DNA of 64,000 bases, taken from assembly GCF_030517065.1 (NCBI RefSeq), contig NZ_CP103950.1:186001-250000 (forward strand). The letters are read 5' to 3'. Shown piece by piece: positions 1-64,000 of this stretch. Position numbers and translations under genes: made by a program. This DNA is from Riemerella columbina (lineage in GTDB: Bacteria > Bacteroidota > Bacteroidia > Flavobacteriales > Weeksellaceae). Position 1 is the first letter of the stretch. Every line of letters begins with the position of its first letter. The notes under the pieces were generated by a model. It saw only the letters and a list, made by a program, of their open reading frames with translations. It was not told where the DNA came from and did no database searches.

Positions 1-114
1 GTAGTTTTGTATAAGATTGTTCATGTATTTAATCAATTGATAACTAATTAAATATACGACTTTTTAGTCGAATGAACAATCTTTTTTTATTTTTTTTCCT
101 AAATGCACAAGGGG
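1..114 (-). mobile_element. IS982-family element, 5' end (runs off the left edge)
   Basis: This stretch is the perfect reverse complement of 33772-33885, where the same sequence leads into an IS982-type transposase. It carries the IS terminus (ccccttgtgcatttagg when read on the minus strand, ending at 114), the promoter region, and the first eight codons of the transposase, whose ATG on the minus strand begins at 24. The rest of the element lies outside the window. The outer boundary at 114 is set by the point where the two copies stop matching. Whether the copy beyond the edge is intact cannot be seen. Confidence 0.8.
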
Positions 115-169
115 TACAGAAGATATTTATCTATTTTATATAGATGAAAAAAGACTGTATAGTAGAGAT

Positions 170-523
170 ATGCCATTATTATTTTTTGCTGAGATTTTGC
201 ATAATAACATTCTTGTACCTGCTAATTATTCTATTTCTTCTCCTTTTTGGGTATTGGACGAAGATGGAACTATGAGTGAAGAAGACCGTTTATTACAAAA
301 AGAATATATTGATTGTCTTAAAAAAGATAGAAGCGAGGTGTTTATATTAAAGCCGAATCAAGTCAAAAATTTTAAACTTCCGTTAATTGATTCCGCTGAT
401 GAATGTGGAGAAATAGACTATCCGATTTTAGAAAAAGGGAAGAGCTATAAAGTCTCAGTTAAATTGCGTTTGGATAGTAATATCATTCCCAAAAAAAAAT
501 ATGGAAAGAATAAACCATCTTAG
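170..523 (+). CDS. Hypothetical protein fragment, 5' end cut by IS982
   Basis: The function is not recognised. The reading frame stays open upstream of the ATG at 170 straight into the IS end at 114, so the true amino end has probably been lost; the codons between 116 and 169 read as plausible protein. The fragment is mixed charged and hydrophobic without a signal peptide or membrane segment. The annotated end is doubtful: the frame passes through a run of nine A at 491-499 and stops at 523. With one A fewer it would continue for about 29 more codons to a stop at 588-590, ending in a sensible tail (LFQGQLESNTVKL). It is best regarded as a decaying gene, possibly one of a set of small immunity-type genes. 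Confidence 0.5.
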   Translation: MPLLFFAEILHNNILVPANYSISSPFWVLDEDGTMSEEDRLLQKEYIDCLKKDRSEVFILKPNQVKNFKLPLIDSADECGEIDYPILEKGKSYKVSVKLRLDSNIIPKKKYGKNKPS

Positions 524-615
524 AAAAGGCAAAAAAATAAAGTTATTTCAAGGACAACTTGAATCTAATACGGTAAAGTTAAATAATTGATTTTCTGTTT
601 ATTTAATAAAAAATT

Positions 616-876
616 ATGAAAATAATAAGAGTGATAGAAGAGTTTAATAATTCCAATGATTTTTTGAATAGGGAGTATATTTTAAACCTTACAGCACAAG
701 AGATTTTAGAAATTTTAGATGATTTAGTTTTACACGAAGATGATTATCCTGATGAGATATATGACCCTTATGACCTTACTCCTCAGCAGGTTGAAAAATT
801 AAAACCTTTTCTAAACGATGAACTAAAAGAAGATTTTGAAAAATATTCTTATCAATTAGGGTGTTATGAGGGATAA
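616..876 (+). CDS. Small acidic hypothetical protein (DUF7683-like)
   Basis: The product has 86 residues, is strongly acidic, and has no membrane segment. It begins MKIIRVIEEF and holds a DDYPDEIYDPYDLT stretch in the middle. The size, acidity and company of other small orphan genes recall the immunity or antitoxin-like proteins found in polymorphic-toxin loci of Bacteroidota; the DUF7683 label is from memory only. No toxin gene is visible nearby, so a role in immunity is inference. The ATG at 616 follows an A/T-rich leader without a clear Shine-Dalgarno sequence, as is usual in this phylum. Confidence 0.5.
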   Translation: MKIIRVIEEFNNSNDFLNREYILNLTAQEILEILDDLVLHEDDYPDEIYDPYDLTPQQVEKLKPFLNDELKEDFEKYSYQLGCYEG

Positions 877-980
877 AAAATAGTTATTTCGCAATATCTA
901 CATTTGCAGGATATGGTGGATTGATAATAAAAGTTATAAAAAGAATTTAAGAAAAAGGAGGTAGTGTTAATATTTAATTT

Positions 981-1006
981 AAAAGGGCGGTTAATCGCTG
1001 CTCTTT
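981..1006 (+). terminator. Hairpin between small accessory genes
   Basis: The arms aaaagggc and gctctttt pair with one G-T wobble and the structure ends in a T run. It lies between the acidic small gene and the promoter of the next gene. Confidence 0.4.
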
Positions 1007-1009
1007 TCT

Positions 1010-1017
1010 TACATTTG
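1010..1017 (+). promoter_or_regulatory. Bacteroidota -7 promoter (TACATTTG)
   Basis: This matches TAnnTTTG and lies 15 nt before the ATG at 1033. It supports the small downstream gene being real. Confidence 0.5.
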
Positions 1018-1032
1018 TAAAAAATTAAAGAG

Positions 1033-1236
1033 ATGAAATCAAATTTCAAAGTAGGGGAAAGAGTTTTAGTATCTCCACAAGTTACGGGAGAACCCGACTG
1101 GATAGAGGCTACAATAACCGAGATAGAAAAAAATCCGTTTGTAGGTCTTGTTATCAATGTAAAGACAGATAACGGAGTGCTTTTTTTTGAAAAACCAGAT
1201 ATGTTTAAACCTTTAAAATCGGCTTTATCGCAATAG
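1033..1236 (+). CDS. Small hypothetical protein, SH3-like fold suspected
   Basis: The product has 67 residues and begins [19 protein letters not shown], followed by a [16 protein letters not shown] stretch and a carboxy [10 protein letters not shown]. The alternation of short strands and the 'vG..V.V...vtGe.dWi...i..ie.NpF.G' pattern suggest a small beta-barrel such as an SH3-like domain. Proteins of this appearance recur in flavobacterial accessory DNA, and no function is known to me. A -7 promoter motif lies directly upstream at 1010-1017. It is followed by two very short open frames (from 1245 and about 1318) that may be gene debris. Confidence 0.55.
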
Positions 1237-1404
1237 TTTTTGATATGGAGATTTCGGAACTTAAAAAACATTATGGCAATCCATATCACAATGCTTACTC
1301 AGAAATCAAAAAACATTGATGAGTAATAATTTTTATACAGGCAGCACTTACGCAACGGAAGGAGATTGGTGAACTTTGTTTAAAGCGATAGAAAAATTAA
1401 AATT

Positions 1405-1629
1405 ATGAGTACGACTGATTTTAAAGTGTTTTCTTTTATCTTCAATGAGAACGAGATTAAAGCGAGTAGATTAAAAAAAATAGTCAAAGCTTTAGGAGGA
1501 AAAAATATTAAGGTAGCAGAAGGAATACCTGCAGAACTTCAAAGAAGAATTGATGAAGAGAAAGAGGAACGAAAAAATAATGCACTCACTCAGGTAAATT
1601 TAAAAGAGTTATGGAAAGATGTGAAATAA
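1405..1629 (+). CDS. Small hypothetical protein
   Basis: The product has 74 residues and is not recognised. The first third reads as strand-helix (FKVFSFIFNENEIKASRLKK). A helical, charged tail follows (AELQRRIDEEKEERKNN), resembling the carboxy half of small antitoxin or regulator proteins. No partner toxin is visible. It is the last gene of the small-gene edge before the MATE gene and shares the edge's high A/T content. Confidence 0.4.
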   Translation: MSTTDFKVFSFIFNENEIKASRLKKIVKALGGKNIKVAEGIPAELQRRIDEEKEERKNNALTQVNLKELWKDVK

Positions 1630-1710
1630 TGTAAATAATCAACATTAGTTTATAAAAAATCCACATAATACTATAAAAATAAATCAGCCCCCCCAAAAAA
1701 ACATTTTCCG

Positions 1711-1718
1711 TAATTTTG
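1711..1718 (+). promoter_or_regulatory. Promoter of the MATE gene with C7/A7 tract in its spacer
   Basis: TAATTTTG at 1711-1718 fits the Bacteroidota -7 box. Directly upstream, seven C (1688-1694) are followed by seven A (1695-1701), filling the space between -7 and the expected -33 box. Confidence 0.45.
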
Positions 1719-1785
1719 CACCCAATCTTAAATAAAAACCACCATCAACTCCACAGACAAAATAAGCCTTAGAGAAATCAATCGC

Positions 1786-3076
1786 TTGGCGATTCCTGCG
1801 CTGTTTGCGGGCGTGGTAGAGCCATTGATATCTCTTACAGATACTGTAGTAGCAGGGCGTTTACCTCAAAATTCTGATCTTGCCTTAGGAGCTTTGGGGT
1901 TGGTGGGGTCGTTTTTGTCTGCGTTGGTGTGGATTTTTTTGCAGACCGCCAATGCCATTTCGGCGCTCGTGTCGCAGGGCGTGGGCGGTGGGCGTGTGCA
2001 TCGGCTGAAAGCGTTGGTGAGCCAAGTGCTGGCGGTTAACTTGCTGATTTCCTTATTGGTATCCTTGCTCGGATTTCTCTTTGCCCGACAGATTTTTTTC
2101 GCTGTATGGCGCCAGTGGCGACTTGTTGGAAACCTGCGTAACATATTTTCGCATTCGGGTGTGGGGCTTTCCGCTCACGCTCACGGCTTTTACCTTGTTC
2201 GGGATTTTTCAAGGTTTGCAAAATACTTCTATCGCAATGAAAATCAGTATTTTGGGCGGTGTGCTTAATCTGATTTTAGATGTGCTATTGGTCTTCGTTT
2301 TTCATTGGAATGTGGAGGGCATTGCTGCAGCGAGCCTCTTGGCACAAGGCGTTATTTGTTTTTTGGCGATGCGATTTTTGCTCCAGAAAACCCCGTTTGG
2401 CATCTATCGGATTTTTCCTATTCACCCCGATTTTTCCCGTGCGATGTCCATGAGTTTTGACTTATTTTTGCGGACTTTGGCACTCAATTTCGCCCTATTT
2501 TTAGCGATGCGTTTTGCCACTTTGTTAGGCTCTCACGGCGATGATCGCTATGTGGCTGCCCACGCGCTGTTGGTGCAATTGTGGCTATTTTCGTCCTATT
2601 TTTTAGATGGTTATGCCCACGCAGGAACCGCCATTTCTGGGAAATTATTGGGAGTGGCGGACTATACACGACTGCGGCATTTGGTGGTAGATTTGCTTAA
2701 AATAATGTTAGGCATCGGCGTGATGTTGGGCGGTGTTTATTATGTATTTCGGGAGCCGCTGGTGGCATTTCTCACGGTATCGCCAAGGGTGCAAACGGCA
2801 TTTTTATCGGTGTTTTGGGTGGTGGCGTGTATGCAGCCGCTCAATGCCGTGGCATTTTTGATGGACGGCATTTACAAAGGCATCAGCGAGACCAAAATCC
2901 TCCGCAATGTGCTGACCACAGCGGTATTTTTGGCATTTATCCCCGCCTTGTTGGCGTTTTATTACCAAGGTTGGGGCTTGCTCGGCATTTGGTTGAGTTT
3001 TGCCATTTGGATGCTCTACCGAGGCGGCTTGCTCAGCCTTTATTTCTTCTTAAAGTACTTAAAATCAAAAGAGTAG
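1786..3076 (+). pseudogene. MATE-family efflux transporter, frameshifted
   Basis: Multidrug and toxin extrusion (MATE) transporters are 12-helix cation-coupled exporters of the inner membrane. The amino part (1786 to about 2095) shows the typical start LAIPALFAGVVEPLISLTDT and G-rich helices. The rest is read in a different frame from about 2093 to 3076 (SLYGASGDLLETCVTYFRIR, then GIFQGLQNT). The two parts join perfectly if the run of seven T at 2093-2099 is six. The total would be about 430 residues, normal for the family. The amino end is also unclear: the frame is open back to 1732 with no ATG, so TTG at 1786 or a damaged start is used. It may be a true pseudogene, a phase-variable gene or a sequencing error. 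Confidence 0.75.
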
Positions 3077-3223
3077 AGAGGGCTTTTTTTAAGGTTTTAT
3101 ACATCACTTCTTATTACAAAATTAAATCCCTTTTCGTTAATTTTTTGCTTAATTCCCTCTAATAGTAATTTTAAAAGTAGTTAAAAGATAGATTTTATCA
3201 TTTCAACATTTCCATCATTAAAA

Positions 3224-3250
3224 AAGCCTAAGCATTGGAGTCTTAGGCTT
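3224..3250. terminator. Hairpin between convergent MATE and TonB-receptor genes
   Basis: The arms aagcctaag and cttaggctt form a perfect 9-bp stem with a 9-nt loop. It lies between two genes that face each other and could end transcription from either side. The rest of the 3077-3393 gap is A/T rich and holds only a possible 26-codon frame. Confidence 0.6.
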
Positions 3251-3300
3251 GCGATGGTATTTTAAAATTCAGGGAAGGCTTTTTTACGCCAAACTATGAA

Positions 3301-3381
3301 CTAATAATACTCACTTTTCTTGCGATTGATCAGAGGGCTGCACCACAACGCCACGATTTTACCGTTTGAGAAATTGTCCAT
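3301..3381 (-). CDS. Possible 26-residue peptide downstream of the TonB receptor
   Basis: An ATG-to-stop frame begins MDNFSNGKIVALWCSPL and lies 12 nt after the stop of the outer-membrane receptor on the same strand, so it would be co-transcribed. There is no ribosome-binding evidence and no known homologue comes to mind. It could equally be chance. Confidence 0.2.
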   Translation of the reverse strand: MDNFSNGKIVALWCSPLINRKKSEYY

Positions 3382-3393
3382 TAAACCAGCCCC

Positions 3394-5559
3394 TTAATTC
3401 GCGCGGTTTTTCTCTTCTTCGTTGCCAGAGCGGTGGCTGTTGAGGCGGATTTTATTATTCCCAAATTGATATTTTAGTGAGAAACGAATGCGCTGGGCAT
3501 TGTCATAATATTGAGCAAACGACTGCCTGATGCCTTGCGTGGTCTCGATATAAGTGTAATGGTTGGTGCGGAAAATATCCTCAATATTGAGCCCTAATAT
3601 CAGTTTTTTATTAAAGGCTAAATATTTGATTCCCAAGTTAAAAGAAGAGTAGGCGGTCTTCAATCCTTCTGATTTTGCTGGAAAATCATAACTGAAATAA
3701 GCCGATGCCATCAGTGTTTTGTCAGCATTGAGGGTAAAGGTGTTTTGGAGCTGAGTGCCCGCTTCCCAACCAGAGTATTTGCTGAGGGTATAGATGGCAA
3801 CATACGGCTTGGATTCTGAATAATAGGCATAGAACGAACCTTGCAAATCCCACCAGCGGAACGGTTTGAAATTCAAATCAATAAAAGTGGAGAAATAGCT
3901 TGAATTTGCATAGTTTTCGTGTCGCATTATAGAGCTGTCATTGCTGATTGTATGGATTGAAATTTGCCGAATTTCATCTTGTATTTTCGCATAAGAAAAC
4001 GATGCATTGAACCAACTTTTGTAGCCATAATCTAAACTGATGCTATGGGTGAAAGTAGGCTGCAGAAACGGATTTCCTGTGGTATAAGAGCGGAGATCGT
4101 GGTACCAGCGGGCAGGGTTGAGGCTTTGGAAATAGGGTCTCCGGATACGGCGGTTGTATTTGAGGCTAATCTGATGATTTTCAGTAGGTTTATAGAGCAA
4201 ATAGAGCGTGGGAAATAGTTTGATATAATCCCGATTCACGGTGTTGTTGAGCGTTACAGAATAGCCTTTGGTCTGCGTGGCTTCTGCCCGAATGCCCGCT
4301 TGAGCTTCCCATTTTTCGCCAAAAGAACGGTTGGCACTAAGGTAGAGGGCTTCGGTGGTTTCGGTGTACTCAAAATGGTCGTCTTGCTCGGTGCGTGGCA
4401 GGTGGGTCTGAGCATCGTAAAAATGAATGCCCACCCGGTTTTTGGTATGCGTAGTGGTCGCCTTAGCCCCAGTGGAAAGGGTAGCCCAAGAGAGCGGCAG
4501 TTCCACATCGGTTTTCAGGGAATAGTTGGTGAGGTCTTGGTCGGCGGTATTGCGGGCGTATTGCCCATCGATAGTGCCATTTTCCCAATCGTAGAACACA
4601 CTGCTAAACGGATTTTTCTCCTTTGTTTTGCGCTGAAATATATCGGCATCTATGCTCCATTTCTTCCCCGAGTTGTCCAATTTTTGGGTATAATTGAGGT
4701 TGAGGGAGAGGTTTTGGGGTGTTTTGTCCTTAATGCCTTGCGTATTGTTCTGTTTCAGAAGGCGGTGCTGGGTATAATCGTGGGCATAACTATCGGCAAA
4801 AAGGTCCGTATAACCGTTGCTAAACCCGCCGAGGAACTGCATTCCTACGCTACTTTTTTCGGAAATATCGTAAGTGAGGTTGAGCAAAGGGCTGAATTTG
4901 TAGTATCGGGTGGGCTCAAAAAGTTCCTGATGCCATTGGTAGTGCGGATAATCGTAATGAATGTCATTGGTATATAGGGCGTTACCGTGCATATAACCCA
5001 AATCTGCCAATACAGCGAGTTTATTTTTCTTATAATTGAAGCCCACACCGTGGTTAAAATTGGCATAATGCGCCTGTGTATACGAGGAGCGGAGGGTGGT
5101 ATTCCAGTTGTCCGAGCGTTGGGATTTCAGTTGGATGTTGATAAGGCCGCTATTGCCCTCGGCATCGTATTTGGCAGGCGGCGTGGTGATCACTTCAATC
5201 TTTTCTATATTATCCGCCGAAATGGATTTGAGGTAATTGGTCAAGTCTTCGCCACTGAGTACCAGTATTTTATCATTCACCATCACACGGACATTCCCTT
5301 TGCCCACCAGTTGGATTTGTTCATTTTGAATCCGCACCCCAGGGGTGGCTTTTAGTGCATCGGTTGCATCACCGCCAATTACGCTCACGGCATCTTTCAC
5401 ATTGAAAATCAGGCGGTCGGCTTTGCGTTCAATGAGTTTTTTCTGAGCCTTGAGCTCTATGGCTTCTATTTCTTTTTCAAGGTTGAGGCTGTCTTTTTTC
5501 TCTTGCGCTGCCATAACTCCAAAAGCGAACACGGCAATAGTAACGATGTATTTTTTCAT
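3394..5559 (-). CDS. TonB-dependent outer-membrane beta-barrel receptor (OMP_b-brl_3 type)
   Basis: The 721-residue protein has a signal peptide (residues 1-18, cut after MAAQ) and a plug domain at about 40-150 with the features GGDATDALKATPGVRI, QIQLVGKGNVRVMVND and EKIEVITTPPAKYDAEG. A long barrel follows, rich in alternating aromatic strands such as FRWWDLQGSFYAYYSES. It lacks the amino-terminal carboxypeptidase-like domain found in many relatives. Such receptors take up unknown substrates using TonB-ExbB-ExbD energy; the substrate is not apparent. The carboxy end is charged (HRSGNEEEKNRAN) rather than ending in an aromatic residue. The upstream region holds a 12-unit heptamer repeat that could affect expression. 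Confidence 0.85.
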   Translation of the reverse strand: MKKYIVTIAVFAFGVMAAQEKKDSLNLEKEIEAIELKAQKKLIERKADRLIFNVKDAVSVIGGDATDALKATPGVRIQNEQIQLVGKGNVRVMVNDKILVLSGEDLTNYLKSISADNIEKIEVITTPPAKYDAEGNSGLINIQLKSQRSDNWNTTLRSSYTQAHYANFNHGVGFNYKKNKLAVLADLGYMHGNALYTNDIHYDYPHYQWHQELFEPTRYYKFSPLLNLTYDISEKSSVGMQFLGGFSNGYTDLFADSYAHDYTQHRLLKQNNTQGIKDKTPQNLSLNLNYTQKLDNSGKKWSIDADIFQRKTKEKNPFSSVFYDWENGTIDGQYARNTADQDLTNYSLKTDVELPLSWATLSTGAKATTTHTKNRVGIHFYDAQTHLPRTEQDDHFEYTETTEALYLSANRSFGEKWEAQAGIRAEATQTKGYSVTLNNTVNRDYIKLFPTLYLLYKPTENHQISLKYNRRIRRPYFQSLNPARWYHDLRSYTTGNPFLQPTFTHSISLDYGYKSWFNASFSYAKIQDEIRQISIHTISNDSSIMRHENYANSSYFSTFIDLNFKPFRWWDLQGSFYAYYSESKPYVAIYTLSKYSGWEAGTQLQNTFTLNADKTLMASAYFSYDFPAKSEGLKTAYSSFNLGIKYLAFNKKLILGLNIEDIFRTNHYTYIETTQGIRQSFAQYYDNAQRIRFSLKYQFGNNKIRLNSHRSGNEEEKNRAN

Positions 5560-5632
5560 TTTTTACGAATTATTAAAATAGGTCTCCTGCAAAAGAAATA
5601 AAAATAATTGATATATAGAAATAAATTTCTTA

Positions 5633-5716
5633 TAAAAAATAAAAAATAAAAAATAAAAAGTAAAAAGTAAAAAGTAAAAAGTAAAAAGTAAAAAGTAAAA
5701 AGTAAAAAGTAAAAAG
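5633..5716. repeat. Heptamer tandem repeat (TAAAAAA x3, TAAAAAG x9)
   Basis: Twelve uninterrupted 7-bp units cover 84 bp: three TAAAAAA followed by nine TAAAAAG. The array lies 74 to 157 bp upstream of the start codon of the TonB-dependent receptor, so on the transcribed strand it reads CTTTTTA. A pure array of this kind is prone to slipped-strand length change. Confidence 0.9.
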
Positions 5717-5742
5717 ATTTTCATTATATTAATGATAATGGC

Positions 5743-5750
5743 TATCTTTG
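5743..5750 (+). promoter_or_regulatory. Plus-strand -7 promoter (TATCTTTG) with no obvious gene
   Basis: This is a strong TAnnTTTG match in the gap between two minus-strand genes. The only plus-strand frame downstream is an 11-residue one from 5841 (MNKTQKRRFSL), preceded by aagga. Confidence 0.4.
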
Positions 5751-5809
5751 GTGTAATAATAAAACCAAAGGCTCTAAAATTTAACAATTATTGAATTTGA
5801 AATTACGGT

Positions 5810-5834
5810 GTTATTTATAATCATTATAAATAAC
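5810..5834. repeat. Perfect 25-nt palindrome, operator-like
   Basis: The arms gttatttataat and attataaataac are perfect reverse complements around a single C at 5822. It lies between the orphan promoter at 5743 and the short frame at 5841, and just beyond the end of the murF-alr gene. It may be an operator for a dimeric regulator. Its A/T content makes it a weak terminator. Confidence 0.5.
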
Positions 5835-5865
5835 AAGGATATGAATAAAACCCAAAAGCGGCGGT

Positions 5866-8310
5866 TTAGTCTTTAATATAAATGCGCTTAACGCGTCTGG
5901 AAATGGAGGTCAGCACCTCGTAGGGAATGGTTTGGCAGTATTCGGCAAAGGTTTCTATGGAAGGATTTTCGTGGAAAATAACCACCTCGTCGCCCTCTTT
6001 GGCAGGAAGGTCGCCCAGTTCCACCATCATCATATCCATACACACGCTGCCAATGATGGGGCAGAGCTGTCCTTTAATGTTCACTTGTCCCACTTGGTTA
6101 CCTACCAGCCTTGGAACGCCATCGGCATAGCCCACAGGAATCGTGGCAATCCGTGTTTTGTGCTCGGCTTTGTAGCGCCTGCCATAGCTCACGCTATCCT
6201 GAGGGACAATTTCCGAAATTTGAGAAATCACCGATTTGAAAGCGACCGCAGGTTGTAACAGCGCCTTGATTTTTGGGTTGGAAGAAATGCCAATCATTCC
6301 GATACCAATTCTAACCATATCCATTTGATATTCAGGATAATTGGTAATCCCAGCGGAATTGAGGATATGCAAAATAGGCGTATAACCGAGCCCAGCAATT
6401 AGAGTATTTGCCATAGCTTGAAAACTAAGGCATTGGCTTTCGGTATAGTCTTTTTCGGTGGGGAGATCAGAGCTGGAAAGATGGCTGAAAATACTTACCA
6501 CTTGGAGTTTCATTTGTTTCAAGCGTTGGATTAAATCAGGTAATTCAAAAGGTTTAAAACCAAGCCGATGCATTCCTGTTTCTAACTTGATGTGGATTGG
6601 ATAATGACCTTGGTAGCCCCGTTGTTTCAATTGCTCATAAAACAGCTCTAATACTCTGAAACTGTAAATGTTAGGTTCTAATTTAAAATCAATAATGGCA
6701 TTGTAGCTGTGTTGCTCAGGGTTCATCACGATGATGGGGAGGGTAATGCCGTGTTTTCGCAACTCTGCGCCCTCATCAGCAACCGCAACGCCCAAATAAT
6801 CCAAATGATGGTGTTGGAGAAATTCAGCGATTTCATAACCGCCCAAGCCATAGGAATGGGCTTTTACCATTGCCATCATTTTGGTTTCTGGTTTTAGTAA
6901 TGCCTTGTGGCAGTTGATGTTATGGAGGATTTTGCTGAGATTAACTTCTAAAACAGTATCGTGTTTCTGTAGTTCAAGGTAGGTTTTTACCTTTTCAATC
7001 TCAAATTTTCTTGCCCCTTTGAGTAAAACCAGCTGATTTTCTAATTGATTAAATGTCTGATTTTTAAATAGTTCTTCTATGTTATTAAAACAAAAACTTT
7101 CAGCTGAAAACAGATTTTGATATTGTGTAATTTCCGCACCGATTAAAAACACTCGGTTGAAGCCTTGTTCATTGGTCAGCCTCGCCACCTCTTGGTAGAG
7201 TGAGGGCGTGTGGTTGGCTTCGGCAAAATCTGTAATTACCAATGATTTCAGCGGTTTGTTATGGGTTTTGATGAACTCAAAAGCGATTTTAAGAGAATCC
7301 AAATCTAAGTTGAAAGAATCGTTGATAATCAGATTGTTCCGAATGCCATTCACTTGCTCTAAGCGCATTTCCACCGCTTTTAGCACATTGATTTTCTCTA
7401 TAATTTCGGCATTGGAAAACCCTAAATAATGCAGCACGCTAATCACCGCCAGCACATTGGTCAGCGTGGCTTCATCTCTCTGTTGGGCTTCAAAAGTGAT
7501 GATGGTATCTAAACACTGCACCACAATAGGCAAATTGCGGTTTTTCCAATCCGAGGCAATATAAACCTCGTGATGAGGTTGAAGCCCATAGGATATTAAA
7601 GTTTTGGTAGAATATAAGGCTAATATCTTATTCTTAACCAATGGATTATCGCCGTTGAAAATAATCACTTCGGAGGATTCAAATAAGGCTATTTTTTCTA
7701 AAATAAGGGCTTCTAAATCTTTAAAATGGGCAATGTGTGCTGTGCCAATATGGGTTAAAACCCCTATTTGAGGGGGAAAAATAGACGCTAAAACTGCCAT
7801 TTCTTTGGGCTGAGAAATCCCGACTTCAAAAATGCCCAATTCGTGCGTGGCATCTATCTTTAATAAAGAAAGCGGCAACCCCAATTGAGAATTGAAGCTT
7901 TTAGGGCTTTTTACAGCGTTATAAGTTTCGGAGAGGCATTGGTAGAGCCATTCTTTCACAATTGTTTTGCCGTTGCTCCCCGTAATGCCAATGGTTTTTA
8001 AGGAATGCTGCCGAAGATGATATTGCGCCAAATTTTGTAAAAAAGCCAAACTATGAGGCACGATAAGCCAAGAAACGCCAGCGATATCCGCTATTTTATG
8101 TTCAGAAATAATGATTTTAATGCCTTTTTCTATCGCCTCGCGGATGTATTTTTCGCCATTATTTTTTTGAGTTTTAATGGCGATAAAGGCAGTATCCTGC
8201 GTGGAATAAATGGTGCGGGTATCAAAAGCGAGGTGCTTCACGCGGGCATCAGGCGAGCCAAAATAAGGCACTCCAAAAATTTCAGAAAGTTGCTTAATCG
8301 TGTAGTCCAT
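5866..8310 (-). CDS. murF-alr: Bifunctional MurF / alanine racemase
   Basis: The 814-residue cytoplasmic fusion is typical of Bacteroidota. Residues 1 to about 445 are MurF, which joins D-Ala-D-Ala to the UDP-MurNAc-tripeptide. The ATP loop GITGSNGKT is at about 108-116 and a central NDSFNLDLDSLK motif is present. From about 455 onward comes PLP-dependent alanine racemase, which makes D-Ala. The lysine motif MVKAHSYGLGGYE lies near 475-487, the catalytic tyrosine side appears as SYGRRYKAEHKTR, and IGSVCMDMMMVELGD is near the end. The fusion couples production and use of D-Ala in peptidoglycan synthesis. The next gene upstream on the same strand, tdk, is 48 bp away. Confidence 0.95.
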   Translation of the reverse strand: MDYTIKQLSEIFGVPYFGSPDARVKHLAFDTRTIYSTQDTAFIAIKTQKNNGEKYIREAIEKGIKIIISEHKIADIAGVSWLIVPHSLAFLQNLAQYHLRQHSLKTIGITGSNGKTIVKEWLYQCLSETYNAVKSPKSFNSQLGLPLSLLKIDATHELGIFEVGISQPKEMAVLASIFPPQIGVLTHIGTAHIAHFKDLEALILEKIALFESSEVIIFNGDNPLVKNKILALYSTKTLISYGLQPHHEVYIASDWKNRNLPIVVQCLDTIITFEAQQRDEATLTNVLAVISVLHYLGFSNAEIIEKINVLKAVEMRLEQVNGIRNNLIINDSFNLDLDSLKIAFEFIKTHNKPLKSLVITDFAEANHTPSLYQEVARLTNEQGFNRVFLIGAEITQYQNLFSAESFCFNNIEELFKNQTFNQLENQLVLLKGARKFEIEKVKTYLELQKHDTVLEVNLSKILHNINCHKALLKPETKMMAMVKAHSYGLGGYEIAEFLQHHHLDYLGVAVADEGAELRKHGITLPIIVMNPEQHSYNAIIDFKLEPNIYSFRVLELFYEQLKQRGYQGHYPIHIKLETGMHRLGFKPFELPDLIQRLKQMKLQVVSIFSHLSSSDLPTEKDYTESQCLSFQAMANTLIAGLGYTPILHILNSAGITNYPEYQMDMVRIGIGMIGISSNPKIKALLQPAVAFKSVISQISEIVPQDSVSYGRRYKAEHKTRIATIPVGYADGVPRLVGNQVGQVNIKGQLCPIIGSVCMDMMMVELGDLPAKEGDEVVIFHENPSIETFAEYCQTIPYEVLTSISRRVKRIYIKD

Positions 8311-8358
8311 ACGCTTTTGAGTGATCAGAAATGGCTTTTTTTACCGTTCCTATATTTT

Positions 8359-8955
8359 TTATGATTTAAATGATTTGTTTTTTAGAAATTCATCAACAAA
8401 AACTCTGCGGCTCACGGCTTCGTAGCTTTCGATTTCGCCTAATTCTACCAAATCTTTCCCTGCGGAAGTCCGCATAGAATAGTTGGCTAAGTTGCCTGTT
8501 CTTCGGCAAATGGCGTGTACTTTGGTCACATATTCTGCGGTGGCCATCAGGTGGGGCATCGGTCCGAAAGGGCGCCCCATAAAATCCATATCTAAGCCTG
8601 CAATGACCACCCGCACGCCGTTATTGGCTAACTGATTGGCAATGGTCACAATGCTATTATCAAAAAACTGAGCTTCGTCAATGCCCACCACATCGCAATT
8701 AGAGCCCAATAACAAAATTTCGTCTGGGGTTTCTACGGCAGAACTTCGGATTTTGTTGCGGTTGTGAGAGACCACATCTTCCTCAGAATATCGGGTGTCT
8801 ATTTTGGGTTTAAAAATCTCTACACTTTGCCCAGCCATTTCGGCTCTGCGGAGCCTTCTGATGAGCTCTTCGGTTTTTCCAGAGAACATAGAGCCGCAGA
8901 TGACCTCCATCCAGCCACTTTGTTTTGCGTGATTTATTGTATTTTCTAAAAACAT
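8359..8955 (-). CDS. tdk: Thymidine kinase
   Basis: This type II thymidine kinase phosphorylates thymidine to dTMP in the salvage pathway. The ATP loop GSMFSGKTEELIRRLRRAE is at about residues 21-39, the Mg-binding DEAQFF motif is in the middle, and the carboxy region carries the RRTG segment of the lasso. The start at 8955 (MFLENTINHAKQSGW) matches the family length of about 198 residues. An open frame extends 41 codons further upstream but would run through the promoter at 8970-8977. It is divergent from the acidic gene at 9020. A usual zinc-finger cysteine pair is not complete here, as often seen in flavobacterial Tdk. Confidence 0.93.
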   Translation of the reverse strand: MFLENTINHAKQSGWMEVICGSMFSGKTEELIRRLRRAEMAGQSVEIFKPKIDTRYSEEDVVSHNRNKIRSSAVETPDEILLLGSNCDVVGIDEAQFFDNSIVTIANQLANNGVRVVIAGLDMDFMGRPFGPMPHLMATAEYVTKVHAICRRTGNLANYSMRTSAGKDLVELGEIESYEAVSRRVFVDEFLKNKSFKS

Positions 8956-8969
8956 TTTATATTTTAGCA

Positions 8970-8977
8970 CAAAAATA
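8970..8977 (-). promoter_or_regulatory. tdk promoter (-7 box TATTTTTG)
   Basis: The minus strand reads TATTTTTG 14 nt before the chosen tdk start. This argues against the longer amino end. The 64-bp gap must also hold the divergent promoter of the gene at 9020. Confidence 0.5.
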
Positions 8978-9019
8978 ATTAGCCCAAAATTAAGCAAAAA
9001 AAATAAGAAATATGCCACT

Positions 9020-9874
9020 ATGGAGAGTTTAGATTTAGCAAAAAAAAGGATATTTGAAGACTGCCAATTGTTACTCAATCAGTTAGAATCTGCATCTGGA
9101 TTAGAAGATTTATTAGCCAAGAAAAATCTGGTCTATAGGCTCTTAGAAAATTTGAGTTTTATAGAAAAATGGCAAGAATACAGCGCAGAATTAACTTTAA
9201 ATCAACCTGATAAAAACCTTGATAATGAGGAAAATGATTATCAAAATGAAGAGCCAGAGCCTCAAAGTATAGCACAGGAAGAAAGCCTTGAATCTGAGGA
9301 AGAAATGACAACCGAAGAGCAACAAACTGAGGCTATTACAGAGGTGGGAATTCAGAAAGAAGAGATTGAATTTCATCTGGTTAGCGAGGAAGAAACCGAA
9401 AGTGAGCCTTGGGAAGCGCTAATGGAGACAGAAGAAAATACTTTTTCTCCAGAAATTGAAGAAACACTGCAACCACAAGCCTCAGAAGTGGAAGAGCAAA
9501 CTACAAAAGAAGAAACCGAAGCGGAACGCGAGGAACGCAAAATAAAGCTTGCACAGATTAAAATTCCTGCCCTTTTTGATGAAGAAATCCTCAGCGATTT
9601 AGAGCAAGAGCCTAAAGAAAATGCCGCCGTAGAAGCACCTCGCAAGGTTTTAATCAATTTTAAATTGGATATGAACGATAAGCTGGCATTCACCAAATAT
9701 CTTTTTGACAATAGCCAATTGGAGCTTCAAGAAACCATCCGACAGCTCAATCAGTTTGATAATATAGATGATGCCAGAGAATACCTCAGCGATGTTTATT
9801 ACGACCGTGGCTGGGATAAGGTGGACGAGTACGCCCAAAGACTTTGGAGTTTGGTTGAAAGCAAATTTATCTGA
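9020..9874 (+). CDS. Acidic conserved hypothetical protein
   Basis: The 284-residue protein has three parts. A helical amino segment spans 1-60. A very acidic, low-complexity middle covers about 65-180 and is packed with Glu (QNEEPEPQSIAQEESLESEE). A conserved carboxy domain of about 75 residues carries the features FKLDMNDKLAFTKYLFD and YLSDVYYDRGWDKVDEYA. It has no signal or membrane segment. The domain pattern is familiar from flavobacterial genomes but has no assigned function that I know. Its stop overlaps the start of rsmI by four bases (ATGA type), so the two are likely translationally coupled. Confidence 0.75.
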   Translation: MESLDLAKKRIFEDCQLLLNQLESASGLEDLLAKKNLVYRLLENLSFIEKWQEYSAELTLNQPDKNLDNEENDYQNEEPEPQSIAQEESLESEEEMTTEEQQTEAITEVGIQKEEIEFHLVSEEETESEPWEALMETEENTFSPEIEETLQPQASEVEEQTTKEETEAEREERKIKLAQIKIPALFDEEILSDLEQEPKENAAVEAPRKVLINFKLDMNDKLAFTKYLFDNSQLELQETIRQLNQFDNIDDAREYLSDVYYDRGWDKVDEYAQRLWSLVESKFI

Positions 9875-10548
9875 TGAGTGGCATTTTATATTTCGTTCCT
9901 ACGCCCATCGGCAATTTAGAGGATATGACCTTCCGAGCCATTAAGGTTTTGAAAATGGTAGACTACATTCTCTGTGAGGATACCCGCACTTCTGGCGTGT
10001 TGCTCAAGCATTACGAAATCTCTAAACCGCTGAAATCTTATCACTTACACAATGAGCACCAGAGCACGGAGAAGGTAATTTCGGATTTGAAAAATGGACA
10101 AAATATCGCTATTATTACCGATGCGGGCACTCCAGGAATCTCAGACCCTGGTTATCTTTTGGCGCGGGCTTGTAGAGACCAAAATGTGGAGATGATTTGC
10201 TTGCCTGGTGCTACGGCACTGGTGCCTGCGTTGGTAGTATCGGGGTTGCCCAATAATGAATTTTTATTTGTTGGATTTCTGCCAGCCAAGAAAGGCCGCC
10301 AAACTAAACTGAAGCAACTTGCTGAGGAGCGCCGCACGCTGGTGTTGTATGAAAGTCCACATAAAATCAACACCACTTTGGAGCAAATTAAAACTTTTTT
10401 TGGTGATGATACGGAAGTGAGCCTCAGCCGAGAGATTTCTAAAAAATTTGAAGAAACCCTGCGCGGCACCATAGATGAGGTTATTGCCCTCTCTAAAACC
10501 AAAACCCTAAAAGGCGAAATCGTATTGGTGATTCATAAGAAGGGGTAA
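9874..10548 (+). CDS. rsmI: 16S rRNA (cytidine-1402-2'-O)-methyltransferase RsmI
   Basis: The enzyme uses S-adenosylmethionine to methylate the ribose of C1402 in the 16S rRNA decoding centre. Landmarks are LYFVPTPIGNLEDMTFRA at the amino end, CEDTRTSGVLLKHY, ITDAGTPGISDPGY, PGATALVPALVVSGLPNNEF and FVGFLPAKKGRQ. This is the tetrapyrrole-methylase fold with all usual SAM-site motifs. At 224 residues it matches the short form without the carboxy HTH extension. It is coupled by overlap to the upstream acidic gene. Confidence 0.95.
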   Translation: MSGILYFVPTPIGNLEDMTFRAIKVLKMVDYILCEDTRTSGVLLKHYEISKPLKSYHLHNEHQSTEKVISDLKNGQNIAIITDAGTPGISDPGYLLARACRDQNVEMICLPGATALVPALVVSGLPNNEFLFVGFLPAKKGRQTKLKQLAEERRTLVLYESPHKINTTLEQIKTFFGDDTEVSLSREISKKFEETLRGTIDEVIALSKTKTLKGEIVLVIHKKG

Positions 10549-10627
10549 TCTAATTGGATACAATATCAATTCACCAAGAAATAAATCAAAAAAGGAGCAT
10601 CTTTATTTTATACTTTAAAAAAATGCT

Positions 10628-10635
10628 TATCTTTG
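10628..10635 (+). promoter_or_regulatory. fabG promoter (-7 box TATCTTTG)
   Basis: This TAnnTTTG match ends 18 nt before ATG 10654. It overlaps a possible TTG start at 10633, so that start is unlikely. Confidence 0.6.
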
Positions 10636-10653
10636 GAGGTAAAATATGAGAAT

Positions 10654-11397
10654 ATGAAATTATTAGAAGGAAAAGTGGCTCTCATTACAGGAGCAACACG
10701 AGGCATAGGAAAAGGCATTGCAGAATTATTTGCGGCTCAAGGGGCGCAGGTGGCGTTTACCTACGCAGGTTCTGTGGATAAAGCCCAAGCATTAGAAACA
10801 GAACTTAATAAAATCACGAAAGCGAAAGCTTATCAGAGCGATGCTTCGGACTATGAAGCCTCTCAGCAATTGGTAGAAGAGGTGCTGGCGGAATTTGGCA
10901 AGATTGATATTTTGGTTAATAACGCGGGCATCACTAAGGATAATTTAATGCTAAGAATGTCCAAAGAAGACTGGGATACCATCATCAAAGTGAATTTAGA
11001 CTCAGTCTTTAACCTTACCAAAGCCGTTATAAAACCAATGATGAAGGCCCGCGGCGGTTCTATCATCAATATGACTTCGGTGGTGGGCGTTAAGGGTAAT
11101 GCAGGTCAGGCTAACTACGCGGCTTCTAAGGCTGGCGTTATCGGCTTCACAAAATCGATTGCGTTAGAGTTAGGCTCACGGAATATCCGTTGTAACGCCA
11201 TTGCGCCAGGTTTCATAGAAACGGAAATGACGGCAGTTTTGGATGAAAAAACCGTACAAGGCTGGGCAGAAGCCATTCCTTTAAAACGCGGCGGACAGCC
11301 CAAAGATGTGGCGAATGCTTGCGTATTTTTAGGCTCGGAGATGTCCAGCTATATCACAGGGCAGGTGCTTAATGTAGACGGCGGTATGCTCACCTAA
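10654..11397 (+). CDS. fabG: 3-oxoacyl-[acyl-carrier-protein] reductase FabG
   Basis: FabG catalyses the NADPH-dependent reduction of 3-oxoacyl-ACP in fatty-acid elongation. The short-chain dehydrogenase landmarks are all present: TGATRGIGKG for the cofactor, NNAGITKDNLMLRM, catalytic Ser in NMTSVVGVKGNAGQ, and Tyr/Lys in NYAASKAG. NVDGGM at the end is typical of FabG. The start at 10654 (MKLLEGKVALITGA) fits the family at 247 residues and has a strong promoter just upstream. It appears to be a single-gene unit, ended by a strong hairpin. Confidence 0.93.
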   Translation: MKLLEGKVALITGATRGIGKGIAELFAAQGAQVAFTYAGSVDKAQALETELNKITKAKAYQSDASDYEASQQLVEEVLAEFGKIDILVNNAGITKDNLMLRMSKEDWDTIIKVNLDSVFNLTKAVIKPMMKARGGSIINMTSVVGVKGNAGQANYAASKAGVIGFTKSIALELGSRNIRCNAIAPGFIETEMTAVLDEKTVQGWAEAIPLKRGGQPKDVANACVFLGSEMSSYITGQVLNVDGGMLT

Positions 11398-11427
11398 TCA
11401 ACAGCTCAATGGAATAATAAGTAAGAT

Positions 11428-11480
11428 AATTGATGATGGGAAATTTGAAAAATAATAATGCCATCATCAATTATTTTTTT
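11428..11480 (+). terminator. Rho-independent terminator after fabG
   Basis: A perfect 12-bp stem (aattgatgatgg paired with ccatcatcaatt) is followed by a T run at 11474-11480. Confidence 0.8.
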
Positions 11481-11509
11481 ATAAAAATTTAACTTTTGGG
11501 GTTGATTGG

Positions 11510-11517
11510 CATCTTTG
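11510..11517 (+). promoter_or_regulatory. Promoter of outer-membrane receptor gene (CATCTTTG)
   Basis: This is a near match to the -7 box (C in place of the first T), 53 nt upstream of the ATG at 11571, with gttg about 12 nt before it. Confidence 0.4.
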
Positions 11518-11570
11518 TAACAAATCGAGATATTTAGAGACTTATTGATTAAAGATAAAACAAAATAACT

Positions 11571-14246
11571 ATGAAACACAGATTTCTATTCTTTTTCTTA
11601 ATATGGTGCAGTAGTGTGGCGTACGCACAAACCGTTATTTCTGGAAAAATCAGCAACAGCGAAGGCGAGGTGCTCCCCAGTGCCAGCATCACCGTAGAAG
11701 AGGTGGGTAAGAGCGGCATTATCGCTTATACACTTTCTAATAACAAAGGGAATTATCAGCTTAAAATCAATACCGATGCGGTACAGCTGAAGTTCATTGT
11801 CAAAGCCTTTAACCACCAGTCGCAGACGCAAGAGGTAGCGAATAAACCTCAAACACTTAATTTTAAACTCAAAACCCAAGCCACAGAAATCAAAGAGGTA
11901 AAGCTCAAAACCCGAATGATTACCAAGCGTGGCGATACCATTACCTATGACCTGAAGGCCTTTGAAAGCAAAAGCGACAGAACTTTAGCCGATGTTTTGA
12001 AAAAACTCCCAGGAGTGGAGGTCAATAAAGATGGCACCATCCTCTACCAAGGCGAGCCACTCAATAAATTCTATGTGAATGGTAAAGATTTGATGGAAGG
12101 CGGCTATGGTACGGTTAATAATGCCCTTCCGAAAGATGCCGTTCAGAAAGTGGAAATCTTGGAAAACCACCAACCAGTAAAAATTCTGCAAGACAAAGTA
12201 CCTTCGGATAAAGCCGCCATCAACATTAAACTTAAAAAGAAAGTAACAATGACGGGGAGAGGAGAAGTTGCCGCTGGTGCCTCGCCATTGCTGTGGAATG
12301 TGAAGCTCACACCGATGTTTTTTGGTCAGAAAAATCAATGGGTGGTTAATTATAAAGCCAATAACACGGGCGAAAGTGTGGAAAATGAAGGGCGCATCCT
12401 TTCGTTTGGTAGCCGCTGGGAGGGGATGAGAAAAAACATCTCTCAAGAAGATTGGATCGGCGTGGAAACTGCCGCAACCCCGAGTTTGCCAGAAAAGCGT
12501 TATTTAATGAACAATGTGCATTATTTTTCTGCCAACCTCCTAACCTCGCCGTTTAAGAACAAAGAATGGGAGCTGAAAGCCAATGCCAGCTATACCAATA
12601 ATGCCATAGAGCGAGAGGATTTGCAGGAAACCACTTTCGGTACAGAAACTTATGCGGTGCAGCGCCAAAACCACTTCTACACCAACCACGCCAAGGGAGA
12701 GTTGGTCTTTACAAAGAATGCTAAAAAAGGGTTCTTCAAAAATATTACCACATGGAACGGCTTCTGGAATACCGATAATGCCGATGTGGATAAACGAGAG
12801 CTAACAGGCGACCGCCACGCAGAACAGCGCAATAGTGCTCCTACGGTATCATTCCAAAACTCGCTGAGCACCGTGGTGCCTGTGGGGGAGAAGTTGGTCA
12901 ACGCGATGTCTTACATCAGTTTTAAAAATGATCGACAAACGCTGACTTCCACGCCCGCAATCTACTCTACAAATAAACTGCCCAATGCTCAGAATTATCA
13001 AAAATTAGAGCAAAATTTAAACATCAAAACGGCAGAAATCAACCATTCGGCATCGGTGGGCTTTAGTATGGGCAAATGGACAGTAACGCCAGAATTGGCA
13101 TTGAATATGAGCTTCAATCAAATGAATTCTGAACTTTTCGGATTTAATGGTAATACAGCCTTTTCATTTGGACAAGATTATCAGAATGATATGTCTTGGA
13201 ATGAGCTCAACCCAAGCACGCGCCTTATGATCAATTATAAAAGTAACCGCTTTAGTCTTCATTTTAATGCACCATTTAACTTTTATGGTATTACTTATAA
13301 AGACCAACTGAGACAGGGCAAAGATAGAGATATTAATAGAACCGTTTTTGAGCCGAGTTTCTTTTTCAATTATGATTTTGCATCATTTTGGAAGATTAGA
13401 GGCTATGGGAGAGTTAATTATGGTTTTGGAACCTTTGGTTCTCTATATGAAGGGTTTATGATGACTAATCCAGATTATTTTACCAATAAAGCACCGCAGA
13501 ATAACTTGATGCCAGAGAACTTATCGAAGAGTATCGGCTCTACTTTGGAGTATAGAAATCCGTTGAATAACCTATTTTTTAATGTGAGATACAACTATGG
13601 CACCAACAAGAAAAACCTCATTACCGCTGTGACCAGAAATGGAGCATCCTTCCTTTCGGAGGTTAGGGCGTATGATAACACTGCGGTTTCTCAATCCGAA
13701 AGTGCCGAGGTGGGCAAATATTTCCCGAAACTGAAATCCAACCTTTCTTTAAACTTTAAAAATAGTGATTCCGAGAGCATCTCTATGCTGAATAACGACT
13801 TGATTTATAATAAAAACAATGTGCAGAGTTTTGGCGCTAAGTTTAACAATACCTTTTTCTCTTGGCTTAGCGTAGATTATAACATCAGTATGTCTTGGAA
13901 CAAAAACAAAAATGCAACCACCAATAGCGTGTACCAATCATCGAGCTGGAACCACACTTTAGCCGCATTTTTCTACCCGATGGATAACCACACCATAGGC
14001 TTCAATTGGGATGATAACACTTCTAAAACCGAGGGCAACCAGTACCGAAACAGCTTTTTTGACCTTTCATATCAGTACACTTGGTCTAAAAGAAAAATTG
14101 ATTTTGAGCTGAAATGGCTGAACATCGGAAACAAAAAATATTACGAAACCGTGAGCGTGAGCAGCAGTGATAATAGCATTAGAAGAACTTTGATCAACAT
14201 CCGCCCAAGCCAATTGATGCTGGGCATTAAGTTCAATTTTAAATAA
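11571..14246 (+). CDS. Outer-membrane receptor with carboxypeptidase-like domain (TonB-dependent type)
   Basis: The 891-residue protein has a signal peptide to residue 19 (SSVAYAQ). A carboxypeptidase-like regulatory domain follows at about 21-100 (ISGKISNSEGEVLPSASITV), then a plug at about 130-220 (DVLKKLPGVEVNKDGTILYQ, KVEILENHQPVKIL) and a large barrel ending in GIKFNFK with the terminal aromatic-strand signature. This subgroup usually sits beside genes for GLPGLI proteins, and one such gene lies at 23182, some 9 kb away. The substrate is unknown; transport would use the ExbB-ExbD-TonB set encoded at 14988-16978. Confidence 0.85.
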   Translation: MKHRFLFFFLIWCSSVAYAQTVISGKISNSEGEVLPSASITVEEVGKSGIIAYTLSNNKGNYQLKINTDAVQLKFIVKAFNHQSQTQEVANKPQTLNFKLKTQATEIKEVKLKTRMITKRGDTITYDLKAFESKSDRTLADVLKKLPGVEVNKDGTILYQGEPLNKFYVNGKDLMEGGYGTVNNALPKDAVQKVEILENHQPVKILQDKVPSDKAAINIKLKKKVTMTGRGEVAAGASPLLWNVKLTPMFFGQKNQWVVNYKANNTGESVENEGRILSFGSRWEGMRKNISQEDWIGVETAATPSLPEKRYLMNNVHYFSANLLTSPFKNKEWELKANASYTNNAIEREDLQETTFGTETYAVQRQNHFYTNHAKGELVFTKNAKKGFFKNITTWNGFWNTDNADVDKRELTGDRHAEQRNSAPTVSFQNSLSTVVPVGEKLVNAMSYISFKNDRQTLTSTPAIYSTNKLPNAQNYQKLEQNLNIKTAEINHSASVGFSMGKWTVTPELALNMSFNQMNSELFGFNGNTAFSFGQDYQNDMSWNELNPSTRLMINYKSNRFSLHFNAPFNFYGITYKDQLRQGKDRDINRTVFEPSFFFNYDFASFWKIRGYGRVNYGFGTFGSLYEGFMMTNPDYFTNKAPQNNLMPENLSKSIGSTLEYRNPLNNLFFNVRYNYGTNKKNLITAVTRNGASFLSEVRAYDNTAVSQSESAEVGKYFPKLKSNLSLNFKNSDSESISMLNNDLIYNKNNVQSFGAKFNNTFFSWLSVDYNISMSWNKNKNATTNSVYQSSSWNHTLAAFFYPMDNHTIGFNWDDNTSKTEGNQYRNSFFDLSYQYTWSKRKIDFELKWLNIGNKKYYETVSVSSSDNSIRRTLINIRPSQLMLGIKFNFK

Positions 14247-14402
14247 AAAATTACGGATAGCAAAGGATTTGGCACCATTTCAGAGGTTGAGGTTAGTTTT
14301 AAAATCGTTGGAAATTTTAGCTGTGCCAGAGTTTTTGCTGTTTCGTGATATGATTTTTGTAAATATTTGTGGCATCATCCTTTGCCATATCATAAAATCG
14401 GT

Positions 14403-14410
14403 TATCTTTG
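14403..14410 (+). promoter_or_regulatory. -7 promoter (TATCTTTG)
   Basis: This is a clear TAnnTTTG match 39 nt upstream of the ATG at 14450. Confidence 0.55.
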
Positions 14411-14449
14411 CTCTCATATTTAGATGATTAAAAAGCAATTTTAATAAAA

Positions 14450-14905
14450 ATGAAAGGGATTTTAAAAATCTACCATCCAGAGGAAACTTTAAAATACAAT
14501 ATCGCCAGAACTTACTGTAAATCAGTGCTGAATAACGATGCTTTTTTTCTGGAAATAGAAATTATCACCACGGAAGATACCGATTATATAGAGGACGATT
14601 CTCTGCAATACCAATTTCCGCAGTTGGCGCTTAAGGTGATTGATTTTCCTATCAAGAACAAAACACTGGTGGGGCAAACTTTCCATATTGATAATGATGA
14701 TGAGGTTTATACCGAAGCAGACCTTTTTGATGATGAAGAGGCGGAAACTACGGACAATGAGCTCTCGTTTTCTCAAGATGAAGAGGGTGGTCTGCAACTG
14801 ATGTGGAAGGGGGAAATCACGGATTTTTATACCCAGCAAGAAGAGCCGATACCGTTCAAGCTCAAATGCCATTTTAGAGAAGAGCAAATAGAGGTGGAGG
14901 ATTAA
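14450..14905 (+). CDS. Acidic conserved hypothetical protein
   Basis: The product has 151 residues and no signal or membrane segment, with an acidic loop (LFDDEEAETTDNELSFSQDE) between two beta-rich parts. The family is not recognised. It has its own promoter at 14403-14410 and precedes the exbB-exbD-tonB genes by 82 bp, so it may be transcribed with them. No catalytic motif is apparent. Confidence 0.7.
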   Translation: MKGILKIYHPEETLKYNIARTYCKSVLNNDAFFLEIEIITTEDTDYIEDDSLQYQFPQLALKVIDFPIKNKTLVGQTFHIDNDDEVYTEADLFDDEEAETTDNELSFSQDEEGGLQLMWKGEITDFYTQQEEPIPFKLKCHFREEQIEVED

Positions 14906-14987
14906 CCCTATCTGCATCAAAAATCATCTACGGAAATACAGCAATATCTCTGGTTTTTCTTCGTTTTAATAACTTAAAATAACATTT

Positions 14988-15674
14988 ATGAATGATAGCA
15001 TACAAGTTGCTACCACAGCGGCTAAAACACAAAAACAAGTCTTCTCACTTTGGGAGATATTATTCGGCGGCGGTTTAGTGTCTAATGTGATTATGGTCGC
15101 CATTCTCTTGCTCGGAGTGTTGGCGCTATACATCTTTTTAGAGCGTTATTTTTTCATCACAAGAGCTGGAAAAACAGACCCTTATTTTTTGAATAACATC
15201 AAAGATTTTGTTTATGAAGGCAAGATAGACACCGCCATAGACCTCTGCAAAACCACCAATACGCCAGAAGCACGGATGATTGAAAAAGGTTTGAGTAGAA
15301 TAGGGCGTCCCATCAGTGACATCAGCAATGCTATGCAGAGCCAAGGCAATTTAGAAGTTTCTAAATTAGAGAAAAACCTTAACCTCTTGGCATCAGCCTC
15401 TGGGGCGGCGCCTATGTTGGGCTTTTTAGGAACGGTTATCGGGATGATTATGGCGTTTTTTGAAATATCAAATGTCACTGGTGCAGTCAGTCCAAAACTC
15501 TTAGCCTCAGGAATTTATACTGCAATGGCAACCACAGCAATGGGACTTTTTGTAGGGATACCCGCTTATTTTTTCTATAACATCTTGGTGACCAAAGTAG
15601 ACCGATTGGTGCTGAAAATACAAACCCACGCCAGCGAATTTTTAGATACCATAAACAAGCCTCTTAATGGCTAA
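14988..15674 (+). CDS. exbB: MotA/TolQ/ExbB proton channel protein
   Basis: This inner-membrane subunit forms the proton channel that energises TonB-dependent outer-membrane transport. It has three membrane helices: about 28-52 (GLVSNVIMVAILLLGVLALY), about 138-162 (APMLGFLGTVIGMIMAFFEI) and about 172-198 (SGIYTAMATTAMGLFVGIPA). A long cytoplasmic segment lies between the first two. The GTVIGM and conserved Thr/Ala pattern of the pore helices are intact. exbD follows after 12 bp and a TonB-like gene after that, forming a complete energy-transduction operon. Confidence 0.93.
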   Translation: MNDSIQVATTAAKTQKQVFSLWEILFGGGLVSNVIMVAILLLGVLALYIFLERYFFITRAGKTDPYFLNNIKDFVYEGKIDTAIDLCKTTNTPEARMIEKGLSRIGRPISDISNAMQSQGNLEVSKLEKNLNLLASASGAAPMLGFLGTVIGMIMAFFEISNVTGAVSPKLLASGIYTAMATTAMGLFVGIPAYFFYNILVTKVDRLVLKIQTHASEFLDTINKPLNG

Positions 15675-15686
15675 AAATAGCAACTG

Positions 15687-16085
15687 ATGGAACTCAAACG
15701 ACGAAATAAAGCCAGCGCAGAGTTTAGTATGGCATCTATGACGGATATCATCTTCCTCCTTTTGGTCTTTTTTATGATTACCTCTTCCGCCATTAGCCAG
15801 AGTGCTATTGAGGTCAAATTGCCACAAGCCTCGGAAACTTCTGTTGCCAACCAAGAGCCTACCACGGTAACCATATCTGCCGAGGGGAAATATTTTATCA
15901 ATGATAAAGAAATCCCAAAAGAAGCCGTAGAAGCCCAATTGGCACAGATATTAGCCAATGAAGCACAGCCTGCATTTACCATAAGAGCCGATGAAAACAC
16001 CAAACACAAAGATGTGGTTTACCTTATGGAAATCGCTGAGAAAAACAAGTATAACATCGCTATAGCTACTGTACAAGAGCGATAA
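15687..16085 (+). CDS. exbD: Biopolymer transport protein ExbD
   Basis: The 132-residue protein has one membrane helix near the amino end (TDIIFLLLVFFMITSSAIS). The proton-carrying Asp sits at its start, in the MASMTDIIF motif typical of ExbD/TolR. The periplasmic domain shows TVTISAEGKYFINDKEIP and a conserved carboxy part. It sits between exbB and the TonB-like gene, with gaps of about 12 bp on either side. It works with ExbB to pass proton-motive force to TonB. Confidence 0.93.
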   Translation: MELKRRNKASAEFSMASMTDIIFLLLVFFMITSSAISQSAIEVKLPQASETSVANQEPTTVTISAEGKYFINDKEIPKEAVEAQLAQILANEAQPAFTIRADENTKHKDVVYLMEIAEKNKYNIAIATVQER

Positions 16086-16096
16086 TTGAAACTAAA

Positions 16097-16978
16097 ATGA
16101 TGATCAACCACATTTCTAAAGATGAAAAAAGAGACCGTCTAAAAAGCGCTATTATAACGCTTTTGGTCAGTCTTGCGGTCTTGTTGGTCATTTATTTTTA
16201 CCGCTTCACGCGGGAGCATACGCCTCAGCAAGTGGTGACCACCATGCTCATCAACTTTGGCGATGAAAAAAATGGCAGCGGCACAGAAGAGCCCAAAACC
16301 CAAGAAAGCACGAGTGCACCTCAGGCAGTAGAGCAACCGCAAACGCCACCGCCTGCGCCGCAGAAAATAGTGCCATCTAAGGAAAAAATCATCACGGGAA
16401 AAGCCAAAACAGCCGTTCCAAAGGTGGAAAAAGTAGAGAAGAAAACACCTCAACAGCCTTCTAAAACGCCCAATAAAACCACAGAAAAAACGGTAAAAAA
16501 GCCTACAGAATCTAAAAAATCAACAGAGAAAACGGTGGCTTCTCAAAAATCGTCATCTAAAAATACGCAGAAAAACACCGGCGATGCCAACGGTCAGCAA
16601 GCGATTAGCAATTTAATCAAAGGTAGAGGTTCAAAAAGCGGTAGCCAAGGCAATAGCAACGCCCAAGGCAACGCTGGCGATCCATTGGGAGACAAAGGTA
16701 ACGGTGATAGCAAGGTTGGCGTAGATAGAAAACTAATCGGCTTTATCCCAGGCACTATGGGGCGTGGGGGCGCGCAACCTGCACATCAATGTACGGCATC
16801 GGGGAGCATCAGTATTGCTTATGTGGTCGACCAAGCGGGCAATGTGGTTTCCGCGAGGAGAAGCAGCGGCATTTCCGATCCTTGCGTGGTAGCAACAACG
16901 GTGGCGTGGGTGAAAAAATATGTGAAAGCCGAAAGAGCCGCCACCTCATCCACGGGTGTTTATAAAATCGTGTTCTAA
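16097..16978 (+). CDS. TonB-family energy transducer
   Basis: The 293-residue protein has a single membrane helix at about 16-37 (AIITLLVSLAVLLVIYFY). A long Pro/Lys-rich periplasmic spacer (about 60-170) and a Gly/Asn/Ser-rich linker follow. The carboxy TonB-like domain (GSISIAYVVDQAGNVVSARR) contains two cysteines in the last 80 residues. It bridges the ExbB-ExbD motor and outer-membrane receptors. Either of the first two Met codons could be the start. It ends the exbB-exbD operon; the next gene has its own promoter. Confidence 0.85.
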   Translation: MMINHISKDEKRDRLKSAIITLLVSLAVLLVIYFYRFTREHTPQQVVTTMLINFGDEKNGSGTEEPKTQESTSAPQAVEQPQTPPPAPQKIVPSKEKIITGKAKTAVPKVEKVEKKTPQQPSKTPNKTTEKTVKKPTESKKSTEKTVASQKSSSKNTQKNTGDANGQQAISNLIKGRGSKSGSQGNSNAQGNAGDPLGDKGNGDSKVGVDRKLIGFIPGTMGRGGAQPAHQCTASGSISIAYVVDQAGNVVSARRSSGISDPCVVATTVAWVKKYVKAERAATSSTGVYKIVF

Positions 16979-17023
16979 ACAAGGCTTTTACACCGAAATA
17001 GCCCTTAAAATAAAAATCTGCAG

Positions 17024-17031
17024 TATATTTG
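17024..17031 (+). promoter_or_regulatory. sufE promoter (-7 box TATATTTG)
   Basis: This is a TAnnTTTG match 32 nt before the ATG at 17064. Confidence 0.55.
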
Positions 17032-17063
17032 TACGGTTCAATTTCGAGAAATGACAGCATAAA

Positions 17064-17483
17064 ATGACGATAAAAGAAAAACAACAAGAACTCATAGAAG
17101 AATTTGCCTTTTTAGAAGACTGGGAGCAAAAATACGAATACCTGATCGACTTAGGTAAAGCCTTAAAACCACTTTCGGAAGCTCAAAAAAAAGAAGAAAA
17201 CCTGATAAAAGGTTGCCAATCTAAAGTGTGGATAGATGCCGCATTAGAAAATGATAAAGTACAGCTCTATGCGGATTCTGATGGCATTTTGCCCAAGGGC
17301 ATCGTGGCGATGTTGCTATCCATTTATAACGACCAAAGCCCCAAAGAGATTTTAGAGTCGGATTTTAATTTTATTTCAGAAATAGGCTTGCAGGAATTCC
17401 TTTCGCCTTCTCGTGCCAATGGACTTATGGCGATGACCAAACAGATTAAACTCTATGCCTTAGCCTTTCAAACCCAAGTGTAG
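17064..17483 (+). CDS. sufE: SufE-family cysteine desulfurase activator
   Basis: SufE accepts persulfide sulfur from SufS through a conserved cysteine for iron-sulfur cluster assembly. That cysteine lies in LIKGCQSKVW at about residues 47-56. The flanking signature EDWEQKYEYLIDLGKAL and the carboxy SPSRANGLMAMTKQI helix are typical of the family, and the length (139) is normal. No other suf genes are in the window. The glycosyltransferase gene starts one base after the stop, so the three genes 17064-19349 likely form one operon of unrelated functions. Confidence 0.92.
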   Translation: MTIKEKQQELIEEFAFLEDWEQKYEYLIDLGKALKPLSEAQKKEENLIKGCQSKVWIDAALENDKVQLYADSDGILPKGIVAMLLSIYNDQSPKEILESDFNFISEIGLQEFLSPSRANGLMAMTKQIKLYALAFQTQV

Positions 17484-17484
17484 T

Positions 17485-18447
17485 ATGCAGATTTTAGCCT
17501 ATCGTTTTTCAGCTTTTGGAGATGTGGCGATGCTGGTTCCTGTGCTTAAAGAATTTTTAGCACAAAACCCTGAGGTTCAGATGATAATGGTCTCTCGTAA
17601 AGGCTTTTCGGATTTATTTGAGGGCATAGAGCGGCTGAAATTTCATGGGGTAGATGTTGCAGATTATAAGGGAATTGTAGGGCTCAAAAAGCTGTATCAA
17701 GAGCTAAGGGCGGCTTATACCATAGATAAAGTGGCAGACCTCCACGATGTGATCAGGTCTAAAATCCTCAACCAATTTTTTCGGTTTGGTGGTATTCCTG
17801 TTTATAAAATTGATAAAGGTAAAGCCGAAAAAAAACACTTAACAGATATTTGGAACCTCCACAAACACCCCATTAAACCAACCGTGGAGCGCTATGCCGA
17901 TGTATTTAGAGCGATGGGCTTTACGGTGAAATTGTCACATCAATACCCTGTGTATCAAGGATTAAAACAAGGGATAGGCTTTGCACCTTTTGCCCAACAT
18001 AAAGGGAAAATGCTCCCTTTGGAAAAGGCTTTTCAATTGGCAAAGGCATTATCAAAAGACCATAAAGTTTATTTTTTTGGCGGCGGCAAAAAGGAAGTAG
18101 AGCAATTGGAGCGCTGGGCATCTGAACTTCCTAATACAGAAAGTTTAGCTGGAAAATTGAGTTTAAAAGAGGAATTAGAGCGCATTGCCCAGTTAGAAGT
18201 GATGATTTCTATGGATTCCGCAAATATGCATTTGGCAAGTTTGGTGGGTACGCGTTGTATTTCTATCTGGGGAGCTACGCATCCTTACGCAGGCTTTTTA
18301 GGCTATGGACAGAGCAAGGAAGATGTGGTTCAGATAAAGGATTTAACCTGCCGACCGTGCTCCGTTTTTGGCGATAAACCGTGCTATAGAGGAGATTGGG
18401 CGTGCTTAAACGAAATTCAACCAATAATGATTTTGGATAAATTATGA
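17485..18447 (+). CDS. Glycosyltransferase family 9 (heptosyltransferase-like)
   Basis: The protein has a GT-B fold as in lipopolysaccharide heptosyltransferases. The amino domain begins ILAYRFSAFGDVAMLVPVL with the conserved GD. The carboxy domain shows GFAPFAQHKGKMLPLEKAF, FFGGGKKEVEQLE, and the sugar-nucleotide site MISMDSANMHLASLVGTRCI followed by SIWGATHPYAGF. It probably adds a sugar to the lipopolysaccharide core or another surface glycan; donor and acceptor are unknown. It overlaps the next glycosyltransferase by four bases, and the pair likely act on the same glycan. Confidence 0.88.
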   Translation: MQILAYRFSAFGDVAMLVPVLKEFLAQNPEVQMIMVSRKGFSDLFEGIERLKFHGVDVADYKGIVGLKKLYQELRAAYTIDKVADLHDVIRSKILNQFFRFGGIPVYKIDKGKAEKKHLTDIWNLHKHPIKPTVERYADVFRAMGFTVKLSHQYPVYQGLKQGIGFAPFAQHKGKMLPLEKAFQLAKALSKDHKVYFFGGGKKEVEQLERWASELPNTESLAGKLSLKEELERIAQLEVMISMDSANMHLASLVGTRCISIWGATHPYAGFLGYGQSKEDVVQIKDLTCRPCSVFGDKPCYRGDWACLNEIQPIMILDKL

Positions 18448-19349
18448 TGCGCTCCACCCCCAGCCTTTCTATCTGTATTCCTGTCTATAATTTCAATGCA
18501 AGAGCCTTAACTAATGATCTTAAAACCGAAATTTTAAGGTTAGGGCTTAGTGAGCGTATAGAAATCATTCTCATTGATGATGCCTCCTCCCCAGAAATGC
18601 TTGAAATGAATAGCCCCACTGATAATATGGTTCGTTTTATTTCTTTAAAGGAGAACCAAGGGCGCGCTAAAATCAGAAATTTATTTTTAAAAGAATCCTG
18701 TAGTGAATATTTGTTATTTTTAGATGCCGATGGCACGGTGCCTCATAGCTCATTTCTCACCACTTATCTCCAATATTTAGATGAAAATGATGAGGTAGAT
18801 GTGGTTTATGGCGGTAGGTGCTTACCCCAAAAGAAAGTGGATACTGACCATTGGTTAAGATGGAATTTTGCCCAAAAACGCGAAAATCTTTCAGTAAAAG
18901 AGCGCGAAAAAGCCCCATATCTGTCATTCCAAACCAATAATTTTCTGATTAAAAAACTGGTTTTTGAAAAAATTCAGTTTAGGGAAATGCTCACCCAATA
19001 CGGCTATGAAGATGTGGTTTTTGCCCATGATTTAAAACAGGCGGGGATAAAAATTGACCATATTAACAACCCTATCATCAATTCTGATATAGAAACCAAT
19101 GCCGTTTATATAGAGAAAGTGGAAGCCTCGGTGGGTAATCTCAAACTGCTTTTGGAGCGATGTCCGCAAACGGTGGAGGATATTAAATTGGTCAGAGTCT
19201 CTACTTTTTTAAAAAAGATAAAAATGGCATCTGTATACCGTTGGTTTTTTTCAAAAAATAAGCATCAAATAAAACAAAGATTGCTCCGAAATGGCGGCCC
19301 ACTGCGGCTTTTGGATGTTTATAAATTAGGACTTTTATTAGAAAAATAG
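18444..19349 (+). CDS. Glycosyltransferase family 2
   Basis: The GT-A fold enzyme opens with SLSICIPVYNFNARALTNDL, followed by IEIILIDDASSPEM and the DxD-type metal site in YLLFLDADGTVPHSSFLTTY. The acceptor side NNFLIKKLVFEKIQF and GYEDVVFAHDL are also typical. The carboxy 50 residues are basic and may touch the membrane surface. The start overlaps the GT9 gene stop, and ATG codons at 18444 and 18447 are both possible. It likely extends a cell-surface glycan. Confidence 0.87.
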   Translation: MMRSTPSLSICIPVYNFNARALTNDLKTEILRLGLSERIEIILIDDASSPEMLEMNSPTDNMVRFISLKENQGRAKIRNLFLKESCSEYLLFLDADGTVPHSSFLTTYLQYLDENDEVDVVYGGRCLPQKKVDTDHWLRWNFAQKRENLSVKEREKAPYLSFQTNNFLIKKLVFEKIQFREMLTQYGYEDVVFAHDLKQAGIKIDHINNPIINSDIETNAVYIEKVEASVGNLKLLLERCPQTVEDIKLVRVSTFLKKIKMASVYRWFFSKNKHQIKQRLLRNGGPLRLLDVYKLGLLLEK

Positions 19350-19377
19350 CCCTCTACCAACGCTGATAGAGGGCTTT
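19348..19377. terminator. Bidirectional terminator between GT2 and miaE
   Basis: The arms agccctcta and tagagggct form a perfect 9-bp stem in the gap between two convergent genes. Confidence 0.75.
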
Positions 19378-19380
19378 CTA

Positions 19381-19959
19381 TTAACCGTGAATGGTTTCTT
19401 TTTTGCCATAAGATTGGATGACTTGGGCTTCGTAGTTGAGCCACTCTTCCCAGCGTTGGTTCACTTGTTCAGGGTTGCCAAGTTGGCGCGCAAAGCCGAT
19501 AAAAGTAGTATAATGGTTGGCTTCGGAGATCATCAGCTCTCGGTAGAAAGTTTTAAGCTCTTCATCTTTAATATTTTCGGTGAGTACCTTGAAACGCTCG
19601 CAGCTGCGAGCTTCTATCATAGCGGCAAAGAGCATTCGGTCAATGATGAACTCCTCTCGGGTGCCTTGTACCACAAATTTGAGCAAATCATTCACATAAT
19701 CATCTTTCCGAGCACGCCCCAGCTGATAGCCACGGGCTTTAATGATGTTGTGAACTTGCTGAAAATGTTGCAATTCCTCTTGTGCAATTTCTAAAAGTTC
19801 GGTTACAATATCAGGGTATTCGGGTAGCATTGTTACCAGCATAATAGCGTTAGAGGCGGCTTTTTGCTCGCACCAAGCGTGGTCTGTTAGGATTTCTTCA
19901 ATATTGCCCTCCGCGATATTCGCCCAGCGAGGGTCTGTGGGTAGTTTTAATTTGAACAT
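19381..19959 (-). CDS. miaE: tRNA-(ms2io6A)-hydroxylase MiaE
   Basis: MiaE is a di-iron monooxygenase that hydroxylates the isopentenyl group of the modified adenosine at tRNA position 37. The ferritin-like helical bundle carries the metal ligands in HAWCEQKAAS, QEELQHFQQVH, IEARSCERF and SEANHYTTF. The 192-residue length is normal. It lies 11 bp downstream of an acyltransferase gene on the same strand and may be co-transcribed with it. No miaA or miaB is in this window. Confidence 0.92.
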   Translation of the reverse strand: MFKLKLPTDPRWANIAEGNIEEILTDHAWCEQKAASNAIMLVTMLPEYPDIVTELLEIAQEELQHFQQVHNIIKARGYQLGRARKDDYVNDLLKFVVQGTREEFIIDRMLFAAMIEARSCERFKVLTENIKDEELKTFYRELMISEANHYTTFIGFARQLGNPEQVNQRWEEWLNYEAQVIQSYGKKETIHG

Positions 19960-19970
19960 TATATTGTGTT

Positions 19971-21068
19971 TTAATTATCGGTTTCTGCGGTTTTAGCTCT
20001 TAAAAAGCTCAGGATTTTCCAGCCTAAATCATCACATTTTTTTAAAATTTGAGCGATGATGATGGCGAGCCCAATATTGATAGGGAAAATGATAAGCATC
20101 AGCCCCCACCAAGGCATTTCATCTTTAAGCGGTGTAACGATGAAATAAATTAAAGAAGAGCTGATCCCTTGCGCAAAATAATAAAAAATAGCATTGCGTC
20201 CTATGGTATTAACAAAGTGATTTTTAGTGATTTTCAGTCGGTTATAGAATACAAATACGGTGATTAGAGAAAACATAGACCAAATGATATAAGGGAATTT
20301 TGGCGGAAATTTCAACTTATTGATTTTATAGAAAATATCTGTACCATAGCTCCAAAACATCAGCCCTAAGGCAAGAAAAAAGCCAAGGTAGAGCAAGGGA
20401 ATATAGCGGGTTTTAATCTTTTTGCCCCTCATTTTATGAGCGATAAGGAACACCCCGAGATAAAACGCCACATAGCCCACCTGCCCCGTAGGATAAAAAT
20501 AAGGGAAGATATTAAACATCAGAGTGAGCGCTAAACATAGGGCTATAAACCAGTAGATGTGTTTGGGGAAAAATTTGAGAATCAGCACGCCAAAAACGGT
20601 CAGTATGTAATAAACCTTCAAGTACCAAAAACTCCCCATCACCACAGGAAGAGTGTCGCAGGTAGAGTAGTGGTGCAGGTACCAGTTGCCTAAATTCTGC
20701 CATTCGGGGAAGTAAGAAATGCTTTTCGGGACAAACTTGCTGCCAAAAGTGGCGTAGAAATGCTTTAAACTCTCTATACCGAAAAAATAAAGTCCAAAAA
20801 CTTTGAAAAAATAATCCGCAAAGAAGAGTAGCGTTACAAAAATCATATAAGTGATTTGCAATTTTAGCAATCGGTGGAAGGTTTTTTCAAGATTGTTGCC
20901 AGAGGTAATGCCACTGAGCGCGAAGAAGATAGGCACATCAAACAATAGGGATAAAATCCTCAATTCCGTGGGGATGTAGTATTGTCCGCTCCAAAAAGTG
21001 GTGTGGATAAAAATAATGGAAAGCGTGGCTAAACCCTTCGCAAAATCAATATATAAATCTCTTTTCAT
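19971..21068 (-). CDS. Membrane acyltransferase family 3 (OafA/YrhL-like)
   Basis: This is an integral membrane protein of about 365 residues and roughly ten helices. The start (MKRDLYIDFAKGLATLSIIF, with the conserved His in IHTTFW) matches the amino motif of acyltransferases that modify surface sugars. Further features are DVPIFFALSGITSG and WYLKVYYILTVFGVLIL. The start at 21068 is preferred because residues encoded upstream of it do not resemble the family. The substrate is unknown. Modification of lipopolysaccharide or capsule would fit the neighbouring glycosyltransferases, though those face the other way. Confidence 0.85.
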   Translation of the reverse strand: MKRDLYIDFAKGLATLSIIFIHTTFWSGQYYIPTELRILSLLFDVPIFFALSGITSGNNLEKTFHRLLKLQITYMIFVTLLFFADYFFKVFGLYFFGIESLKHFYATFGSKFVPKSISYFPEWQNLGNWYLHHYSTCDTLPVVMGSFWYLKVYYILTVFGVLILKFFPKHIYWFIALCLALTLMFNIFPYFYPTGQVGYVAFYLGVFLIAHKMRGKKIKTRYIPLLYLGFFLALGLMFWSYGTDIFYKINKLKFPPKFPYIIWSMFSLITVFVFYNRLKITKNHFVNTIGRNAIFYYFAQGISSSLIYFIVTPLKDEMPWWGLMLIIFPINIGLAIIIAQILKKCDDLGWKILSFLRAKTAETDN

Positions 21069-21312
21069 AAGCATCAAAAAAAGGAAAATCAAAGATAGGC
21101 AATTATCAGTATATAATAAAAATCGCTCGGCATTTTTTCTCAATTTATGAATTTTTTTATATTTGAATTATAAAAAGTCTAAAAAACGCCAACCTATGAA
21201 ATTATCCTTGCCAAAAAGCAAATTGCGGGACAAAATAACCTTATAGAGTTAGAATAGGACACATTCCTAAAAATAATTTGAGGTTAAGTATTTGTAATTC
21301 AAAAAAAATGCT

Positions 21313-21320
21313 TACTTTTG
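21313..21320 (+). promoter_or_regulatory. rplU-rpmA promoter (-7 box TACTTTTG)
   Basis: This is a clear TAnnTTTG match 30 nt before the rplU start. The remaining intergenic DNA (21144-21312) shows nothing recognisable. Confidence 0.6.
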
Positions 21321-21350
21321 CGGTCTTAATTAACTAAAATATTTATAACA

Positions 21351-21977
21351 ATGTTTGCAATCGTAGAGATAGCAGGGCTTCAATACAAAGTTGAGCAAGA
21401 CCAAAAGTTGTTTGTAAACCGTCTTCCAGGTGAGAAAGGAGATAAAGTCTCTTTTGACAAAGTACTTCTTACCGTGAACGGAGCAACAACCGTAGGCGCC
21501 CCAGCTGTAAGTGGTATCGCTGTAGAAGCGGAAATTCTTGAGCATTTAAAAGCCGATAAAGTTATCGTTTTCAAAAAGAAAAGAAGAAAAGGCTATGCTA
21601 AGAAAAACGGACACAGACAATCTTTAACACAAATCAGAATTGTATCTATTACAGGTTTTGATGGTGCTAAAAAGTCTGAAACTAAAGCAGAACCAAAAGC
21701 TACAGCAAAAAAATCTGCCAAAAAAGGAGATGATCTAACCCTTATCGAAGGGATTGGTCCTAAGGTAGCAGAGATTTTTGCAGGAGCAGGAATTAACTCT
21801 TTCGCAGATTTAGCAAAAAAATCTAAAGAGGAATTAGAAGCGATTTTAGACCCTAATGGTGCAGTATATGCCGCTATGGACCCTACAACTTGGCCACAGC
21901 AAGCACAATTGGCAGCAGATGGGAAGTTCGATGAGTTAGAAACGCTTAAAGGACAGTTAAAAGGCGGTAGAGCCTAA
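21351..21977 (+). CDS. rplU: 50S ribosomal protein L21 with carboxy helix-hairpin-helix extension
   Basis: Residues 1-103 are ordinary L21, a 23S rRNA-binding protein (FAIVEIAGLQYKVEQDQKL, KKKRRKGYAKKNGHRQ, TQIRIVSI). A basic Lys/Ala linker at about 110-128 leads to an extra domain of about 80 residues starting DDLTLIEGIGPKVAEIFAGA, a helix-hairpin-helix signature normally found in DNA-binding or DNA-repair proteins. The total of 208 residues is twice the usual L21 length. Similar long forms are known in flavobacteria. rpmA follows 32 bp later, the universal arrangement. Confidence 0.93.
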   Translation: MFAIVEIAGLQYKVEQDQKLFVNRLPGEKGDKVSFDKVLLTVNGATTVGAPAVSGIAVEAEILEHLKADKVIVFKKKRRKGYAKKNGHRQSLTQIRIVSITGFDGAKKSETKAEPKATAKKSAKKGDDLTLIEGIGPKVAEIFAGAGINSFADLAKKSKEELEAILDPNGAVYAAMDPTTWPQQAQLAADGKFDELETLKGQLKGGRA

Positions 21978-22009
21978 TATTTTTTAACCTTTTAAAAACC
22001 TAAAATAAA

Positions 22010-22267
22010 ATGGCACACAAAAAAGGAGTTGGTAGTTCCAAAAACGGTAGAGAATCTCACTCTAAAAGATTAGGCGTGAAGATTTTCGGTGGACAGGAGG
22101 CTATTGCTGGTAATATCATTGTTAGACAAAGAGGTACTGAGCACCACCCAGGTGAAAATGTAGGGATGGGTAAAGACCACACTTTGTTCGCTTTGGTAGA
22201 CGGTAAAGTAGTCTTCAGAAAGAAAGCTAACAACAGATCTTATGTATCTGTAGAACCAAACGCTTAA
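22010..22267 (+). CDS. rpmA: 50S ribosomal protein L27
   Basis: The 85-residue protein opens [20 protein letters not shown], the usual amino tail that reaches the peptidyl-transferase centre, followed by [15 protein letters not shown] and [14 protein letters not shown]. It is translated with rplU. There is no extra amino-terminal peptide of the kind cleaved in Firmicutes. Confidence 0.97.
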
Positions 22268-22305
22268 ATTATACTCATAATAAATTTAAGGTTAGACATT
22301 GTACC

Positions 22306-22336
22306 AGCCATTCTCTTTTTTGAGGATGGCTTTTTT
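22306..22336 (+). terminator. Terminator after rplU-rpmA
   Basis: A 10-bp stem (agccattctc with gaggatggct, one G-T pair) is followed by six T. Confidence 0.75.
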
Positions 22337-22370
22337 ATATCCAAAAAGTGGCTTAATGAAAGAAAATGTT

Positions 22371-22378
22371 TATATTTG
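22371..22378 (+). promoter_or_regulatory. Promoter of SIMPL-domain gene (TATATTTG)
   Basis: This TAnnTTTG match lies 32 nt before ATG 22411. Confidence 0.55.
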
Positions 22379-22410
22379 TCAGAGAATTAACCACCAAATC
22401 CTGATTGAAT

Positions 22411-23151
22411 ATGAAAAATACACCAAAAAACATCATCGCTGTAGCCATTGCGGCTGTCGGCTTCATTGTAGGCGTGGGGCTGTTGGGCTCCGCCATTAAA
22501 AACCGAAACCAAGGCGAAAATACCATTTCCGTAACGGGCTTGGGGACTAAGCAATTTACCTCGGATCTGATTACTTGGAACGGCAATTTTTCCCGAAGTA
22601 GTTACCAATTGCAAGATGCCTATAATGCTTTAGCCAGCGACCGCGCCAAAATTCAGAGCTATCTCAATTCCAAAGGGGTTAAAAAGGAAGAAATGATTTT
22701 TTCCGCTGTGGATATTCAGAAAATATACAATTATGTGAGTGATGGGCAGGGCGGTTCCAGACAAGTTTTTGAGGGCTACCAACTTTCGCAAACGGTTTCT
22801 ATCCAGAGTAAAGAAGTCGCCAAAATTGAAAATATCTCCCGAAACATCACGGAAATTATCAACCAAGGCATAGAGTTTACCTCTTCCTCACCAGATTATT
22901 TCTATACCAAACTTGCTGAGGTCAAACAACAGATGATTGCCGATGCCACCAAAGATGCCAAGCAAAGAGCCGAGAAAATCGCCGCTAACGCAGGGGCAAA
23001 ATTAGGGCATTTGAAGAAAGCTTCTATGGGGGTTATCCAGATTACGGCGCCCAATTCCAACGAAGATTTTTCGTATGGCGGCACTTTCAACACCTCTTCC
23101 AAGGAGAAAGAAGCCAGCATTACCATTAAATTAGAATATCAAGTGGATTAA
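22411..23151 (+). CDS. SIMPL-domain protein (DUF541)
   Basis: The 246-residue protein has one amino-terminal membrane helix (IIAVAIAAVGFIVGVGLLGS), most likely an uncleaved anchor or signal for periplasmic export. A SIMPL domain follows (NTISVTGLGTKQFTSDLITW, then SYLNSKGVKKEEMIFSAVDI, and KDAKQRAEKIAANAGAKLG). Members of this family form oligomeric periplasmic assemblies of uncertain role. The ATG at 22411 is preferred over the TTG two codons earlier. A GLPGLI gene follows after 30 bp and may be in the same transcript. Confidence 0.85.
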   Translation: MKNTPKNIIAVAIAAVGFIVGVGLLGSAIKNRNQGENTISVTGLGTKQFTSDLITWNGNFSRSSYQLQDAYNALASDRAKIQSYLNSKGVKKEEMIFSAVDIQKIYNYVSDGQGGSRQVFEGYQLSQTVSIQSKEVAKIENISRNITEIINQGIEFTSSSPDYFYTKLAEVKQQMIADATKDAKQRAEKIAANAGAKLGHLKKASMGVIQITAPNSNEDFSYGGTFNTSSKEKEASITIKLEYQVD

Positions 23152-23181
23152 AAAATAACAATCTATAAAAATAAAATTATA

Positions 23182-24045
23182 ATGAAAAAATTATTTAGTT
23201 TGGTGCTTTGTTGCATCATTGGACTTAGTATGGCTCAGAATGTTAATCGTTTCTTTTATGAATTAACCTATCAGCCGAACAAAGATTCTGCGAAGACAGA
23301 AACCATTATGACCGTTTTAGACATCTGGAAAGATAAGTCGGTGTATCGGGATTATACAGCCATTTCGCAAGATTCTTTATTGAAAGAATTCACTCAGAAC
23401 GCTATGCGCACGGGCAATTTTTTTGATACCGAAAAAGCGGGTATTAAACAAGCAAAGTTTAGTTATACCATCGTAAAACCTTATCCTATTACCGATGAAA
23501 TTCGCTATGAAGATATGATTCTGAACAAAAAATTTGTCTATACCGAAAAGGTCAAATTGGATTGGAAAGTGCAGCCAGAAACCACAACCATAGAAAATTA
23601 TCCTGTGCAGAAAGCTACGGTAGATTTCGGTGGGCGCTCTTGGTCGGCGTGGTTCACTACGGAATTGCCTTTTGCCGATGGGCCGTATAAATTTCAAGGT
23701 TTGCCAGGCTTAATCGTGAAGTTGGAAGATAGCCAGCACCACTACCAATGGTTGCTTAAAGGCAATGAGAAACTGACCGAAGAAAAGGCGACTTCTTATG
23801 TAGATACGATGATGAAGCAATTTGGGATGGGGAAGGGCATCGAGATTTCTAAGGAGAAATTTGAGAAAGCCTATAACGATTATAAAAAAGACCCTTTCGC
23901 GAGTATGAAAATGCAGTTGAATTCCCCACAAATGAAGGATTATAAATTGCCAGACGGCTCTTCTTTGGTAGAAAAACTAAAAGAGACAGAGGAGCGGATG
24001 AAAAAAATGCTCAACGAAAATAATAATCCTATAGAGCTTAAATAA
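23182..24045 (+). CDS. GLPGLI-family secreted protein
   Basis: This secreted protein of 287 residues has a signal peptide to about residue 19 (CCIIGLSMAQN). It bears the family motif, seen here as YKFQGLPGLIVKLEDSQHHY near 170-190, preceded by WSAWFTTELPFADGPY. The carboxy part is Lys- and Met-rich and helical. The family is found only in Bacteroidota and is usually encoded beside a TonB-type barrel with a carboxypeptidase-like domain; the nearest such barrel here ends at 14246. The function is unknown. Confidence 0.88.
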   Translation: MKKLFSLVLCCIIGLSMAQNVNRFFYELTYQPNKDSAKTETIMTVLDIWKDKSVYRDYTAISQDSLLKEFTQNAMRTGNFFDTEKAGIKQAKFSYTIVKPYPITDEIRYEDMILNKKFVYTEKVKLDWKVQPETTTIENYPVQKATVDFGGRSWSAWFTTELPFADGPYKFQGLPGLIVKLEDSQHHYQWLLKGNEKLTEEKATSYVDTMMKQFGMGKGIEISKEKFEKAYNDYKKDPFASMKMQLNSPQMKDYKLPDGSSLVEKLKETEERMKKMLNENNNPIELK

Positions 24046-24071
24046 AGCTAAAAAAGGTGAAAAATCAAATT

Positions 24072-24104
24072 TTTAAGGTGGAGATGAACTTCACCTTAAT
24101 TTTT
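24072..24104 (+). terminator. Hairpin after the GLPGLI gene
   Basis: The arms taaggtg and caccttaa, extended by A/T pairs, are followed by a T run. Confidence 0.6.
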
Positions 24105-24153
24105 AGGTTGAAAGTCACTAACTCAAAATAAATCTGTGTTAAAACCATAAATT

Positions 24154-24795
24154 ATGGTATATTTAGACCCGAATGAAATCGCGTTTCCTGATCCTATGCA
24201 TTATGATGGCATAGAGGGCGGTTTGATTGCTATGGGCGGAGATTTGTCGCCAGAGCGCGTGCTATTTGCGTATCAGCATGGCATTTTTCCTTGGTTTAAT
24301 GAAGGCGAAGAAATTCTTTGGTGGTCGCCAGATCCCAGATTCGTGCTGTATCCCAAAGATTTAAAAATCTCCAAATCGATGCGGAAAATTATGAGAGAAG
24401 ACCGCTTTGAGTTCAGGGAAAATCATCAGTTTAATGCCGTTATAGAGGCTTGTGCGAGCATCAATAGACCTCATCAAGAAGGTACTTGGATTACCACTGA
24501 GATGAAATCTACTTATAAAAAACTCCATCAGATGGGTTATGCCAAAAGTGTAGAAGTGTATGAGAACGAAACTTTGGTTGGCGGTTTTTATGGCATTCAG
24601 GTGGGGTGTATATTCTGTGGTGAGAGTATGTTTAGCCATGTGAGTAACGCCTCTAAAGCGGGATTTATCTATTTTGTACAGAAATATGCGCAGCAACTTT
24701 CATTGATAGATTGCCAAATTCACTCGACGCATTTAGAAAGCTTGGGCGCTAAGATGATTTCTAAAGCATTGTTTTTAGAAACATTGCATCAATAA
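24154..24795 (+). CDS. aat: Leucyl/phenylalanyl-tRNA--protein transferase
   Basis: Aat transfers Leu or Phe from tRNA to the amino end of proteins with basic first residues, marking them for ClpAP (the N-degron route). Landmarks include DPNEIAFPDPMHYDGIEGGL, the WFNEGEEILWWSPDPRFVLY region, and GGFYGIQVGCIFCGESMFSH with the catalytic environment intact. The length of 213 residues is normal. It is a single-gene unit ended by a hairpin at 24800. Confidence 0.95.
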   Translation: MVYLDPNEIAFPDPMHYDGIEGGLIAMGGDLSPERVLFAYQHGIFPWFNEGEEILWWSPDPRFVLYPKDLKISKSMRKIMREDRFEFRENHQFNAVIEACASINRPHQEGTWITTEMKSTYKKLHQMGYAKSVEVYENETLVGGFYGIQVGCIFCGESMFSHVSNASKAGFIYFVQKYAQQLSLIDCQIHSTHLESLGAKMISKALFLETLHQ

Positions 24796-24799
24796 AAAA

Positions 24800-24825
24800 C
24801 TGCGCATCAAATAGTTGATACGCAG
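24800..24825 (+). terminator. Terminator after aat
   Basis: An 11-bp stem with one mismatch (ctgcgcatcaa with ttgatacgcag) and a 4-nt loop. Confidence 0.6.
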
Positions 24826-24952
24826 CTTCCTAATAAATCTAATAAAAAGTAAAAATGAAAGGGTGCAAAGATAGATATAAAATAATATACCACGCAAGTT
24901 TTTTGAGAAAAAAAATTAAAAAAATTACACAGCCTCTTTGGATTTTTAATTG

Positions 24953-24960
24953 TATTTTTG
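24953..24960 (+). promoter_or_regulatory. nadK promoter (-7 box TATTTTTG)
   Basis: This is a TAnnTTTG match 34 nt before the ATG at 24995, with ctttg about 16 nt before it as a possible -33 box. Confidence 0.55.
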
Positions 24961-24994
24961 ACACACCATTCATCAATAAACGAATATCAAGACT

Positions 24995-25861
24995 ATGAGA
25001 GCGGCTATTTATTCTCAAAAAAAAGACTTAGACACCTTTCTATACCTCAGTAAATTCATTTCAGAATTGGAAAAAAGAGGCGTAGAATCTGTGCTTTATG
25101 AAGGTCTTTCTGTGGATTTGGCTTTTTCCAGGCACTTTAAAACCTTTAATAATAAAGAAGAATTAAAAGCTTTAGAGGTCAGTTTGTTTTTTAGTTTTGG
25201 AGGAGATGGCACCATTCTAAACGCTCTGATTTTCATTCAAGATTTAGAAATTCCCATTGTGGGCGTCAATACGGGCAGATTAGGCTTTTTGGCGTGTTTT
25301 TCAAAAGAAGAGATATTCCAAAATATAGATAAGATTTTAGCTGGAGAGACCATTCTTAGCCGCCGCTCTGTGATTGAGGTTTCCGCAGGAAATACCCAGA
25401 TAGACTTTCCTTTTGCTCTTAATGATCTGAGTATCACCAGAAAAGAAACCACCTCTATGATTACCATAGATTCTTATATTGACCAAGAATTTCTAACGGT
25501 ATTCTGGGGTGATGGTTTGGTGATTTCCACACCTACGGGCTCTACGGCGTACAATCTGAGTTGTGGAGGTCCTATCATTTCGCCGCGTACAGATGATTTT
25601 GTGCTAACGCCTATTGCACCACACAACCTTAATGTAAGACCCATTATCCTAAGGGACGATGTGGAAATCAAGCTCAATGTAGAGAGCCGTGTGCCTGAGT
25701 TTTTGCTCTCGCTGGACTCTCGGCTTTATGATATTGCCATAGAGGAGCCAATCACGGTTAAAAAAGCCAATTTTGAAGTCTCATTGATGATGACCAAGCG
25801 CATCAATTTTTACGAAACCCTTCGGCAGAAGTTGCTCTGGGGAAAAGATAAAAGAAACTAA
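24995..25861 (+). CDS. nadK: NAD kinase
   Basis: NAD kinase phosphorylates NAD to NADP using ATP. The family's GGDGT motif is present in FFSFGGDGTILNALIF at about residues 66-81, followed by VGVNTGRLGFLACF. The NAD-binding segment reads ALNDLSITRKETTSMI, and the glycine-rich STPTGSTAYNLSCGGPII segment is complete. The length (288) is normal. A promoter lies directly upstream. Confidence 0.95.
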   Translation: MRAAIYSQKKDLDTFLYLSKFISELEKRGVESVLYEGLSVDLAFSRHFKTFNNKEELKALEVSLFFSFGGDGTILNALIFIQDLEIPIVGVNTGRLGFLACFSKEEIFQNIDKILAGETILSRRSVIEVSAGNTQIDFPFALNDLSITRKETTSMITIDSYIDQEFLTVFWGDGLVISTPTGSTAYNLSCGGPIISPRTDDFVLTPIAPHNLNVRPIILRDDVEIKLNVESRVPEFLLSLDSRLYDIAIEEPITVKKANFEVSLMMTKRINFYETLRQKLLWGKDKRN

Positions 25862-25925
25862 ACTCATTCGCTAAAAAATACTTAAATTTATAGCCTAAAA
25901 ATAATTCAAATAAAATAAATCAATT

Positions 25926-26993
25926 ATGAGTAGAAAATTCCCGGCTGGTGTAGCCACAGGTACTATGGTAAGCGATATTTTTCAATACGCTAAAGAAAAC
26001 AAATTTGCCCTTCCAGCGGTTAATGTCATTGGTTCCAGCAACATCAATGCAACTATGGAAACGGCAGCCAAACTGAACGCCCCAGTGATTATCCAGTTCT
26101 CTAACGGTGGTGCCGCTTTTAACGCAGGAAAAGGACTGAGCAATGAAGGTCAGAAAGCCGCTATTTTAGGCGCGGTAGCGGGTGCTAAGCACATCCACAC
26201 TTTAGCGGAAGCTTATGGCGCTACGGTGATTTTGCATACCGACCACTGTGCTAAAAAACTCCTCCCTTGGATTGATGGACTTTTAGATGCTGGAGAAATA
26301 TTCTTTAAAGAAAACGGAAAACCGCTTTACTCTTCGCATATGTTAGACCTTTCTGAGGAATCTTTAGAAGAAAATTTAGAAATCTCTGCCAAATATTTTG
26401 AGAGAATGTCTAAAATGGATATGACTTTAGAAGTGGAAATCGGTGTAACTGGTGGCGAGGAAGATGGCGTGGATAATACCGATGTGGACAATGCAAAACT
26501 CTATACACAGCCAGAAGATGTGGCTTATACTTATGAGAAATTAAAGCAAATCTCTGACCACTTTACCATTGCTGCAGCCTTCGGAAATGTACACGGCGTT
26601 TACAAACCAGGGAATGTTAAGCTGACACCAGAAATTCTACTCAATTCTCAGAAATTTGTACAAGAAAAATACGCCACAGTAGAGAAGCCTATTAACTTCG
26701 TGTTCCACGGTGGTTCAGGGTCTACTTTGGAAGAAATTAGAGAAGCGATAGACTATGGCGTGATTAAAATGAATATTGACACCGATTTGCAATTCGCTTA
26801 TACCGAGGGGATTAGAGATTATATGAATGATAAAATAGAATACCTAAGAACGCAGATTGGCAATCCAGAAGGTGCTGACCTACCGAACAAAAAACTCTAC
26901 GATCCAAGAGTATGGTTAAGAAAAGGTGAAGAAACCTTCGGTAAGAGGTTGGTACAAGCCTTTGAAGACCTTAACAATGTAAATACCCTATAA
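25926..26993 (+). CDS. fbaA: Class II fructose-bisphosphate aldolase
   Basis: This Zn-dependent aldolase of glycolysis and gluconeogenesis cleaves fructose-1,6-bisphosphate. Metal and substrate sites are visible: VILHTDHCAKKLLPW, LEVEIGVTGGEEDG, AFGNVHGVYKPGNVKL, FVFHGGSGSTLEEI and KMNIDTDLQFAYTEG. The 355-residue length fits the class IIA enzyme of E. coli type. It lies 64 bp after nadK without an obvious terminator, so some co-transcription is possible. Confidence 0.96.
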   Translation: MSRKFPAGVATGTMVSDIFQYAKENKFALPAVNVIGSSNINATMETAAKLNAPVIIQFSNGGAAFNAGKGLSNEGQKAAILGAVAGAKHIHTLAEAYGATVILHTDHCAKKLLPWIDGLLDAGEIFFKENGKPLYSSHMLDLSEESLEENLEISAKYFERMSKMDMTLEVEIGVTGGEEDGVDNTDVDNAKLYTQPEDVAYTYEKLKQISDHFTIAAAFGNVHGVYKPGNVKLTPEILLNSQKFVQEKYATVEKPINFVFHGGSGSTLEEIREAIDYGVIKMNIDTDLQFAYTEGIRDYMNDKIEYLRTQIGNPEGADLPNKKLYDPRVWLRKGEETFGKRLVQAFEDLNNVNTL

Positions 26994-27020
26994 GATATTA
27001 GGATAATTAAAAAAATCTTG

Positions 27021-27028
27021 TATTTTTG
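27021..27028 (+). promoter_or_regulatory. accD promoter (-7 box TATTTTTG)
   Basis: This TAnnTTTG match gives a leader of roughly 85 nt before accD, which contains a hairpin (gcccc 27050-27054 with ggggc 27065-27069) and a 15-codon frame from 27032 to 27079. Confidence 0.5.
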
Positions 27029-27118
27029 CTTATGATTACAACTTGCCGAGCCCCGCTAATTGGTGGGGCGGTAGGTTGAATAAACTGATTTTTAATCTTA
27101 AAATAAAATGATACGGCT

Positions 27119-27970
27119 ATGGCATTTGATTGGTTCAAGAGAAAAACTAAAAATATAACCACTTCTACAGAAGAAAAAAAGGACATTCCGAAAGGGCTTT
27201 GGCATAAAACTCCCACAGGGAAAATCATAGAATATGATGAGCTGAAAGCCAATCATTTCGTGTCTCCAGAAGATGGTTTTCACATTAGAATAGGCTCTAA
27301 GGAATACTACGAAATCCTTTTTGACCAAGGCAAATTTAAAGAATTAGATGAGAAAGTAGAGAGTGTAGATATTTTAAAATTTAAAGATACCAAGCCTTAT
27401 ACCGAAAGACTTAAAGAAGCCAAATCTAAAACCAAACTCCACGATTCCATCCGAAATGCTGTGGGCTCTGTGGGCGGTGTAGAGATTGTGATTTCTTGTA
27501 TGGATTTTAAATTTATAGGCGGTTCTTTGGGTTCCGTGATGGGTGAAAAAATCCGCAGAGCTATAGACTACGCCATTAAGCACCAATTGCCGTATATGAT
27601 TATCTGCCAATCAGGGGGAGCGCGGATGCAAGAAGCCGCCCATTCCTTGATGCAGTTGGCAAAAGTACAAGCCAAATTGGTCCAATTATCCGAAGCGGGA
27701 TTGCCTTACATTGCCTACCTAACAGATCCTACATTTGGAGGCATCACGGCTTCCTTTGCGATGACAGCGGACATTATTATGGCAGAGCCAGGAGCACTAA
27801 TCGGTTTCGCAGGGCCGCGGGTGATTAGAGAAACCATTGGTAGAGATTTGCCAGAAGACTTCCAAACCTCAGAATTCTTAAAAGAAAAAGGCTTCGTGGA
27901 TTTTATCGTGAACAGAAGAGAGGCGAAAGCTACTATTGCACAAACGGTAAAACTCCTGATGAATCAATAA
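27119..27970 (+). CDS. accD: Acetyl-CoA carboxylase carboxyltransferase subunit beta
   Basis: AccD with AccA moves the carboxyl group from biotin to acetyl-CoA, the first step of fatty-acid synthesis. The crotonase-fold core is intact: [54 protein letters not shown] and [17 protein letters not shown]. The amino end differs from the E. coli type. The segment normally holding a four-cysteine zinc finger reads [18 protein letters not shown] and [17 protein letters not shown], with every zinc cysteine replaced. Similar sequences are usual in flavobacteria. The start at 27119 ([11 protein letters not shown]) fits the family. Confidence 0.94.
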
Positions 27971-28042
27971 CAAAATTGGCTCATATAGCAAAAAGCCTTG
28001 TTAAATTTTTCATTTAGCGAGGCTTTAATTTTATAAAATAGA

Positions 28043-28549
28043 ATGAAAATTATCACTGTGTTTTTCAATGCTTTTAGAGCGCTATCTTGGCGAAATATCG
28101 CGAAGTTATTGGGGCTATTTTTACGACAGCCTTTGTTCTTCATTTTAGCTATTTATGCCAGTGCCAAGGCTTACCAAAAAGCCGCTAAAATATACCCCAA
28201 AACAGCGAGTAACAATGGTAAAGGCAATGCATTTAGGCACGCCTATTGGAACTGCCTGATTCTGATGTATTGCTGCAAAGTGTCCTCGCCGCAGAAAGCT
28301 CTAAAATTCACGGAAGACTTTACCAACCTCCACGAGGAGCTTTTCCCTAATGCGCCGTTAGAAAAAGCTATGGATTTGCACAATAACCAAGTGGGCAGGG
28401 CTTATTTTATGAGCTTACTGCCACAGATCCACCGCCAGTTTTTTGAAACCACTTTCTTTATTGAGGGTTTAAAGCAAAAAACAGAAACCGCTCAAGCCGT
28501 TAGCCAAACAGGAGACATACCAGTGGAGGGTTTGGTTTATTTGGTTTGA
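28043..28549 (+). CDS. Conserved hypothetical protein (DUF6973-like)
   Basis: The 168-residue protein has a hydrophobic amino segment (about 18-42). The main domain carries SNNGKGNAFRHAYWNCLILM and MDLHNNQVGRAYF. The paired histidines with Asn and Arg suggest a metal-dependent or hydrolytic site, but no reaction is known to me. The DUF6973 label is recalled, not searched. It ends 14 bp before the convergent gene on the other strand, leaving no room for a separate terminator. Confidence 0.65.
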   Translation: MKIITVFFNAFRALSWRNIAKLLGLFLRQPLFFILAIYASAKAYQKAAKIYPKTASNNGKGNAFRHAYWNCLILMYCCKVSSPQKALKFTEDFTNLHEELFPNAPLEKAMDLHNNQVGRAYFMSLLPQIHRQFFETTFFIEGLKQKTETAQAVSQTGDIPVEGLVYLV

Positions 28550-28563
28550 TGTTTTTTTTTAAC

Positions 28564-30231
28564 TTATCTCCCCCTCAGCACTTTCTCTAAAATCCTTAAA
28601 GTGATCAGATAAGTGGGCTTAACGCCAGTGAGCCCTAAGCCGCCAGAAGAAAGCGTACTCCCCGTTTCTAATGGGTTATCGGAGGCATAGTAAGCGTAGC
28701 ACACAAACAAATCTGGGCTGATGTGGTGCCTAATTTTAGAAGCCACCTGAATGGCTTTTTGGTAGTGCGCCCCCTCCATTTCTAAGCCAATGGCTTTCCA
28801 CGAGGTGTTCATAAAATACGAGAGAATATCTTTATTCTGCAAAGAAGTCCCCAGCACGGTAATCATCGCGCCCTCAAAAGCTTGGAGTTCATCATCTTTA
28901 AAATCTTCCAAATTTAAGGCGTTTTCAAAAGGATAATTGTCTGCCGTGCCTTCAAAAATATGTGAAGTCGGTATCATAATATCGCCCTTGGCACCTTCTA
29001 AAATCCCTGCTTTTCCCATAATAGAAATAGATTTTACAGGCATATGGTAGAGCTCATCGCCCACATAGAAAGGCTTGAGCAACTCATCCATAATCTCGAA
29101 CGCTTGCTCGCCAAAGGCATAATCAAAAACGATAATCACACCTTCCGTATCCACATCTATGGCTTTAAACGAAGTGGAGGAGAGGTCGGTTTTCTTTAAA
29201 TCAAAAATCTGAACATCAATATTGCTGCCACTTTGGTCGTCTATGTAGATCATCCCTTGGGATAGGGCGTAATCCGAGACTTGCTTCATCAGAGTGGCAT
29301 CGTGGCTGATGTTCTCGTAGAGGGAATAATCCACCTCTTTGGGCGGTTTTACATTGAGGGCTTCGTGGGCGAAGAGCATATTTTTAACGCTGTGCATATT
29401 CGCGCTGATGATGTGTAGCGGGCGTTTATGCAGGTTGTACTGCACCAAAGTTTCCTTCACCTTATTGGCCCATTTTTCGCCAAAGAAATGATGCCCCACA
29501 CGCTCTTGGAGAATGGCACTGAAGAAAATCTCACGCTCTCTTTCCTTTTTCCAATCGTTTAAGCTGACCTCTCCCATATTATAGATGATTTTGAAGAGCC
29601 TATCGGGATTTTTATCATCGCCAAATTTTTCGTAGGCAGAGAGGGTTTCCTCAAAGGTGCGCCCAAGGAACGCCGAAAGCTGTATCAGCGCGACTTCCTT
29701 CTCCTTACGGCTGAATTTCTTTTCGCCCTTAGCCACTTCTTCTATCGCCTTCCAGATGCGGCGTGGCGTGCCTCCTTTTTCCATATCAAAGCCGAGATTT
29801 CTCACTTTGTCCGCTTCTAAATAGAAAAAAGTAAGGTGCGTAAGAATATCATAAATCTCTGAGCGCCCCAGCAATACCTCTATATTCATCTGATGTTGGT
29901 CTATGCGGTAGCAATTTCTGCGGCGTTTTTTGGGAATAATCGGTTGAAAACTGGCTTTCTGAAAGCCTTCATCTGAAGTCAAGTGGATAAAAGCGCATTC
30001 TTCTATGCCTTCTGGCAGGCGGTCCAAAACATAGAGCAACCCATCTAACTCCACCTTTTTAGGCATCGCCATAGAGCCATAAATTTCGGGCTGAATGACT
30101 AAAAGTAGGTCTCTAAGGGTTTCTCCAGAAACGCCCCCAGGTTTAAAAAAGCCTCTATAAAATAAATGTCGCATCGCAACATAAAGCCGTTCTATGGCTT
30201 CCGTGGTTTCTCTTGCTCTTGATTTTGCCAT
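28564..30231 (-). CDS. Conserved hypothetical protein, nucleoside-phosphorylase-like carboxy part (DUF6909 type)
   Basis: The 555-residue cytoplasmic protein is restricted, as far as I recall, to Bacteroidota. The amino half is helical and charged. The carboxy half shows VKSISIMGKAGILEGAKGD followed by MIPTSHIFEGTADNYPF and SWKAIGLEMEGAHYQKAIQV. The GLEMEG pattern is close to the MEG motif of purine and AMP nucleosidases and phosphorylases. A role in nucleotide metabolism or sensing is inference only. The upstream promoter at 30254-30261 serves it alone. Confidence 0.7.
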   Translation of the reverse strand: MAKSRARETTEAIERLYVAMRHLFYRGFFKPGGVSGETLRDLLLVIQPEIYGSMAMPKKVELDGLLYVLDRLPEGIEECAFIHLTSDEGFQKASFQPIIPKKRRRNCYRIDQHQMNIEVLLGRSEIYDILTHLTFFYLEADKVRNLGFDMEKGGTPRRIWKAIEEVAKGEKKFSRKEKEVALIQLSAFLGRTFEETLSAYEKFGDDKNPDRLFKIIYNMGEVSLNDWKKEREREIFFSAILQERVGHHFFGEKWANKVKETLVQYNLHKRPLHIISANMHSVKNMLFAHEALNVKPPKEVDYSLYENISHDATLMKQVSDYALSQGMIYIDDQSGSNIDVQIFDLKKTDLSSTSFKAIDVDTEGVIIVFDYAFGEQAFEIMDELLKPFYVGDELYHMPVKSISIMGKAGILEGAKGDIMIPTSHIFEGTADNYPFENALNLEDFKDDELQAFEGAMITVLGTSLQNKDILSYFMNTSWKAIGLEMEGAHYQKAIQVASKIRHHISPDLFVCYAYYASDNPLETGSTLSSGGLGLTGVKPTYLITLRILEKVLRGR

Positions 30232-30253
30232 AAGGATTGAAATAATAATCTTG

Positions 30254-30261
30254 CAAATATA
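30254..30261 (-). promoter_or_regulatory. Promoter of the DUF6909-type gene (TATATTTG)
   Basis: The minus strand reads TATATTTG 22 nt before the start at 30231. Confidence 0.5.
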
Positions 30262-30359
30262 GTTTTTTTGTCTATGTTTTGAGAATCCTCATCGGGAGAA
30301 ATTATCATCAATCCCGATATTTATATAGCTCTAACCTCTCGTTTCATATTAAATTTTCT

Positions 30360-30367
30360 TAACTTTG
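30360..30367 (+). promoter_or_regulatory. Promoter of the cupin-like gene (TAACTTTG)
   Basis: This is a TAnnTTTG match 14 nt before the ATG at 30382, giving a very short leader. Confidence 0.55.
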
Positions 30368-30381
30368 CTCTCTAAATTTTT

Positions 30382-31269
30382 ATGAATATGGGACTTCATC
30401 TAAAACCAATCGATATTGTAGAAGATATTTCTAAAGAAGATTTTTACGAGAAATACCTCAAAAAACGCCAGCCTGTCGTGATTAAAAATATGGCAAGACA
30501 ATGGCCGGCATACCAAAAATGGACGCTGGATTATATGAAAGAAGCCGTTGGCGATGTGGAAGTGCCTCTCTATGACAGCTCTAAGGCAGACCCCGCAGCA
30601 CCGATTAACGCTTCGGCAGCGAAGATGAAATTCGGAGATTATATTGATTTGATTGAAAAAGAACCCACCGACCTTCGGATTTTCCTTTTTGATCCGATCA
30701 AGCACGCCCCCAAACTTTTAGATGATTATGTGTTCCCGAAAAACCTAATGGGCGGGTTTTTGGATAAATACCCTAATATGTTTTTCGGCGGCAAGGGCTC
30801 GGTGACTTTCCTCCATTTTGATATTGATATGGCGCATATTTTCCACACGCATTTTAACGGCAGAAAGCACATTCTCCTTTTTGATTACAAGTGGAAAGAA
30901 CGCCTTTATCAGATACCTTTTGCTACTTATGCATTAGAGGATTATGATATTTCTAACCCAGATTTTGAGAAATTCCCAGCCTTAGATGGCGTGGAGGGGA
31001 TAGAATGCTATTTGGAACACGGCGATACGCTCTTTATGCCAACAGGTTGGTGGCATTGGATGAAGTATTTAGACGGTAGTTTTTCCATTTCGCTAAGGGC
31101 TTGGGACCAATCTTGGGCGGTAAAAGCACATTCTCTTTGGAACCTCACGGTGCAGCGGCAATTTGATAATTTTATGAAAGCCCGATATAAAAAACGCTAT
31201 ATGGATTGGAAAGAGAAAAAAGCCATACAACGCGCCAACAAAGCCCTAAAAAACGGATTGCCTAAATAA
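30382..31269 (+). CDS. Cupin-like (JmjC-type) oxygenase
   Basis: The 295-residue protein has a double-stranded beta-helix fold like JmjC and Cupin_8 proteins, which are Fe(II)- and 2-oxoglutarate-dependent hydroxylases. The iron triad is visible as H and D in TFLHFDIDMAHIFH and the distal H in TLFMPTGWWHWMKYL. Lys in GRKHILLF may hold 2-oxoglutarate. Possible substrates are proteins or tRNA; none can be deduced. The amino end (KRQPVVIKNMARQWPAYQKW) is typical of the group. The carboxy end is basic. Confidence 0.85.
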   Translation: MNMGLHLKPIDIVEDISKEDFYEKYLKKRQPVVIKNMARQWPAYQKWTLDYMKEAVGDVEVPLYDSSKADPAAPINASAAKMKFGDYIDLIEKEPTDLRIFLFDPIKHAPKLLDDYVFPKNLMGGFLDKYPNMFFGGKGSVTFLHFDIDMAHIFHTHFNGRKHILLFDYKWKERLYQIPFATYALEDYDISNPDFEKFPALDGVEGIECYLEHGDTLFMPTGWWHWMKYLDGSFSISLRAWDQSWAVKAHSLWNLTVQRQFDNFMKARYKKRYMDWKEKKAIQRANKALKNGLPK

Positions 31270-31274
31270 TATAA

Positions 31275-31308
31275 AAGAGAGAAATTGTAAGGTTTCTCTC
31301 TTTTTTTT
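31275..31308 (+). terminator. Terminator after the cupin-like gene
   Basis: A perfect 10-bp stem (aagagagaaa with tttctctctt) is followed by T residues. Confidence 0.75.
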
Positions 31309-31363
31309 GTGATTTTCCCTGTTTTATGATAAAATTGACTATCTTTATAGCAAAATTGAGGTT

Positions 31364-31921
31364 ATGAAGAGAATTTTATTTATTGCTGTTTTGATGGTTT
31401 TTCAGTGGAGTTCGGCGCAGATCACCAGTACGGTGGTTAATAAAGCCAATTTTGAACAATCGGGGTTTCCATTTAAGGGCGTTCGGGTGCTTACAGTGGA
31501 GCATATCAGTACGCCCACGGAAGAAAATATCTATGTTTTTTCCAAAAATGAACGCTCCGCTCCGCAAGATGAATTGTATATTCAGCAATTTAAAAAAATC
31601 GATGGAAAATGGCAGCCAACCACCGAGAAAACCATTGCTAAAACAGAGATTATCACTTCTGTTTGGGACGCTCGCAAAGCCTTTTTTGATGCCGATAAAG
31701 ATGGGCAAGCCGATGTACTTTTTGTCTATTCTGAACACGCCAAAGAGAATTCTAAACGAATGTTAAGTGTTTCATTATTATTGATTTACAAAAATAAAAT
31801 CTACACTACCACTTATAGTAAAAATGACGAAAAAACCACCTCCGATTTCTCCCCAAGTGATTTGCCACCCGCCGTTTACGAAGCAATGCAAACCTATTGG
31901 GAGCGTTTAGATAAGGCGTGA
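31364..31921 (+). CDS. Secreted hypothetical protein
   Basis: The 185-residue protein has a signal peptide cut near residue 18 (MVFQWSSAQ). A short aspartate-rich segment (FFDADKDGQADVLFVYSEHA) looks like a calcium-binding FG-GAP or EF-type loop. The remaining sequence is beta-rich, and the family is not recognised. It has a plausible -7 motif (TATCTTTA) about 20 nt upstream of the start. It is the last core-like gene before the defence region; the 79 bp to the WYL gene hold nothing clear. Confidence 0.65.
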   Translation: MKRILFIAVLMVFQWSSAQITSTVVNKANFEQSGFPFKGVRVLTVEHISTPTEENIYVFSKNERSAPQDELYIQQFKKIDGKWQPTTEKTIAKTEIITSVWDARKAFFDADKDGQADVLFVYSEHAKENSKRMLSVSLLLIYKNKIYTTTYSKNDEKTTSDFSPSDLPPAVYEAMQTYWERLDKA

Positions 31922-32000
31922 AGAATGGAGAATACCTTCCAGTTGATTATAAATTCTTGAAAAACAGAAGTATGTATAATTTCTAATTTGTAAAAAATCT

Positions 32001-32999
32001 ATGTCTACCACCAAAAATGCGCAGCTTCGTTATAAGGCTTTGGACCAGTGTTTTTCTAACTTTTATAAGAAATTTTTTATAGAAGATTTGATGCAACATT
32101 GTAGCGAGGTGCTTTCGGAACATTTTATGGAGGAAAAGACCATATCGCGGAGGCAAATTTTTGATGATATGAATTTTATGAAGAGTGCGGCAGGCTTTGA
32201 GGCACCGATTGAAAGCATTAAGGAGGGCAGGAAAACCTATTACCGATACGATGACCCCAATTTTTCAATCCTAAAAAAGCCGATGACCGCCACCGAACGA
32301 GAAACTTTGCAGGAGGCTTTGGAGACTTTGGGGAGGCTCAATACTTTGCCAGGTTTTGATTGGGTGAAATCGTTGCAAGCCAAGTTGGATGCCGAGTTGC
32401 AGCCTCAAGCGGAGGCAAATCCCATCATCGATTTTGAAGAAAACGCCTATCTGAAGGGATTGGAATTTTTGCACCCGTTGTACCAATATATTTCCAAGAA
32501 AATCCCCGTTGAGATTGTCTACAAAAGTTTCCAAGCCGAGCAAGAACAGCGCATCACTTTTTCGCCGTATTTTCTAAAGCAATACAACAACCGTTGGTTT
32601 TTATTTGGGTGGAATCACGCCTTTGAAACAATTCAAAATATGGCGTTAGACCGTGTGTTGTCCATCGGCAATAGCGGTGTTTCTTACCAACCTTCCACTT
32701 TTGATTTTGTGGATTATTTTGATGAAATTATCGGCGTTACCAATCCTAAAAATGCTCCTGTGGAAACGATTGAAATCCAACTTTCGGACAGGATTATCCC
32801 CTATATCACCTCAAAACCTTTGCACGGTTCGCAAAAAATCAAAGGCAACTACCTCACAATCAGTGTAAAAATCAATTACGAACTGATTTCCCTCATTCTC
32901 TCTCATCGCGAAAATATGACGGTGCTTTCTCCTCCGGCATTGGTCGCTCAAATCAAAGATCTCATCGAAAAAATGAAAAAAAACTACGAGTGTAGATAG
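32001..32999 (+). CDS. WYL-domain transcriptional regulator
   Basis: The 332-residue protein has an amino helix-turn-helix-like region (about 1-90; TISRRQIFDDMNFMKS) and a WYL domain at about 155-250. That domain includes VYKSFQAEQEQRITFSPYFL followed by KQYNNRWFLFGWNHAF, with the W-Y-L-type residues seen as RWFLFG. A carboxy WCX-like extension follows. WYL domains bind nucleic acid or small ligands, and such regulators often control phage-defence loci. Its last codons (KKNYECR, then the TAG stop) are repeated at 39321-39350 beyond the adjoining cassette. A role in controlling the downstream genes is inference. Confidence 0.85.
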   Translation: MSTTKNAQLRYKALDQCFSNFYKKFFIEDLMQHCSEVLSEHFMEEKTISRRQIFDDMNFMKSAAGFEAPIESIKEGRKTYYRYDDPNFSILKKPMTATERETLQEALETLGRLNTLPGFDWVKSLQAKLDAELQPQAEANPIIDFEENAYLKGLEFLHPLYQYISKKIPVEIVYKSFQAEQEQRITFSPYFLKQYNNRWFLFGWNHAFETIQNMALDRVLSIGNSGVSYQPSTFDFVDYFDEIIGVTNPKNAPVETIEIQLSDRIIPYITSKPLHGSQKIKGNYLTISVKINYELISLILSHRENMTVLSPPALVAQIKDLIEKMKKNYECR

Positions 33000-33049
33000 G
33001 CTGCATAGATGGGGTGTAAGTTTGAAACATTAAATACAACAAGAACATG
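32978..33049 (+). repeat. Left imperfect direct repeat flanking the helicase cassette
   Basis: The segment from the WYL 3' end (ctacgagtgtagatag) through taagtttg, cattaa and the next ATG matches 39328-39389 with scattered substitutions and a few small indels. The right copy has ctacgagtgcagatag. Both copies contain the WYL stop and the start codon of the following gene. Confidence 0.7.
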
Positions 33050-33123
33050 ATGCCCAATAAGATGATAGACAAAAAAAATTAAAACTCTGGAAAAATCCAC
33101 TGAGTGATCAAGAGTTTGAGTTA

Positions 33124-33822
33124 TTGAGAAAAAACTTGAGTTTTTCGAATCGACTCAGTATCAATCCTAAAGAGGCGACTTATTACTATGCGGAATGGTG
33201 GAGGAGAAATTATAACGGTGGGAGCCCAAGTAAGGAAGCGGTTTTTGAGTCGATAGGTGGTAATATTCAATTTAATATGGATGCCAAAACTTTCTTTAAC
33301 ATTGCAAAGAAAGGTGCAGAAATGTTAGAAATTAAATGGATTAAAAAACAGTATACGCTCTATTTCAAGACTTTGCTATTGCAGGGTGGGTTGTCTTTGT
33401 ATCATCTTTCTCAGAATACAAGTTCTTATAAAAAGTTTCTTTTGGCTGTTTTGGAGATTCAGCCTGAAAAAATAGAGGATTTTATTTTTCAAACAGAAAT
33501 TACTAATTTATTACCTCCTTCAAGCAGAAATGATATTATTTATGAAAATTGTTTTGAAATTGTAAGGGCTATTTTAGATGATGAAAATAATTATGATGAA
33601 CTATTTTCTCTTAATGAATCTATACAGGAAATCTCCCGAGATTTAAAAATCAGAAAACAACATTTACAGCGGAAAACGAGAACTCTAAAACCACAAAATT
33701 ATTGGCTGTTAGACCTAACAACCCATGAAATCAATCTGAGAATTGGTTTTGCAGATCAATATTCTAAAGAGCCCCTTGTGCATTTAGGAAAAAAAATAAA
33801 AAAAGATTGTTCATTCGACTAA
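33124..33822 (+). pseudogene. DruH-like protein, amino-terminal fragment disrupted by IS982
   Basis: About 245 codons remain of what was probably a much larger protein. The features FSNRLSINPKEATYYYAEWW followed by RRNYNGGSPSKEAVFESIGG recall the amino end of the STY4851/ECs_5259 family, which I associate with DruH of Druantia type III (from memory). No ATG opens this frame. An ATG at 33047 in another frame would join it if the eight-A run at 33071-33078 had nine. The 3' end is not native: the IS982 terminus begins at about 33772, so the last 17 codons (from PLVHLGKK) are IS sequence. The protein is therefore truncated at both ends. Confidence 0.6.
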
Positions 33823-34224
33823 AAAGTCGTATATTTAATTAGTTATCAATTGATTAAATACATGAACAATCTTATACAAAACTACAAAATTATTTTGAAA
33901 GAACTGAAAGAAACTTGCAAAAATATTCCTACTAAAAAGCAAATCCGAAAACCGAAATTGTCTGATATGGAATTAGTGGCACTGAACATTACCGCGGAAT
34001 ATATGTCGATAAACTCTGAAATTCAGCTATTTAGATGCATCGCTGGAACAGAATTAGACAGCAAAATAGAAAGAAGCGTTTACAACAAAAGAAAACGAAA
34101 ACTTTTTTCATACATCGAAAAAATAAGGAAGACCCTAAGTGAAAAATTCTCAGATTTTACCGATGTTTTTATCGTAGATTCAACCCCTATTGAAATTTGT
34201 AAAGTGAGTAGAGCCCATCGTTCC
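33772..34224 (+). mobile_element. IS982-family element, 5' fragment fused to the helicase gene
   Basis: The terminus ccccttgtgcatttagg is followed by the IS promoter region and about 121 codons of transposase from ATG 33862 ([20 protein letters not shown]; catalytic Asp in [13 protein letters not shown]), very like ISRa1 of Riemerella. The 3' two-thirds and the right end are missing. Within it, aagattgttcat (33803-33814) is the exact reverse complement of atgaacaatctt (33862-33873), which contains the start codon, and the -7-like TATATTTA lies between at 33830-33837. The first 114 bp recur inverted at 1-114. Confidence 0.85.
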
Positions 34225-37200
34225 GCCATTACCTCAGCTACTGTTGGTGATGGCAATACTGAGGTGTTAAAAAAATTTATGTCAAACCTCTGTGGGATAT
34301 CCGTAGATCAGATCAAAGTTATACAAGGGCAAAGGGTTCATAATGCCATTAGTGATGATTACATCTCTGATCTATCAGAAAACCTGAGTGCAACAAAAAT
34401 AAAAACACTTAGAAATAAACTACTGAAAACCTCTGGATTTACACAGAGCGAAGTAGGGAAAATATTAAATATAAACGATAAATACGAACAATTAAAAGCA
34501 ATTGATACCATATCCGACGCCCAAGTAAATAATGAAAATCTACTCCCTGTAAGAGGACATTTTTTCACAAGAGGGATAGGCGGCGTTTATGTCTGTACCA
34601 ACCCCAAATGTACCCATCATCAAAATATAAAACCTACCAAAGCTTTAGGAACCATGACCACTATTTCTGAGAAAAAATGCAGTTGTGGCTACCCGATGAT
34701 AGAGTTAGTAGCCTGCAAAAGCTGCGGTAATATGATGCTGGAAGGCGAGGAAGTCAATGGCAGAATCACCCAAAAAGCCAGCAAAGGTTTTGAACCTTTT
34801 CAAATAGATGCGGATGATGATCTTGATGATGTAGAAACATATCACCCTCACACAATCAGGTTGATAAGAAATTATACCAACCAGAAATTGGCTCTAAATG
34901 ACTATTATACCTGTTCTATTGAACATAATGGAAATATCGATAAAAACAAGGGCGAAGATTTTATTCTAATTGATAACGAAAAATGTCCATATTGTGGCAA
35001 TCGTAATAACTTCCCAATTCATTTCAGGGTTTCATCGGCGTTTACCAATCGTATATTGTCTGATATTATTTTAGAGGAAACAAAGGAAATGGAAGTACAA
35101 ACACCATTAACTTTATCCAACGGGAAAAAATACATTTCTTTCACAGATAGTAGACAAGGGACAGCAAAAATAGCCGCTCAAATCAATATTGATGCGGAAT
35201 CTGACTGGACAAGATACCAAGTGTATCATCACTTACTCAAAATGAACAAAGAAACTAAAGTAGGTGCTGGTGGTATAGAACAACTTCATGAAAATAGAGT
35301 AGGCCTTATTAAAATGATAGAAAATGCACCTCTATTTATGAAAAAATCGTACGAACAGAACTTAAGAGATGTTCAAAGGGCTATTGAAAGCTTTGAAAAA
35401 GACACCTTCACTTCCTATAGAGCTTCTTGGAAAGAATTGATGGATGTTTTAAAATCCAAAGAAGACTTTAAAACACTATTCCTAAAAGCGGCAAAAGGTA
35501 ATGACAGTAATTTTATTACCAATCAAGACACCTATGCCAAAAGTTTGCTATACGACCAATTTGCCAGAAGAATTAAAAGAGAAAGATCCTTAGAAAACTT
35601 AGGGCTTGTGAATATTGCTTATCCATCTTTTGATGAGGTTTCTTTGCCAGAAGTAGCAACAACTTTAGGCATTTTTAAGGAAGAATGGAAGGATTTATTA
35701 AAAATAGCAGCTGATTATGTACTTAGATCAGGCTTTTATTTTGATTTTGATGCCTCTATGTATCTCTTTACTTCTAACCTGTATAGACCTAAGCTAATTT
35801 ATCCAACAAACTCTAAAATAGAGGGAGATAAATGGGTAGCGTTTAACCCAAAATCTAAAATACAACCAGGACTGGTATTGCTCATATGCGCAGGTCTTGG
35901 CTGGCATGACAAAAATGATATTGATGCAAAATCCCAAGATTTATTAAATGATTTGCTAAATGAAATTTGGAAAACACTAAAAAAATCTATTTTAGTAGAA
36001 GATAACGGCGGATATAAAATCGATTTCATAGAAAAAACCTGTTTTGAATTGGCGGGTAAGGAGTACCTATGTCCAGTAGCAAAACGCCTTTTGGATAAAA
36101 CATTTAGAGGGTATTCTCCATGGATTAAGGGCAGTCTTACCCCAGAAAATATTAGAAATTATTATATTGAAAACAATATTGATATTCAGTTCCCTCTCTA
36201 TCCGTATGTAAATAATTTAGATGAAGAAAACAATAAAATAGAAAGAACACTAATAGACCAATGGATTGATGAAAATAGTATAGAAGCAAGAGAAAAAGGA
36301 CTATGGAATGATTTACACGAAAGGGTCTTTGGTTACCGAAAACTCTATCTGGCAGGAGAACACTCTGCACAGCAGAAAAAAGAACGATTGGAAACCTTAG
36401 AAAAACAATTTGAAACAGGAGAAATCAATATTTTAAGCTGTTCTACCACTATGGAAATGGGAGTAGATATTGGCGGAATTTCAGCTGTGGTGATGAGCAA
36501 TGTGCCCCCAATGCCTGCCAACTATCTGCAAAGAGCTGGTAGAGCAGGAAGACGAGGCGAAAATAAATCTCTTTGTTTAACATTCTGTGCCCCAAACCCC
36601 ATCGGGCTCCGGACAATCAATAACCCTAAATGGGCTTTAGAACACAAAATAGCACCTCCAATCCTAAAATTTGACAGTAAAGCCATTGTTGAAAGGCATA
36701 TCAACTCATTATTTTTTGGATTATTTATCCAATCCAATGAAAAAGCAGGAATGAATATTAAAGAAAATATTGAGAATTTCTTCTTCGGTATAACGCCAAA
36801 TATGGGAGAGCTTTTTTTCAATTGGATAGATCATATAGAAGTTGAAAAATATAAAACCTCTATTGATAATTTGATAAAGAATACCGATTTTGAAAATGCT
36901 AACCATAACCAACTCAAATTTAATGTAAAAGAGAACTTCGCAGGTGTAAAAGAGGCGGTCAAAAAACAATTAGACGGATTCGATAAAAAATTAAACGAAT
37001 TAGAAAATAGCATTGGGAATAATAGTGCAGCCTACAAAGCCGTGCAATACCGAAAGAAAAATTTTTTAAAGAAGTATATCCTTAATTTCTTAGCAGAAAA
37101 CCTTTTCCTGCCGAACGCTGGCTTGCCTACAGGCATTGTGGAATTTGATAATACCAATTATGATGAAATCAAAAAAAGATTAAAAAGTGATAGATATTTT

Positions 37201-39306
37201 GAGTATCCAACCTATCCAATATCCAGCGCACTCACAGAGTTTGCACCAGGCAACTACATCCTTATAGATGGCTTTACTTACAAATCCGCAGGTATTGTAA
37301 TGAAAAATGATTGGGGAGAATCTGGCGAAAAAAATGTGATACAAGGGTGTAAATCTTGTGGCTATCAGTTTGTACTTTCCGTAGATGGAAAGGTAAAAGA
37401 TTGTTGTCCTAATTGTAACGAAGCAGACACCTTAGTAGGGATTGATTTCGGTGAGCATAAAGGTGCATATACAGAACTGATAGAACCTGTTGGTTTTGCC
37501 ATAGATCTATTTTCTACCCCCAGAAGAAACATCATTGAGAAAAATAAACCTCAGTATTTAGAGCCTTTACTATTAGGGGTAAAACCATGGGATAAAACCC
37601 AAAATACGATTTTGGACATTCGCTCCAGTAGTGAAAATCCTAAGTCAGAAATTCTATTCTATAATACTGGTGACGGACAGGGCTACAGCGTTTGTTTGGA
37701 TTGTGGAAGAGTAGAAAACGATCATAAAAAATTAGAAGAACACCGTAGATTAAGAGGCGGAAAGAATGAATCGGATGAAAATAAATGTACCGCAAATCAT
37801 ATCCATGACCATGTTATTTTAGGTGCTCGGTTCAAGACAGATTTTACAGAATTACGCCTAATTAACCAAGACGGAAAATTAGTAAATGATAAGATATTGA
37901 TCTATTCGTTAGGCGTTGTTTTCAGTAAAACTTTAGCAGAATATCTTGCTGTAGAAGAGGCAGAAATAGGTTTCGGAATCAAGCAATACAAAGACTATCA
38001 AACCATTTTTATCTATGATACAGCACGAGGCGGTGCAGGGTATGCCTCGCAGTTTAATTTATATGTCAACGAAATATTAAAAAAATCCCTTGATACGCTA
38101 AAAAATTGTAATTGTGAAGTGGCTTGTACCAAATGCTTAATCGATAGAACTACACAATGGCATTTAGAAAACCTGGATAGAAACCTTGCCGTAGAGTGGT
38201 TAGAGTTTGCACAATCCAAAAAAATTCCAAATACACTAAAAACTTCAGAATTTAAGGTCATCCCTATTTTGTCAAATATACTCAATGACATCAAAAGTGT
38301 TCGGTACCATGAACATATCAAATCCATTGATATTCATGTAAACAATCAGTTTGATCAATGGGAAATAGAAAAATGCGAATGGTTAGAAAATATAAAAGAA
38401 AAAAATACAGAGATTAACCTGATCATAGAAGGGAGGCCTATCTCGCTTGACAATTTTCATGACAAACTGAGTTTATATAAACTGAGCCTTAAATATAATC
38501 TGAAAAAAGGAGAACATAAGCAAATAGCAAAAGGTTACAGACTCCAAGCCACTGTAGTTCTATCCAACGGAAAAGTATTAAGCTACATTAGCACAGCCCC
38601 TTATAGCGGATTAACCCCTAAATTATTGGCAAATAACGAAAGCGAAAGTTATAAAATATTTTTAGATGCTCCTCAAAAATACCACGACTACGAACTTCCT
38701 AATTTAGCAGACTCTAACATTAGTGATATTAAAATAAAATCATTTCCAGCCTATTTTTATAGCGATAAACTTGCAGGTTTAGTATTAGAACAGTTAGAAG
38801 ACAAAGCTTCTTTTATTCGTAAAATCGAAGGTAAAACATTCACAATAAACTATATAGATAAATATAATAAATCGGAATTCTCTCTAAGATTATTGCTCCA
38901 GTTTATTTCTGGTTTTCAGGCATATACCAATATGATCATACAAAAATTGAATATCCATTTTGAGGAAGACGGCTTTAAATATTCAAAAAATATTTCCTTT
39001 CCTTATTATCTTATCTATAATTATGCAGATTTAGAGGATTATGAAGAGGATTTAGAGGCGATGAGCCCAGCATTAACCTTTGATGTTGAAACGATCACAC
39101 AACCTAAACTACCACATTATAGATATTTAGAATTTATTTCTGATGATTTTTCTTTTACGGTGCGTATTGATGGAGGAATAGCCCACGGAATAAAGCCTTT
39201 TAGAAAAATCCTAAAAGGAGAATTGCCCAAAGATAATATCAATTTTGAAATTAAAAAAGATGTTATGCACGACCTTATTTACACAATAATCTTAGGGGAT
39301 AAATAA
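33862..39306 (+). CDS. druE: IS982 transposase amino end fused in frame to truncated DruE-like DUF1998 helicase
   Basis: A single 1,814-codon frame. Residues 1-121 are transposase. From 122 the sequence is a superfamily 2 helicase beginning at motif III ([13 protein letters not shown] at 125-127); the Walker A and DEAD/DEAH motifs that should precede it are gone. Remaining helicase features are [14 protein letters not shown] (about 425) and motifs V and VI ([14 protein letters not shown] about 858; [11 protein letters not shown] about 890). Cysteine pairs of zinc type lie at 245-290, 375, 1163-1185 and 1278. A DUF1998-type end is present ([14 protein letters not shown] about 1384; [15 protein letters not shown] about 1416). 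The retained 1,690 residues plus a lost first RecA domain would give about 2,000-2,100, the size of Druantia DruE rather than DISARM DrmA. The fused product cannot be an active ATPase on its own. Confidence 0.75.
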
Positions 39307-39327
39307 ATGGTTAGGCTGATAGAAAAG

Positions 39328-39389
39328 AAAAAAACTACGAGTGCAGATAGACTGCACAGGTGATTCATAAGTTTGCATTAACAAAAATG
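39328..39389 (+). repeat. Right imperfect direct repeat flanking the helicase cassette
   Basis: This segment repeats the WYL 3' end (codons K-N-Y-E-C-R and TAG at 39348-39350), taagtttg, cattaa and an ATG, matching 32978-33049. It marks the boundary between the inserted cassette and the older downstream module. Confidence 0.7.
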
Positions 39390-39398
39390 ATCAAACTT

Positions 39399-39740
39399 AT
39401 GAAAACACAAAATCAACTGTACTTGGTACTGAGCAAACCATGGTTTCAAGAAATTCTTAACGGAACCAAAAAAGAGGAATACAGAGCTTTTACTGATTTC
39501 TATATCAGTAGATTAGCGGTGGTAGATGACGAAGGTTGCATTGTGGATACCAAAACCTACGACACGGTGAAATTCCAAATGGGATACGGCAAAAACGCCC
39601 CTCAAATGGTAGTAAAAGTCAAAAGAATTCGCTTGGATATAGACGAAGATGTAGATTTAGACGCTGGCGATTTGCTCACCGCTGATAATTGCAATTTTAC
39701 CATCGAATTAGGCAAAATTTTAGAAACTTCGAATTGTTAA
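39399..39740 (+). CDS. ASCH-domain protein
   Basis: The protein has about 113 residues and a PUA-like ASCH fold: LYLVLSKPWFQEILNGTKKE followed by EYRAF shows the usual basic W-x-x-x-I-x-x-G-x-K-x-x-E-x-R pattern. The YGKNAPQMVVKVKRIRLDI stretch forms the barrel. ASCH domains bind RNA and some are nucleases. The start could be ATG 39387 or 39399; the second begins MKTQNQLYLV and fits the domain better. It stands first in a compact group with the DUF6915-like, unknown and HIRAN genes. Confidence 0.8.
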   Translation: MKTQNQLYLVLSKPWFQEILNGTKKEEYRAFTDFYISRLAVVDDEGCIVDTKTYDTVKFQMGYGKNAPQMVVKVKRIRLDIDEDVDLDAGDLLTADNCNFTIELGKILETSNC

Positions 39741-39758
39741 ATTAACCGCAAATATATC

Positions 39759-40163
39759 ATGGGAAAACCTCATCATCACGCACAGAGTAGCTGCAAGATT
39801 TTTGGCGGCAAGATGGAAGATTATTTAGAAATTCATCTGTTATTAGACAGTAGCAAAATGGCATTTGCCGACAATAGGCACCGTGCTCTTACGCACAATA
39901 GTTGGTTTATCAACCATATTTTACCCAAAATATTTGGGGATACCATTACCAATAGCGATGGCAAAAAAATCTCTGTGATTGATATTGGCGAGCAGCATAT
40001 TTTGGAAGATTTTGCTCAGGAATTTATCCCCACAGCACAGGATTATCTAACGCTTATGGATAAAGCCCACTGGATGAATGGGCAAGGTTTGCCACCTTCT
40101 ACATTTTCAAAAAAAGTAAGCAACAAAACCACATTATACACATTTAAAACAGAGAAATTATGA
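39759..40163 (+). CDS. DUF6915-like protein
   Basis: The 134-residue protein is rich in His. It opens with a cluster (GKPHHHAQSSCKIFGGK) and has LLLDSSKMAFADNRHRALTH and a central WFINHILPKIFGD. The pattern of conserved histidines suggests metal binding. I recall this family as DUF6915, often found with WYL regulators and ASCH proteins in Bacteroidota, but its function is unknown. Its stop overlaps the next start by four bases, so the two are coupled. Confidence 0.7.
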   Translation: MGKPHHHAQSSCKIFGGKMEDYLEIHLLLDSSKMAFADNRHRALTHNSWFINHILPKIFGDTITNSDGKKISVIDIGEQHILEDFAQEFIPTAQDYLTLMDKAHWMNGQGLPPSTFSKKVSNKTTLYTFKTEKL

Positions 40164-40852
40164 GTTACGGATTAGAAAATTTTTTAGCAGAATTAGAATC
40201 GCCACCACAAGATATGAAGGCGTTTTTTGAGGAAAATAAATATTTTATTCGAGGAAAAGGCTACGGAACTCCCGAATTAGAAATGAAATATCTTCACAAT
40301 ATTTTTTTGAAGATACAGAAAAAACACCCTGATTTTCAGAAGTTTTCGTGGGTGCAATACAATTCTTTTAATGATAATTATCACTATTTCAAATTGTTAG
40401 AGTTTGGGGTAAATGATTTTCTTGAGGTGTATCCACATTTTATATTTTCTTTTTATCCAGATGATCATGATAAAATACCCTCCGAGATCAGTTTTTATGT
40501 AGAGAATGTTTCGGAACAAATCAAATTTGCGAAGAAAAAGAACCTAAAATATAACGATGAAGGGCTGGTTAAATACAAACATTTTGAGAAATTCAGAAAA
40601 TATATCAATAAGAAAAATCAACATCTGATCACGCCATCGCTTCAGTTTTTATCCCTTATAAAAATAATAGAACTCAATTTGAGCATGTATTATTTTCTAT
40701 ACACTTTTGGAAACGGAGTGAAGGTAGAGTTTAGCACAGAAGGCGTTCGGGTAACTCAACTTTCTGGAGATGAGCATGATATGGATCCTTTGGGAGTAGG
40801 AATGGATTTTGACGATGCTAATAATTTCGAAAAATTTGACTTTAAGATTTAA
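40160..40852 (+). CDS. Hypothetical protein in the WYL/ASCH module
   Basis: The 230-residue protein is not recognised. It is rich in Phe, Tyr and Lys, with no membrane segment. The amino half shows FFEENKYFIRGKGYGTPELE and KFSWVQYNSFNDNYHYF. The last 25 residues are acidic (DEHDMDPLGVGMDFDDANNF). Its start overlaps the stop of the DUF6915-like gene, so expression is linked. The pair may act together; a function cannot be deduced. Confidence 0.6.
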   Translation: MSYGLENFLAELESPPQDMKAFFEENKYFIRGKGYGTPELEMKYLHNIFLKIQKKHPDFQKFSWVQYNSFNDNYHYFKLLEFGVNDFLEVYPHFIFSFYPDDHDKIPSEISFYVENVSEQIKFAKKKNLKYNDEGLVKYKHFEKFRKYINKKNQHLITPSLQFLSLIKIIELNLSMYYFLYTFGNGVKVEFSTEGVRVTQLSGDEHDMDPLGVGMDFDDANNFEKFDFKI

Positions 40853-40882
40853 TCTATGCATCTCCACTGCATCGTTCATCTT

Positions 40883-40890
40883 TACTTTTG
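40883..40890 (+). promoter_or_regulatory. Promoter of the HIRAN gene (TACTTTTG)
   Basis: This is a clear TAnnTTTG match 45 nt before the ATG at 40936, so the HIRAN gene can be expressed apart from the three genes before it. Confidence 0.55.
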
Positions 40891-40935
40891 TAAAAGCAAA
40901 AAAAATCAAATAAATACATTAAAAAATCAAATCGT

Positions 40936-41271
40936 ATGGAAACAAGAAAAAACAGAGAGCACCTTGCCAATTTCTTTATCGCAGGGCTCACCTATTATGA
41001 AGCACCGTTGTGCTTTAAAAAGTTAAAAATCGGTACTCGGCTCACTTTGGTGTGGGAGAAAGACAACAAATATGACGCCAGAGCCGTTGCTATCTACTAC
41101 AAAGATTTCAAATTAGGCTTTGTTCCACGCACAGAAAATCGTATTTTTTATAAACTCCTCAAAATGGGACATTCCGATTTATTCGAGCTGCTCATCCAGC
41201 AAGTGGATCCACACGCCTACCCAGAACAACAAATCCGAGTAGTTGCCCACTTGATCGGTGAGGAGGGTTAA
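40936..41271 (+). CDS. HIRAN-domain protein
   Basis: The 111-residue protein consists almost wholly of a HIRAN domain: FFIAGLTYYEAPLCFKKLK, then GTRLTLVWEKDNKYDARAVA and LGFVPRTENRIFYKLLKMG. HIRAN domains recognise 3' ends of single-stranded DNA in helicases such as HLTF; stand-alone bacterial versions are unexplained. It has its own promoter and closes the WYL/ASCH module. Downstream lies repeat-bearing intergenic DNA. Confidence 0.88.
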   Translation: METRKNREHLANFFIAGLTYYEAPLCFKKLKIGTRLTLVWEKDNKYDARAVAIYYKDFKLGFVPRTENRIFYKLLKMGHSDLFELLIQQVDPHAYPEQQIRVVAHLIGEEG

Positions 41272-41276
41272 GATTG

Positions 41277-41300
41277 AATGATTCAAAGATTGTAAAATCG
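41277..41300 (-). repeat. 24-bp inverted repeat, left copy
   Basis: This is the exact reverse complement of 42659-42682 (core attttacaatctttgaatc). The two copies face each other around the Crp-like and DinB genes. The same 41272-41510 gap also holds a cccctcttt/aaagagggg hairpin near 41315-41339 and a 24-bp segment (41341-41364) that recurs inverted at 44576-44599. Confidence 0.7.
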
Positions 41301-41510
41301 TGAAGATGGGGAAAATCCCCCTCTTTTTTAAAGAGGGGAAGCGGAGAGCCTCCGCACGCAATTAACCTCCATTTGAAAGGTGTAGGCAAAATTATCCTTT
41401 GGAGATAAGGGAGGCTCACAAATAACCAAATTCACGATTTTCTAAATTTTTTAATTTTAAATCCTTAAATTTGGAAAATCAGCAATCTAAAAACACTAAA
41501 CACTTTTCCA

Positions 41511-42011
41511 ATGCAAGACCTTATCCAGTTCGCAACGCAAGAAATCACGCTCAAACGCCACGAACTCATCAAAAATTGTGGAACCACCGATACCAATCTG
41601 TATTATGTGGTGCGTGGGAGTGTGCGGATTTTTATCATTAATAAGACAGCGGAACACACCATTCGGCTGGGGTATCAGGGCGATTTTATCACGGCATTAG
41701 ATAGTTTTATTTCGGAGAAACCATCAGCAATGGGCATTCAAGCGATGAAGAATACTGCGCTAAAAATCATTCCGAAATCACAAATTCAGCCATTGATAAA
41801 AAATCACCCTGAACGCTGGATAAAAATGCTGGAAACACTATTGTTACAACAGGTTGAACGCGAACAAGATCTCCTCGCAGCCACGCCACAAGAGCGCTAT
41901 TGCCGTGTGTTAGAACGAAGCCCAAAATTGTTTCAAGAAATCCCTAATAGATACATTGCCAATTATTTACGAATGAGCCCCGAAACCCTCTCTCGGCTTA
42001 AAAAATCTTGA
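41511..42011 (+). CDS. Crp/Fnr-family regulator
   Basis: The 166-residue protein has a cyclic-nucleotide-binding-like domain (NLYYVVRGSVRIFIINKTAE, then RLGYQGDFITALDSFISEKP) and a short carboxy DNA-binding region ending NRYIANYLRMSPETLSRLKK, the usual recognition segment of Bacteroidota members. It is shorter than the typical 190 residues at the amino end. The ligand is unknown. The DinB-family gene follows 53 bp later on the same strand, a common pairing in which the regulator controls the neighbour. Confidence 0.85.
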   Translation: MQDLIQFATQEITLKRHELIKNCGTTDTNLYYVVRGSVRIFIINKTAEHTIRLGYQGDFITALDSFISEKPSAMGIQAMKNTALKIIPKSQIQPLIKNHPERWIKMLETLLLQQVEREQDLLAATPQERYCRVLERSPKLFQEIPNRYIANYLRMSPETLSRLKKS

Positions 42012-42064
42012 TTTTCGTCAAGAATTGATGATTTTATTTTGTTGATCTTTGCACAAAAATAAGT

Positions 42065-42625
42065 ATGAAAACCGATGCTTTGATACACGATTTATTGGCA
42101 CACACAGCACAAATTACCCGCCGAGCCAAAGCCCTAAGCCAGCTCGATGAGGCTGCCCTCCGTTGGAAACCACAGCCCACTGTATGGAACATTTTGGAGT
42201 GCATAGAACACCTGAACCGCTACGGCGATTTTTACCTCCCAGAAATGGAACGTAAAATCCGCCATTCTCGTACGACACCCCAGCTTGAATTTAGAAGTGG
42301 AATATTAGGTAAGTATTTTGTTAATAGCATTTTACCTCAACTAAAAACAAACAAAATGAAAACGGCGAAAGACAAAAATCCGTTAAATGAAACCCTTGAT
42401 ATTTCGGTGTTTTCAAAGTTTTTAAGCCAGCAAAACCAACTTCATTATCTTTTGGAGCTATCACAAATCGTAAACCTCAACCGAGTCAAAATCCGCACTT
42501 CCATTTCGCCCTTGATTCACCTAAAGCTTGGCGATGCCTTACAATTTTATGTCTATCATATCCTCCGCCATTTTCAACAAATTGACTGTATTTTGGAAAA
42601 AAGCAAAATGCAGAGAGGCAGGTAG
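42065..42625 (+). CDS. DinB-family protein
   Basis: The 186-residue protein forms a four-helix bundle of the DinB/YfiT type. Probable metal ligands are His in LECIEHLNRYGDFYLPEM and in YVYHILRHFQQIDCI near the end. Members include thiol transferases that use mycothiol or bacillithiol and many of unknown action. The upstream Crp-like gene probably regulates it; a gatctttg motif lies 13 nt before its start, so it may also have its own promoter. Confidence 0.82.
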   Translation: MKTDALIHDLLAHTAQITRRAKALSQLDEAALRWKPQPTVWNILECIEHLNRYGDFYLPEMERKIRHSRTTPQLEFRSGILGKYFVNSILPQLKTNKMKTAKDKNPLNETLDISVFSKFLSQQNQLHYLLELSQIVNLNRVKIRTSISPLIHLKLGDALQFYVYHILRHFQQIDCILEKSKMQRGR

Positions 42626-42658
42626 CACCCGCTGACAAATAAGAGCTTCACAAATAAA

Positions 42659-42682
42659 CGATTTTACAATCTTTGAATCATT
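42659..42682 (+). repeat. 24-bp inverted repeat, right copy
   Basis: This is the exact reverse complement of 41277-41300. Just before it, ggtagcacccgct (42621-42633) recurs at 44874-44886 with gctgacaaat/gctggcaaat after it, showing a dispersed intergenic repeat. Confidence 0.7.
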
Positions 42683-42704
42683 AAATCTTTTAATTTCTTT
42701 ATTT

Positions 42705-43355
42705 TCAACCCCCTTCCTCTTCTATTTTTTTGATGATTTCGGAAATGTGGGTGGCGGTGGTGTAGCCTTTGGCGAGTTGAAAATAACGCTCATCGGTGGT
42801 TTTGAGGAATACCTGCGGAAAGCTATTCACCTGCAACGCTCGGGCATAGGCATACGCCTCGTCTACCGCTGTTTGCACCGCCTCCGACTGCATTTTGGCT
42901 AAAAAATCATCTTCCGAAAGTCCAAAATGAGCGGCAGTCTCTCGGTAAAGAGCCTCGCCGTTGGGGTTGAGTCCATTTTGGTAAATATTGATTTGTAGCT
43001 GAATAATGAACGCCAATTGCTCCGCCTGCGTTTTTCCGTACGACTGAAAGGTAGCAAAAGCCCTCGCCGTAGCATCGGAATTGACGATATAATTCTCCTG
43101 TGCCACCAGCCCGTCTAAATATTTTTCGGTAATCACCGCCCCAGAATATTCGGCAACGCGGGCATATGCCTCACGGAAATTATCGCCCAAAATGCTCTGA
43201 ATACCCTGTTGTTGGGCTTCGGGGAACATCCCACCGCTCACGAATTGAAAATCGTGCGTGGCGTGCCATTGCTCAAACAAGGCTTGCATCTGCGGCTCAA
43301 AGCCGTAGCACCACGAGCAAAGTCCATCGTAAACATAAATAATCGTTGGTTTCAT
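42705..43355 (-). CDS. DsbA-family (FrnE-like) thioredoxin-fold protein
   Basis: The 216-residue cytoplasmic protein lacks a signal peptide. The redox motif CSWC is in IIYVYDGLCSWCYGFEPQ at about residues 12-15, and the cis-proline loop is NSFPQVFLKT near 186. The helical insertion is of the FrnE/2-hydroxychromene-isomerase type. It may act as an oxidoreductase in the cytoplasm; the partner is unknown. The gene stands alone among repeats. Confidence 0.88.
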   Translation of the reverse strand: MKPTIIYVYDGLCSWCYGFEPQMQALFEQWHATHDFQFVSGGMFPEAQQQGIQSILGDNFREAYARVAEYSGAVITEKYLDGLVAQENYIVNSDATARAFATFQSYGKTQAEQLAFIIQLQINIYQNGLNPNGEALYRETAAHFGLSEDDFLAKMQSEAVQTAVDEAYAYARALQVNSFPQVFLKTTDERYFQLAKGYTTATHISEIIKKIEEEGG

Positions 43356-43533
43356 CGTTGTTTAAATTTTTAGTTTAGCGTTTATTTTTAGGCGAAAACG
43401 CAACGCCTTTATAATCTCCAAAATACCTTTTCTTCATTAAAAATCAATGAAAGCAGTTGAGGGAAAAGTGCTATCAGTTTCCTCTTTTTCTTCCATCAGG
43501 CTTGAAGAAAATTTTCATCTCGTTCCCAACTTT

Positions 43534-43599
43534 TTTCCCTCTCGATGGAAAAATATTTCCTTCCCGATACAGCAAAATTTCCCTCCCGATGGAAAAAAC
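43534..43599. repeat. Three 22-bp tandem repeats
   Basis: Units at 43534, 43556 and 43578 share the frame tttccctcccgatggaaaaa; the middle one is diverged (gatacagcaaaa). The period is exactly 22 bp. They lie in the 315-bp gap between the SDR gene and the DsbA-like gene. The rest of the gap is A/T rich with no gene visible. Confidence 0.75.
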
Positions 43600-43634
43600 A
43601 CCGCAACACTCATCAGTGTGTATTGGTGTTTTAT
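43598..43634 (-). terminator. Probable terminator of the SDR gene
   Basis: Read on the minus strand, nested arms (acacc...ggtgt and acact...agtgt) end in a run of six T just past the SDR stop codon. Confidence 0.55.
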
Positions 43635-43670
43635 TGAAACTTCAAACTCCTTATTGACAACAGATTGTGA

Positions 43671-44507
43671 TTAGTTTGTGAAATTGGTGCTAAGGCTGAG
43701 ATCTCGCCACTCGTCGATGGTCTGTGCCACCTCTTGGAGTTTGCGTTGAGCCGCACGCACGCCATCGGAACCGAGATAAATGCGCTGTGGTGGATTGGCA
43801 CTTTCTGCCAACTCGATGAATGCCAATGCTGCCTTGTCAGGGTCGCCGCCTTGGTTTTGGTTGAGGTTTTTGTACTGTTGCTCAAAGTGGCGAACCGAGC
43901 GATATTCGTTCATAGGGTGTTCTGGAAATTTCGCCGAACGGTTGGAGAGGAAATTGGTACGAAATCCACCTGGACAAACGGCTGTCGCCCGCACATTGAA
44001 GTCCTCGCCCTCATAATCTACGGCTTCTGTGAGCATAATTACGGCGGCTTTGGTGGCGCTATAAATGGCTTGCCCTGGGGCGGTCGTGCTCCCAGAAATA
44101 GAGGCGATATTGAGGAAATACCCCGAGTTTTGGCGGCGGAAAATCTTCATCACCCCACGGATCACATTCATCATTCCGAAGACATTGACATCAAAATTTT
44201 TGCGAATCTCGGCGTCGGAAAGCTCCTCTATGCTGCCCACCAAAATATAGCCAGCATTGTTCACGCAGACATCTAACCTGCCGAAAGTCGCCACCACTTG
44301 TTCCAAATTCTCGGCGATGCTCTGCTCATCGGTTACCTGCATTGGCAAGGCGAGGAAGCGCCCCGTGGTATCTTGCACCGCCTCGGCGAGCTGTTCCACA
44401 TTCCGAGAAGTACCCGCCACACGGTAACCGTGAGCCAGCAATTGCTTTACCGTAGCCAATCCCAAACCGCTGGAAGCCCCTGTTACCAGCCATACTTTCT
44501 TATCCAT
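43671..44507 (-). CDS. Short-chain dehydrogenase/reductase
   Basis: The 278-residue protein has the cofactor motif VTGASSGLGLATVKQLL, then NNAGYILVGSIEEL. The catalytic Ser is in NIASISGSTTAPGQAIYS, and Tyr/Lys are in YSATKAAV. An Arg after the first strand (AGTSRN) suggests NADPH. The carboxy region (NQGGDPDKAALAFIELAESA) resembles oxidoreductases of unknown substrate. It is monocistronic. Confidence 0.9.
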   Translation of the reverse strand: MDKKVWLVTGASSGLGLATVKQLLAHGYRVAGTSRNVEQLAEAVQDTTGRFLALPMQVTDEQSIAENLEQVVATFGRLDVCVNNAGYILVGSIEELSDAEIRKNFDVNVFGMMNVIRGVMKIFRRQNSGYFLNIASISGSTTAPGQAIYSATKAAVIMLTEAVDYEGEDFNVRATAVCPGGFRTNFLSNRSAKFPEHPMNEYRSVRHFEQQYKNLNQNQGGDPDKAALAFIELAESANPPQRIYLGSDGVRAAQRKLQEVAQTIDEWRDLSLSTNFTN

Positions 44508-44957
44508 AATGTTGTTGTTTTTTACAAAGATAAGGAATTAAATATTAAAAGATTGAAGGGGTGGCTCCGCATTGATAATTGCCTGCGGAGGCTCTCCGCC
44601 CTTTCGGAGGGGTGCCCGGTGGGGTGGGTTCACTGCGTGATTTCAAATTTCAAAATCCAGATTATTTTAATATCCTTTCAAAACACACCCCGTCCTACGG
44701 CCCTCCCTCTTTAAAAAAAAGGGAATTTTTCTGCACAAATATTTTTTCTAATGGAGTGATTTGTTAAATCGTGAAGCTGTGAATATTTCCCATGTTCCCT
44801 CCAATGGCTATTTTCCACGCCTTTCAGGTTACTCCTCCGCAAGGAGGGGAAACGGAGAACTTCCGCAGGGTGGGTAGCACCCGCTGGCAAATATTTTCAA
44901 ATAATTTGGAATTATCGCAGGGTATTCGCGTGAGGGCGGAGGGCATTGTTGGAGCTC

Positions 44958-44989
44958 TTTTTTGATTTTTTTCGAAAAAAATCAAAAAA
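44958..44989. repeat. Perfect 32-bp A/T palindrome
   Basis: The 16-base arms (ttttttgatttttttc and its exact complement) meet at a central CG with no loop. Confidence 0.8.
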
Positions 44990-45009
44990 AGCGACTGCCC
45001 GTAGACCGA

Positions 45010-45045
45010 CGCACTGCCTTTTTCCCTTGAAAAAAAGGCAGTGCG
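45010..45045 (-). terminator. Strong hairpin downstream of bioB
   Basis: The perfect 14-bp arms are cgcactgccttttt and aaaaaggcagtgcg with an 8-nt loop. It could terminate bioB transcription, about 55 bp past its stop, and is part of the repeat-bearing region. Confidence 0.5.
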
Positions 45046-45099
45046 GTACGCCCAAATAAACAAATTCACAATTTTACAAATCATTTAATCTTTCAATCC

Positions 45100-46203
45100 T
45101 TAAATTTTTGAATCTCCTTTAAGTTGAAGCGAAGATTTTTTCTTTTCCTCATTGCGAGGGATTTTATGCTCAGGGCGTGTCCATTTTGGGTTTTCGCCCA
45201 AAGGCTGGTATTGGCTGTCTTCTTTTTCTACGACTGGTCTTTTGGCGTGTTTTTCAAACGGTGCTTGGGTTTGGATGCCTAAGAGTTCAAAGAGGGTTTT
45301 GTCTTCGTTGATATCAGGGTTAGGCGTGGTCAGTAGTTTATCGCCAGCGAAAATGGAATTGGCACCTGAAAAGAAGCAAAGCGCTTGTCCTTCTTTGGAA
45401 AACTCTGTTCTACCAGCCGAGAGGCGCACTTGGGTTTTAGGTAATACGATGCGAGCTGTGGCAACCATTCTCACAAATTCAAAAATATCAACAGGTTTTT
45501 GGTCTTCCATAGGGGTGCCTTCCACCGCCACCAAGGCATTGATGGGCACACTTTCTGGCTGTGGCGTCATATTGGCTAAAACTTTGAGCATTCCGCAACG
45601 GTCTTCCACAGATTCGCCCATACCGATAATGCCGCCAGCACACAGGGTGATAGAGGTTTTTCTGACATTGCCAATGGTTTCCAAACGGTCTTCAAAGGCA
45701 CGGGTGGAAATCACTTCTTTATAATATTCTTCGGAGCTGTCTATGTTGTGGTTATAGGCGTAGAGCCCAGCTTCTTCAAGTCTTTTGGCTTGATTTTCGG
45801 TGAGCATACCTAAGGTGCAGCAAACCTCCATATCCAGCTTGGTGACCTCTCTTACCATATCGATAACATGGTCAAAATCAGGGCCGTCTTTTACATTACG
45901 CCACGCTGCCCCGAGGCAAACGCGAGAAATGCCATTTTGTTTGGCTCTAAGCGCTTGGGCTTTCACTTGGTTAACAGGGAGCATCTCGTGGATTTTAACC
46001 TCGGTGTGGTATCTTGCAGCTTGTGGGCAGTAGCCGCAGTCTTCGGGACAGCCACCTGTTTTTACGGAAATCAGCGAGGAAACTTGCACTTTCTGTGGGT
46101 CGTGATGCTGGCGGTGTACCGTGGCGGCTTGGTAGATTAAGTCAAAAAAAGGTTGATTATAAATCTCTAAGATGTCTTCTGTGGTCCAAGTGTTTTTTTG
46201 CAT
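45100..46203 (-). CDS. bioB: Biotin synthase
   Basis: BioB is a radical-SAM enzyme that inserts sulfur into dethiobiotin. The iron-sulfur motif CxxxCxxC is in KTGGCPEDCGYCPQAARYH at about residue 50-66. Further landmarks are YNHNIDSSEEYYKEVI, LCAGGIIGMGES and ALCFFSGANSIFAGDKLLT. The start at 46203 (MQKNTWTTEDILEIY) is preferred to a frame extending seven codons upstream. The last 30 residues form a basic tail (EEKKKSSLQLKG) not usual for the family. No other bio genes are in the window. Confidence 0.94.
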   Translation of the reverse strand: MQKNTWTTEDILEIYNQPFFDLIYQAATVHRQHHDPQKVQVSSLISVKTGGCPEDCGYCPQAARYHTEVKIHEMLPVNQVKAQALRAKQNGISRVCLGAAWRNVKDGPDFDHVIDMVREVTKLDMEVCCTLGMLTENQAKRLEEAGLYAYNHNIDSSEEYYKEVISTRAFEDRLETIGNVRKTSITLCAGGIIGMGESVEDRCGMLKVLANMTPQPESVPINALVAVEGTPMEDQKPVDIFEFVRMVATARIVLPKTQVRLSAGRTEFSKEGQALCFFSGANSIFAGDKLLTTPNPDINEDKTLFELLGIQTQAPFEKHAKRPVVEKEDSQYQPLGENPKWTRPEHKIPRNEEKKKSSLQLKGDSKI

Positions 46204-46221
46204 AAGTTTGAATTTAAAGTC

Positions 46222-46229
46222 CAAAAATA
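46222..46229 (-). promoter_or_regulatory. bioB promoter (TATTTTTG)
   Basis: The minus strand shows the -7 box 18 nt before the chosen bioB start. Confidence 0.5.
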
Positions 46230-46255
46230 ATGATTTTTGTTGGGCTTAGCGCAAT

Positions 46256-46292
46256 AAAAAGTTCCTCAATCTTTCAGGTGAGGAACTTTTTT
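46256..46292 (-). terminator. Terminator of gdhA
   Basis: The perfect arms aaaaagttcctca and tgaggaacttttt lie between gdhA and bioB. It has A/T tracts on both sides and so works in either direction. Confidence 0.75.
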
Positions 46293-46349
46293 CTTTCATT
46301 TTACTTTTTACTCGTATAACCTACGAGATGGTTTTTTGGTCATTAGTCT

Positions 46350-47708
46350 TTATACTACGCCTTGAGCCAGCATCGCTTCTGCTACTTTTACGAAGCCTGC
46401 AATATTAGCACCTTTTACATAATTTACATAGCCGTCTTCTTCTTTACCGTAATCTCTACACATTTTGTGGATGCCAATCATAATTTCTTTTAATCTGGCA
46501 TCTACCTCTTCAGAAGTCCAGTTGAGGCGGATTGAGTTTTGAGTCATTTCTAATCCAGAAGTGGCTACACCACCAGCGTTAGATGCTTTTCCAGGTGAGA
46601 ATAAGACTTTATTATCGATAAAATGGTTGATGGCATCTAATGTAGAAGGCATATTAGCCGCCTCCGTTACGCAGATACAACCATTATTAACCAAGTTGAT
46701 GGCGTCTTCTAAATGAAGTTCATTCTGTGTAGCGGCAGGGATAGCCACATCACATTTTACTTCCCAAGGGCGTTTTCCAGCGTGGAATTCTGCCTCTGGA
46801 TATTTTTTCACATAGTCTTCGGCACGGTTGTTTCCGCTGGCTCTAAGTTCTAATAAGAAATCTATTTTTTCTCCAGTGATGCCGTCTTTGTCGTAAACAT
46901 AACCATCAGGCCCAGAGATGGTTACAGCTTTACCGCCCAATTGGTCTACTTTTTTGATTACCCCCCAAGCAACATTACCGAAGCCAGATACCGCGAAAGT
47001 TTTACCTTTCACTTCTTCGCCGATGGTTCTTAACATTTGCTCAGCAAAATAAACTACACCGTAACCAGTTGCTTCAGGGCGGATGAGGGAACCACCATAG
47101 GCTAAGCCTTTACCTGTGAGTACGCCTGTAAATTCGTTTCTGATTTTTTTATACTGCCCAAAAAGGTAGCCAATTTCTCTGGCGCCTACGCCTATATCTC
47201 CTGCCGGAACATCGGTTTGAGGGCCTATGTGCTTGCAAAGTTCGGTCATAAAGGCTTGGCAGAATCTCATAATTTCCATATCGGATTTGCCTTGTGGATC
47301 AAAGTCTGAGCCTCCTTTTCCGCCGCCCATAGGTAGGGTCGTTAGGGAGTTTTTAAATACTTGTTCAAACGCTAAAAATTTAAGTACCGAAAGATTCACA
47401 GTAGGATGAAATCTAATACCGCCTTTATAAGGTCCTATGGCAGAGTTCATCTGGATTCTAAAGCCTCTATTCACTTGGATTTCGCCTTTGTCGTCCACCC
47501 AAGGCACACGGAAAATAATGGTTCTCTCAGGTTCTACCATTCTTTCTAATAACTTCATGCCACGGTATTCTTTTTTAGTGGCGATAAAAGGTATTACAGT
47601 TACCGCTACTTCTTTCACGGCTTGTAGAAACTCAGGTTCATTAGGGTTCTTAGCTTCTACATTTGCAATAAATTCTTGAATTTTTTGGTCTACATTATAT
47701 TGTTCCAT
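46350..47708 (-). CDS. gdhA: NADP-specific glutamate dehydrogenase
   Basis: The enzyme makes glutamate from 2-oxoglutarate and ammonium. Family landmarks over the 452 residues are IGPYKGGIRFHPTVNLSVLK, TTLPMGGGKGGSDFDPQGKS with the catalytic Lys, TDVPAGDIGVGAREIGYLFG, AVSGFGNVAWGVIKK for the cofactor, and EAANMPST near the end. The length and hexameric type I pattern are normal. It stands alone, with a promoter (TAATTTTG at 47728-47735 on the minus strand) 19 nt before the start. Confidence 0.96.
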   Translation of the reverse strand: MEQYNVDQKIQEFIANVEAKNPNEPEFLQAVKEVAVTVIPFIATKKEYRGMKLLERMVEPERTIIFRVPWVDDKGEIQVNRGFRIQMNSAIGPYKGGIRFHPTVNLSVLKFLAFEQVFKNSLTTLPMGGGKGGSDFDPQGKSDMEIMRFCQAFMTELCKHIGPQTDVPAGDIGVGAREIGYLFGQYKKIRNEFTGVLTGKGLAYGGSLIRPEATGYGVVYFAEQMLRTIGEEVKGKTFAVSGFGNVAWGVIKKVDQLGGKAVTISGPDGYVYDKDGITGEKIDFLLELRASGNNRAEDYVKKYPEAEFHAGKRPWEVKCDVAIPAATQNELHLEDAINLVNNGCICVTEAANMPSTLDAINHFIDNKVLFSPGKASNAGGVATSGLEMTQNSIRLNWTSEEVDARLKEIMIGIHKMCRDYGKEEDGYVNYVKGANIAGFVKVAEAMLAQGVV

Positions 47709-47727
47709 AGCGTTTAATTGATAGCAA

Positions 47728-47735
47728 CAAAATTA
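47728..47735 (-). promoter_or_regulatory. gdhA promoter (TAATTTTG)
   Basis: This is a minus-strand -7 box 19 nt upstream of gdhA. The rest of the 47709-47891 gap is A/T-rich with no gene. Confidence 0.5.
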
Positions 47736-47891
47736 AACTTTTTTTAATATCACGCAAGCCTTATTTGTAAATTTCAAAAAAAAAATCGCTTCAAAATATT
47801 TTTATTGTCATAATTACAATAAAAAAAAACATATCGTTAACGGACTAAAAATTGATTTTTAAAATTATTTATTTTATAAAAAAAGGATGTT

Positions 47892-48998
47892 CTATAATAC
47901 TGTGGAATATTGCCTCCCAGAATGGGTGCTGATGACGCCTAAAATTTCCAAATCTAATAAAATAGGCAAGAGTTTTACAGGATTTTGATGAAGCTGTGCC
48001 GCCAACTCATCTAAGCTGGTTTGAGGTTTATTTTTGATGATTTCGTAAACTGATTTTTGCTGTTCATTGAGCTCTGGCAAAGGTTTAGGAAACAATTCCC
48101 TTAGCCGAGGCGGTTGGTTGCCCAGCCCCAAATCTTCTAATAATGAAGGAATATCACAAATGTTTTTGGCTTTATTTTGAAAAATCACACGGTTGCAGCC
48201 TTGGCTATAGAGGTCGTTAATTTTCCCAGGGAGCGCATAAACCTCTCTATTATATTGGTTGGCGAAGGTTACGGTGCTCATAGAGCCGCCAGCATAGGCG
48301 CTTTCCACCACAATGGTAGCTTGCGACAGCCCTGCTACAATCCGATTTCTTTGCAAAAAATGTTCTCTATCGGGCTTTTTATCCGTAGTAAATTCCGAAA
48401 ACAGAGCACCGCCGTGGTCTATGATGTTTTGTGCCAATTGCCGATGCTTACTCGGATACAGCGTGTGCAATCCGTGGGCTAAAACGGCGGAGGTTTTAAG
48501 CTGAACGCTCAAGGCTTCTTGGTGTGCCGTGCCATCAGTGCCGAGTGCCAGCCCGCTGATGATTTGTATATTTTTAGATTTCAAAGCCTCCATCAGGTCT
48601 TTGATGAAAGCTTTGCCATAAGCGGTGGCGTTGCGGGTACCCACAATGCTAATATTGGTGGCGGTTTCATCATAGTTGCCTTTTTGAAAGAGGATAGCGG
48701 GCGCACCATAACATTCATTTAAGAGTGGCGGAAGTTCGCCCAAATGGCGCAGTCTAATTTTGATTTGATGCTGTTCACAGAACTGGAGTTCTTGCTCGGC
48801 AAACCGGAGCCATTTCTCGTTACCGATGTGCTCTGCAATAGTTTTGCCGATACCCGAGATGCCTCTAAGATGATTTTTGGAGAGATGCCAGACTTCTTTA
48901 GCGGAGCCCACGGCATCTACTAATGTATTAAAAACCACATCGCCCACCGAGGGGCTTTTCCGAAGGGCAATGGCGTATAAAATTTCTTCTGCATCCAT
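47892..48998 (-). CDS. dprA: DNA-processing protein DprA
   Basis: DprA loads RecA onto incoming single-stranded DNA during natural transformation. The Rossmann-like core is intact: ISIVGTRNATAYGKAF, IISGLALGTDGTAHQEALS, and SEFTTDKKPDREHFLQRNRI. A SAM-like helical domain precedes it (LRGISGIGKTIAEHIG), and a winged-helix DML1-like domain ends the protein (TSLDELAAQLHQNPVKLLPI). The total of 368 residues is normal. The -7 box at 49006-49013 lies only seven bases before the ATG. Confidence 0.94.
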   Translation of the reverse strand: MDAEEILYAIALRKSPSVGDVVFNTLVDAVGSAKEVWHLSKNHLRGISGIGKTIAEHIGNEKWLRFAEQELQFCEQHQIKIRLRHLGELPPLLNECYGAPAILFQKGNYDETATNISIVGTRNATAYGKAFIKDLMEALKSKNIQIISGLALGTDGTAHQEALSVQLKTSAVLAHGLHTLYPSKHRQLAQNIIDHGGALFSEFTTDKKPDREHFLQRNRIVAGLSQATIVVESAYAGGSMSTVTFANQYNREVYALPGKINDLYSQGCNRVIFQNKAKNICDIPSLLEDLGLGNQPPRLRELFPKPLPELNEQQKSVYEIIKNKPQTSLDELAAQLHQNPVKLLPILLDLEILGVISTHSGRQYSTVL

Positions 48999-49005
48999 AA
49001 GGAAA

Positions 49006-49013
49006 CAAAAGTA
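49006..49013 (-). promoter_or_regulatory. dprA promoter (TACTTTTG), nearly leaderless
   Basis: The -7 box ends seven bases before the ATG, so the mRNA should begin at or next to the start codon. Confidence 0.5.
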
Positions 49014-49037
49014 ATTATTTTCTTTTAATTATGAAAA

Positions 49038-49418
49038 TCAGCGTCTTGCCATTTCCATTTTGTACGCCATCAGGTTGGCAATATTGGCGGCTTTATATTT
49101 AGCGGTGGTCGCCATAGAGCCTTGGAAGAGCTCGTCTATGGTGCTTGTCCAGAGTTGTAGCCAGTGCTCAAAATGGTACTTTTCCATGGCAACCACTTCA
49201 TTGATAGGGAAATGGGCGCCCATAGGATTGCCTTTATAAGCCACTTCTCCAAATAATAGCGTTTGCCAAAAATCGTACATTTTAGGGAGGTGTTCATCCC
49301 AATCCACTTTGGCAATTTGGTTAAAAAAGAAGCCTATGGTTTCATCGCGGTTTACTTTATCATAAAACCGATTGACCAATTGCTCTATATCTGCGCGGGA
49401 TTCAATGTCTTTCATCAC
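49038..49418 (-). CDS. Group III truncated haemoglobin
   Basis: The 126-residue haem protein has a two-over-two helical fold. Landmarks are VNRFYDKVNRDETIGFFFNQ at the B-C helices and MGAHFPINEVVAMEKYHFEH, which bears the proximal His region. It probably binds oxygen or nitric oxide, but the physiological role is not established. Both first Met codons are possible starts. It lies 40 bp upstream of dprA on the same strand; a promoter between them suggests separate control. Confidence 0.88.
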   Translation of the reverse strand: MMKDIESRADIEQLVNRFYDKVNRDETIGFFFNQIAKVDWDEHLPKMYDFWQTLLFGEVAYKGNPMGAHFPINEVVAMEKYHFEHWLQLWTSTIDELFQGSMATTAKYKAANIANLMAYKMEMARR

Positions 49419-49508
49419 GGTATTTTTAATTTAGCCACTGAGCGGCATTTTTATTTCTGATGCAAAAATAAGACTTTTTAATCTTAATTAGCATTTTATT
49501 TTTTATTC

Positions 49509-49516
49509 TATCTTTG
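49509..49516 (+). promoter_or_regulatory. ykgJ-type gene promoter (TATCTTTG), leaderless
   Basis: This -7 box ends four bases before the ATG at 49521, which leaves no room for a ribosome-binding site. Confidence 0.6.
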
Positions 49517-49520
49517 CGGT

Positions 49521-50006
49521 ATGGATTTAGAGGGACACCAGCGGGCGGCACAGCAAAAGCGAAAAGCCCACCAAAAGTTTTTAAATCAGCTCAAGAAAAA
49601 GCCACCTAAAAATTTAGATTACTTGGCAGAAGAGGTTCATAATGAGGTCTTTGAGCAAATCAATTGTTTGGAATGTGCCAACTGTTGCAAAACCACGGGA
49701 CCTCTACTGACCGCACAAGATATAGAGCGGATTGCTAAATTCCTCAAAATGAAATCTGCGGCGTTTGAGGCTCGTTATCTTAGGGTAGATGAGGACCAAG
49801 ATTGGGTGTTCCAGTCTATGCCCTGTCCGTTTTTGCTCGATGATAACGCGTGTATGATTTATGAAGTGCGCCCCAAAGCCTGTCGCGAATTTCCGCATAC
49901 CAACCGAAAAAAGGTGTATCAAATTAACCACCTGACCTTGAAAAACATAGAGATATGCCCTGCCGCATTGGCTTGGGTGGATAAGATGAACGTGCGTTTA
50001 GGATAG
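49521..50006 (+). CDS. YkgJ-family cysteine-cluster protein
   Basis: The 161-residue protein carries the conserved cysteine cluster of the family: CLECANCCKTTGPLL, then CPFLLDDNACMIYEVRPKAC and a late Cys in IEICPAAL. The pattern suggests binding of zinc or an iron-sulfur cluster. The amino 40 residues are basic and helical (QRAAQQKRKAHQKFLNQLKK). The function is unknown. The start is well supported by homologous openings, and the promoter just four bases upstream implies a leaderless message. Confidence 0.87.
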   Translation: MDLEGHQRAAQQKRKAHQKFLNQLKKKPPKNLDYLAEEVHNEVFEQINCLECANCCKTTGPLLTAQDIERIAKFLKMKSAAFEARYLRVDEDQDWVFQSMPCPFLLDDNACMIYEVRPKACREFPHTNRKKVYQINHLTLKNIEICPAALAWVDKMNVRLG

Positions 50007-50012
50007 CAAAGT

Positions 50013-52472
50013 TTAGATGAGAATTTTCTTTAATCCGGCCTCTAAACCTTTCCAAAAAAAGTTGAAAAACGACCGTTGTGGCTCGCGCTCCACTTTGCCA
50101 ATATCCACGGCATCAGGGTATTTTTTAGAATCGTTGGTGACTACCCAATTGATAATGCCGCTGAGGAGTTTGTGCTTCTCTTTTCCATCTTTGTCTACAA
50201 AAGCAATTTTAAGCTCTTGGTGTTTCATCTTCATCGTTCCAGTTAAAAACTGCTGGTTACCATTAAAATTGAAATCTAAACGCTGTATAGCGCCCGTGGC
50301 TTTGATTTTAAGATAAGGCAATAAAAACGAGTTGATGCGAACCGCGGGCAAATCCGATAAATGTCCCCAGATTTTAAAGGCATCTTGCTGATTTCTAACA
50401 TCAAACTGCCAATAAGCGATGAGCGGCGAGGCGTTCATAAACTTGGCATTCACGGCAATATCTACCACCGTAGGTTTGTTTTTCATCTTAGCCGAGTTGA
50501 TGTTTTTCAGTGTGGCATTAAAGGAACTGAACGCGATTTTTCCTGCGCCGTTGCTACTTTCGGTATCTTCTTCATAGACCAGTTTAGAGTTTTTTAAATC
50601 CACTTGTTTAATGTAAAGCGGCAGTTTAATCTTCCGCAACATAGTGGCATAGAGTGGGCGCGCGCTGTTGTCATCTTTCGGAATGGTACTGCGGAAAATA
50701 TTGGCATCAACCTCGCTGAGGAGGAGGTTTTCAGCATTGATGTAAGGTTGCGCTGTGGTGAGCAAATTCCAGTCGCCGTGCCCAGCAATTTTTTTGGCAG
50801 TAATGGTATAAAAGTCCTTTTCATAAGGAATCATCTTGATGAACTGCGCACGAGAAACCATAGGGATCATCTCAAATTGATGGATGGCAAACTGCCGATT
50901 TTCTACCGTGATGGCTTGGGTTTTCAAGCGATAATAAGGGTTCATTTTATAATCCACGGACTGCACAGCCAATTTAAAATTTCCAACTTTGACAGGAATT
51001 TGGTGATTGAGTGTGTTCTCGTTCATTTCCACATCATTCACGGCAAAAGAGGCGCCTTTTATCTGAAGTGGTTTTTGGTCTTTTTCAAAAGTTAGGTTGG
51101 CGTGCTTAACCTCGGCGCGGCGGATGAGTAGGGGCATCGCAATTCCAGAAAAATCCTGTTGCTTCTGCCGAGATTGGGTAGCGGCCTTAATGTGCGCATC
51201 TACCCGACCTGCATAGGCTTGAGCGATGTCTAACTTCAACCGATTATCCTCAAATGCCCAATATTTGGCTTTAAAGCGAAGTTGGTCTATATTCATCTGA
51301 ATTTCTGGTTGATACGGCGAGCGTGCCGTGGGCTTCACAGAAATTTGGCTCAGGCTTAAATCATTCTTTTGCGCTTTGAGGTGGTTCACTTTAATTTGCT
51401 CTGTATTAGAATAATAAGCCAGCTGATGGGCATCAATATCAAAAGTTTCATAATTGAAAGGAATGTTACCTTTGGCGGTCTGGTCATCCATAAAAATTTT
51501 GCTGATGTTCATCGTGAGAGATGCGGTGGAAAACAGCGGTTTGGTGTTGGGCTTCAGGATGTTGATTTTCGCATTTTGGAGTTGCACATTGCCCATTTCC
51601 ACTTGGTAGGTAAAACTTTTTTCCTTCTCTTCTGGGGCGACATTGGTGGTATGGAGTGTGAGTTGTGGTTCGGTAAAAACCACTTCTTCTAACTTAATTT
51701 TCTGACTTTCAAACTGTAAGGTTTTCAGCTGTACCTCTTTGATTTCTACATCAAAAAGATTTCTTTTTTTAGGAAATTTCTTCGTAAACTGGGCATAATC
51801 CATCAAGGGTTTGAGCTTGAAATTAACCAAATGCAAATCCTCGTTTTTATCTTTGGAAAAATCGTCCATAGTAAAGCGGTACACTTCATCTGGCGAGATT
51901 TCAAGGGCTTTACCACGAATTTGGTAATCCTCAAAACTAAAAGGCAGCTCTTGGTTGGGGTTCTGGCTGGTTTTTAAATTTTTGATGTTGAGGTGCAAAT
52001 CTTTTACAGAGGCTAATTTTTGCTTCGGTTGATGGATTTCAATATTTCCGCCCTCTATCAGCACTTGCCCGAGGCTTAAGCTCCAATTTTTGTCTTGTTT
52101 TTGTTTTTGAGATTCGGGCAATAGAATATGCAGTTGAGGTTGCTCCAATGCCAACCGATTTAAATTGATATCGTGCTGAAATATTGCACTATACAAACCC
52201 AATCTTGAAACTTCCAAAGCTTTAATATCCCCTGAAATTTTAAGGATATTTGTTTTTTTAGAAGTGGTTTTAATGCGAATGGCTTTAGCGCTGACGTTGC
52301 CCGTCCATACATCTACGCCTAAATTTTCGTATTGCACGGCATAGTCGGTGTTGTTTTTAATGTATTTGGGCAGTCCGTATTTGAGCCAAAGATTGAGCCC
52401 GAAATTAAGTAAAATGCCAATGAGCAACACGGCGCCCAGCACTATGCCGCCTACTTTTAGATATTTATTCAT
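50013..52472 (-). CDS. Large AsmA/DUF748-like membrane-anchored protein
   Basis: The 819-residue protein has one amino-terminal membrane helix (VGGIVLGAVLLIGILLNFGL). Long repetitive beta-rich segments follow, each roughly 'v.l.n..i.i......' (for example LEVSRLGLYSAIFQHDINLN and VQLQNAKINILKPNTKPLFS). This architecture resembles AsmA-like and DUF748 proteins that span the periplasm and may carry lipids between membranes. The assignment to a named family is uncertain. It converges on the YkgJ-type gene with a gap of only six bases. Confidence 0.65.
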   Translation of the reverse strand: MNKYLKVGGIVLGAVLLIGILLNFGLNLWLKYGLPKYIKNNTDYAVQYENLGVDVWTGNVSAKAIRIKTTSKKTNILKISGDIKALEVSRLGLYSAIFQHDINLNRLALEQPQLHILLPESQKQKQDKNWSLSLGQVLIEGGNIEIHQPKQKLASVKDLHLNIKNLKTSQNPNQELPFSFEDYQIRGKALEISPDEVYRFTMDDFSKDKNEDLHLVNFKLKPLMDYAQFTKKFPKKRNLFDVEIKEVQLKTLQFESQKIKLEEVVFTEPQLTLHTTNVAPEEKEKSFTYQVEMGNVQLQNAKINILKPNTKPLFSTASLTMNISKIFMDDQTAKGNIPFNYETFDIDAHQLAYYSNTEQIKVNHLKAQKNDLSLSQISVKPTARSPYQPEIQMNIDQLRFKAKYWAFEDNRLKLDIAQAYAGRVDAHIKAATQSRQKQQDFSGIAMPLLIRRAEVKHANLTFEKDQKPLQIKGASFAVNDVEMNENTLNHQIPVKVGNFKLAVQSVDYKMNPYYRLKTQAITVENRQFAIHQFEMIPMVSRAQFIKMIPYEKDFYTITAKKIAGHGDWNLLTTAQPYINAENLLLSEVDANIFRSTIPKDDNSARPLYATMLRKIKLPLYIKQVDLKNSKLVYEEDTESSNGAGKIAFSSFNATLKNINSAKMKNKPTVVDIAVNAKFMNASPLIAYWQFDVRNQQDAFKIWGHLSDLPAVRINSFLLPYLKIKATGAIQRLDFNFNGNQQFLTGTMKMKHQELKIAFVDKDGKEKHKLLSGIINWVVTNDSKKYPDAVDIGKVEREPQRSFFNFFWKGLEAGLKKILI

Positions 52473-52514
52473 ATAGATTAGTGTAAAAAGTATAGCACTA
52501 ACAAAATCTATACC

Positions 52515-53309
52515 TTACGAGATTTGGAGGGCTACAACAAAGCCTTCGTGGGCGCGAATATTCATCACGCTGCCGTCTTGAAAACACCAATACTGCCCCT
52601 TTATGCCTACCAATTGTCCTTCAAAATTTGGGGTTTTAGAAAGGCTTACAGAGCGGATGCTGGCGGGTGGTTGGTAGGGGAAATCTAAGTTGAGCACCTC
52701 GGCATCAATAATAAATTTTTGATATTCAGCGGGGATGAGTGGTGTTATTTCATCGCGTTTGGCGTAGAGGTCTGTATCATTATCGATAGATTGAAGTTGG
52801 AGCATTTTTCGCCAGTTGGTTTTATCGGAAAGGTGCTGTTTTAGAGCGACTTCTATCATCCCTGCCTCATATCTGTTTTCCGTTCGGGCGATAGGGAGAG
52901 CTTGGGAGGCGCCTTGGTCGATCCAGCGGGTAGGAATTTGCGTTTCCCTGGTTACACCGATTTTAAAATCGCCAGTATAAGCTAAATACACGATGTGTGG
53001 CTGCAGTTGGATCTCTTTCTCTACGCTGAGATTTCGCTCCTCTATGCCTAAGTGGGCTTTGGATAACTCTGGTTTGAGGATGGTTTCGCTGGCATAAGGG
53101 CTTTCAAAAAAGCATTTTTTGCAGAATCCCATTTGGTAAATAGGCTCATCACTACCGCAGTTAACGCATTCATAGCCTTGGTGCGAGATTGTAATATGGC
53201 GCTGCAACAGCTCGTTGATGTGCAATAAATCACGAGAGAGGTTGAGGTAATATTGAATAGGCTCTGCCCACTGCGCTTTCATTTTTCGGATTTGCCCTTG
53301 GAATTTCAT
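52515..53309 (-). CDS. DUF2797 protein
   Basis: The 264-residue cytoplasmic protein has four cysteines in a zinc-ribbon arrangement (YECVNCGSDEPIYQMGFCKK followed by CFFESPY) at about 58-80. A domain with VYLAYTGDFKIGVTRETQIP and ENRYEAGMIEVALKQHLSDK is GIY-YIG-like in layout. The start at 53309 (MKFQGQIRKMKAQW) is preferred; a longer frame would cross the promoter at 53326-53333. The function is unknown. Confidence 0.85.
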   Translation of the reverse strand: MKFQGQIRKMKAQWAEPIQYYLNLSRDLLHINELLQRHITISHQGYECVNCGSDEPIYQMGFCKKCFFESPYASETILKPELSKAHLGIEERNLSVEKEIQLQPHIVYLAYTGDFKIGVTRETQIPTRWIDQGASQALPIARTENRYEAGMIEVALKQHLSDKTNWRKMLQLQSIDNDTDLYAKRDEITPLIPAEYQKFIIDAEVLNLDFPYQPPASIRSVSLSKTPNFEGQLVGIKGQYWCFQDGSVMNIRAHEGFVVALQIS

Positions 53310-53325
53310 ACTCAAAAAATTTCTC

Positions 53326-53333
53326 CAAAAATA
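53326..53333 (-). promoter_or_regulatory. Promoter of the DUF2797 gene (TATTTTTG)
   Basis: This is a minus-strand -7 box 16 nt before the chosen start. It lies in a short divergent gap with the epimerase promoter at 53360. Confidence 0.5.
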
Positions 53334-53359
53334 AGAATTAAAATTTAATATAATTTTGT

Positions 53360-53367
53360 TACTTTTG
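53360..53367 (+). promoter_or_regulatory. Promoter of the epimerase gene (TACTTTTG)
   Basis: This is a clear -7 box 46 nt before the ATG at 53414. Confidence 0.55.
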
Positions 53368-53413
53368 TGCAGATTTTTTGTTTCATCATCGTTACCAAAA
53401 TACAATATTAGCA

Positions 53414-54445
53414 ATGGTATATCTTATCACAGGCGGCAGTGGCTTTATTGGTTCTCATCTGGTAGAAGCTTTGTTAAAAAAAGGACATTCTGTTATCAAT
53501 ATAGACAATTTTGATGATTTTTATGCCTATCCTATCAAAATCAAAAACACCTTAGAATCCGTAGGTCTTCCCACCGATTTTGATTTTACCAATGATAAAA
53601 CCGAGGACATTCATCGCCTGATAACGCAGACTACTTCGGATAATTATCAACTTTATTATCAAGATATTAAAGATAAAGAGGGCATAGATGAAATCGTGAA
53701 AAAACACCACCCCGATATGGTGATTCATCTGGCGGCATTGGCAGGCGTTCGCCCATCGATAGAGCGCCCACTCGACTACGAAGCCGTGAATATCCGTGGC
53801 ACGATGAACCTTTGGGAAGTCTGCAAAGATAGAGGGATTAAAAAGTTTGTTTGTGCTTCATCTTCAAGTGTTTATGGGAATAATGAAAAGGTGCCTTTTT
53901 CTGAAACGGATAATGTAGACCGTCCCATATCGCCTTATGCAGCCACCAAAAAATGCGGTGAAATTTTAGGGCATACTTACCACCATTTGTATGGTATTGA
54001 TATGATACAGTTGCGATTTTTTACCGTGTATGGACCTCGCCAAAGACCTGATTTAGCGATACATAAATTTACCAAAATGATGAGCGAAGGGCAAGCCGTA
54101 CCTTTCTATGGCGATGGCTCCACGGCGAGAGATTACACTTATATTGCGGATATTATTGATGGCATTCTAAAATCCATCGCCTATTTGGAAACGCACCAAG
54201 GGGTTTATGAAATTATCAACTTAGGAGAAAGCGAGGTGGTTACCCTCAATGCTATGCTCCAAACCATAGAAACCACGATGGAAAAAACCGCCATACGGAA
54301 CCAGCAGCCTATGCAACCTGGCGATGTGCAAAAAACCAATGCCGATATACAAAAAGCCAAAAAAATGATCGGCTATGCCCCATCAACTAACTTCCAAAAT
54401 GGCATAAAAAAATTTGTGGAATGGTTTTTGAGAAAGCAAGCCTAA
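53414..54445 (+). CDS. NAD-dependent sugar-nucleotide epimerase (UDP-glucuronate 4-epimerase type)
   Basis: The 343-residue extended SDR has TGGSGFIGSHLVEALLKKGH for NAD binding and DMVIHLAALAGVRPSIERPL. The catalytic Ser is in FVCASSSSVYGNNEKVPFSE and Tyr/Lys in PYAATKKCGEI. The FFTVYGPRQRPDLAIHKFTK motif is characteristic of UDP-glucuronate epimerases. It probably supplies galacturonate or a similar sugar for surface polysaccharide. The ATG at 53414 is chosen over earlier in-frame codons. It is monocistronic with its own promoter. Confidence 0.88.
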   Translation: MVYLITGGSGFIGSHLVEALLKKGHSVINIDNFDDFYAYPIKIKNTLESVGLPTDFDFTNDKTEDIHRLITQTTSDNYQLYYQDIKDKEGIDEIVKKHHPDMVIHLAALAGVRPSIERPLDYEAVNIRGTMNLWEVCKDRGIKKFVCASSSSVYGNNEKVPFSETDNVDRPISPYAATKKCGEILGHTYHHLYGIDMIQLRFFTVYGPRQRPDLAIHKFTKMMSEGQAVPFYGDGSTARDYTYIADIIDGILKSIAYLETHQGVYEIINLGESEVVTLNAMLQTIETTMEKTAIRNQQPMQPGDVQKTNADIQKAKKMIGYAPSTNFQNGIKKFVEWFLRKQA

Positions 54446-54507
54446 GTTGTTTTAAAATAAAACCATAACAATCATTTAAAAAAGATAAAAAATCTCACTT
54501 AATTTTT

Positions 54508-54515
54508 TATTTTTG
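54508..54515 (+). promoter_or_regulatory. Promoter of the DUF2795 gene (TATTTTTG)
   Basis: This is a -7 box 17 nt before the ATG at 54533. Confidence 0.55.
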
Positions 54516-54532
54516 CAAAAAATTAAAATAAT

Positions 54533-54754
54533 ATGTACTGGACATTAGAATTAGCATCTTATCTTAGTGATGCGCCGTGGCCAATGACTAAGGCAGAATT
54601 GATAGATTACGCTATCAGAACAGGTGCGCCAATGGAGGTCGTAGAAAACCTACAAGCCATAGAAGACGAAGGCGAAATCTATGAAAGTATAGAAGAAGTG
54701 TGGAGTGATTACCCCACAGATGAAGACTTCCTCTGGAACGAAGATGAATATTAA
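54533..54754 (+). CDS. DUF2795 protein
   Basis: The small acidic protein has 73 residues. It begins MYWTLELASYLSDAPWPMTK, continues DYAIRTGAPMEVVENLQAIE, and is highly conserved across flavobacteria, usually just before secA as here. The predicted fold is a small helical domain. The function is unknown. Two hairpins follow (54759-54787 and 54811-54838) before secA. Confidence 0.85.
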   Translation: MYWTLELASYLSDAPWPMTKAELIDYAIRTGAPMEVVENLQAIEDEGEIYESIEEVWSDYPTDEDFLWNEDEY

Positions 54755-54758
54755 CCAA

Positions 54759-54787
54759 ACAGCGATGGGCACTACGCTCTTCGCTGT
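54759..54787 (+). terminator. Hairpin after the DUF2795 gene
   Basis: The arms acagcga and tcgctgt form a 7-bp stem, followed by a pyrimidine-rich stretch. Confidence 0.45.
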
Positions 54788-54810
54788 ACCCTTTTATAAC
54801 TATTTAATGA

Positions 54811-54838
54811 AAAAGCCTACTCTTTTTTAGGCTTAATT
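54811..54838 (+). terminator. Hairpin in the secA leader
   Basis: The arms aagccta and taggctt with an 8-nt loop end only 17 nt before the secA ATG. It may end upstream transcription or influence secA translation. Confidence 0.5.
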
Positions 54839-54850
54839 TAATCTATTATT

Positions 54851-57800
54851 ATGAGTTTTTTAAATACGATACTGAAAAGTTTCCTTGGAAATAAAAACGA
54901 AAAAGACCTCAAAGAAGTCAAAAAAGTAGTCGCTAAAATTAAGGCTACAGAACCCGAAATAGAGAAACTTTCTGATGATGAACTGAGACAAAAAACTGTA
55001 GAATTCCAAACCAAAATAAAAGAAGCTACTGCCAAAATTACCACTCAGATAGAACAGGTAAAAAAGGACATCAAAAACACCACCAATGTAGATGAAAAAG
55101 AAGCGTTCTTTACCAAAATAGAAGAGCTGAAAAAAGACGCCTATCAGATTGAAGAAAAAGTCCTTACAGACCTCTTGCCACAAGCCTTTGCAGTGCTCAA
55201 AGAAACCGCTAAAAGATGGGCTAAAAATGGCGAAATCAGAGTGAAAGCTAACGATAGAGACCGAGAACTTGCCGCCACCAAAGACTTTGTGGTGATAGAG
55301 GGCGATCAGGCGGTTTGGCTCAACCATTGGGATGCCGCAGGCACAAAAGTCCAGTGGGATATGGTGCATTATGATGTGCAGTTCATCGGTGGGGTGGTGC
55401 TCCACAGCGGTAAAATCGCCGAAATGGCAACAGGGGAAGGTAAAACCTTAGTGGGAACCTTGCCGATTTACCTCAATGCCTTACCAGGAAGAGGGGTGCA
55501 TGTGGTTACGGTGAATGATTACCTCGCCAGAAGGGACTCCGCGTGGATGGGACCTCTATACGAATTCCACGGCTTGACCATAGATTGTATTGACAACCAC
55601 CAACCGAACTCTGATGCCAGAAGAAAAGCCTACCAGTGCAACATTACCTACGGTACCAATAACGAATTCGGTTTTGATTACCTTAGAGATAATATGGTCA
55701 ATTCGCCATCAGAAATGGTACAAGGCGAGCTTAACTATGCCATCGTAGATGAGGTGGACTCTGTTTTAATCGATGATGCCAGAACGCCGCTCATCATCTC
55801 TGGTCCCGTGCCACAAGGCGATAGACAGGAATATGATGTGCTCAAACCTTCTGTGGATCGCATTGTCCAAATCCAGCGTAAAACAGTAAGTACTATCTTT
55901 AACGAAGCCAAAAAGCTTATCGCACAAGGCAATACCAAAGAAGGCGGCTTTAAGCTCCTACAAGCTTACCGAGGTTTGCCAAAGAACAGACAGCTGATTA
56001 AATTCTTATCAGAAACAGGGAACAAAGCCCTTTTACAAAAGGTAGAAGCCCAATATATGCAAGATAACAATCGTGAAATGCCGAAGGTGGATAAAGACCT
56101 TTATTTCGTGATTGATGAAAAAAATAACCAAATAGACCTTACAGACAAGGGCGTGGAGTATATGTCGCAAGGCAACTCAGACCCTAATTTCTTCGTGTTG
56201 CAAGACATCGGTACGGAAATCGCAGAATTAGAAGCTAAAAACTTACCGAAAGAAGAAGAATTTGCTCAAAAAGAAGAATTATTTAGAGACTTCGCTATTA
56301 AATCTGAAAGAATTCATACTTTAAATCAGTTACTTAAAGCCTATACACTTTTTGAAAAAGATGATGAGTATGTGGTAATGGATGGCGAAGTAAAAATTGT
56401 TGATGAGCAAACAGGGCGTATTATGGAGGGCAGACGCTATTCCGATGGATTGCACCAAGCCATAGAAGCCAAAGAAAATGTGAAAATTGAAGCGGCTACA
56501 CAAACCTTTGCCACCATTACATTGCAGAACTATTTCCGTATGTATAATAAACTGGCAGGAATGACGGGTACCGCAGAAACCGAAGCAGGTGAATTCTGGG
56601 AAATCTATAAATTAGATGTAGTGGTTATTCCAACTAACCGCCCTATTCAGCGCCACGACAGACACGATTTGGTGTACAAAACCAACCGTGAAAAATACAA
56701 CGCCGTTATTGAAGAAGTGGAAAAATTGACCGCCCAAGGTCGCCCAGTGTTGGTAGGAACGACTTCCGTGGAAATCTCGCAGCTTTTATCTAAAGCCTTA
56801 CAACTTAGAAAAATTCCGCACCAAGTACTCAACGCCAAAATGCATAAACAAGAAGCCGAAATTGTGGCAGGTGCAGGTGCTCCAGGTGTGGTAACCATCG
56901 CGACCAATATGGCAGGGCGTGGTACCGATATTAAACTAAGCAAAGAAGTGAAAGATGCAGGCGGATTGGCGATCATCGGGACAGAAAGACATGACTCTCG
57001 CCGTGTGGACAGACAGCTGAGAGGTAGAGCAGGAAGACAGGGAGACCCAGGAAGTTCGCAGTTCTATGTATCGTTAGAAGATAATTTGATGCGTTTATTC
57101 GGCTCCGAAAGAATTGCCAAAATGATGGACAGATTAGGGCACAAAGATGGCGAGGTGATCCAGCATTCTATGATTACCAAATCTATCGAGAGAGCGCAGA
57201 AAAAGGTGGAAGAGAACAACTTCGGTATCCGTAAAAGGCTCTTGGAGTATGATGATGTGATGAACAAACAGAGAGATGTGATCTACAAAAGAAGAAAAAA
57301 TGCCCTCTTTGGAGACCATCTGAAATACGACATCGCCAATATGATTTTTGATGTTGCCCACTCCATCGTGAACAAAACGAAAATGGAAGGAGATTACAAA
57401 GATTTTGAATACGAAATCATCAAATATTTCACGATGGAAACCCCAGTTTCTGAGGCTGATTTCAAAAATAAAACCGTAGAAGAGCTGACCAACATCGTAT
57501 TCAAAAAAGCCCAAGAAGACTACGAAATGAAGTTGGCATTGCTCAAGGAAAAATCGTTCCCAATCATAGAGAATGTATACCAAAACCAAGGGAATATGTT
57601 TAAAATGATCCAAGTGCCGTTTAGTGATGGCACTAGAACGATGACCGTCTTAGCCGACTTAAAAGAGGCATACGAAACTCATTGTGATAGCCTCATCAAT
57701 GATTTTGAGAAAAATATTTCCTTAGCCATTATTGATGAAAACTGGAAGCTCCACCTTAGAGAAATGGACGACTTACGCCGCTCTTCGCAGGGGGCAGTCT

Positions 57801-57922
57801 ATGAACAGAAAGACCCATTGGTGATTTATAAGCAAGAATCTTTTTATCTATTTAGCGAAATGGTAGATAAAATTAATAAGGAAATCGTGTCTTTCCTTTA
57901 TAAAGGGGAAATCCCAGCGTAA
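54851..57922 (+). CDS. secA: Preprotein translocase ATPase SecA
   Basis: SecA drives secretion of unfolded proteins through SecYEG. The 1,023-residue protein has nucleotide-binding domain 1 with Walker A in [20 protein letters not shown] and Walker B in [20 protein letters not shown]. The preprotein-crosslinking region, domain 2 ([29 protein letters not shown]), and helical wing and scaffold domains are present. It is longer than E. coli SecA because of insertions, including one around residues 60-100 and another at about 345-420. It lacks the carboxy zinc-binding SEC-C motif; the protein ends FLYKGEIPA. Confidence 0.96.
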
Positions 57923-57945
57923 GGAACCGATTTTTAAATAACATC

Positions 57946-57981
57946 TTGCCCGTTTTCAATTTTGGAAATGGGCAATTTTTT
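57946..57981 (+). terminator. Terminator after secA
   Basis: The arms ttgccc and gggcaa plus partly paired A/T bases are followed by six T. Confidence 0.7.
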
Positions 57982-58055
57982 CCTCACTTAAAGTTAAAGT
58001 TTTGGTACAAACGGATAAAAATTCGTAATTTTATAGCCTCTAAAAATTTAAGATT

Positions 58056-59021
58056 ATGGCGATAGTGGATTTATCTAAACAGTTGGCTTTGGGGATAGAT
58101 ATCGGTGGTACCAATACCAAATTTGGGTTGGTTAATCATAGAGGAGATATTCTTGGTAAAGGCCGCATCAAAACGGAAACAGAAACCGTAGATGAGTTTA
58201 TAGACCAACTCTATAACGAGGTTAAACCACTATTAGACCAGCACGCCAAAGATGGCGTTTTAGAAGGCATCGGCATCGGGGCACCCAATGGCAATCATTA
58301 TAATGGCACCATTGAGAACGCACCTAATCTTAATTGGAAAGGTATTGTGCCTTTGGCGGAGAAAATTACAGCAAAGTTTGGTGTGCCGTGTACTATTACC
58401 AATGATGCCAACGCTGCAGCTCTTGGCGAGATGATGTTTGGTGCCGCTAAGGGAATGAAAAATTTCATTATGATTACTTTAGGAACAGGCGTGGGGAGCG
58501 GCATTATCGCGAATGGACAGCTGATTTATGGCCACGATGGTTTTGCTGGAGAGTTGGGGCATACCATTGTAAAACCTGGAGGGCGGAAACACTGGAGCAC
58601 AGGCTCAGAAGGCAGTTTGGAGGCTTACGCTTCTGCTACGGGCATTGCTATTACGGCAAAAAAGATGCGCGCTGAATTTCCAGAATCAATGCTGAATGAC
58701 TATCCTGAGGAACAAATTAACGCTAAAACTGTTCACGAATGCGCTTTAGCAGGCGACTCTACAGCTATTGAGGTCTTCCGCTACACAGGGCAAAAGTTAG
58801 GTGAGGCGTTGGCTAATTTCGTGATGTTCTCATCGCCAGAAGCTATTTTGCTTTTTGGGGGTGTTATTAAGGCAGGAGATTTTATTTTGAAACCGACTAA
58901 ACTCCATATGGAGCGTAACCTATTCCCAACTTTCCGAGGTAAAGTTAAATTGGTATTTAGTGAGTTAGATGAGGCAGATGCGGCTATTTTGGGTGCCAGT
59001 GCTTTGGTTTGGGAAAAATAA
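58056..59021 (+). CDS. ROK-family sugar kinase (glucokinase-like)
   Basis: The 321-residue protein has the ATP site LALGIDIGGTNTKFGLVNHR, the sugar site NDANAAALGEMMFGAAKGMK, GTGVGSGIIANGQLIYG and catalytic/zinc-side His in AGELGHTIVKPGG. The usual zinc motif CxCGxxGCxE is absent: at that place the sequence reads GRKHWSTGSEGSLEAY, with no cysteine. Phosphorylation of glucose or another hexose is likely. msrA starts one base after the stop, so the two are co-transcribed. Confidence 0.88.
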   Translation: MAIVDLSKQLALGIDIGGTNTKFGLVNHRGDILGKGRIKTETETVDEFIDQLYNEVKPLLDQHAKDGVLEGIGIGAPNGNHYNGTIENAPNLNWKGIVPLAEKITAKFGVPCTITNDANAAALGEMMFGAAKGMKNFIMITLGTGVGSGIIANGQLIYGHDGFAGELGHTIVKPGGRKHWSTGSEGSLEAYASATGIAITAKKMRAEFPESMLNDYPEEQINAKTVHECALAGDSTAIEVFRYTGQKLGEALANFVMFSSPEAILLFGGVIKAGDFILKPTKLHMERNLFPTFRGKVKLVFSELDEADAAILGASALVWEK

Positions 59022-59022
59022 G

Positions 59023-59664
59023 ATGAAAGCCATATTCATAGGGCTTTGCTGTATGCTTTGGGCGTGCAGTGGGCAAGTTAAAAAATCTAACCAAGAATTA
59101 AATCAAAAAGAAATGATAGAGCAAAATAATATAAAATACCTTACGATAGGTGGGGGCTGTTTTTGGTGTGTAGAAAGTTGTTTCAATAAACTGAAAGGCG
59201 TAGAAGCCGTGCTTTCGGGCTATTCTGGCGGACACAAAGACAATCCAACTTATAAGGAAGTCTGCACTGGCGAAACAGGACACGCCGAGGTGGTGCAGAT
59301 TGCCTACCATCCAGACCAAATTTCTTATCAGCAATTGATGGAGGTCTTTTTCTTTCTTCACGATCCTACGCAACTCAATCGACAGGGTAATGATGTGGGC
59401 ACGCAGTACCGCTCGGTTATTTTTTACAATGATGAAAACGAAAAACAAATGGCAGAAGAAGCCATCAAGACATCCGAAGCCACAGGGCGCTGGAACGGGA
59501 CTTATGTAACAGAGTTGGCACCATTTGAAAAATTCTGGAAAGCCGAAGATTATCATCAAGGTTATTATAATGAAAACCCAACGCAGCCTTATTGCAGTGC
59601 CGTAGTAGGCCCTAAAATCCAGAAATTTGAAAAATATTTTGGAGACTTAGGTTGGTTGAAGTAA
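59023..59664 (+). CDS. msrA: Peptide-methionine (S)-S-oxide reductase, lipoprotein form
   Basis: MsrA reduces methionine sulfoxide in oxidised proteins. The active-site motif GCFWC is in TIGGGCFWCVESCFNKLKGV at about residue 46. YSGGHKDNPTYKEVCTGETG and the carboxy HQGYYNENPTQPYCSAV are typical. The amino end (IFIGLCCMLWACSGQ) is a lipoprotein signal with Cys in a lipobox, so the enzyme is likely anchored in the envelope. The start at 59023 is supported by this signal. It is coupled to the ROK kinase gene. Confidence 0.93.
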   Translation: MKAIFIGLCCMLWACSGQVKKSNQELNQKEMIEQNNIKYLTIGGGCFWCVESCFNKLKGVEAVLSGYSGGHKDNPTYKEVCTGETGHAEVVQIAYHPDQISYQQLMEVFFFLHDPTQLNRQGNDVGTQYRSVIFYNDENEKQMAEEAIKTSEATGRWNGTYVTELAPFEKFWKAEDYHQGYYNENPTQPYCSAVVGPKIQKFEKYFGDLGWLK

Positions 59665-59688
59665 AAAATGACTTTTTAATTTTAAAAA

Positions 59689-59714
59689 AAGAGTTTAGAT
59701 TTATCTAAGCTCTT
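59689..59714. terminator. Bidirectional terminator between msrA and the GNAT gene
   Basis: A stem of about 12 bp (aagagtttagat with atctaagctctt, one mismatch) lies in the convergent gap and overlaps the end of the GNAT gene. Confidence 0.65.
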
Positions 59715-60157
59715 AGCATTTCTGTATGAGGAATGGTATCCTCCAAGTATTTTTTACCAGTATCTTTAAAACCGAAATCATTGTAGAATTTTAAAAGATA
59801 ATCTTGTGCAGAGATTCGGATATTTCGGGTTCTATATCTATTTTCTATACATTCTATCGCATAGGCAATGAGCTGTTTCCCTAAGCCTTGCCCTCTCCCT
59901 TGTTCTGTGGTCAAAACCCGACCAATAGAAGCTTCAGCATACTTAATATGTTCAGGGAAAAGCCTGCAATACGCCAACAATTCTCCCGCCGTATTTTCTG
60001 CCCAAAGGTGGAGCGCCTGGTCATCGTAGCCATCGGCGTCTTGGTAGGTTACATTTTGTTCTATCATAAAAACCGCTTGCCTTGCCACCATTATTTTATA
60101 AAACTCCTCAGCGCTGAGCTCATTAAAAGCTTTAATGTTCCAAATAAGGTTATCCAT
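59705..60157 (-). CDS. GNAT-family acetyltransferase (ElaA type)
   Basis: The 150-residue protein has the GNAT acetyl-CoA loop in [20 protein letters not shown] and [20 protein letters not shown]. The opening [20 protein letters not shown] with [15 protein letters not shown] is typical of ElaA proteins, whose substrate is unknown. The start overlaps the end of engB by eight bases on the same strand, so they share a transcript. Confidence 0.88.
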
Positions 60158-60773
60158 TGAAATTGATTTTATGTTCGGCTAAGTAGCGATTGGTCTGTTC
60201 TATAAAGTTGAGGATTTCCTCAGTTCCGATTTTTTTCTCCGCAGAAGTCACATACATCGCGGGCGGTTCTTCCCAAGTTTCAAGGAGTTTTTCTGTGTAG
60301 AGCTGTAGATTTTTCTCTGCAGCGTTGGGCTTCATTTTGTCCAATTTGGTAAAAACAATGGAAAAAGGCACGCCATTCTCTCCACACCATTCTATAAATT
60401 CCAAATCAATTTTCTGCGGTGTATGGCGGATGTCCACCAATACGAAAAGGTTCACCAAATTCTTTCGGTTAAGAATATAGTTGGTAATCAACTTCTCAAA
60501 ATCCTTGCGCAGAGATTTGGAAACCTTAGCATAGCCATAACCAGGCAAATCGGTAAGGTACCACTCATTATTGATGAGAAAATGGTTGATTAGCTGGGTT
60601 TTCCCAGGCGTTTGCGAAGTCTTTGCCAAGCCTTTATGATTGGTAATGGCGTTGATGAGCGAGGACTTTCCCACATTAGAACGCCCAATAAAAGCGTACT
60701 CTGGGAGGTTGGGCTCAGGGCAACTTTGCCATTTTTGGCTACTTTTGACAAACTCGGCGCTTTTAATCATCAT
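60150..60773 (-). CDS. engB: Ribosome-biogenesis GTPase EngB (YsxC/YihA)
   Basis: This essential GTPase acts in assembly of the large ribosomal subunit. The G motifs are complete: G1 in [17 protein letters not shown]2-G3 in [21 protein letters not shown]4 in FTKLDKMKP and G5 in YVTSAEKK. The length of 207 residues is normal. Both first Met codons can serve. It is followed by the ElaA-type gene with overlap and preceded by an alpha/beta hydrolase gene 11 bp upstream. Confidence 0.94.
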
Positions 60774-60784
60774 AGGCTAAAAGT

Positions 60785-61552
60785 TTAAGAATTGACTTTT
60801 TTGAGCCAATAGTATAGAATTTCATTAAACTCTTGAGGTTTCTCCATCATAGCGGCGTGTCCACATTCATCAATCCAATAGAGGTCAGAATTTGGAATGT
60901 GCTGATGCATATCTTCAGCCACCTCAGGCGGTGTCACATGGTCTTGTTTTCCCCAGATAAGGCAGGTTGGACAAGTGATTTTTGGGAGATCCTTCAGCAT
61001 ATTGTGTTTGATGGCACTGCGGGCGAGCATCACGGTTTTGATCCCCTTCATACGGTCATTAACCACCGCAAAAACCTCATCTACCAGAGCATCTGTCGCC
61101 ACTTCTGGATTATAAAAAACCTCTTGGGTTTTTCTTTTGATGTATTCCTTGTCGCTTTTTCTTGGAAAACTATCGCCGAAGGATTTTTCGTAAAGTCCAG
61201 AGCTGCCTGTCAGCACCAGATTTTTCACTAACTCGGGTTTTGCCAGCGTTAAAATTAAGCCAATATGTCCGCCCATAGAGTTGCCCACAAGGGTTACAGG
61301 CTTGCCGCCGACTTCTTGCTGGATAAATTTAGCCACATATTTAGAAATGGCGGTTAGGTTGGTGTTGAGCACAGGCAAATCATAGATGGGCAGCTCTGGC
61401 ACCAGTACTTTATAGCCTTTTTCCGAAAAAAAAGCAATGGTATCATCAAAATTGCTGAGGCCGCCCATCAGCCCGTGGAGAAGCACCATAGGGTGTCCTT
61501 CGCCCTCTTCTATGAAATTGAATTTTTTCTCTTTTTTGGTTTTAAAAATCAT
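60785..61552 (-). CDS. Alpha/beta-fold hydrolase
   Basis: The 255-residue protein has the oxyanion region HPMVLLHGLMGGLSNFDDT, nucleophile Ser in VTLVGNSMGGHIGLILTLA, Asp in LIWGKQDHVTPPEVAEDM and His in IDECGHAAMMEKP: a complete triad. The substrate is unknown. The start at 61552 (MIFKTKKEKKFNFIEE) is preferred over the longer frame because a -7 box (TATTTTTG, 61573-61580 on the minus strand) lies just upstream. Confidence 0.88.
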   Translation of the reverse strand: MIFKTKKEKKFNFIEEGEGHPMVLLHGLMGGLSNFDDTIAFFSEKGYKVLVPELPIYDLPVLNTNLTAISKYVAKFIQQEVGGKPVTLVGNSMGGHIGLILTLAKPELVKNLVLTGSSGLYEKSFGDSFPRKSDKEYIKRKTQEVFYNPEVATDALVDEVFAVVNDRMKGIKTVMLARSAIKHNMLKDLPKITCPTCLIWGKQDHVTPPEVAEDMHQHIPNSDLYWIDECGHAAMMEKPQEFNEILYYWLKKVNS

Positions 61553-61572
61553 AAAAACGCTACTATGACTCG

Positions 61573-61580
61573 CAAAAATA
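61573..61580 (-). promoter_or_regulatory. Promoter of the hydrolase-engB genes (TATTTTTG)
   Basis: This is a minus-strand -7 box 20 nt before the chosen hydrolase start. Confidence 0.5.
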
Positions 61581-61757
61581 CAAATTAAACACCAAACTCG
61601 CCGTATAAAAATTTTTTTTGTTTTACGCACTGCATAAAATCAAAGCGCCATAGGGCTTGGTTACGGCATTGTGGAATATTTAAAGAGGGCTTGTATTAAG
61701 ACAATCAAATGGTTACGAGGTTTTTGAGGCGAGAGAAAAAACTTATCAACAATAGGT

Positions 61758-61787
61758 TAAAAAGTGGTAAAAAGTGGTAAAGTTTGG
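61758..61787 (+). promoter_or_regulatory. Probable MraZ operator: three 10-bp direct repeats
   Basis: taaaaagtgg (61758-61767), taaaaagtgg (61768-61777) and taaagtttgg (61778-61787) repeat at exactly 10 bp. MraZ proteins bind short direct repeats upstream of their own gene. The third repeat covers the place of the -33 box, which would allow repression. Confidence 0.65.
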
Positions 61788-61798
61788 AAATTATTGAC

Positions 61799-61806
61799 TA
61801 ATTTTG
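61799..61806 (+). promoter_or_regulatory. mraZ promoter (TAATTTTG), nearly leaderless
   Basis: The -7 box ends six bases before the ATG at 61813. It directly follows the repeat operator. Confidence 0.6.
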
Positions 61807-61812
61807 TCCCAA

Positions 61813-62277
61813 ATGAATTACTTTTTTGAAACATATGAGTGTAAAATAGATGATAAAGGCAGGCTTAAACTCCCTTCGCCTTTGGCTAAGCACTTGGAAA
61901 CCCTGCAAGATGAGCGACTTATCGTGAAGCGTGCGGTGTTCCAGAATTGTTTAGAAGTCTATACCGAAACGCCGTGGAAACAACTAACGGCGCGCTTGAA
62001 CCAGTTGAACCGTTTCAAAAAGAGAAATACAGATTTTATCAGGCTCTTTACCGCTGGTGTAAAATCGGTGGAGATTGATAAATCTGAACGGATTTTAATC
62101 CCAAAAGATTTGAAGGATTTTGCCCAACTGAGCCGAGATATTGTGATTTCTGGCGTGGGCGAATTTTTTGAAATTTGGGATAAAACAGCCTACGAAGAGA
62201 ATATTCGCCTTAACGAAAATGATTTTGCGGAAATGGCGGAAGAGGTCATGGGGAATCCCGATACAGAGCAAGTTTAG
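61813..62277 (+). CDS. mraZ: Transcriptional regulator MraZ
   Basis: MraZ is a DNA-binding protein of the division and cell-wall cluster that regulates its own operon. Two SpoVT/AbrB-like repeats are visible: YECKIDDKGRLKLPSPLAKH at the start and VKSVEIDKSERILIPKDLKD in the second half. The 154-residue length is normal. The ATG at 61813 (MNYFFETYE) is chosen because the TTG three codons earlier lies inside the promoter. rsmH follows after 33 bp. Confidence 0.94.
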   Translation: MNYFFETYECKIDDKGRLKLPSPLAKHLETLQDERLIVKRAVFQNCLEVYTETPWKQLTARLNQLNRFKKRNTDFIRLFTAGVKSVEIDKSERILIPKDLKDFAQLSRDIVISGVGEFFEIWDKTAYEENIRLNENDFAEMAEEVMGNPDTEQV

Positions 62278-62310
62278 CCTTATTTTAAATTAAAAAATAC
62301 AACAAAAAAA

Positions 62311-63213
62311 GTGTACCATCAGCCTGTTTTATTAAAACCCAGTGTAGATGCGCTCGTGACCAACGAGGGTGGTATTTATGTGGACTGCACCTTTGGCGGC
62401 GGTGGCCACTCTAAGGAGATCCTTTCTCGGCTTTCGCCAGAGGGGCGTTTGTTTAGTTTTGATCAAGATTTAGATGCTTTGGAAAATGCCCTCAACCACG
62501 AACAATTTACGCTCATCAATCAGAATTTTAGGTTTTTAGAAAATGCATTGTTGATGTACGGCGTACAGCAAGTAGATGGTGTTTTGGCGGATTTGGGCGT
62601 GTCTTCTCATCAGTTTGATGCGGCAGAGCGTGGCTTTTCCATTCGCAGTGAGGCGCCTCTGGATATGCGGATGAACACTTTGCAAAAATTAGATGCCCAA
62701 ATGGTGGTTAACGAGTATGAGGAAGAGCATTTGGCGGACATTTTCTACCTCTACGGCGAGCTGAGAGAGGCACGAAAGTTGGCAAGGGAAATTGTACACC
62801 ATCGGAAAAATAAAAAGATAAAAACCACGGAAGATTTAAAGGCGCTATTCAGCTACATACCGCCACATCGGCAAAATAAATTTTTTGCTCAGGTGTTCCA
62901 AGCGATCAGGATTGAGGTCAACCAAGAATTGGAAGCCTTGAAAGAAATGCTCACGCAAGCTTATAAAATCTTGAAACCAGGTGGGCGATTGGTGGTCATT
63001 TCTTACCATTCTTTGGAGGACAGGTTGGTAAAGCGTTTTCTTAAAAATGGAATGTTTGAGGGAGAGCCAGAGCGAGATTTATACGGCAACTACCATAAAG
63101 CGTTTGATTTGCTACAAACCAAAGCCATCGTGCCTTCTCAAGAGGAGATAGAAAAAAATTCAAGGGCGAGAAGTGCTAAAATGAGAGTGGGTATTAAAAG
63201 AGAACAACAATAG
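62311..63213 (+). CDS. rsmH: 16S rRNA (cytosine-1402-N4)-methyltransferase RsmH
   Basis: RsmH methylates N4 of C1402 of 16S rRNA, the same nucleotide whose ribose is methylated by the rsmI product encoded at 9874. SAM-site motifs are GIYVDCTFGGGGHSKEILSR and FSFDQDLDALENA. Other landmarks are GVLADLGVSSHQFDAAERGF followed by SIRSEAPLDMRM, and VVISYHSLEDRLVKRFLK. The start is GTG at 62311 (opening YHQPVLLKP). It lies between mraZ and the ftsL-like gene, the standard order. Confidence 0.95.
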   Translation: MYHQPVLLKPSVDALVTNEGGIYVDCTFGGGGHSKEILSRLSPEGRLFSFDQDLDALENALNHEQFTLINQNFRFLENALLMYGVQQVDGVLADLGVSSHQFDAAERGFSIRSEAPLDMRMNTLQKLDAQMVVNEYEEEHLADIFYLYGELREARKLAREIVHHRKNKKIKTTEDLKALFSYIPPHRQNKFFAQVFQAIRIEVNQELEALKEMLTQAYKILKPGGRLVVISYHSLEDRLVKRFLKNGMFEGEPERDLYGNYHKAFDLLQTKAIVPSQEEIEKNSRARSAKMRVGIKREQQ

Positions 63214-63258
63214 AAAAAACAAAACACACCGCTGAAATATTCGGTGATCATTGAGATA

Positions 63259-63621
63259 ATGGCAAAAAAGAAGAATCATAATTATAAAAAAAAGAAATTC
63301 AATTTCGGGAGCCTCATCAAGGGGAACTTTCTCAACCGGGAGGAAGTAAGGCTGTACTATCGCTATGCAGGGCTATTGATGGTGATGATGGTTTTTATGA
63401 TTTACATCAATAATTTAGCCAATAATAAAGTTAAACAAATCAACGCCCTGAAGGAGAAAACCGAAGAATACAAATCCAGAAATGCCTATGCGCAAAGTAA
63501 ATTGATCAAAATAAAATTAGAAAGCCAGCTGGGGAAAGCGGTCATCAAAGACTCTTTGGTACCATTAGAAAATCATCCACATAAAATTTTAGTGAAAATA
63601 GACTCTATCCATGAAAAATAA
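63259..63621 (+). CDS. FtsL-like cell-division protein
   Basis: The 120-residue protein has a basic cytoplasmic head (MAKKKNHNYKKKKFNFGSL), one membrane helix (YAGLLMVMMVFMIYINNLAN, about 40-59) and a periplasmic coiled coil (VKQINALKEKTEEYKSRNAY). This topology and the position between rsmH and a penicillin-binding protein gene identify it as the FtsL equivalent of Bacteroidota, although sequence similarity in this family is low. The ATG at 63259 is preferred over an earlier in-frame codon. It overlaps the next gene by 11 bases. Confidence 0.82.
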   Translation: MAKKKNHNYKKKKFNFGSLIKGNFLNREEVRLYYRYAGLLMVMMVFMIYINNLANNKVKQINALKEKTEEYKSRNAYAQSKLIKIKLESQLGKAVIKDSLVPLENHPHKILVKIDSIHEK

Positions 63622-64000
63622 TAGCGATTTTATAAAAAAACGAACCACAGCGCTTCATATGGGGTATTTTTTAGCCTTCATAGCGTTGCTTATTTTCGTG
63701 GCTTTTATTTTTAGAATTCTGATTATCCAGAACACCAATGTGGAAGAAATCAATGATGATATTAAGAAAAACTTCCGCGAGGCTAAACTAAAAGCGGCAC
63801 GTGGCAATCTCTATGCGGCAGATGGCTCTATACTGGCAACCACCGTGATGCGCTATGATATTTATGTAGATTTCAAAACCATTAGAGATACCGTTTATAG
63901 AGCCAATATCGGCGCTCTATCCGATTCTCTGGGGCGGATGTTTGGCAAGCCACGCAGCTATTTTAGAGATAAATTTGATAAAGAAAGAAAACGCGGCAAC
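63611..64000 (+). CDS. ftsI: Penicillin-binding protein (FtsI/PBP3 type), 5' part
   Basis: Only 130 codons are within the window. After a short cytoplasmic start (MKNNSDFIKKRTTALHMGYF) comes a membrane helix (LAFIALLIFVAFIFRILIIQ). The amino pedestal of class B penicillin-binding proteins follows, marked by KAARGNLYAADGSILATTV. The transpeptidase domain lies beyond the edge. Position in the mraZ cluster points to the septal enzyme. It overlaps the ftsL-like gene. Confidence 0.88.
   Translation, partial: MKNNSDFIKKRTTALHMGYFLAFIALLIFVAFIFRILIIQNTNVEEINDDIKKNFREAKLKAARGNLYAADGSILATTVMRYDIYVDFKTIRDTVYRANIGALSDSLGRMFGKPRSYFRDKFDKERKRGN

What the first reader, a model, noticed from the sequence alone, without database searches (positions are those of the whole stretch)
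61758..61815. MraZ decamer operator overlapping a nearly leaderless promoter
Three 10-bp repeats (taaaaagtgg twice, taaagtttgg once) end 11 bp before the -7 box TAATTTTG, whose last base is only six bases before the mraZ ATG. MraZ boxes described elsewhere are also short direct repeats at about 10 bp. The layout predicts direct self-repression of the division cluster in a Bacteroidota-type promoter.
Basis: partly seen in the sequence, partly recalled or inferred. Interest (0 to 1): 0.5.

Follow-up and report, generated by a model that had tools for sequence, protein, structure and literature searches.

The report
Division-gene switch with replication-initiator-like site
The DNA just before a bacterium's cell-division gene cluster carries the expected binding repeats for the cluster's own regulator MraZ and, next to them and kept in most relatives examined, a short site resembling that of the replication starter protein DnaA, which could tie cell division to DNA replication.

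Summary
Head-to-tail 10-bp repeats (61758-61787) lie 11 bp before TAATTTTG (61799-61806), six bases before the mraZ ATG (61813). Two repeats are canonical MraZ boxes; the third is degenerate. Boxes exactly 10 bp apart occur in 87/88 Weeksellaceae, 72/77 other-order and 68/76 other-class upstreams. The 6-nt spacing to the start codon holds in 75/88 Weeksellaceae. Published F. johnsoniae geometry predicts a 1-2 nt leader and boxes at about -53 to -24, which fits MraZ self-repression (inferred, not tested).

TTWTNMACA (here TTATCAACA, 61743-61751), usually behind an A-tract, is present in 87/88, 72/77 and 51/76 of the same upstreams; shuffles give about 2.5 each. It keeps helical phase with the -7 box. 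Two of five mraZ-less genomes examined outside a reduced-genome family keep it while MraZ boxes decay. It resembles a DnaA box (free position 5, A/T at position 3) and equals the proposed mollicute form TTWTCAACA, but position 6 is usually A instead of C, so I call it DnaA-box-like. I propose a composite operator reading MraZ level and, probably, DnaA.

The parts
61739..61742 (+). Last bases of the A-tract plus C that precede the 9-mer (AAAC)
   Evidence: AAA[CG]TTWTNMACA: 164 in the mraZ upstreams of 229 loci against 2 in 1.36 million strand bases elsewhere in the same loci; only one in the window, at 61739
61743..61751 (+). DnaA-box-like 9-mer TTATCAACA (about -68 to -60)
   Evidence: conserved element TTWTNMACA at a fixed helical phase to the -7 box
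61748..61757 (+). Phased 10-bp position AACAATAGGT, a canonical MraZ box in many upstreams outside Weeksellaceae and non-canonical here
   Evidence: 10-bp register read; distance from 9-mer start to first box is 20 in 74 of 87 f1 upstreams, 10-11 in 62 of 72 in the rest of the order and 37 of 51 in the rest of the class
61758..61767 (+). MraZ box 1, TAAAAAGTGG
61768..61777 (+). MraZ box 2, TAAAAAGTGG; its GTGG lies where a -33 TTTG would be
61778..61787 (+). Degenerate third unit TAAAGTTTGG
   Evidence: 7 of 10 letters match box 1; often not box-like in relatives (by eye)
61799..61806 (+). Bacteroidota -7 element TAATTTTG (TANNTTTG)
   Evidence: a TANNTTTG ends 6 nt before the start codon in 75 of 88 Weeksellaceae upstreams
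61811..61812 (+). Predicted transcription start (+1), giving a leader of 1-2 nt
   Evidence: Inference from F. johnsoniae geometry, -7 element at -12 to -5 and start 4-5 nt after it (PMC6847099 passages)
61813..62277 (+). mraZ, 154 aa
   Evidence: PF02381 E 2.8e-27; TIGR00242 102 bits, cut-off 98; two DXXXR motifs in the alignment (the motif's role is recalled)
62311..63213 (+). rsmH (mraW), next gene of the cluster
   Evidence: PF01795 E 2.3e-98, TIGR00006; searched as 62314-63210
63244..63621 (+). ftsL-like gene (ORF from GTG 63244; the domain search used 63259-63618)
   Evidence: PF19579 E 7.4e-15

Best explanation
The site is the self-regulated promoter of the division and cell-wall (dcw) cluster, built as a composite operator. 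MraZ binds the 10-bp repeats (about -53 to -24), which cover the -33 region, and so blocks its own near-leaderless promoter: direct negative feedback on mraZ-rsmH-ftsL and the genes behind. Immediately upstream (about -68 to -60 here, one helical turn closer in most upstreams outside the family) lies a conserved DnaA-box-like site on a fixed face of the helix relative to the -7 element. I propose that DnaA binds it and acts as an upstream activator and/or anti-repressor (where the site abuts or overlaps the first MraZ box), tying dcw transcription to replication-initiation status. Shown: sequences, spacing, conservation, survival of the site in two mraZ-less genomes. Inferred: MraZ binding and repression (about 0.85), transcript start (about 0.8), a separate protein at the upstream site (about 0.75), that protein being DnaA (about 0.55), sign of its action (open).
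For: MraZ part: array unique in the window; boxes exactly 10 bp apart in 87/88, 72/77 and 68/76 distinct upstreams of own family, rest of order and rest of class; core equal to the mollicute repeat and period equal to E. coli; MraZ represses in E. coli and M. genitalium (PMC8475190 passages). Upstream site: TTWTNMACA in 87/88, 72/77 and 51/76 against shuffle means 2.5, 2.4, 2.5 and maxima 5, 7, 9; conservation edge, 0.17-0.18 bit in the 29 nt before the A-tract; with its A-tract it is about 4400 times denser in mraZ upstreams than elsewhere in the same loci; gap to TANNTTT[GA] 47-48 nt in 79 and 37-38 in 7 of 87 f1 upstreams, 36-39 in 60 of 66 in the rest of the order, 37-39 in 30 of 37 in the rest of the class (6 of 72 and 14 of 51 site-bearing upstreams gave no such -7 word). 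DnaA-like: position 5 takes all four bases, position 3 A or T; exact TTATCCACA in 11 of 116; proposed mollicute box TTWTCAACA; DnaA domain IV conserved in this genome. Independence from MraZ: L049 and L050 lack mraZ, keep site and -7, and have one and no MraZ box.
Against: No binding or expression data. The window's 9-mer has A at position 6, where the usual consensus has C; C6 is the minority at mraZ (19 of 115), whereas the seven boxes of the candidate DnaA-box cluster in this genome are all C6. In the 14 kb around dnaA the only TTWTNMACA is one TTTTCCACA inside dnaA. E. coli mraZ has no such site next to its boxes; its one match in the 334 nt upstream is a reverse TTTTCCACA about 190 nt before the boxes. 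Three of the five mraZ-less genomes examined outside the reduced-genome family (G002, G156, G157) lack the forward site. It is missing in 25 of 76 upstreams elsewhere in the class and is in only 5 of 37 outside the class. The A-tract is nearly as conserved as the 9-mer, which a plain DnaA box would not be expected to need.
Confidence: 0.6

Rival explanations
1. Plain MraZ operator: the upstream 9-mer with its A-tract is an outer part of the MraZ footprint (a specialised end contact of the MraZ ring), and no second protein is involved.
For: In 10-bp phase with the MraZ boxes in most upstreams; found with mraZ in most genomes examined.
Against: Kept in L049 and L050, which lack mraZ, while the MraZ boxes decayed. 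In other Bacteroidota classes 24 of 37 mraZ upstreams have phased boxes but only 5 of 37 have the 9-mer, and E. coli has boxes without an adjoining site. Its sequence does not resemble the box core.
Confidence: 0.17
2. The upstream element is bound by another, unidentified Bacteroidia regulator with a TTWTNMACA-type site, or is an A-tract UP-type promoter element.
For: The A-tract is conserved (1.58 and 1.09 bit); the full element is almost confined to mraZ promoters in the loci examined; A6 departs from the common DnaA consensus.
Against: The free fifth position, A or T at position 3, and exact TTATCCACA or TTTTCCACA forms in several lineages match DnaA boxes; a pure UP element would not need ACA at positions 7-9.
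Confidence: 0.22
3. The upstream element belongs to the divergent hydrolase/ysxC transcript on the minus strand, not to mraZ.
For: The neighbouring gene is divergent (60785-61630); in the own family the middle half of distances to a divergent ORF is fairly narrow (178-202 nt).
Against: Over all loci that distance ranges 7-1147 (f1, 116 of 120 with such an ORF) and 24-1102 (others, 101 of 118), with ORF starts set mechanically, whereas the distance to the mraZ -7 box is fixed in helical steps.
Confidence: 0.05
4. MraZ acts here as an activator, or the repeats are an incidental tandem repeat.
For: Activation by MraZ has been described in some mollicutes (recalled, not seen here).
Against: The boxes overlap the -33 region; MraZ represses in E. 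coli and M. genitalium; conservation excludes an incidental repeat.
Confidence: 0.08

Closest known systems
E. coli mraZ operator (TGGG repeats; Eraso et al. 2014, not held, known through PMC4446571 and PMC8475190 passages)
   Same: Direct repeats at 10-bp period upstream of mraZ; autorepression of the dcw cluster.
   Different: E. coli has a sigma70 promoter (recalled) and no TTWTNMACA next to the boxes (a reverse TTTTCCACA lies about 190 nt before them); here the boxes sit on a Bacteroidota promoter with a predicted 1-2 nt leader.
Mollicute MraZ boxes AAAGTG[T/G] (Fisunov et al. 2016, known through the PMC8475190 passage)
   Same: Core AAAGTGG, direct repeats before mraZ.
   Different: No adjoining DnaA-box-like element is mentioned in the passages read; mollicute mraZ upstreams were not examined here.
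E. coli mioC promoter (MraZ site overlapping a DnaA box; PMC4446571 passage)
   Same: MraZ and DnaA sites placed together at one promoter; a TTTTCCACA is present upstream of mioC.
   Different: It is a target away from the dcw cluster; here the pairing is at mraZ itself and spread over a class.
DnaA-regulated division genes: B. subtilis ftsL, Caulobacter ftsZ, DnaA boxes within E. coli ftsQA (PMC10532879 passages)
   Same: A replication initiator acting on, or sited near, division genes.
   Different: Different genes and positions; none of the passages read places a DnaA box in an mraZ operator.

Membership tests
MraZ operator | Direct repeats with an AAAGTG[T/G] or TGGG core | tested here: met
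   Two copies AAAAAGTGG; third copy degenerate
MraZ operator | 10-bp spacing | tested here: met
   Exact in the window; 105 of 106 neighbouring box pairs in f1 upstreams that hold the 9-mer
MraZ operator | Upstream of an intact mraZ | tested here: met
   PF02381 and TIGR00242
MraZ operator | Bound by MraZ | not testable with these tools
   Needs gel shift or footprint
Bacteroidota housekeeping promoter | -7 element TANNTTTG | tested here: met
   TAATTTTG 61799-61806, conserved position
Bacteroidota housekeeping promoter | -33 element TTTG | tested here: inconclusive
   61775-61778 reads TGGT; box 2 GTGG lies at 61774-61777; the -33 motif is reported as much less evident in F. johnsoniae (PMC6847099 passage)
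Near-leaderless transcript | Transcript start within a few nt of ATG | tested here: inconclusive
   Predicted 1-2 nt from published geometry and conserved spacing; no transcript mapping
DnaA box | Consensus TTWTNCACA | tested here: not met
   Window TTATCAACA has one mismatch (A6). The C6 form occurs at mraZ in 19 of 115 distinct upstreams. The proposed mollicute form TTWTCAACA is met
DnaA box | Degenerate fifth position | tested here: met
   T53 C45 A11 G6; outside the order only C and T were seen
DnaA box | DnaA with a conserved DNA-binding domain IV in the genome | tested here: met
   1j1v match E 2.9e-16, KDHSTV against RDHTTV
DnaA box | Same form as boxes in a DnaA-box cluster of the genome | tested here: not met
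   Candidate cluster 703251-709613 has only C6 forms, seven of seven; one TTATGAACA lies 3.2 kb away at 700013. That the cluster is oriC is not shown
DnaA box | Bound by DnaA | not testable with these tools
   Needs gel shift or ChIP

The most novel reading that the evidence does not exclude
Across the class Bacteroidia the dcw promoter is a composite DnaA-MraZ operator: the replication initiator binds a dedicated weak site that abuts or overlaps the MraZ boxes on a fixed helical face, so that initiator level or nucleotide state directly sets transcription of the division cluster, by activation or by displacing MraZ; the site can outlive MraZ in lineages that lost it.
Probability: 0.5. Interest if true: 0.8.

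Novelty: new variant of a known kind. Interest (0 to 1): 0.56.

Why it matters
How bacteria tie cell division to chromosome replication is an old open question, and little of it is known in Bacteroidota (my own knowledge). A second conserved site at the mraZ operator, resembling a DnaA box and kept in most upstreams examined over a class, makes a direct transcriptional link testable with simple binding and reporter assays. It also gives a clean promoter model in which an autorepressor covers the -33 region of a near-leaderless gene.

Tried and rejected
Chance repeat: rejected. Three equal repeats: weakened, since the third unit is degenerate. A TTG start at 61804: rejected, inside the -7 element. 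A sigma70-type promoter: the scan of 61500-61900 found two, one on the minus strand and one on the + strand inside mraZ, none before it on the + strand. DnaA boxes near dnaA: in 14 kb only one TTTTCCACA, inside dnaA. Direct pairs of TTATNCACA within 30 nt in the genome: none (inverted pairs were not searched genome-wide). The DnaA-box cluster at 703-710 kb: GC skew of the few stretches read does not settle whether it is oriC. Reverse-strand TTWTNMACA: 1 of 88, 3 of 77 and 23 of 76 upstreams, 6 of 37 outside the class; not counted as support, because MraZ boxes followed by AAAA can match it. Other control patterns in own family, rest of order, rest of class: reversed 0, 2, 3; complement 4, 8, 9; perm1 4, 33, 9; perm2 3, 6, 1; perm3 1, 2, 4. 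perm1 can match the element shifted by one base (TATTAACAA), so its 33 of 77 is not an independent control. MraZ structure papers: nothing relevant listed. Searches looked for DnaA with mraZ or dcw, and for mraZ in Bacteroidota; no title or abstract start listed, and no passage I read, describes a DnaA box at an mraZ promoter (the five papers do not hold 'mraZ'). Most subscription papers are not held, so absence from print is not shown.

Full report
WHAT IS THERE. The window lies at 186001-250000 of a 2.04 Mb single-contig genome. A same-genus genome (G072, L033) sits on a contig of the same length as one of Riemerella columbipharyngis, with matching coordinates, so the genus is taken to be Riemerella (Weeksellaceae). 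The gene is mraZ (PF02381, TIGR00242), followed by rsmH and an ftsL-like gene. The paired box occurs once in 64 kb and in none of 100 shuffles.

WHAT WAS EXAMINED. I read the upstream of mraZ in 67 relatives by genome handle plus the window and in 80 named loci (the best 80 kept by a capped search), 148 loci giving 116 distinct upstreams, then 46 further loci of the order, 49 drawn at phylum level, 12 of them of the class, and 70 drawn at class level, six of them from the own family or order. This is a part of the genomes searched: for example 64 of the 134 same-class genomes with a match. Family labels of the 80 named loci were assigned by me from their names. Counts below use distinct upstreams: 88 own family (f1), 77 rest of the order, 76 rest of the class, 37 outside the class.

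THE MRAZ OPERATOR. Two box-like words exactly 10 bp apart are present in 87 of 88, 72 of 77 and 68 of 76 (single-base shuffles give at most 1, 2 and 1), and in 24 of 37 outside the class in a longer 220-nt stretch. Neighbouring boxes are 10 bp apart in 105 of 106 pairs in the own family, 126 of 132 in the rest of the order and 84 of 89 in the rest of the class (only upstreams that hold the 9-mer described below). The core equals the mollicute repeat AAAGTG[T/G] (passage of PMC8475190); E. coli mraZ, read as a control, has TGGG at the same period. In most Weeksellaceae upstreams two central boxes are canonical (66 of 87 have two, 20 have three, 1 has one) and in the rest of the order and class most have three (59 of 72; 35 of 51).

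THE PROMOTER. In F. johnsoniae the -7 element lies at -12 to -5 with the start 4-5 nt after it (passages of PMC6847099). That puts +1 at 61811-61812, a leader of 1-2 nt, the boxes at about -53 to -24 and box 2 over the -33 region. Leaderless messages are 5.5% of those mapped in F. psychrophilum (passage of PMC9723704). The 6-nt distance from TANNTTTG to the start codon is kept in 75 of 88 Weeksellaceae upstreams (2 at 7 nt, 11 at 10-19 nt); in the wider set it ranges from 6 to 33 nt. So the near-leaderless layout is a conserved trait of most of the family. The transcript start is inferred, not mapped.

THE MISSED ELEMENT. Directly upstream lies TTATCAACA (61743-61751) behind an A-tract. TTWTNMACA occurs within 110 nt of the start codon in 87 of 88, 72 of 77 and 51 of 76; 50 dinucleotide shuffles give means of 2.5, 2.4 and 2.5 and maxima of 5, 7 and 9. 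The reversed-pattern control gives 0, 2 and 3, the complement 4, 8 and 9. Outside the class it is in 5 of 37 upstreams of 220 nt (the call lists 38, of which L260 is a second copy of an order-level genome). On the reverse strand it is in 1 of 88, 3 of 77, 23 of 76 and 6 of 37; I do not count these, because MraZ boxes followed by AAAA can match. Conservation begins at the A-tract: the 29 nt before it carry 0.17-0.18 bit per position in 36 and 75 representatives under 80% identity (these were chosen for holding the 9-mer and a -7 word at the usual gap, so the invariant letters are not independent evidence there). AAA[CG]TTWTNMACA is found 164 times in the mraZ upstreams of 229 loci and twice in 1.36 million strand bases elsewhere in them.

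GEOMETRY. The gap from the 9-mer to TANNTTT[GA] is 47-48 nt in 79 and 37-38 in 7 of 87 upstreams of the own family, 36-39 in 60 of 66 in the rest of the order and 37-39 in 30 of 37 in the rest of the class (6 and 14 further upstreams with the site gave no such -7 word after the boxes). The difference is one helical turn, the length of one MraZ box. The distance to a divergent neighbour ORF ranges 7-1147 nt in the own family (quartiles 178, 195, 202) and 24-1102 in the others (154, 201, 270, ORF starts set mechanically).

IS IT A DNAA BOX? For: the fifth position takes all four bases (T53 C45 A11 G6), the third is A or T, and C6 forms, TTATCCACA among them, occur in 19 of 115; TTTTCCACA occurs in families f19 and f43 of the class. 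Outside the order position 5 is only C or T. The working consensus in the literature is TTWTNCACA (passage of PMC7561715). TTWTCAACA is the proposed mollicute DnaA box, though that review questions how well it covers phytoplasmas (passage of PMC3322544), and TTATCAACA is one predicted box of the Cyanothece linear chromosome origin (passage of PMC4674748). The DnaA of this genome keeps the helix-turn-helix signature (KDHSTV against E. coli RDHTTV). Against: at mraZ position 6 is mostly A, whereas seven boxes clustered at 703251-709613 of this genome are all C6, as are the TTATCCACA boxes predicted at the Elizabethkingia meningoseptica origin with up to one mismatch (passage of PMC8994065); in 14 kb around dnaA there is one TTTTCCACA, inside dnaA. 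Because a defining feature is not met by the window's own site I do not file it as a DnaA box; it works, I think, like one, perhaps as a weak site.

NATURAL EXPERIMENT. MraZ is missing in 3 of 148 same-family genomes and in 49 of 392 of the order; 17 of the 20 listed there belong to one family of 0.3-0.6 Mb genomes, which I take to be Blattabacterium and kin (Blattabacterium Bge lacks dnaA, passage of PMC2768785). I read the rsmH upstream in eight mraZ-less genomes. G021 keeps AAAACTTATGAACA, one MraZ box and TAATTTTG with a 37-nt gap; G028 keeps AAAAGTTATTCACA and TAATTTTG with a 26-nt gap and has no MraZ box. G002, G156 and G157 lack the forward element (G002 has one reverse TTTTGAACA), as do the three of the reduced-genome family. 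So in two genomes, possibly not independent, the upstream site outlived MraZ and its boxes. Other mraZ-less genomes (29 not listed, those) were not examined.

HOW IT WORKS. MraZ bound at -53 to -24 should block the promoter, as MraZ represses in E. coli and M. genitalium. A DnaA-like protein at -68 to -60 (or about one turn closer elsewhere) does not occlude the promoter and sits at an activator-like distance; where it abuts or overlaps the first MraZ box it may displace MraZ. In E. coli MraZ is reported to bind over the DnaA box of the mioC promoter (passage of PMC4446571; a TTTTCCACA is there), so the two sites are known to meet elsewhere. E. coli mraZ itself has no such site beside its boxes, only a reverse TTTTCCACA about 190 nt before them. 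DnaA boxes or binding near other division genes are known (PMC10532879 passages). No title or abstract start listed describes one at an mraZ promoter.

VERDICT. The new part is the DnaA-box-like element joined to it through much of the class, whose binding protein is a strong but unproven guess.

Noticed in passing
G000:C1:703251-709613 (L153 7251-13613): Seven TTWTNCACA-type sites within 6.4 kb, far from dnaA (1484104-1485565): a candidate origin or DnaA-titration region.
   Followed up: partly
L048 about 1245-1365: In a mraZ-less genome (G002) the region before rsmH holds five near-tandem copies of a roughly 20-bp unit around 'agtcagtttttgaaaaa', with no mraZ operator.
   Followed up: no
L155 91-99 (E. 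coli K-12, about 240 nt before mraZ): A reverse-oriented TTTTCCACA upstream of E. coli mraZ, about 190 nt before its MraZ boxes; whether DnaA acts there was not examined.
   Followed up: no
window 20995-21010: AAAGTGG next to a reverse TTATCCACA inside a 390-aa ORF on the minus strand (19971-21143); probably coincidence.
   Followed up: partly
L199, L200 (family f8 of the order): mraZ upstreams that lack the 9-mer and share a stretch (GGAGGGTAAAATGTCGTAT) just before the assigned start, whose position is uncertain.
   Followed up: no
L210, L236 (class family f15): Reverse-oriented TGTGGAAAACTTTTTTGTGG before the MraZ boxes, a possible flipped DnaA-type box, confounded with MraZ-box sequence.
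   Followed up: partly
G588, G616, G638, G016: mraZ matches reported with one in-frame stop inside the matched stretch; either decayed genes or matches running past the gene end.
   Followed up: no
L072 6105-6380 (DnaA domain IV): The DHTT signature of DnaA reads DHST here; whether this goes with tolerance of A at position 6 of the box was not tested.
   Followed up: no
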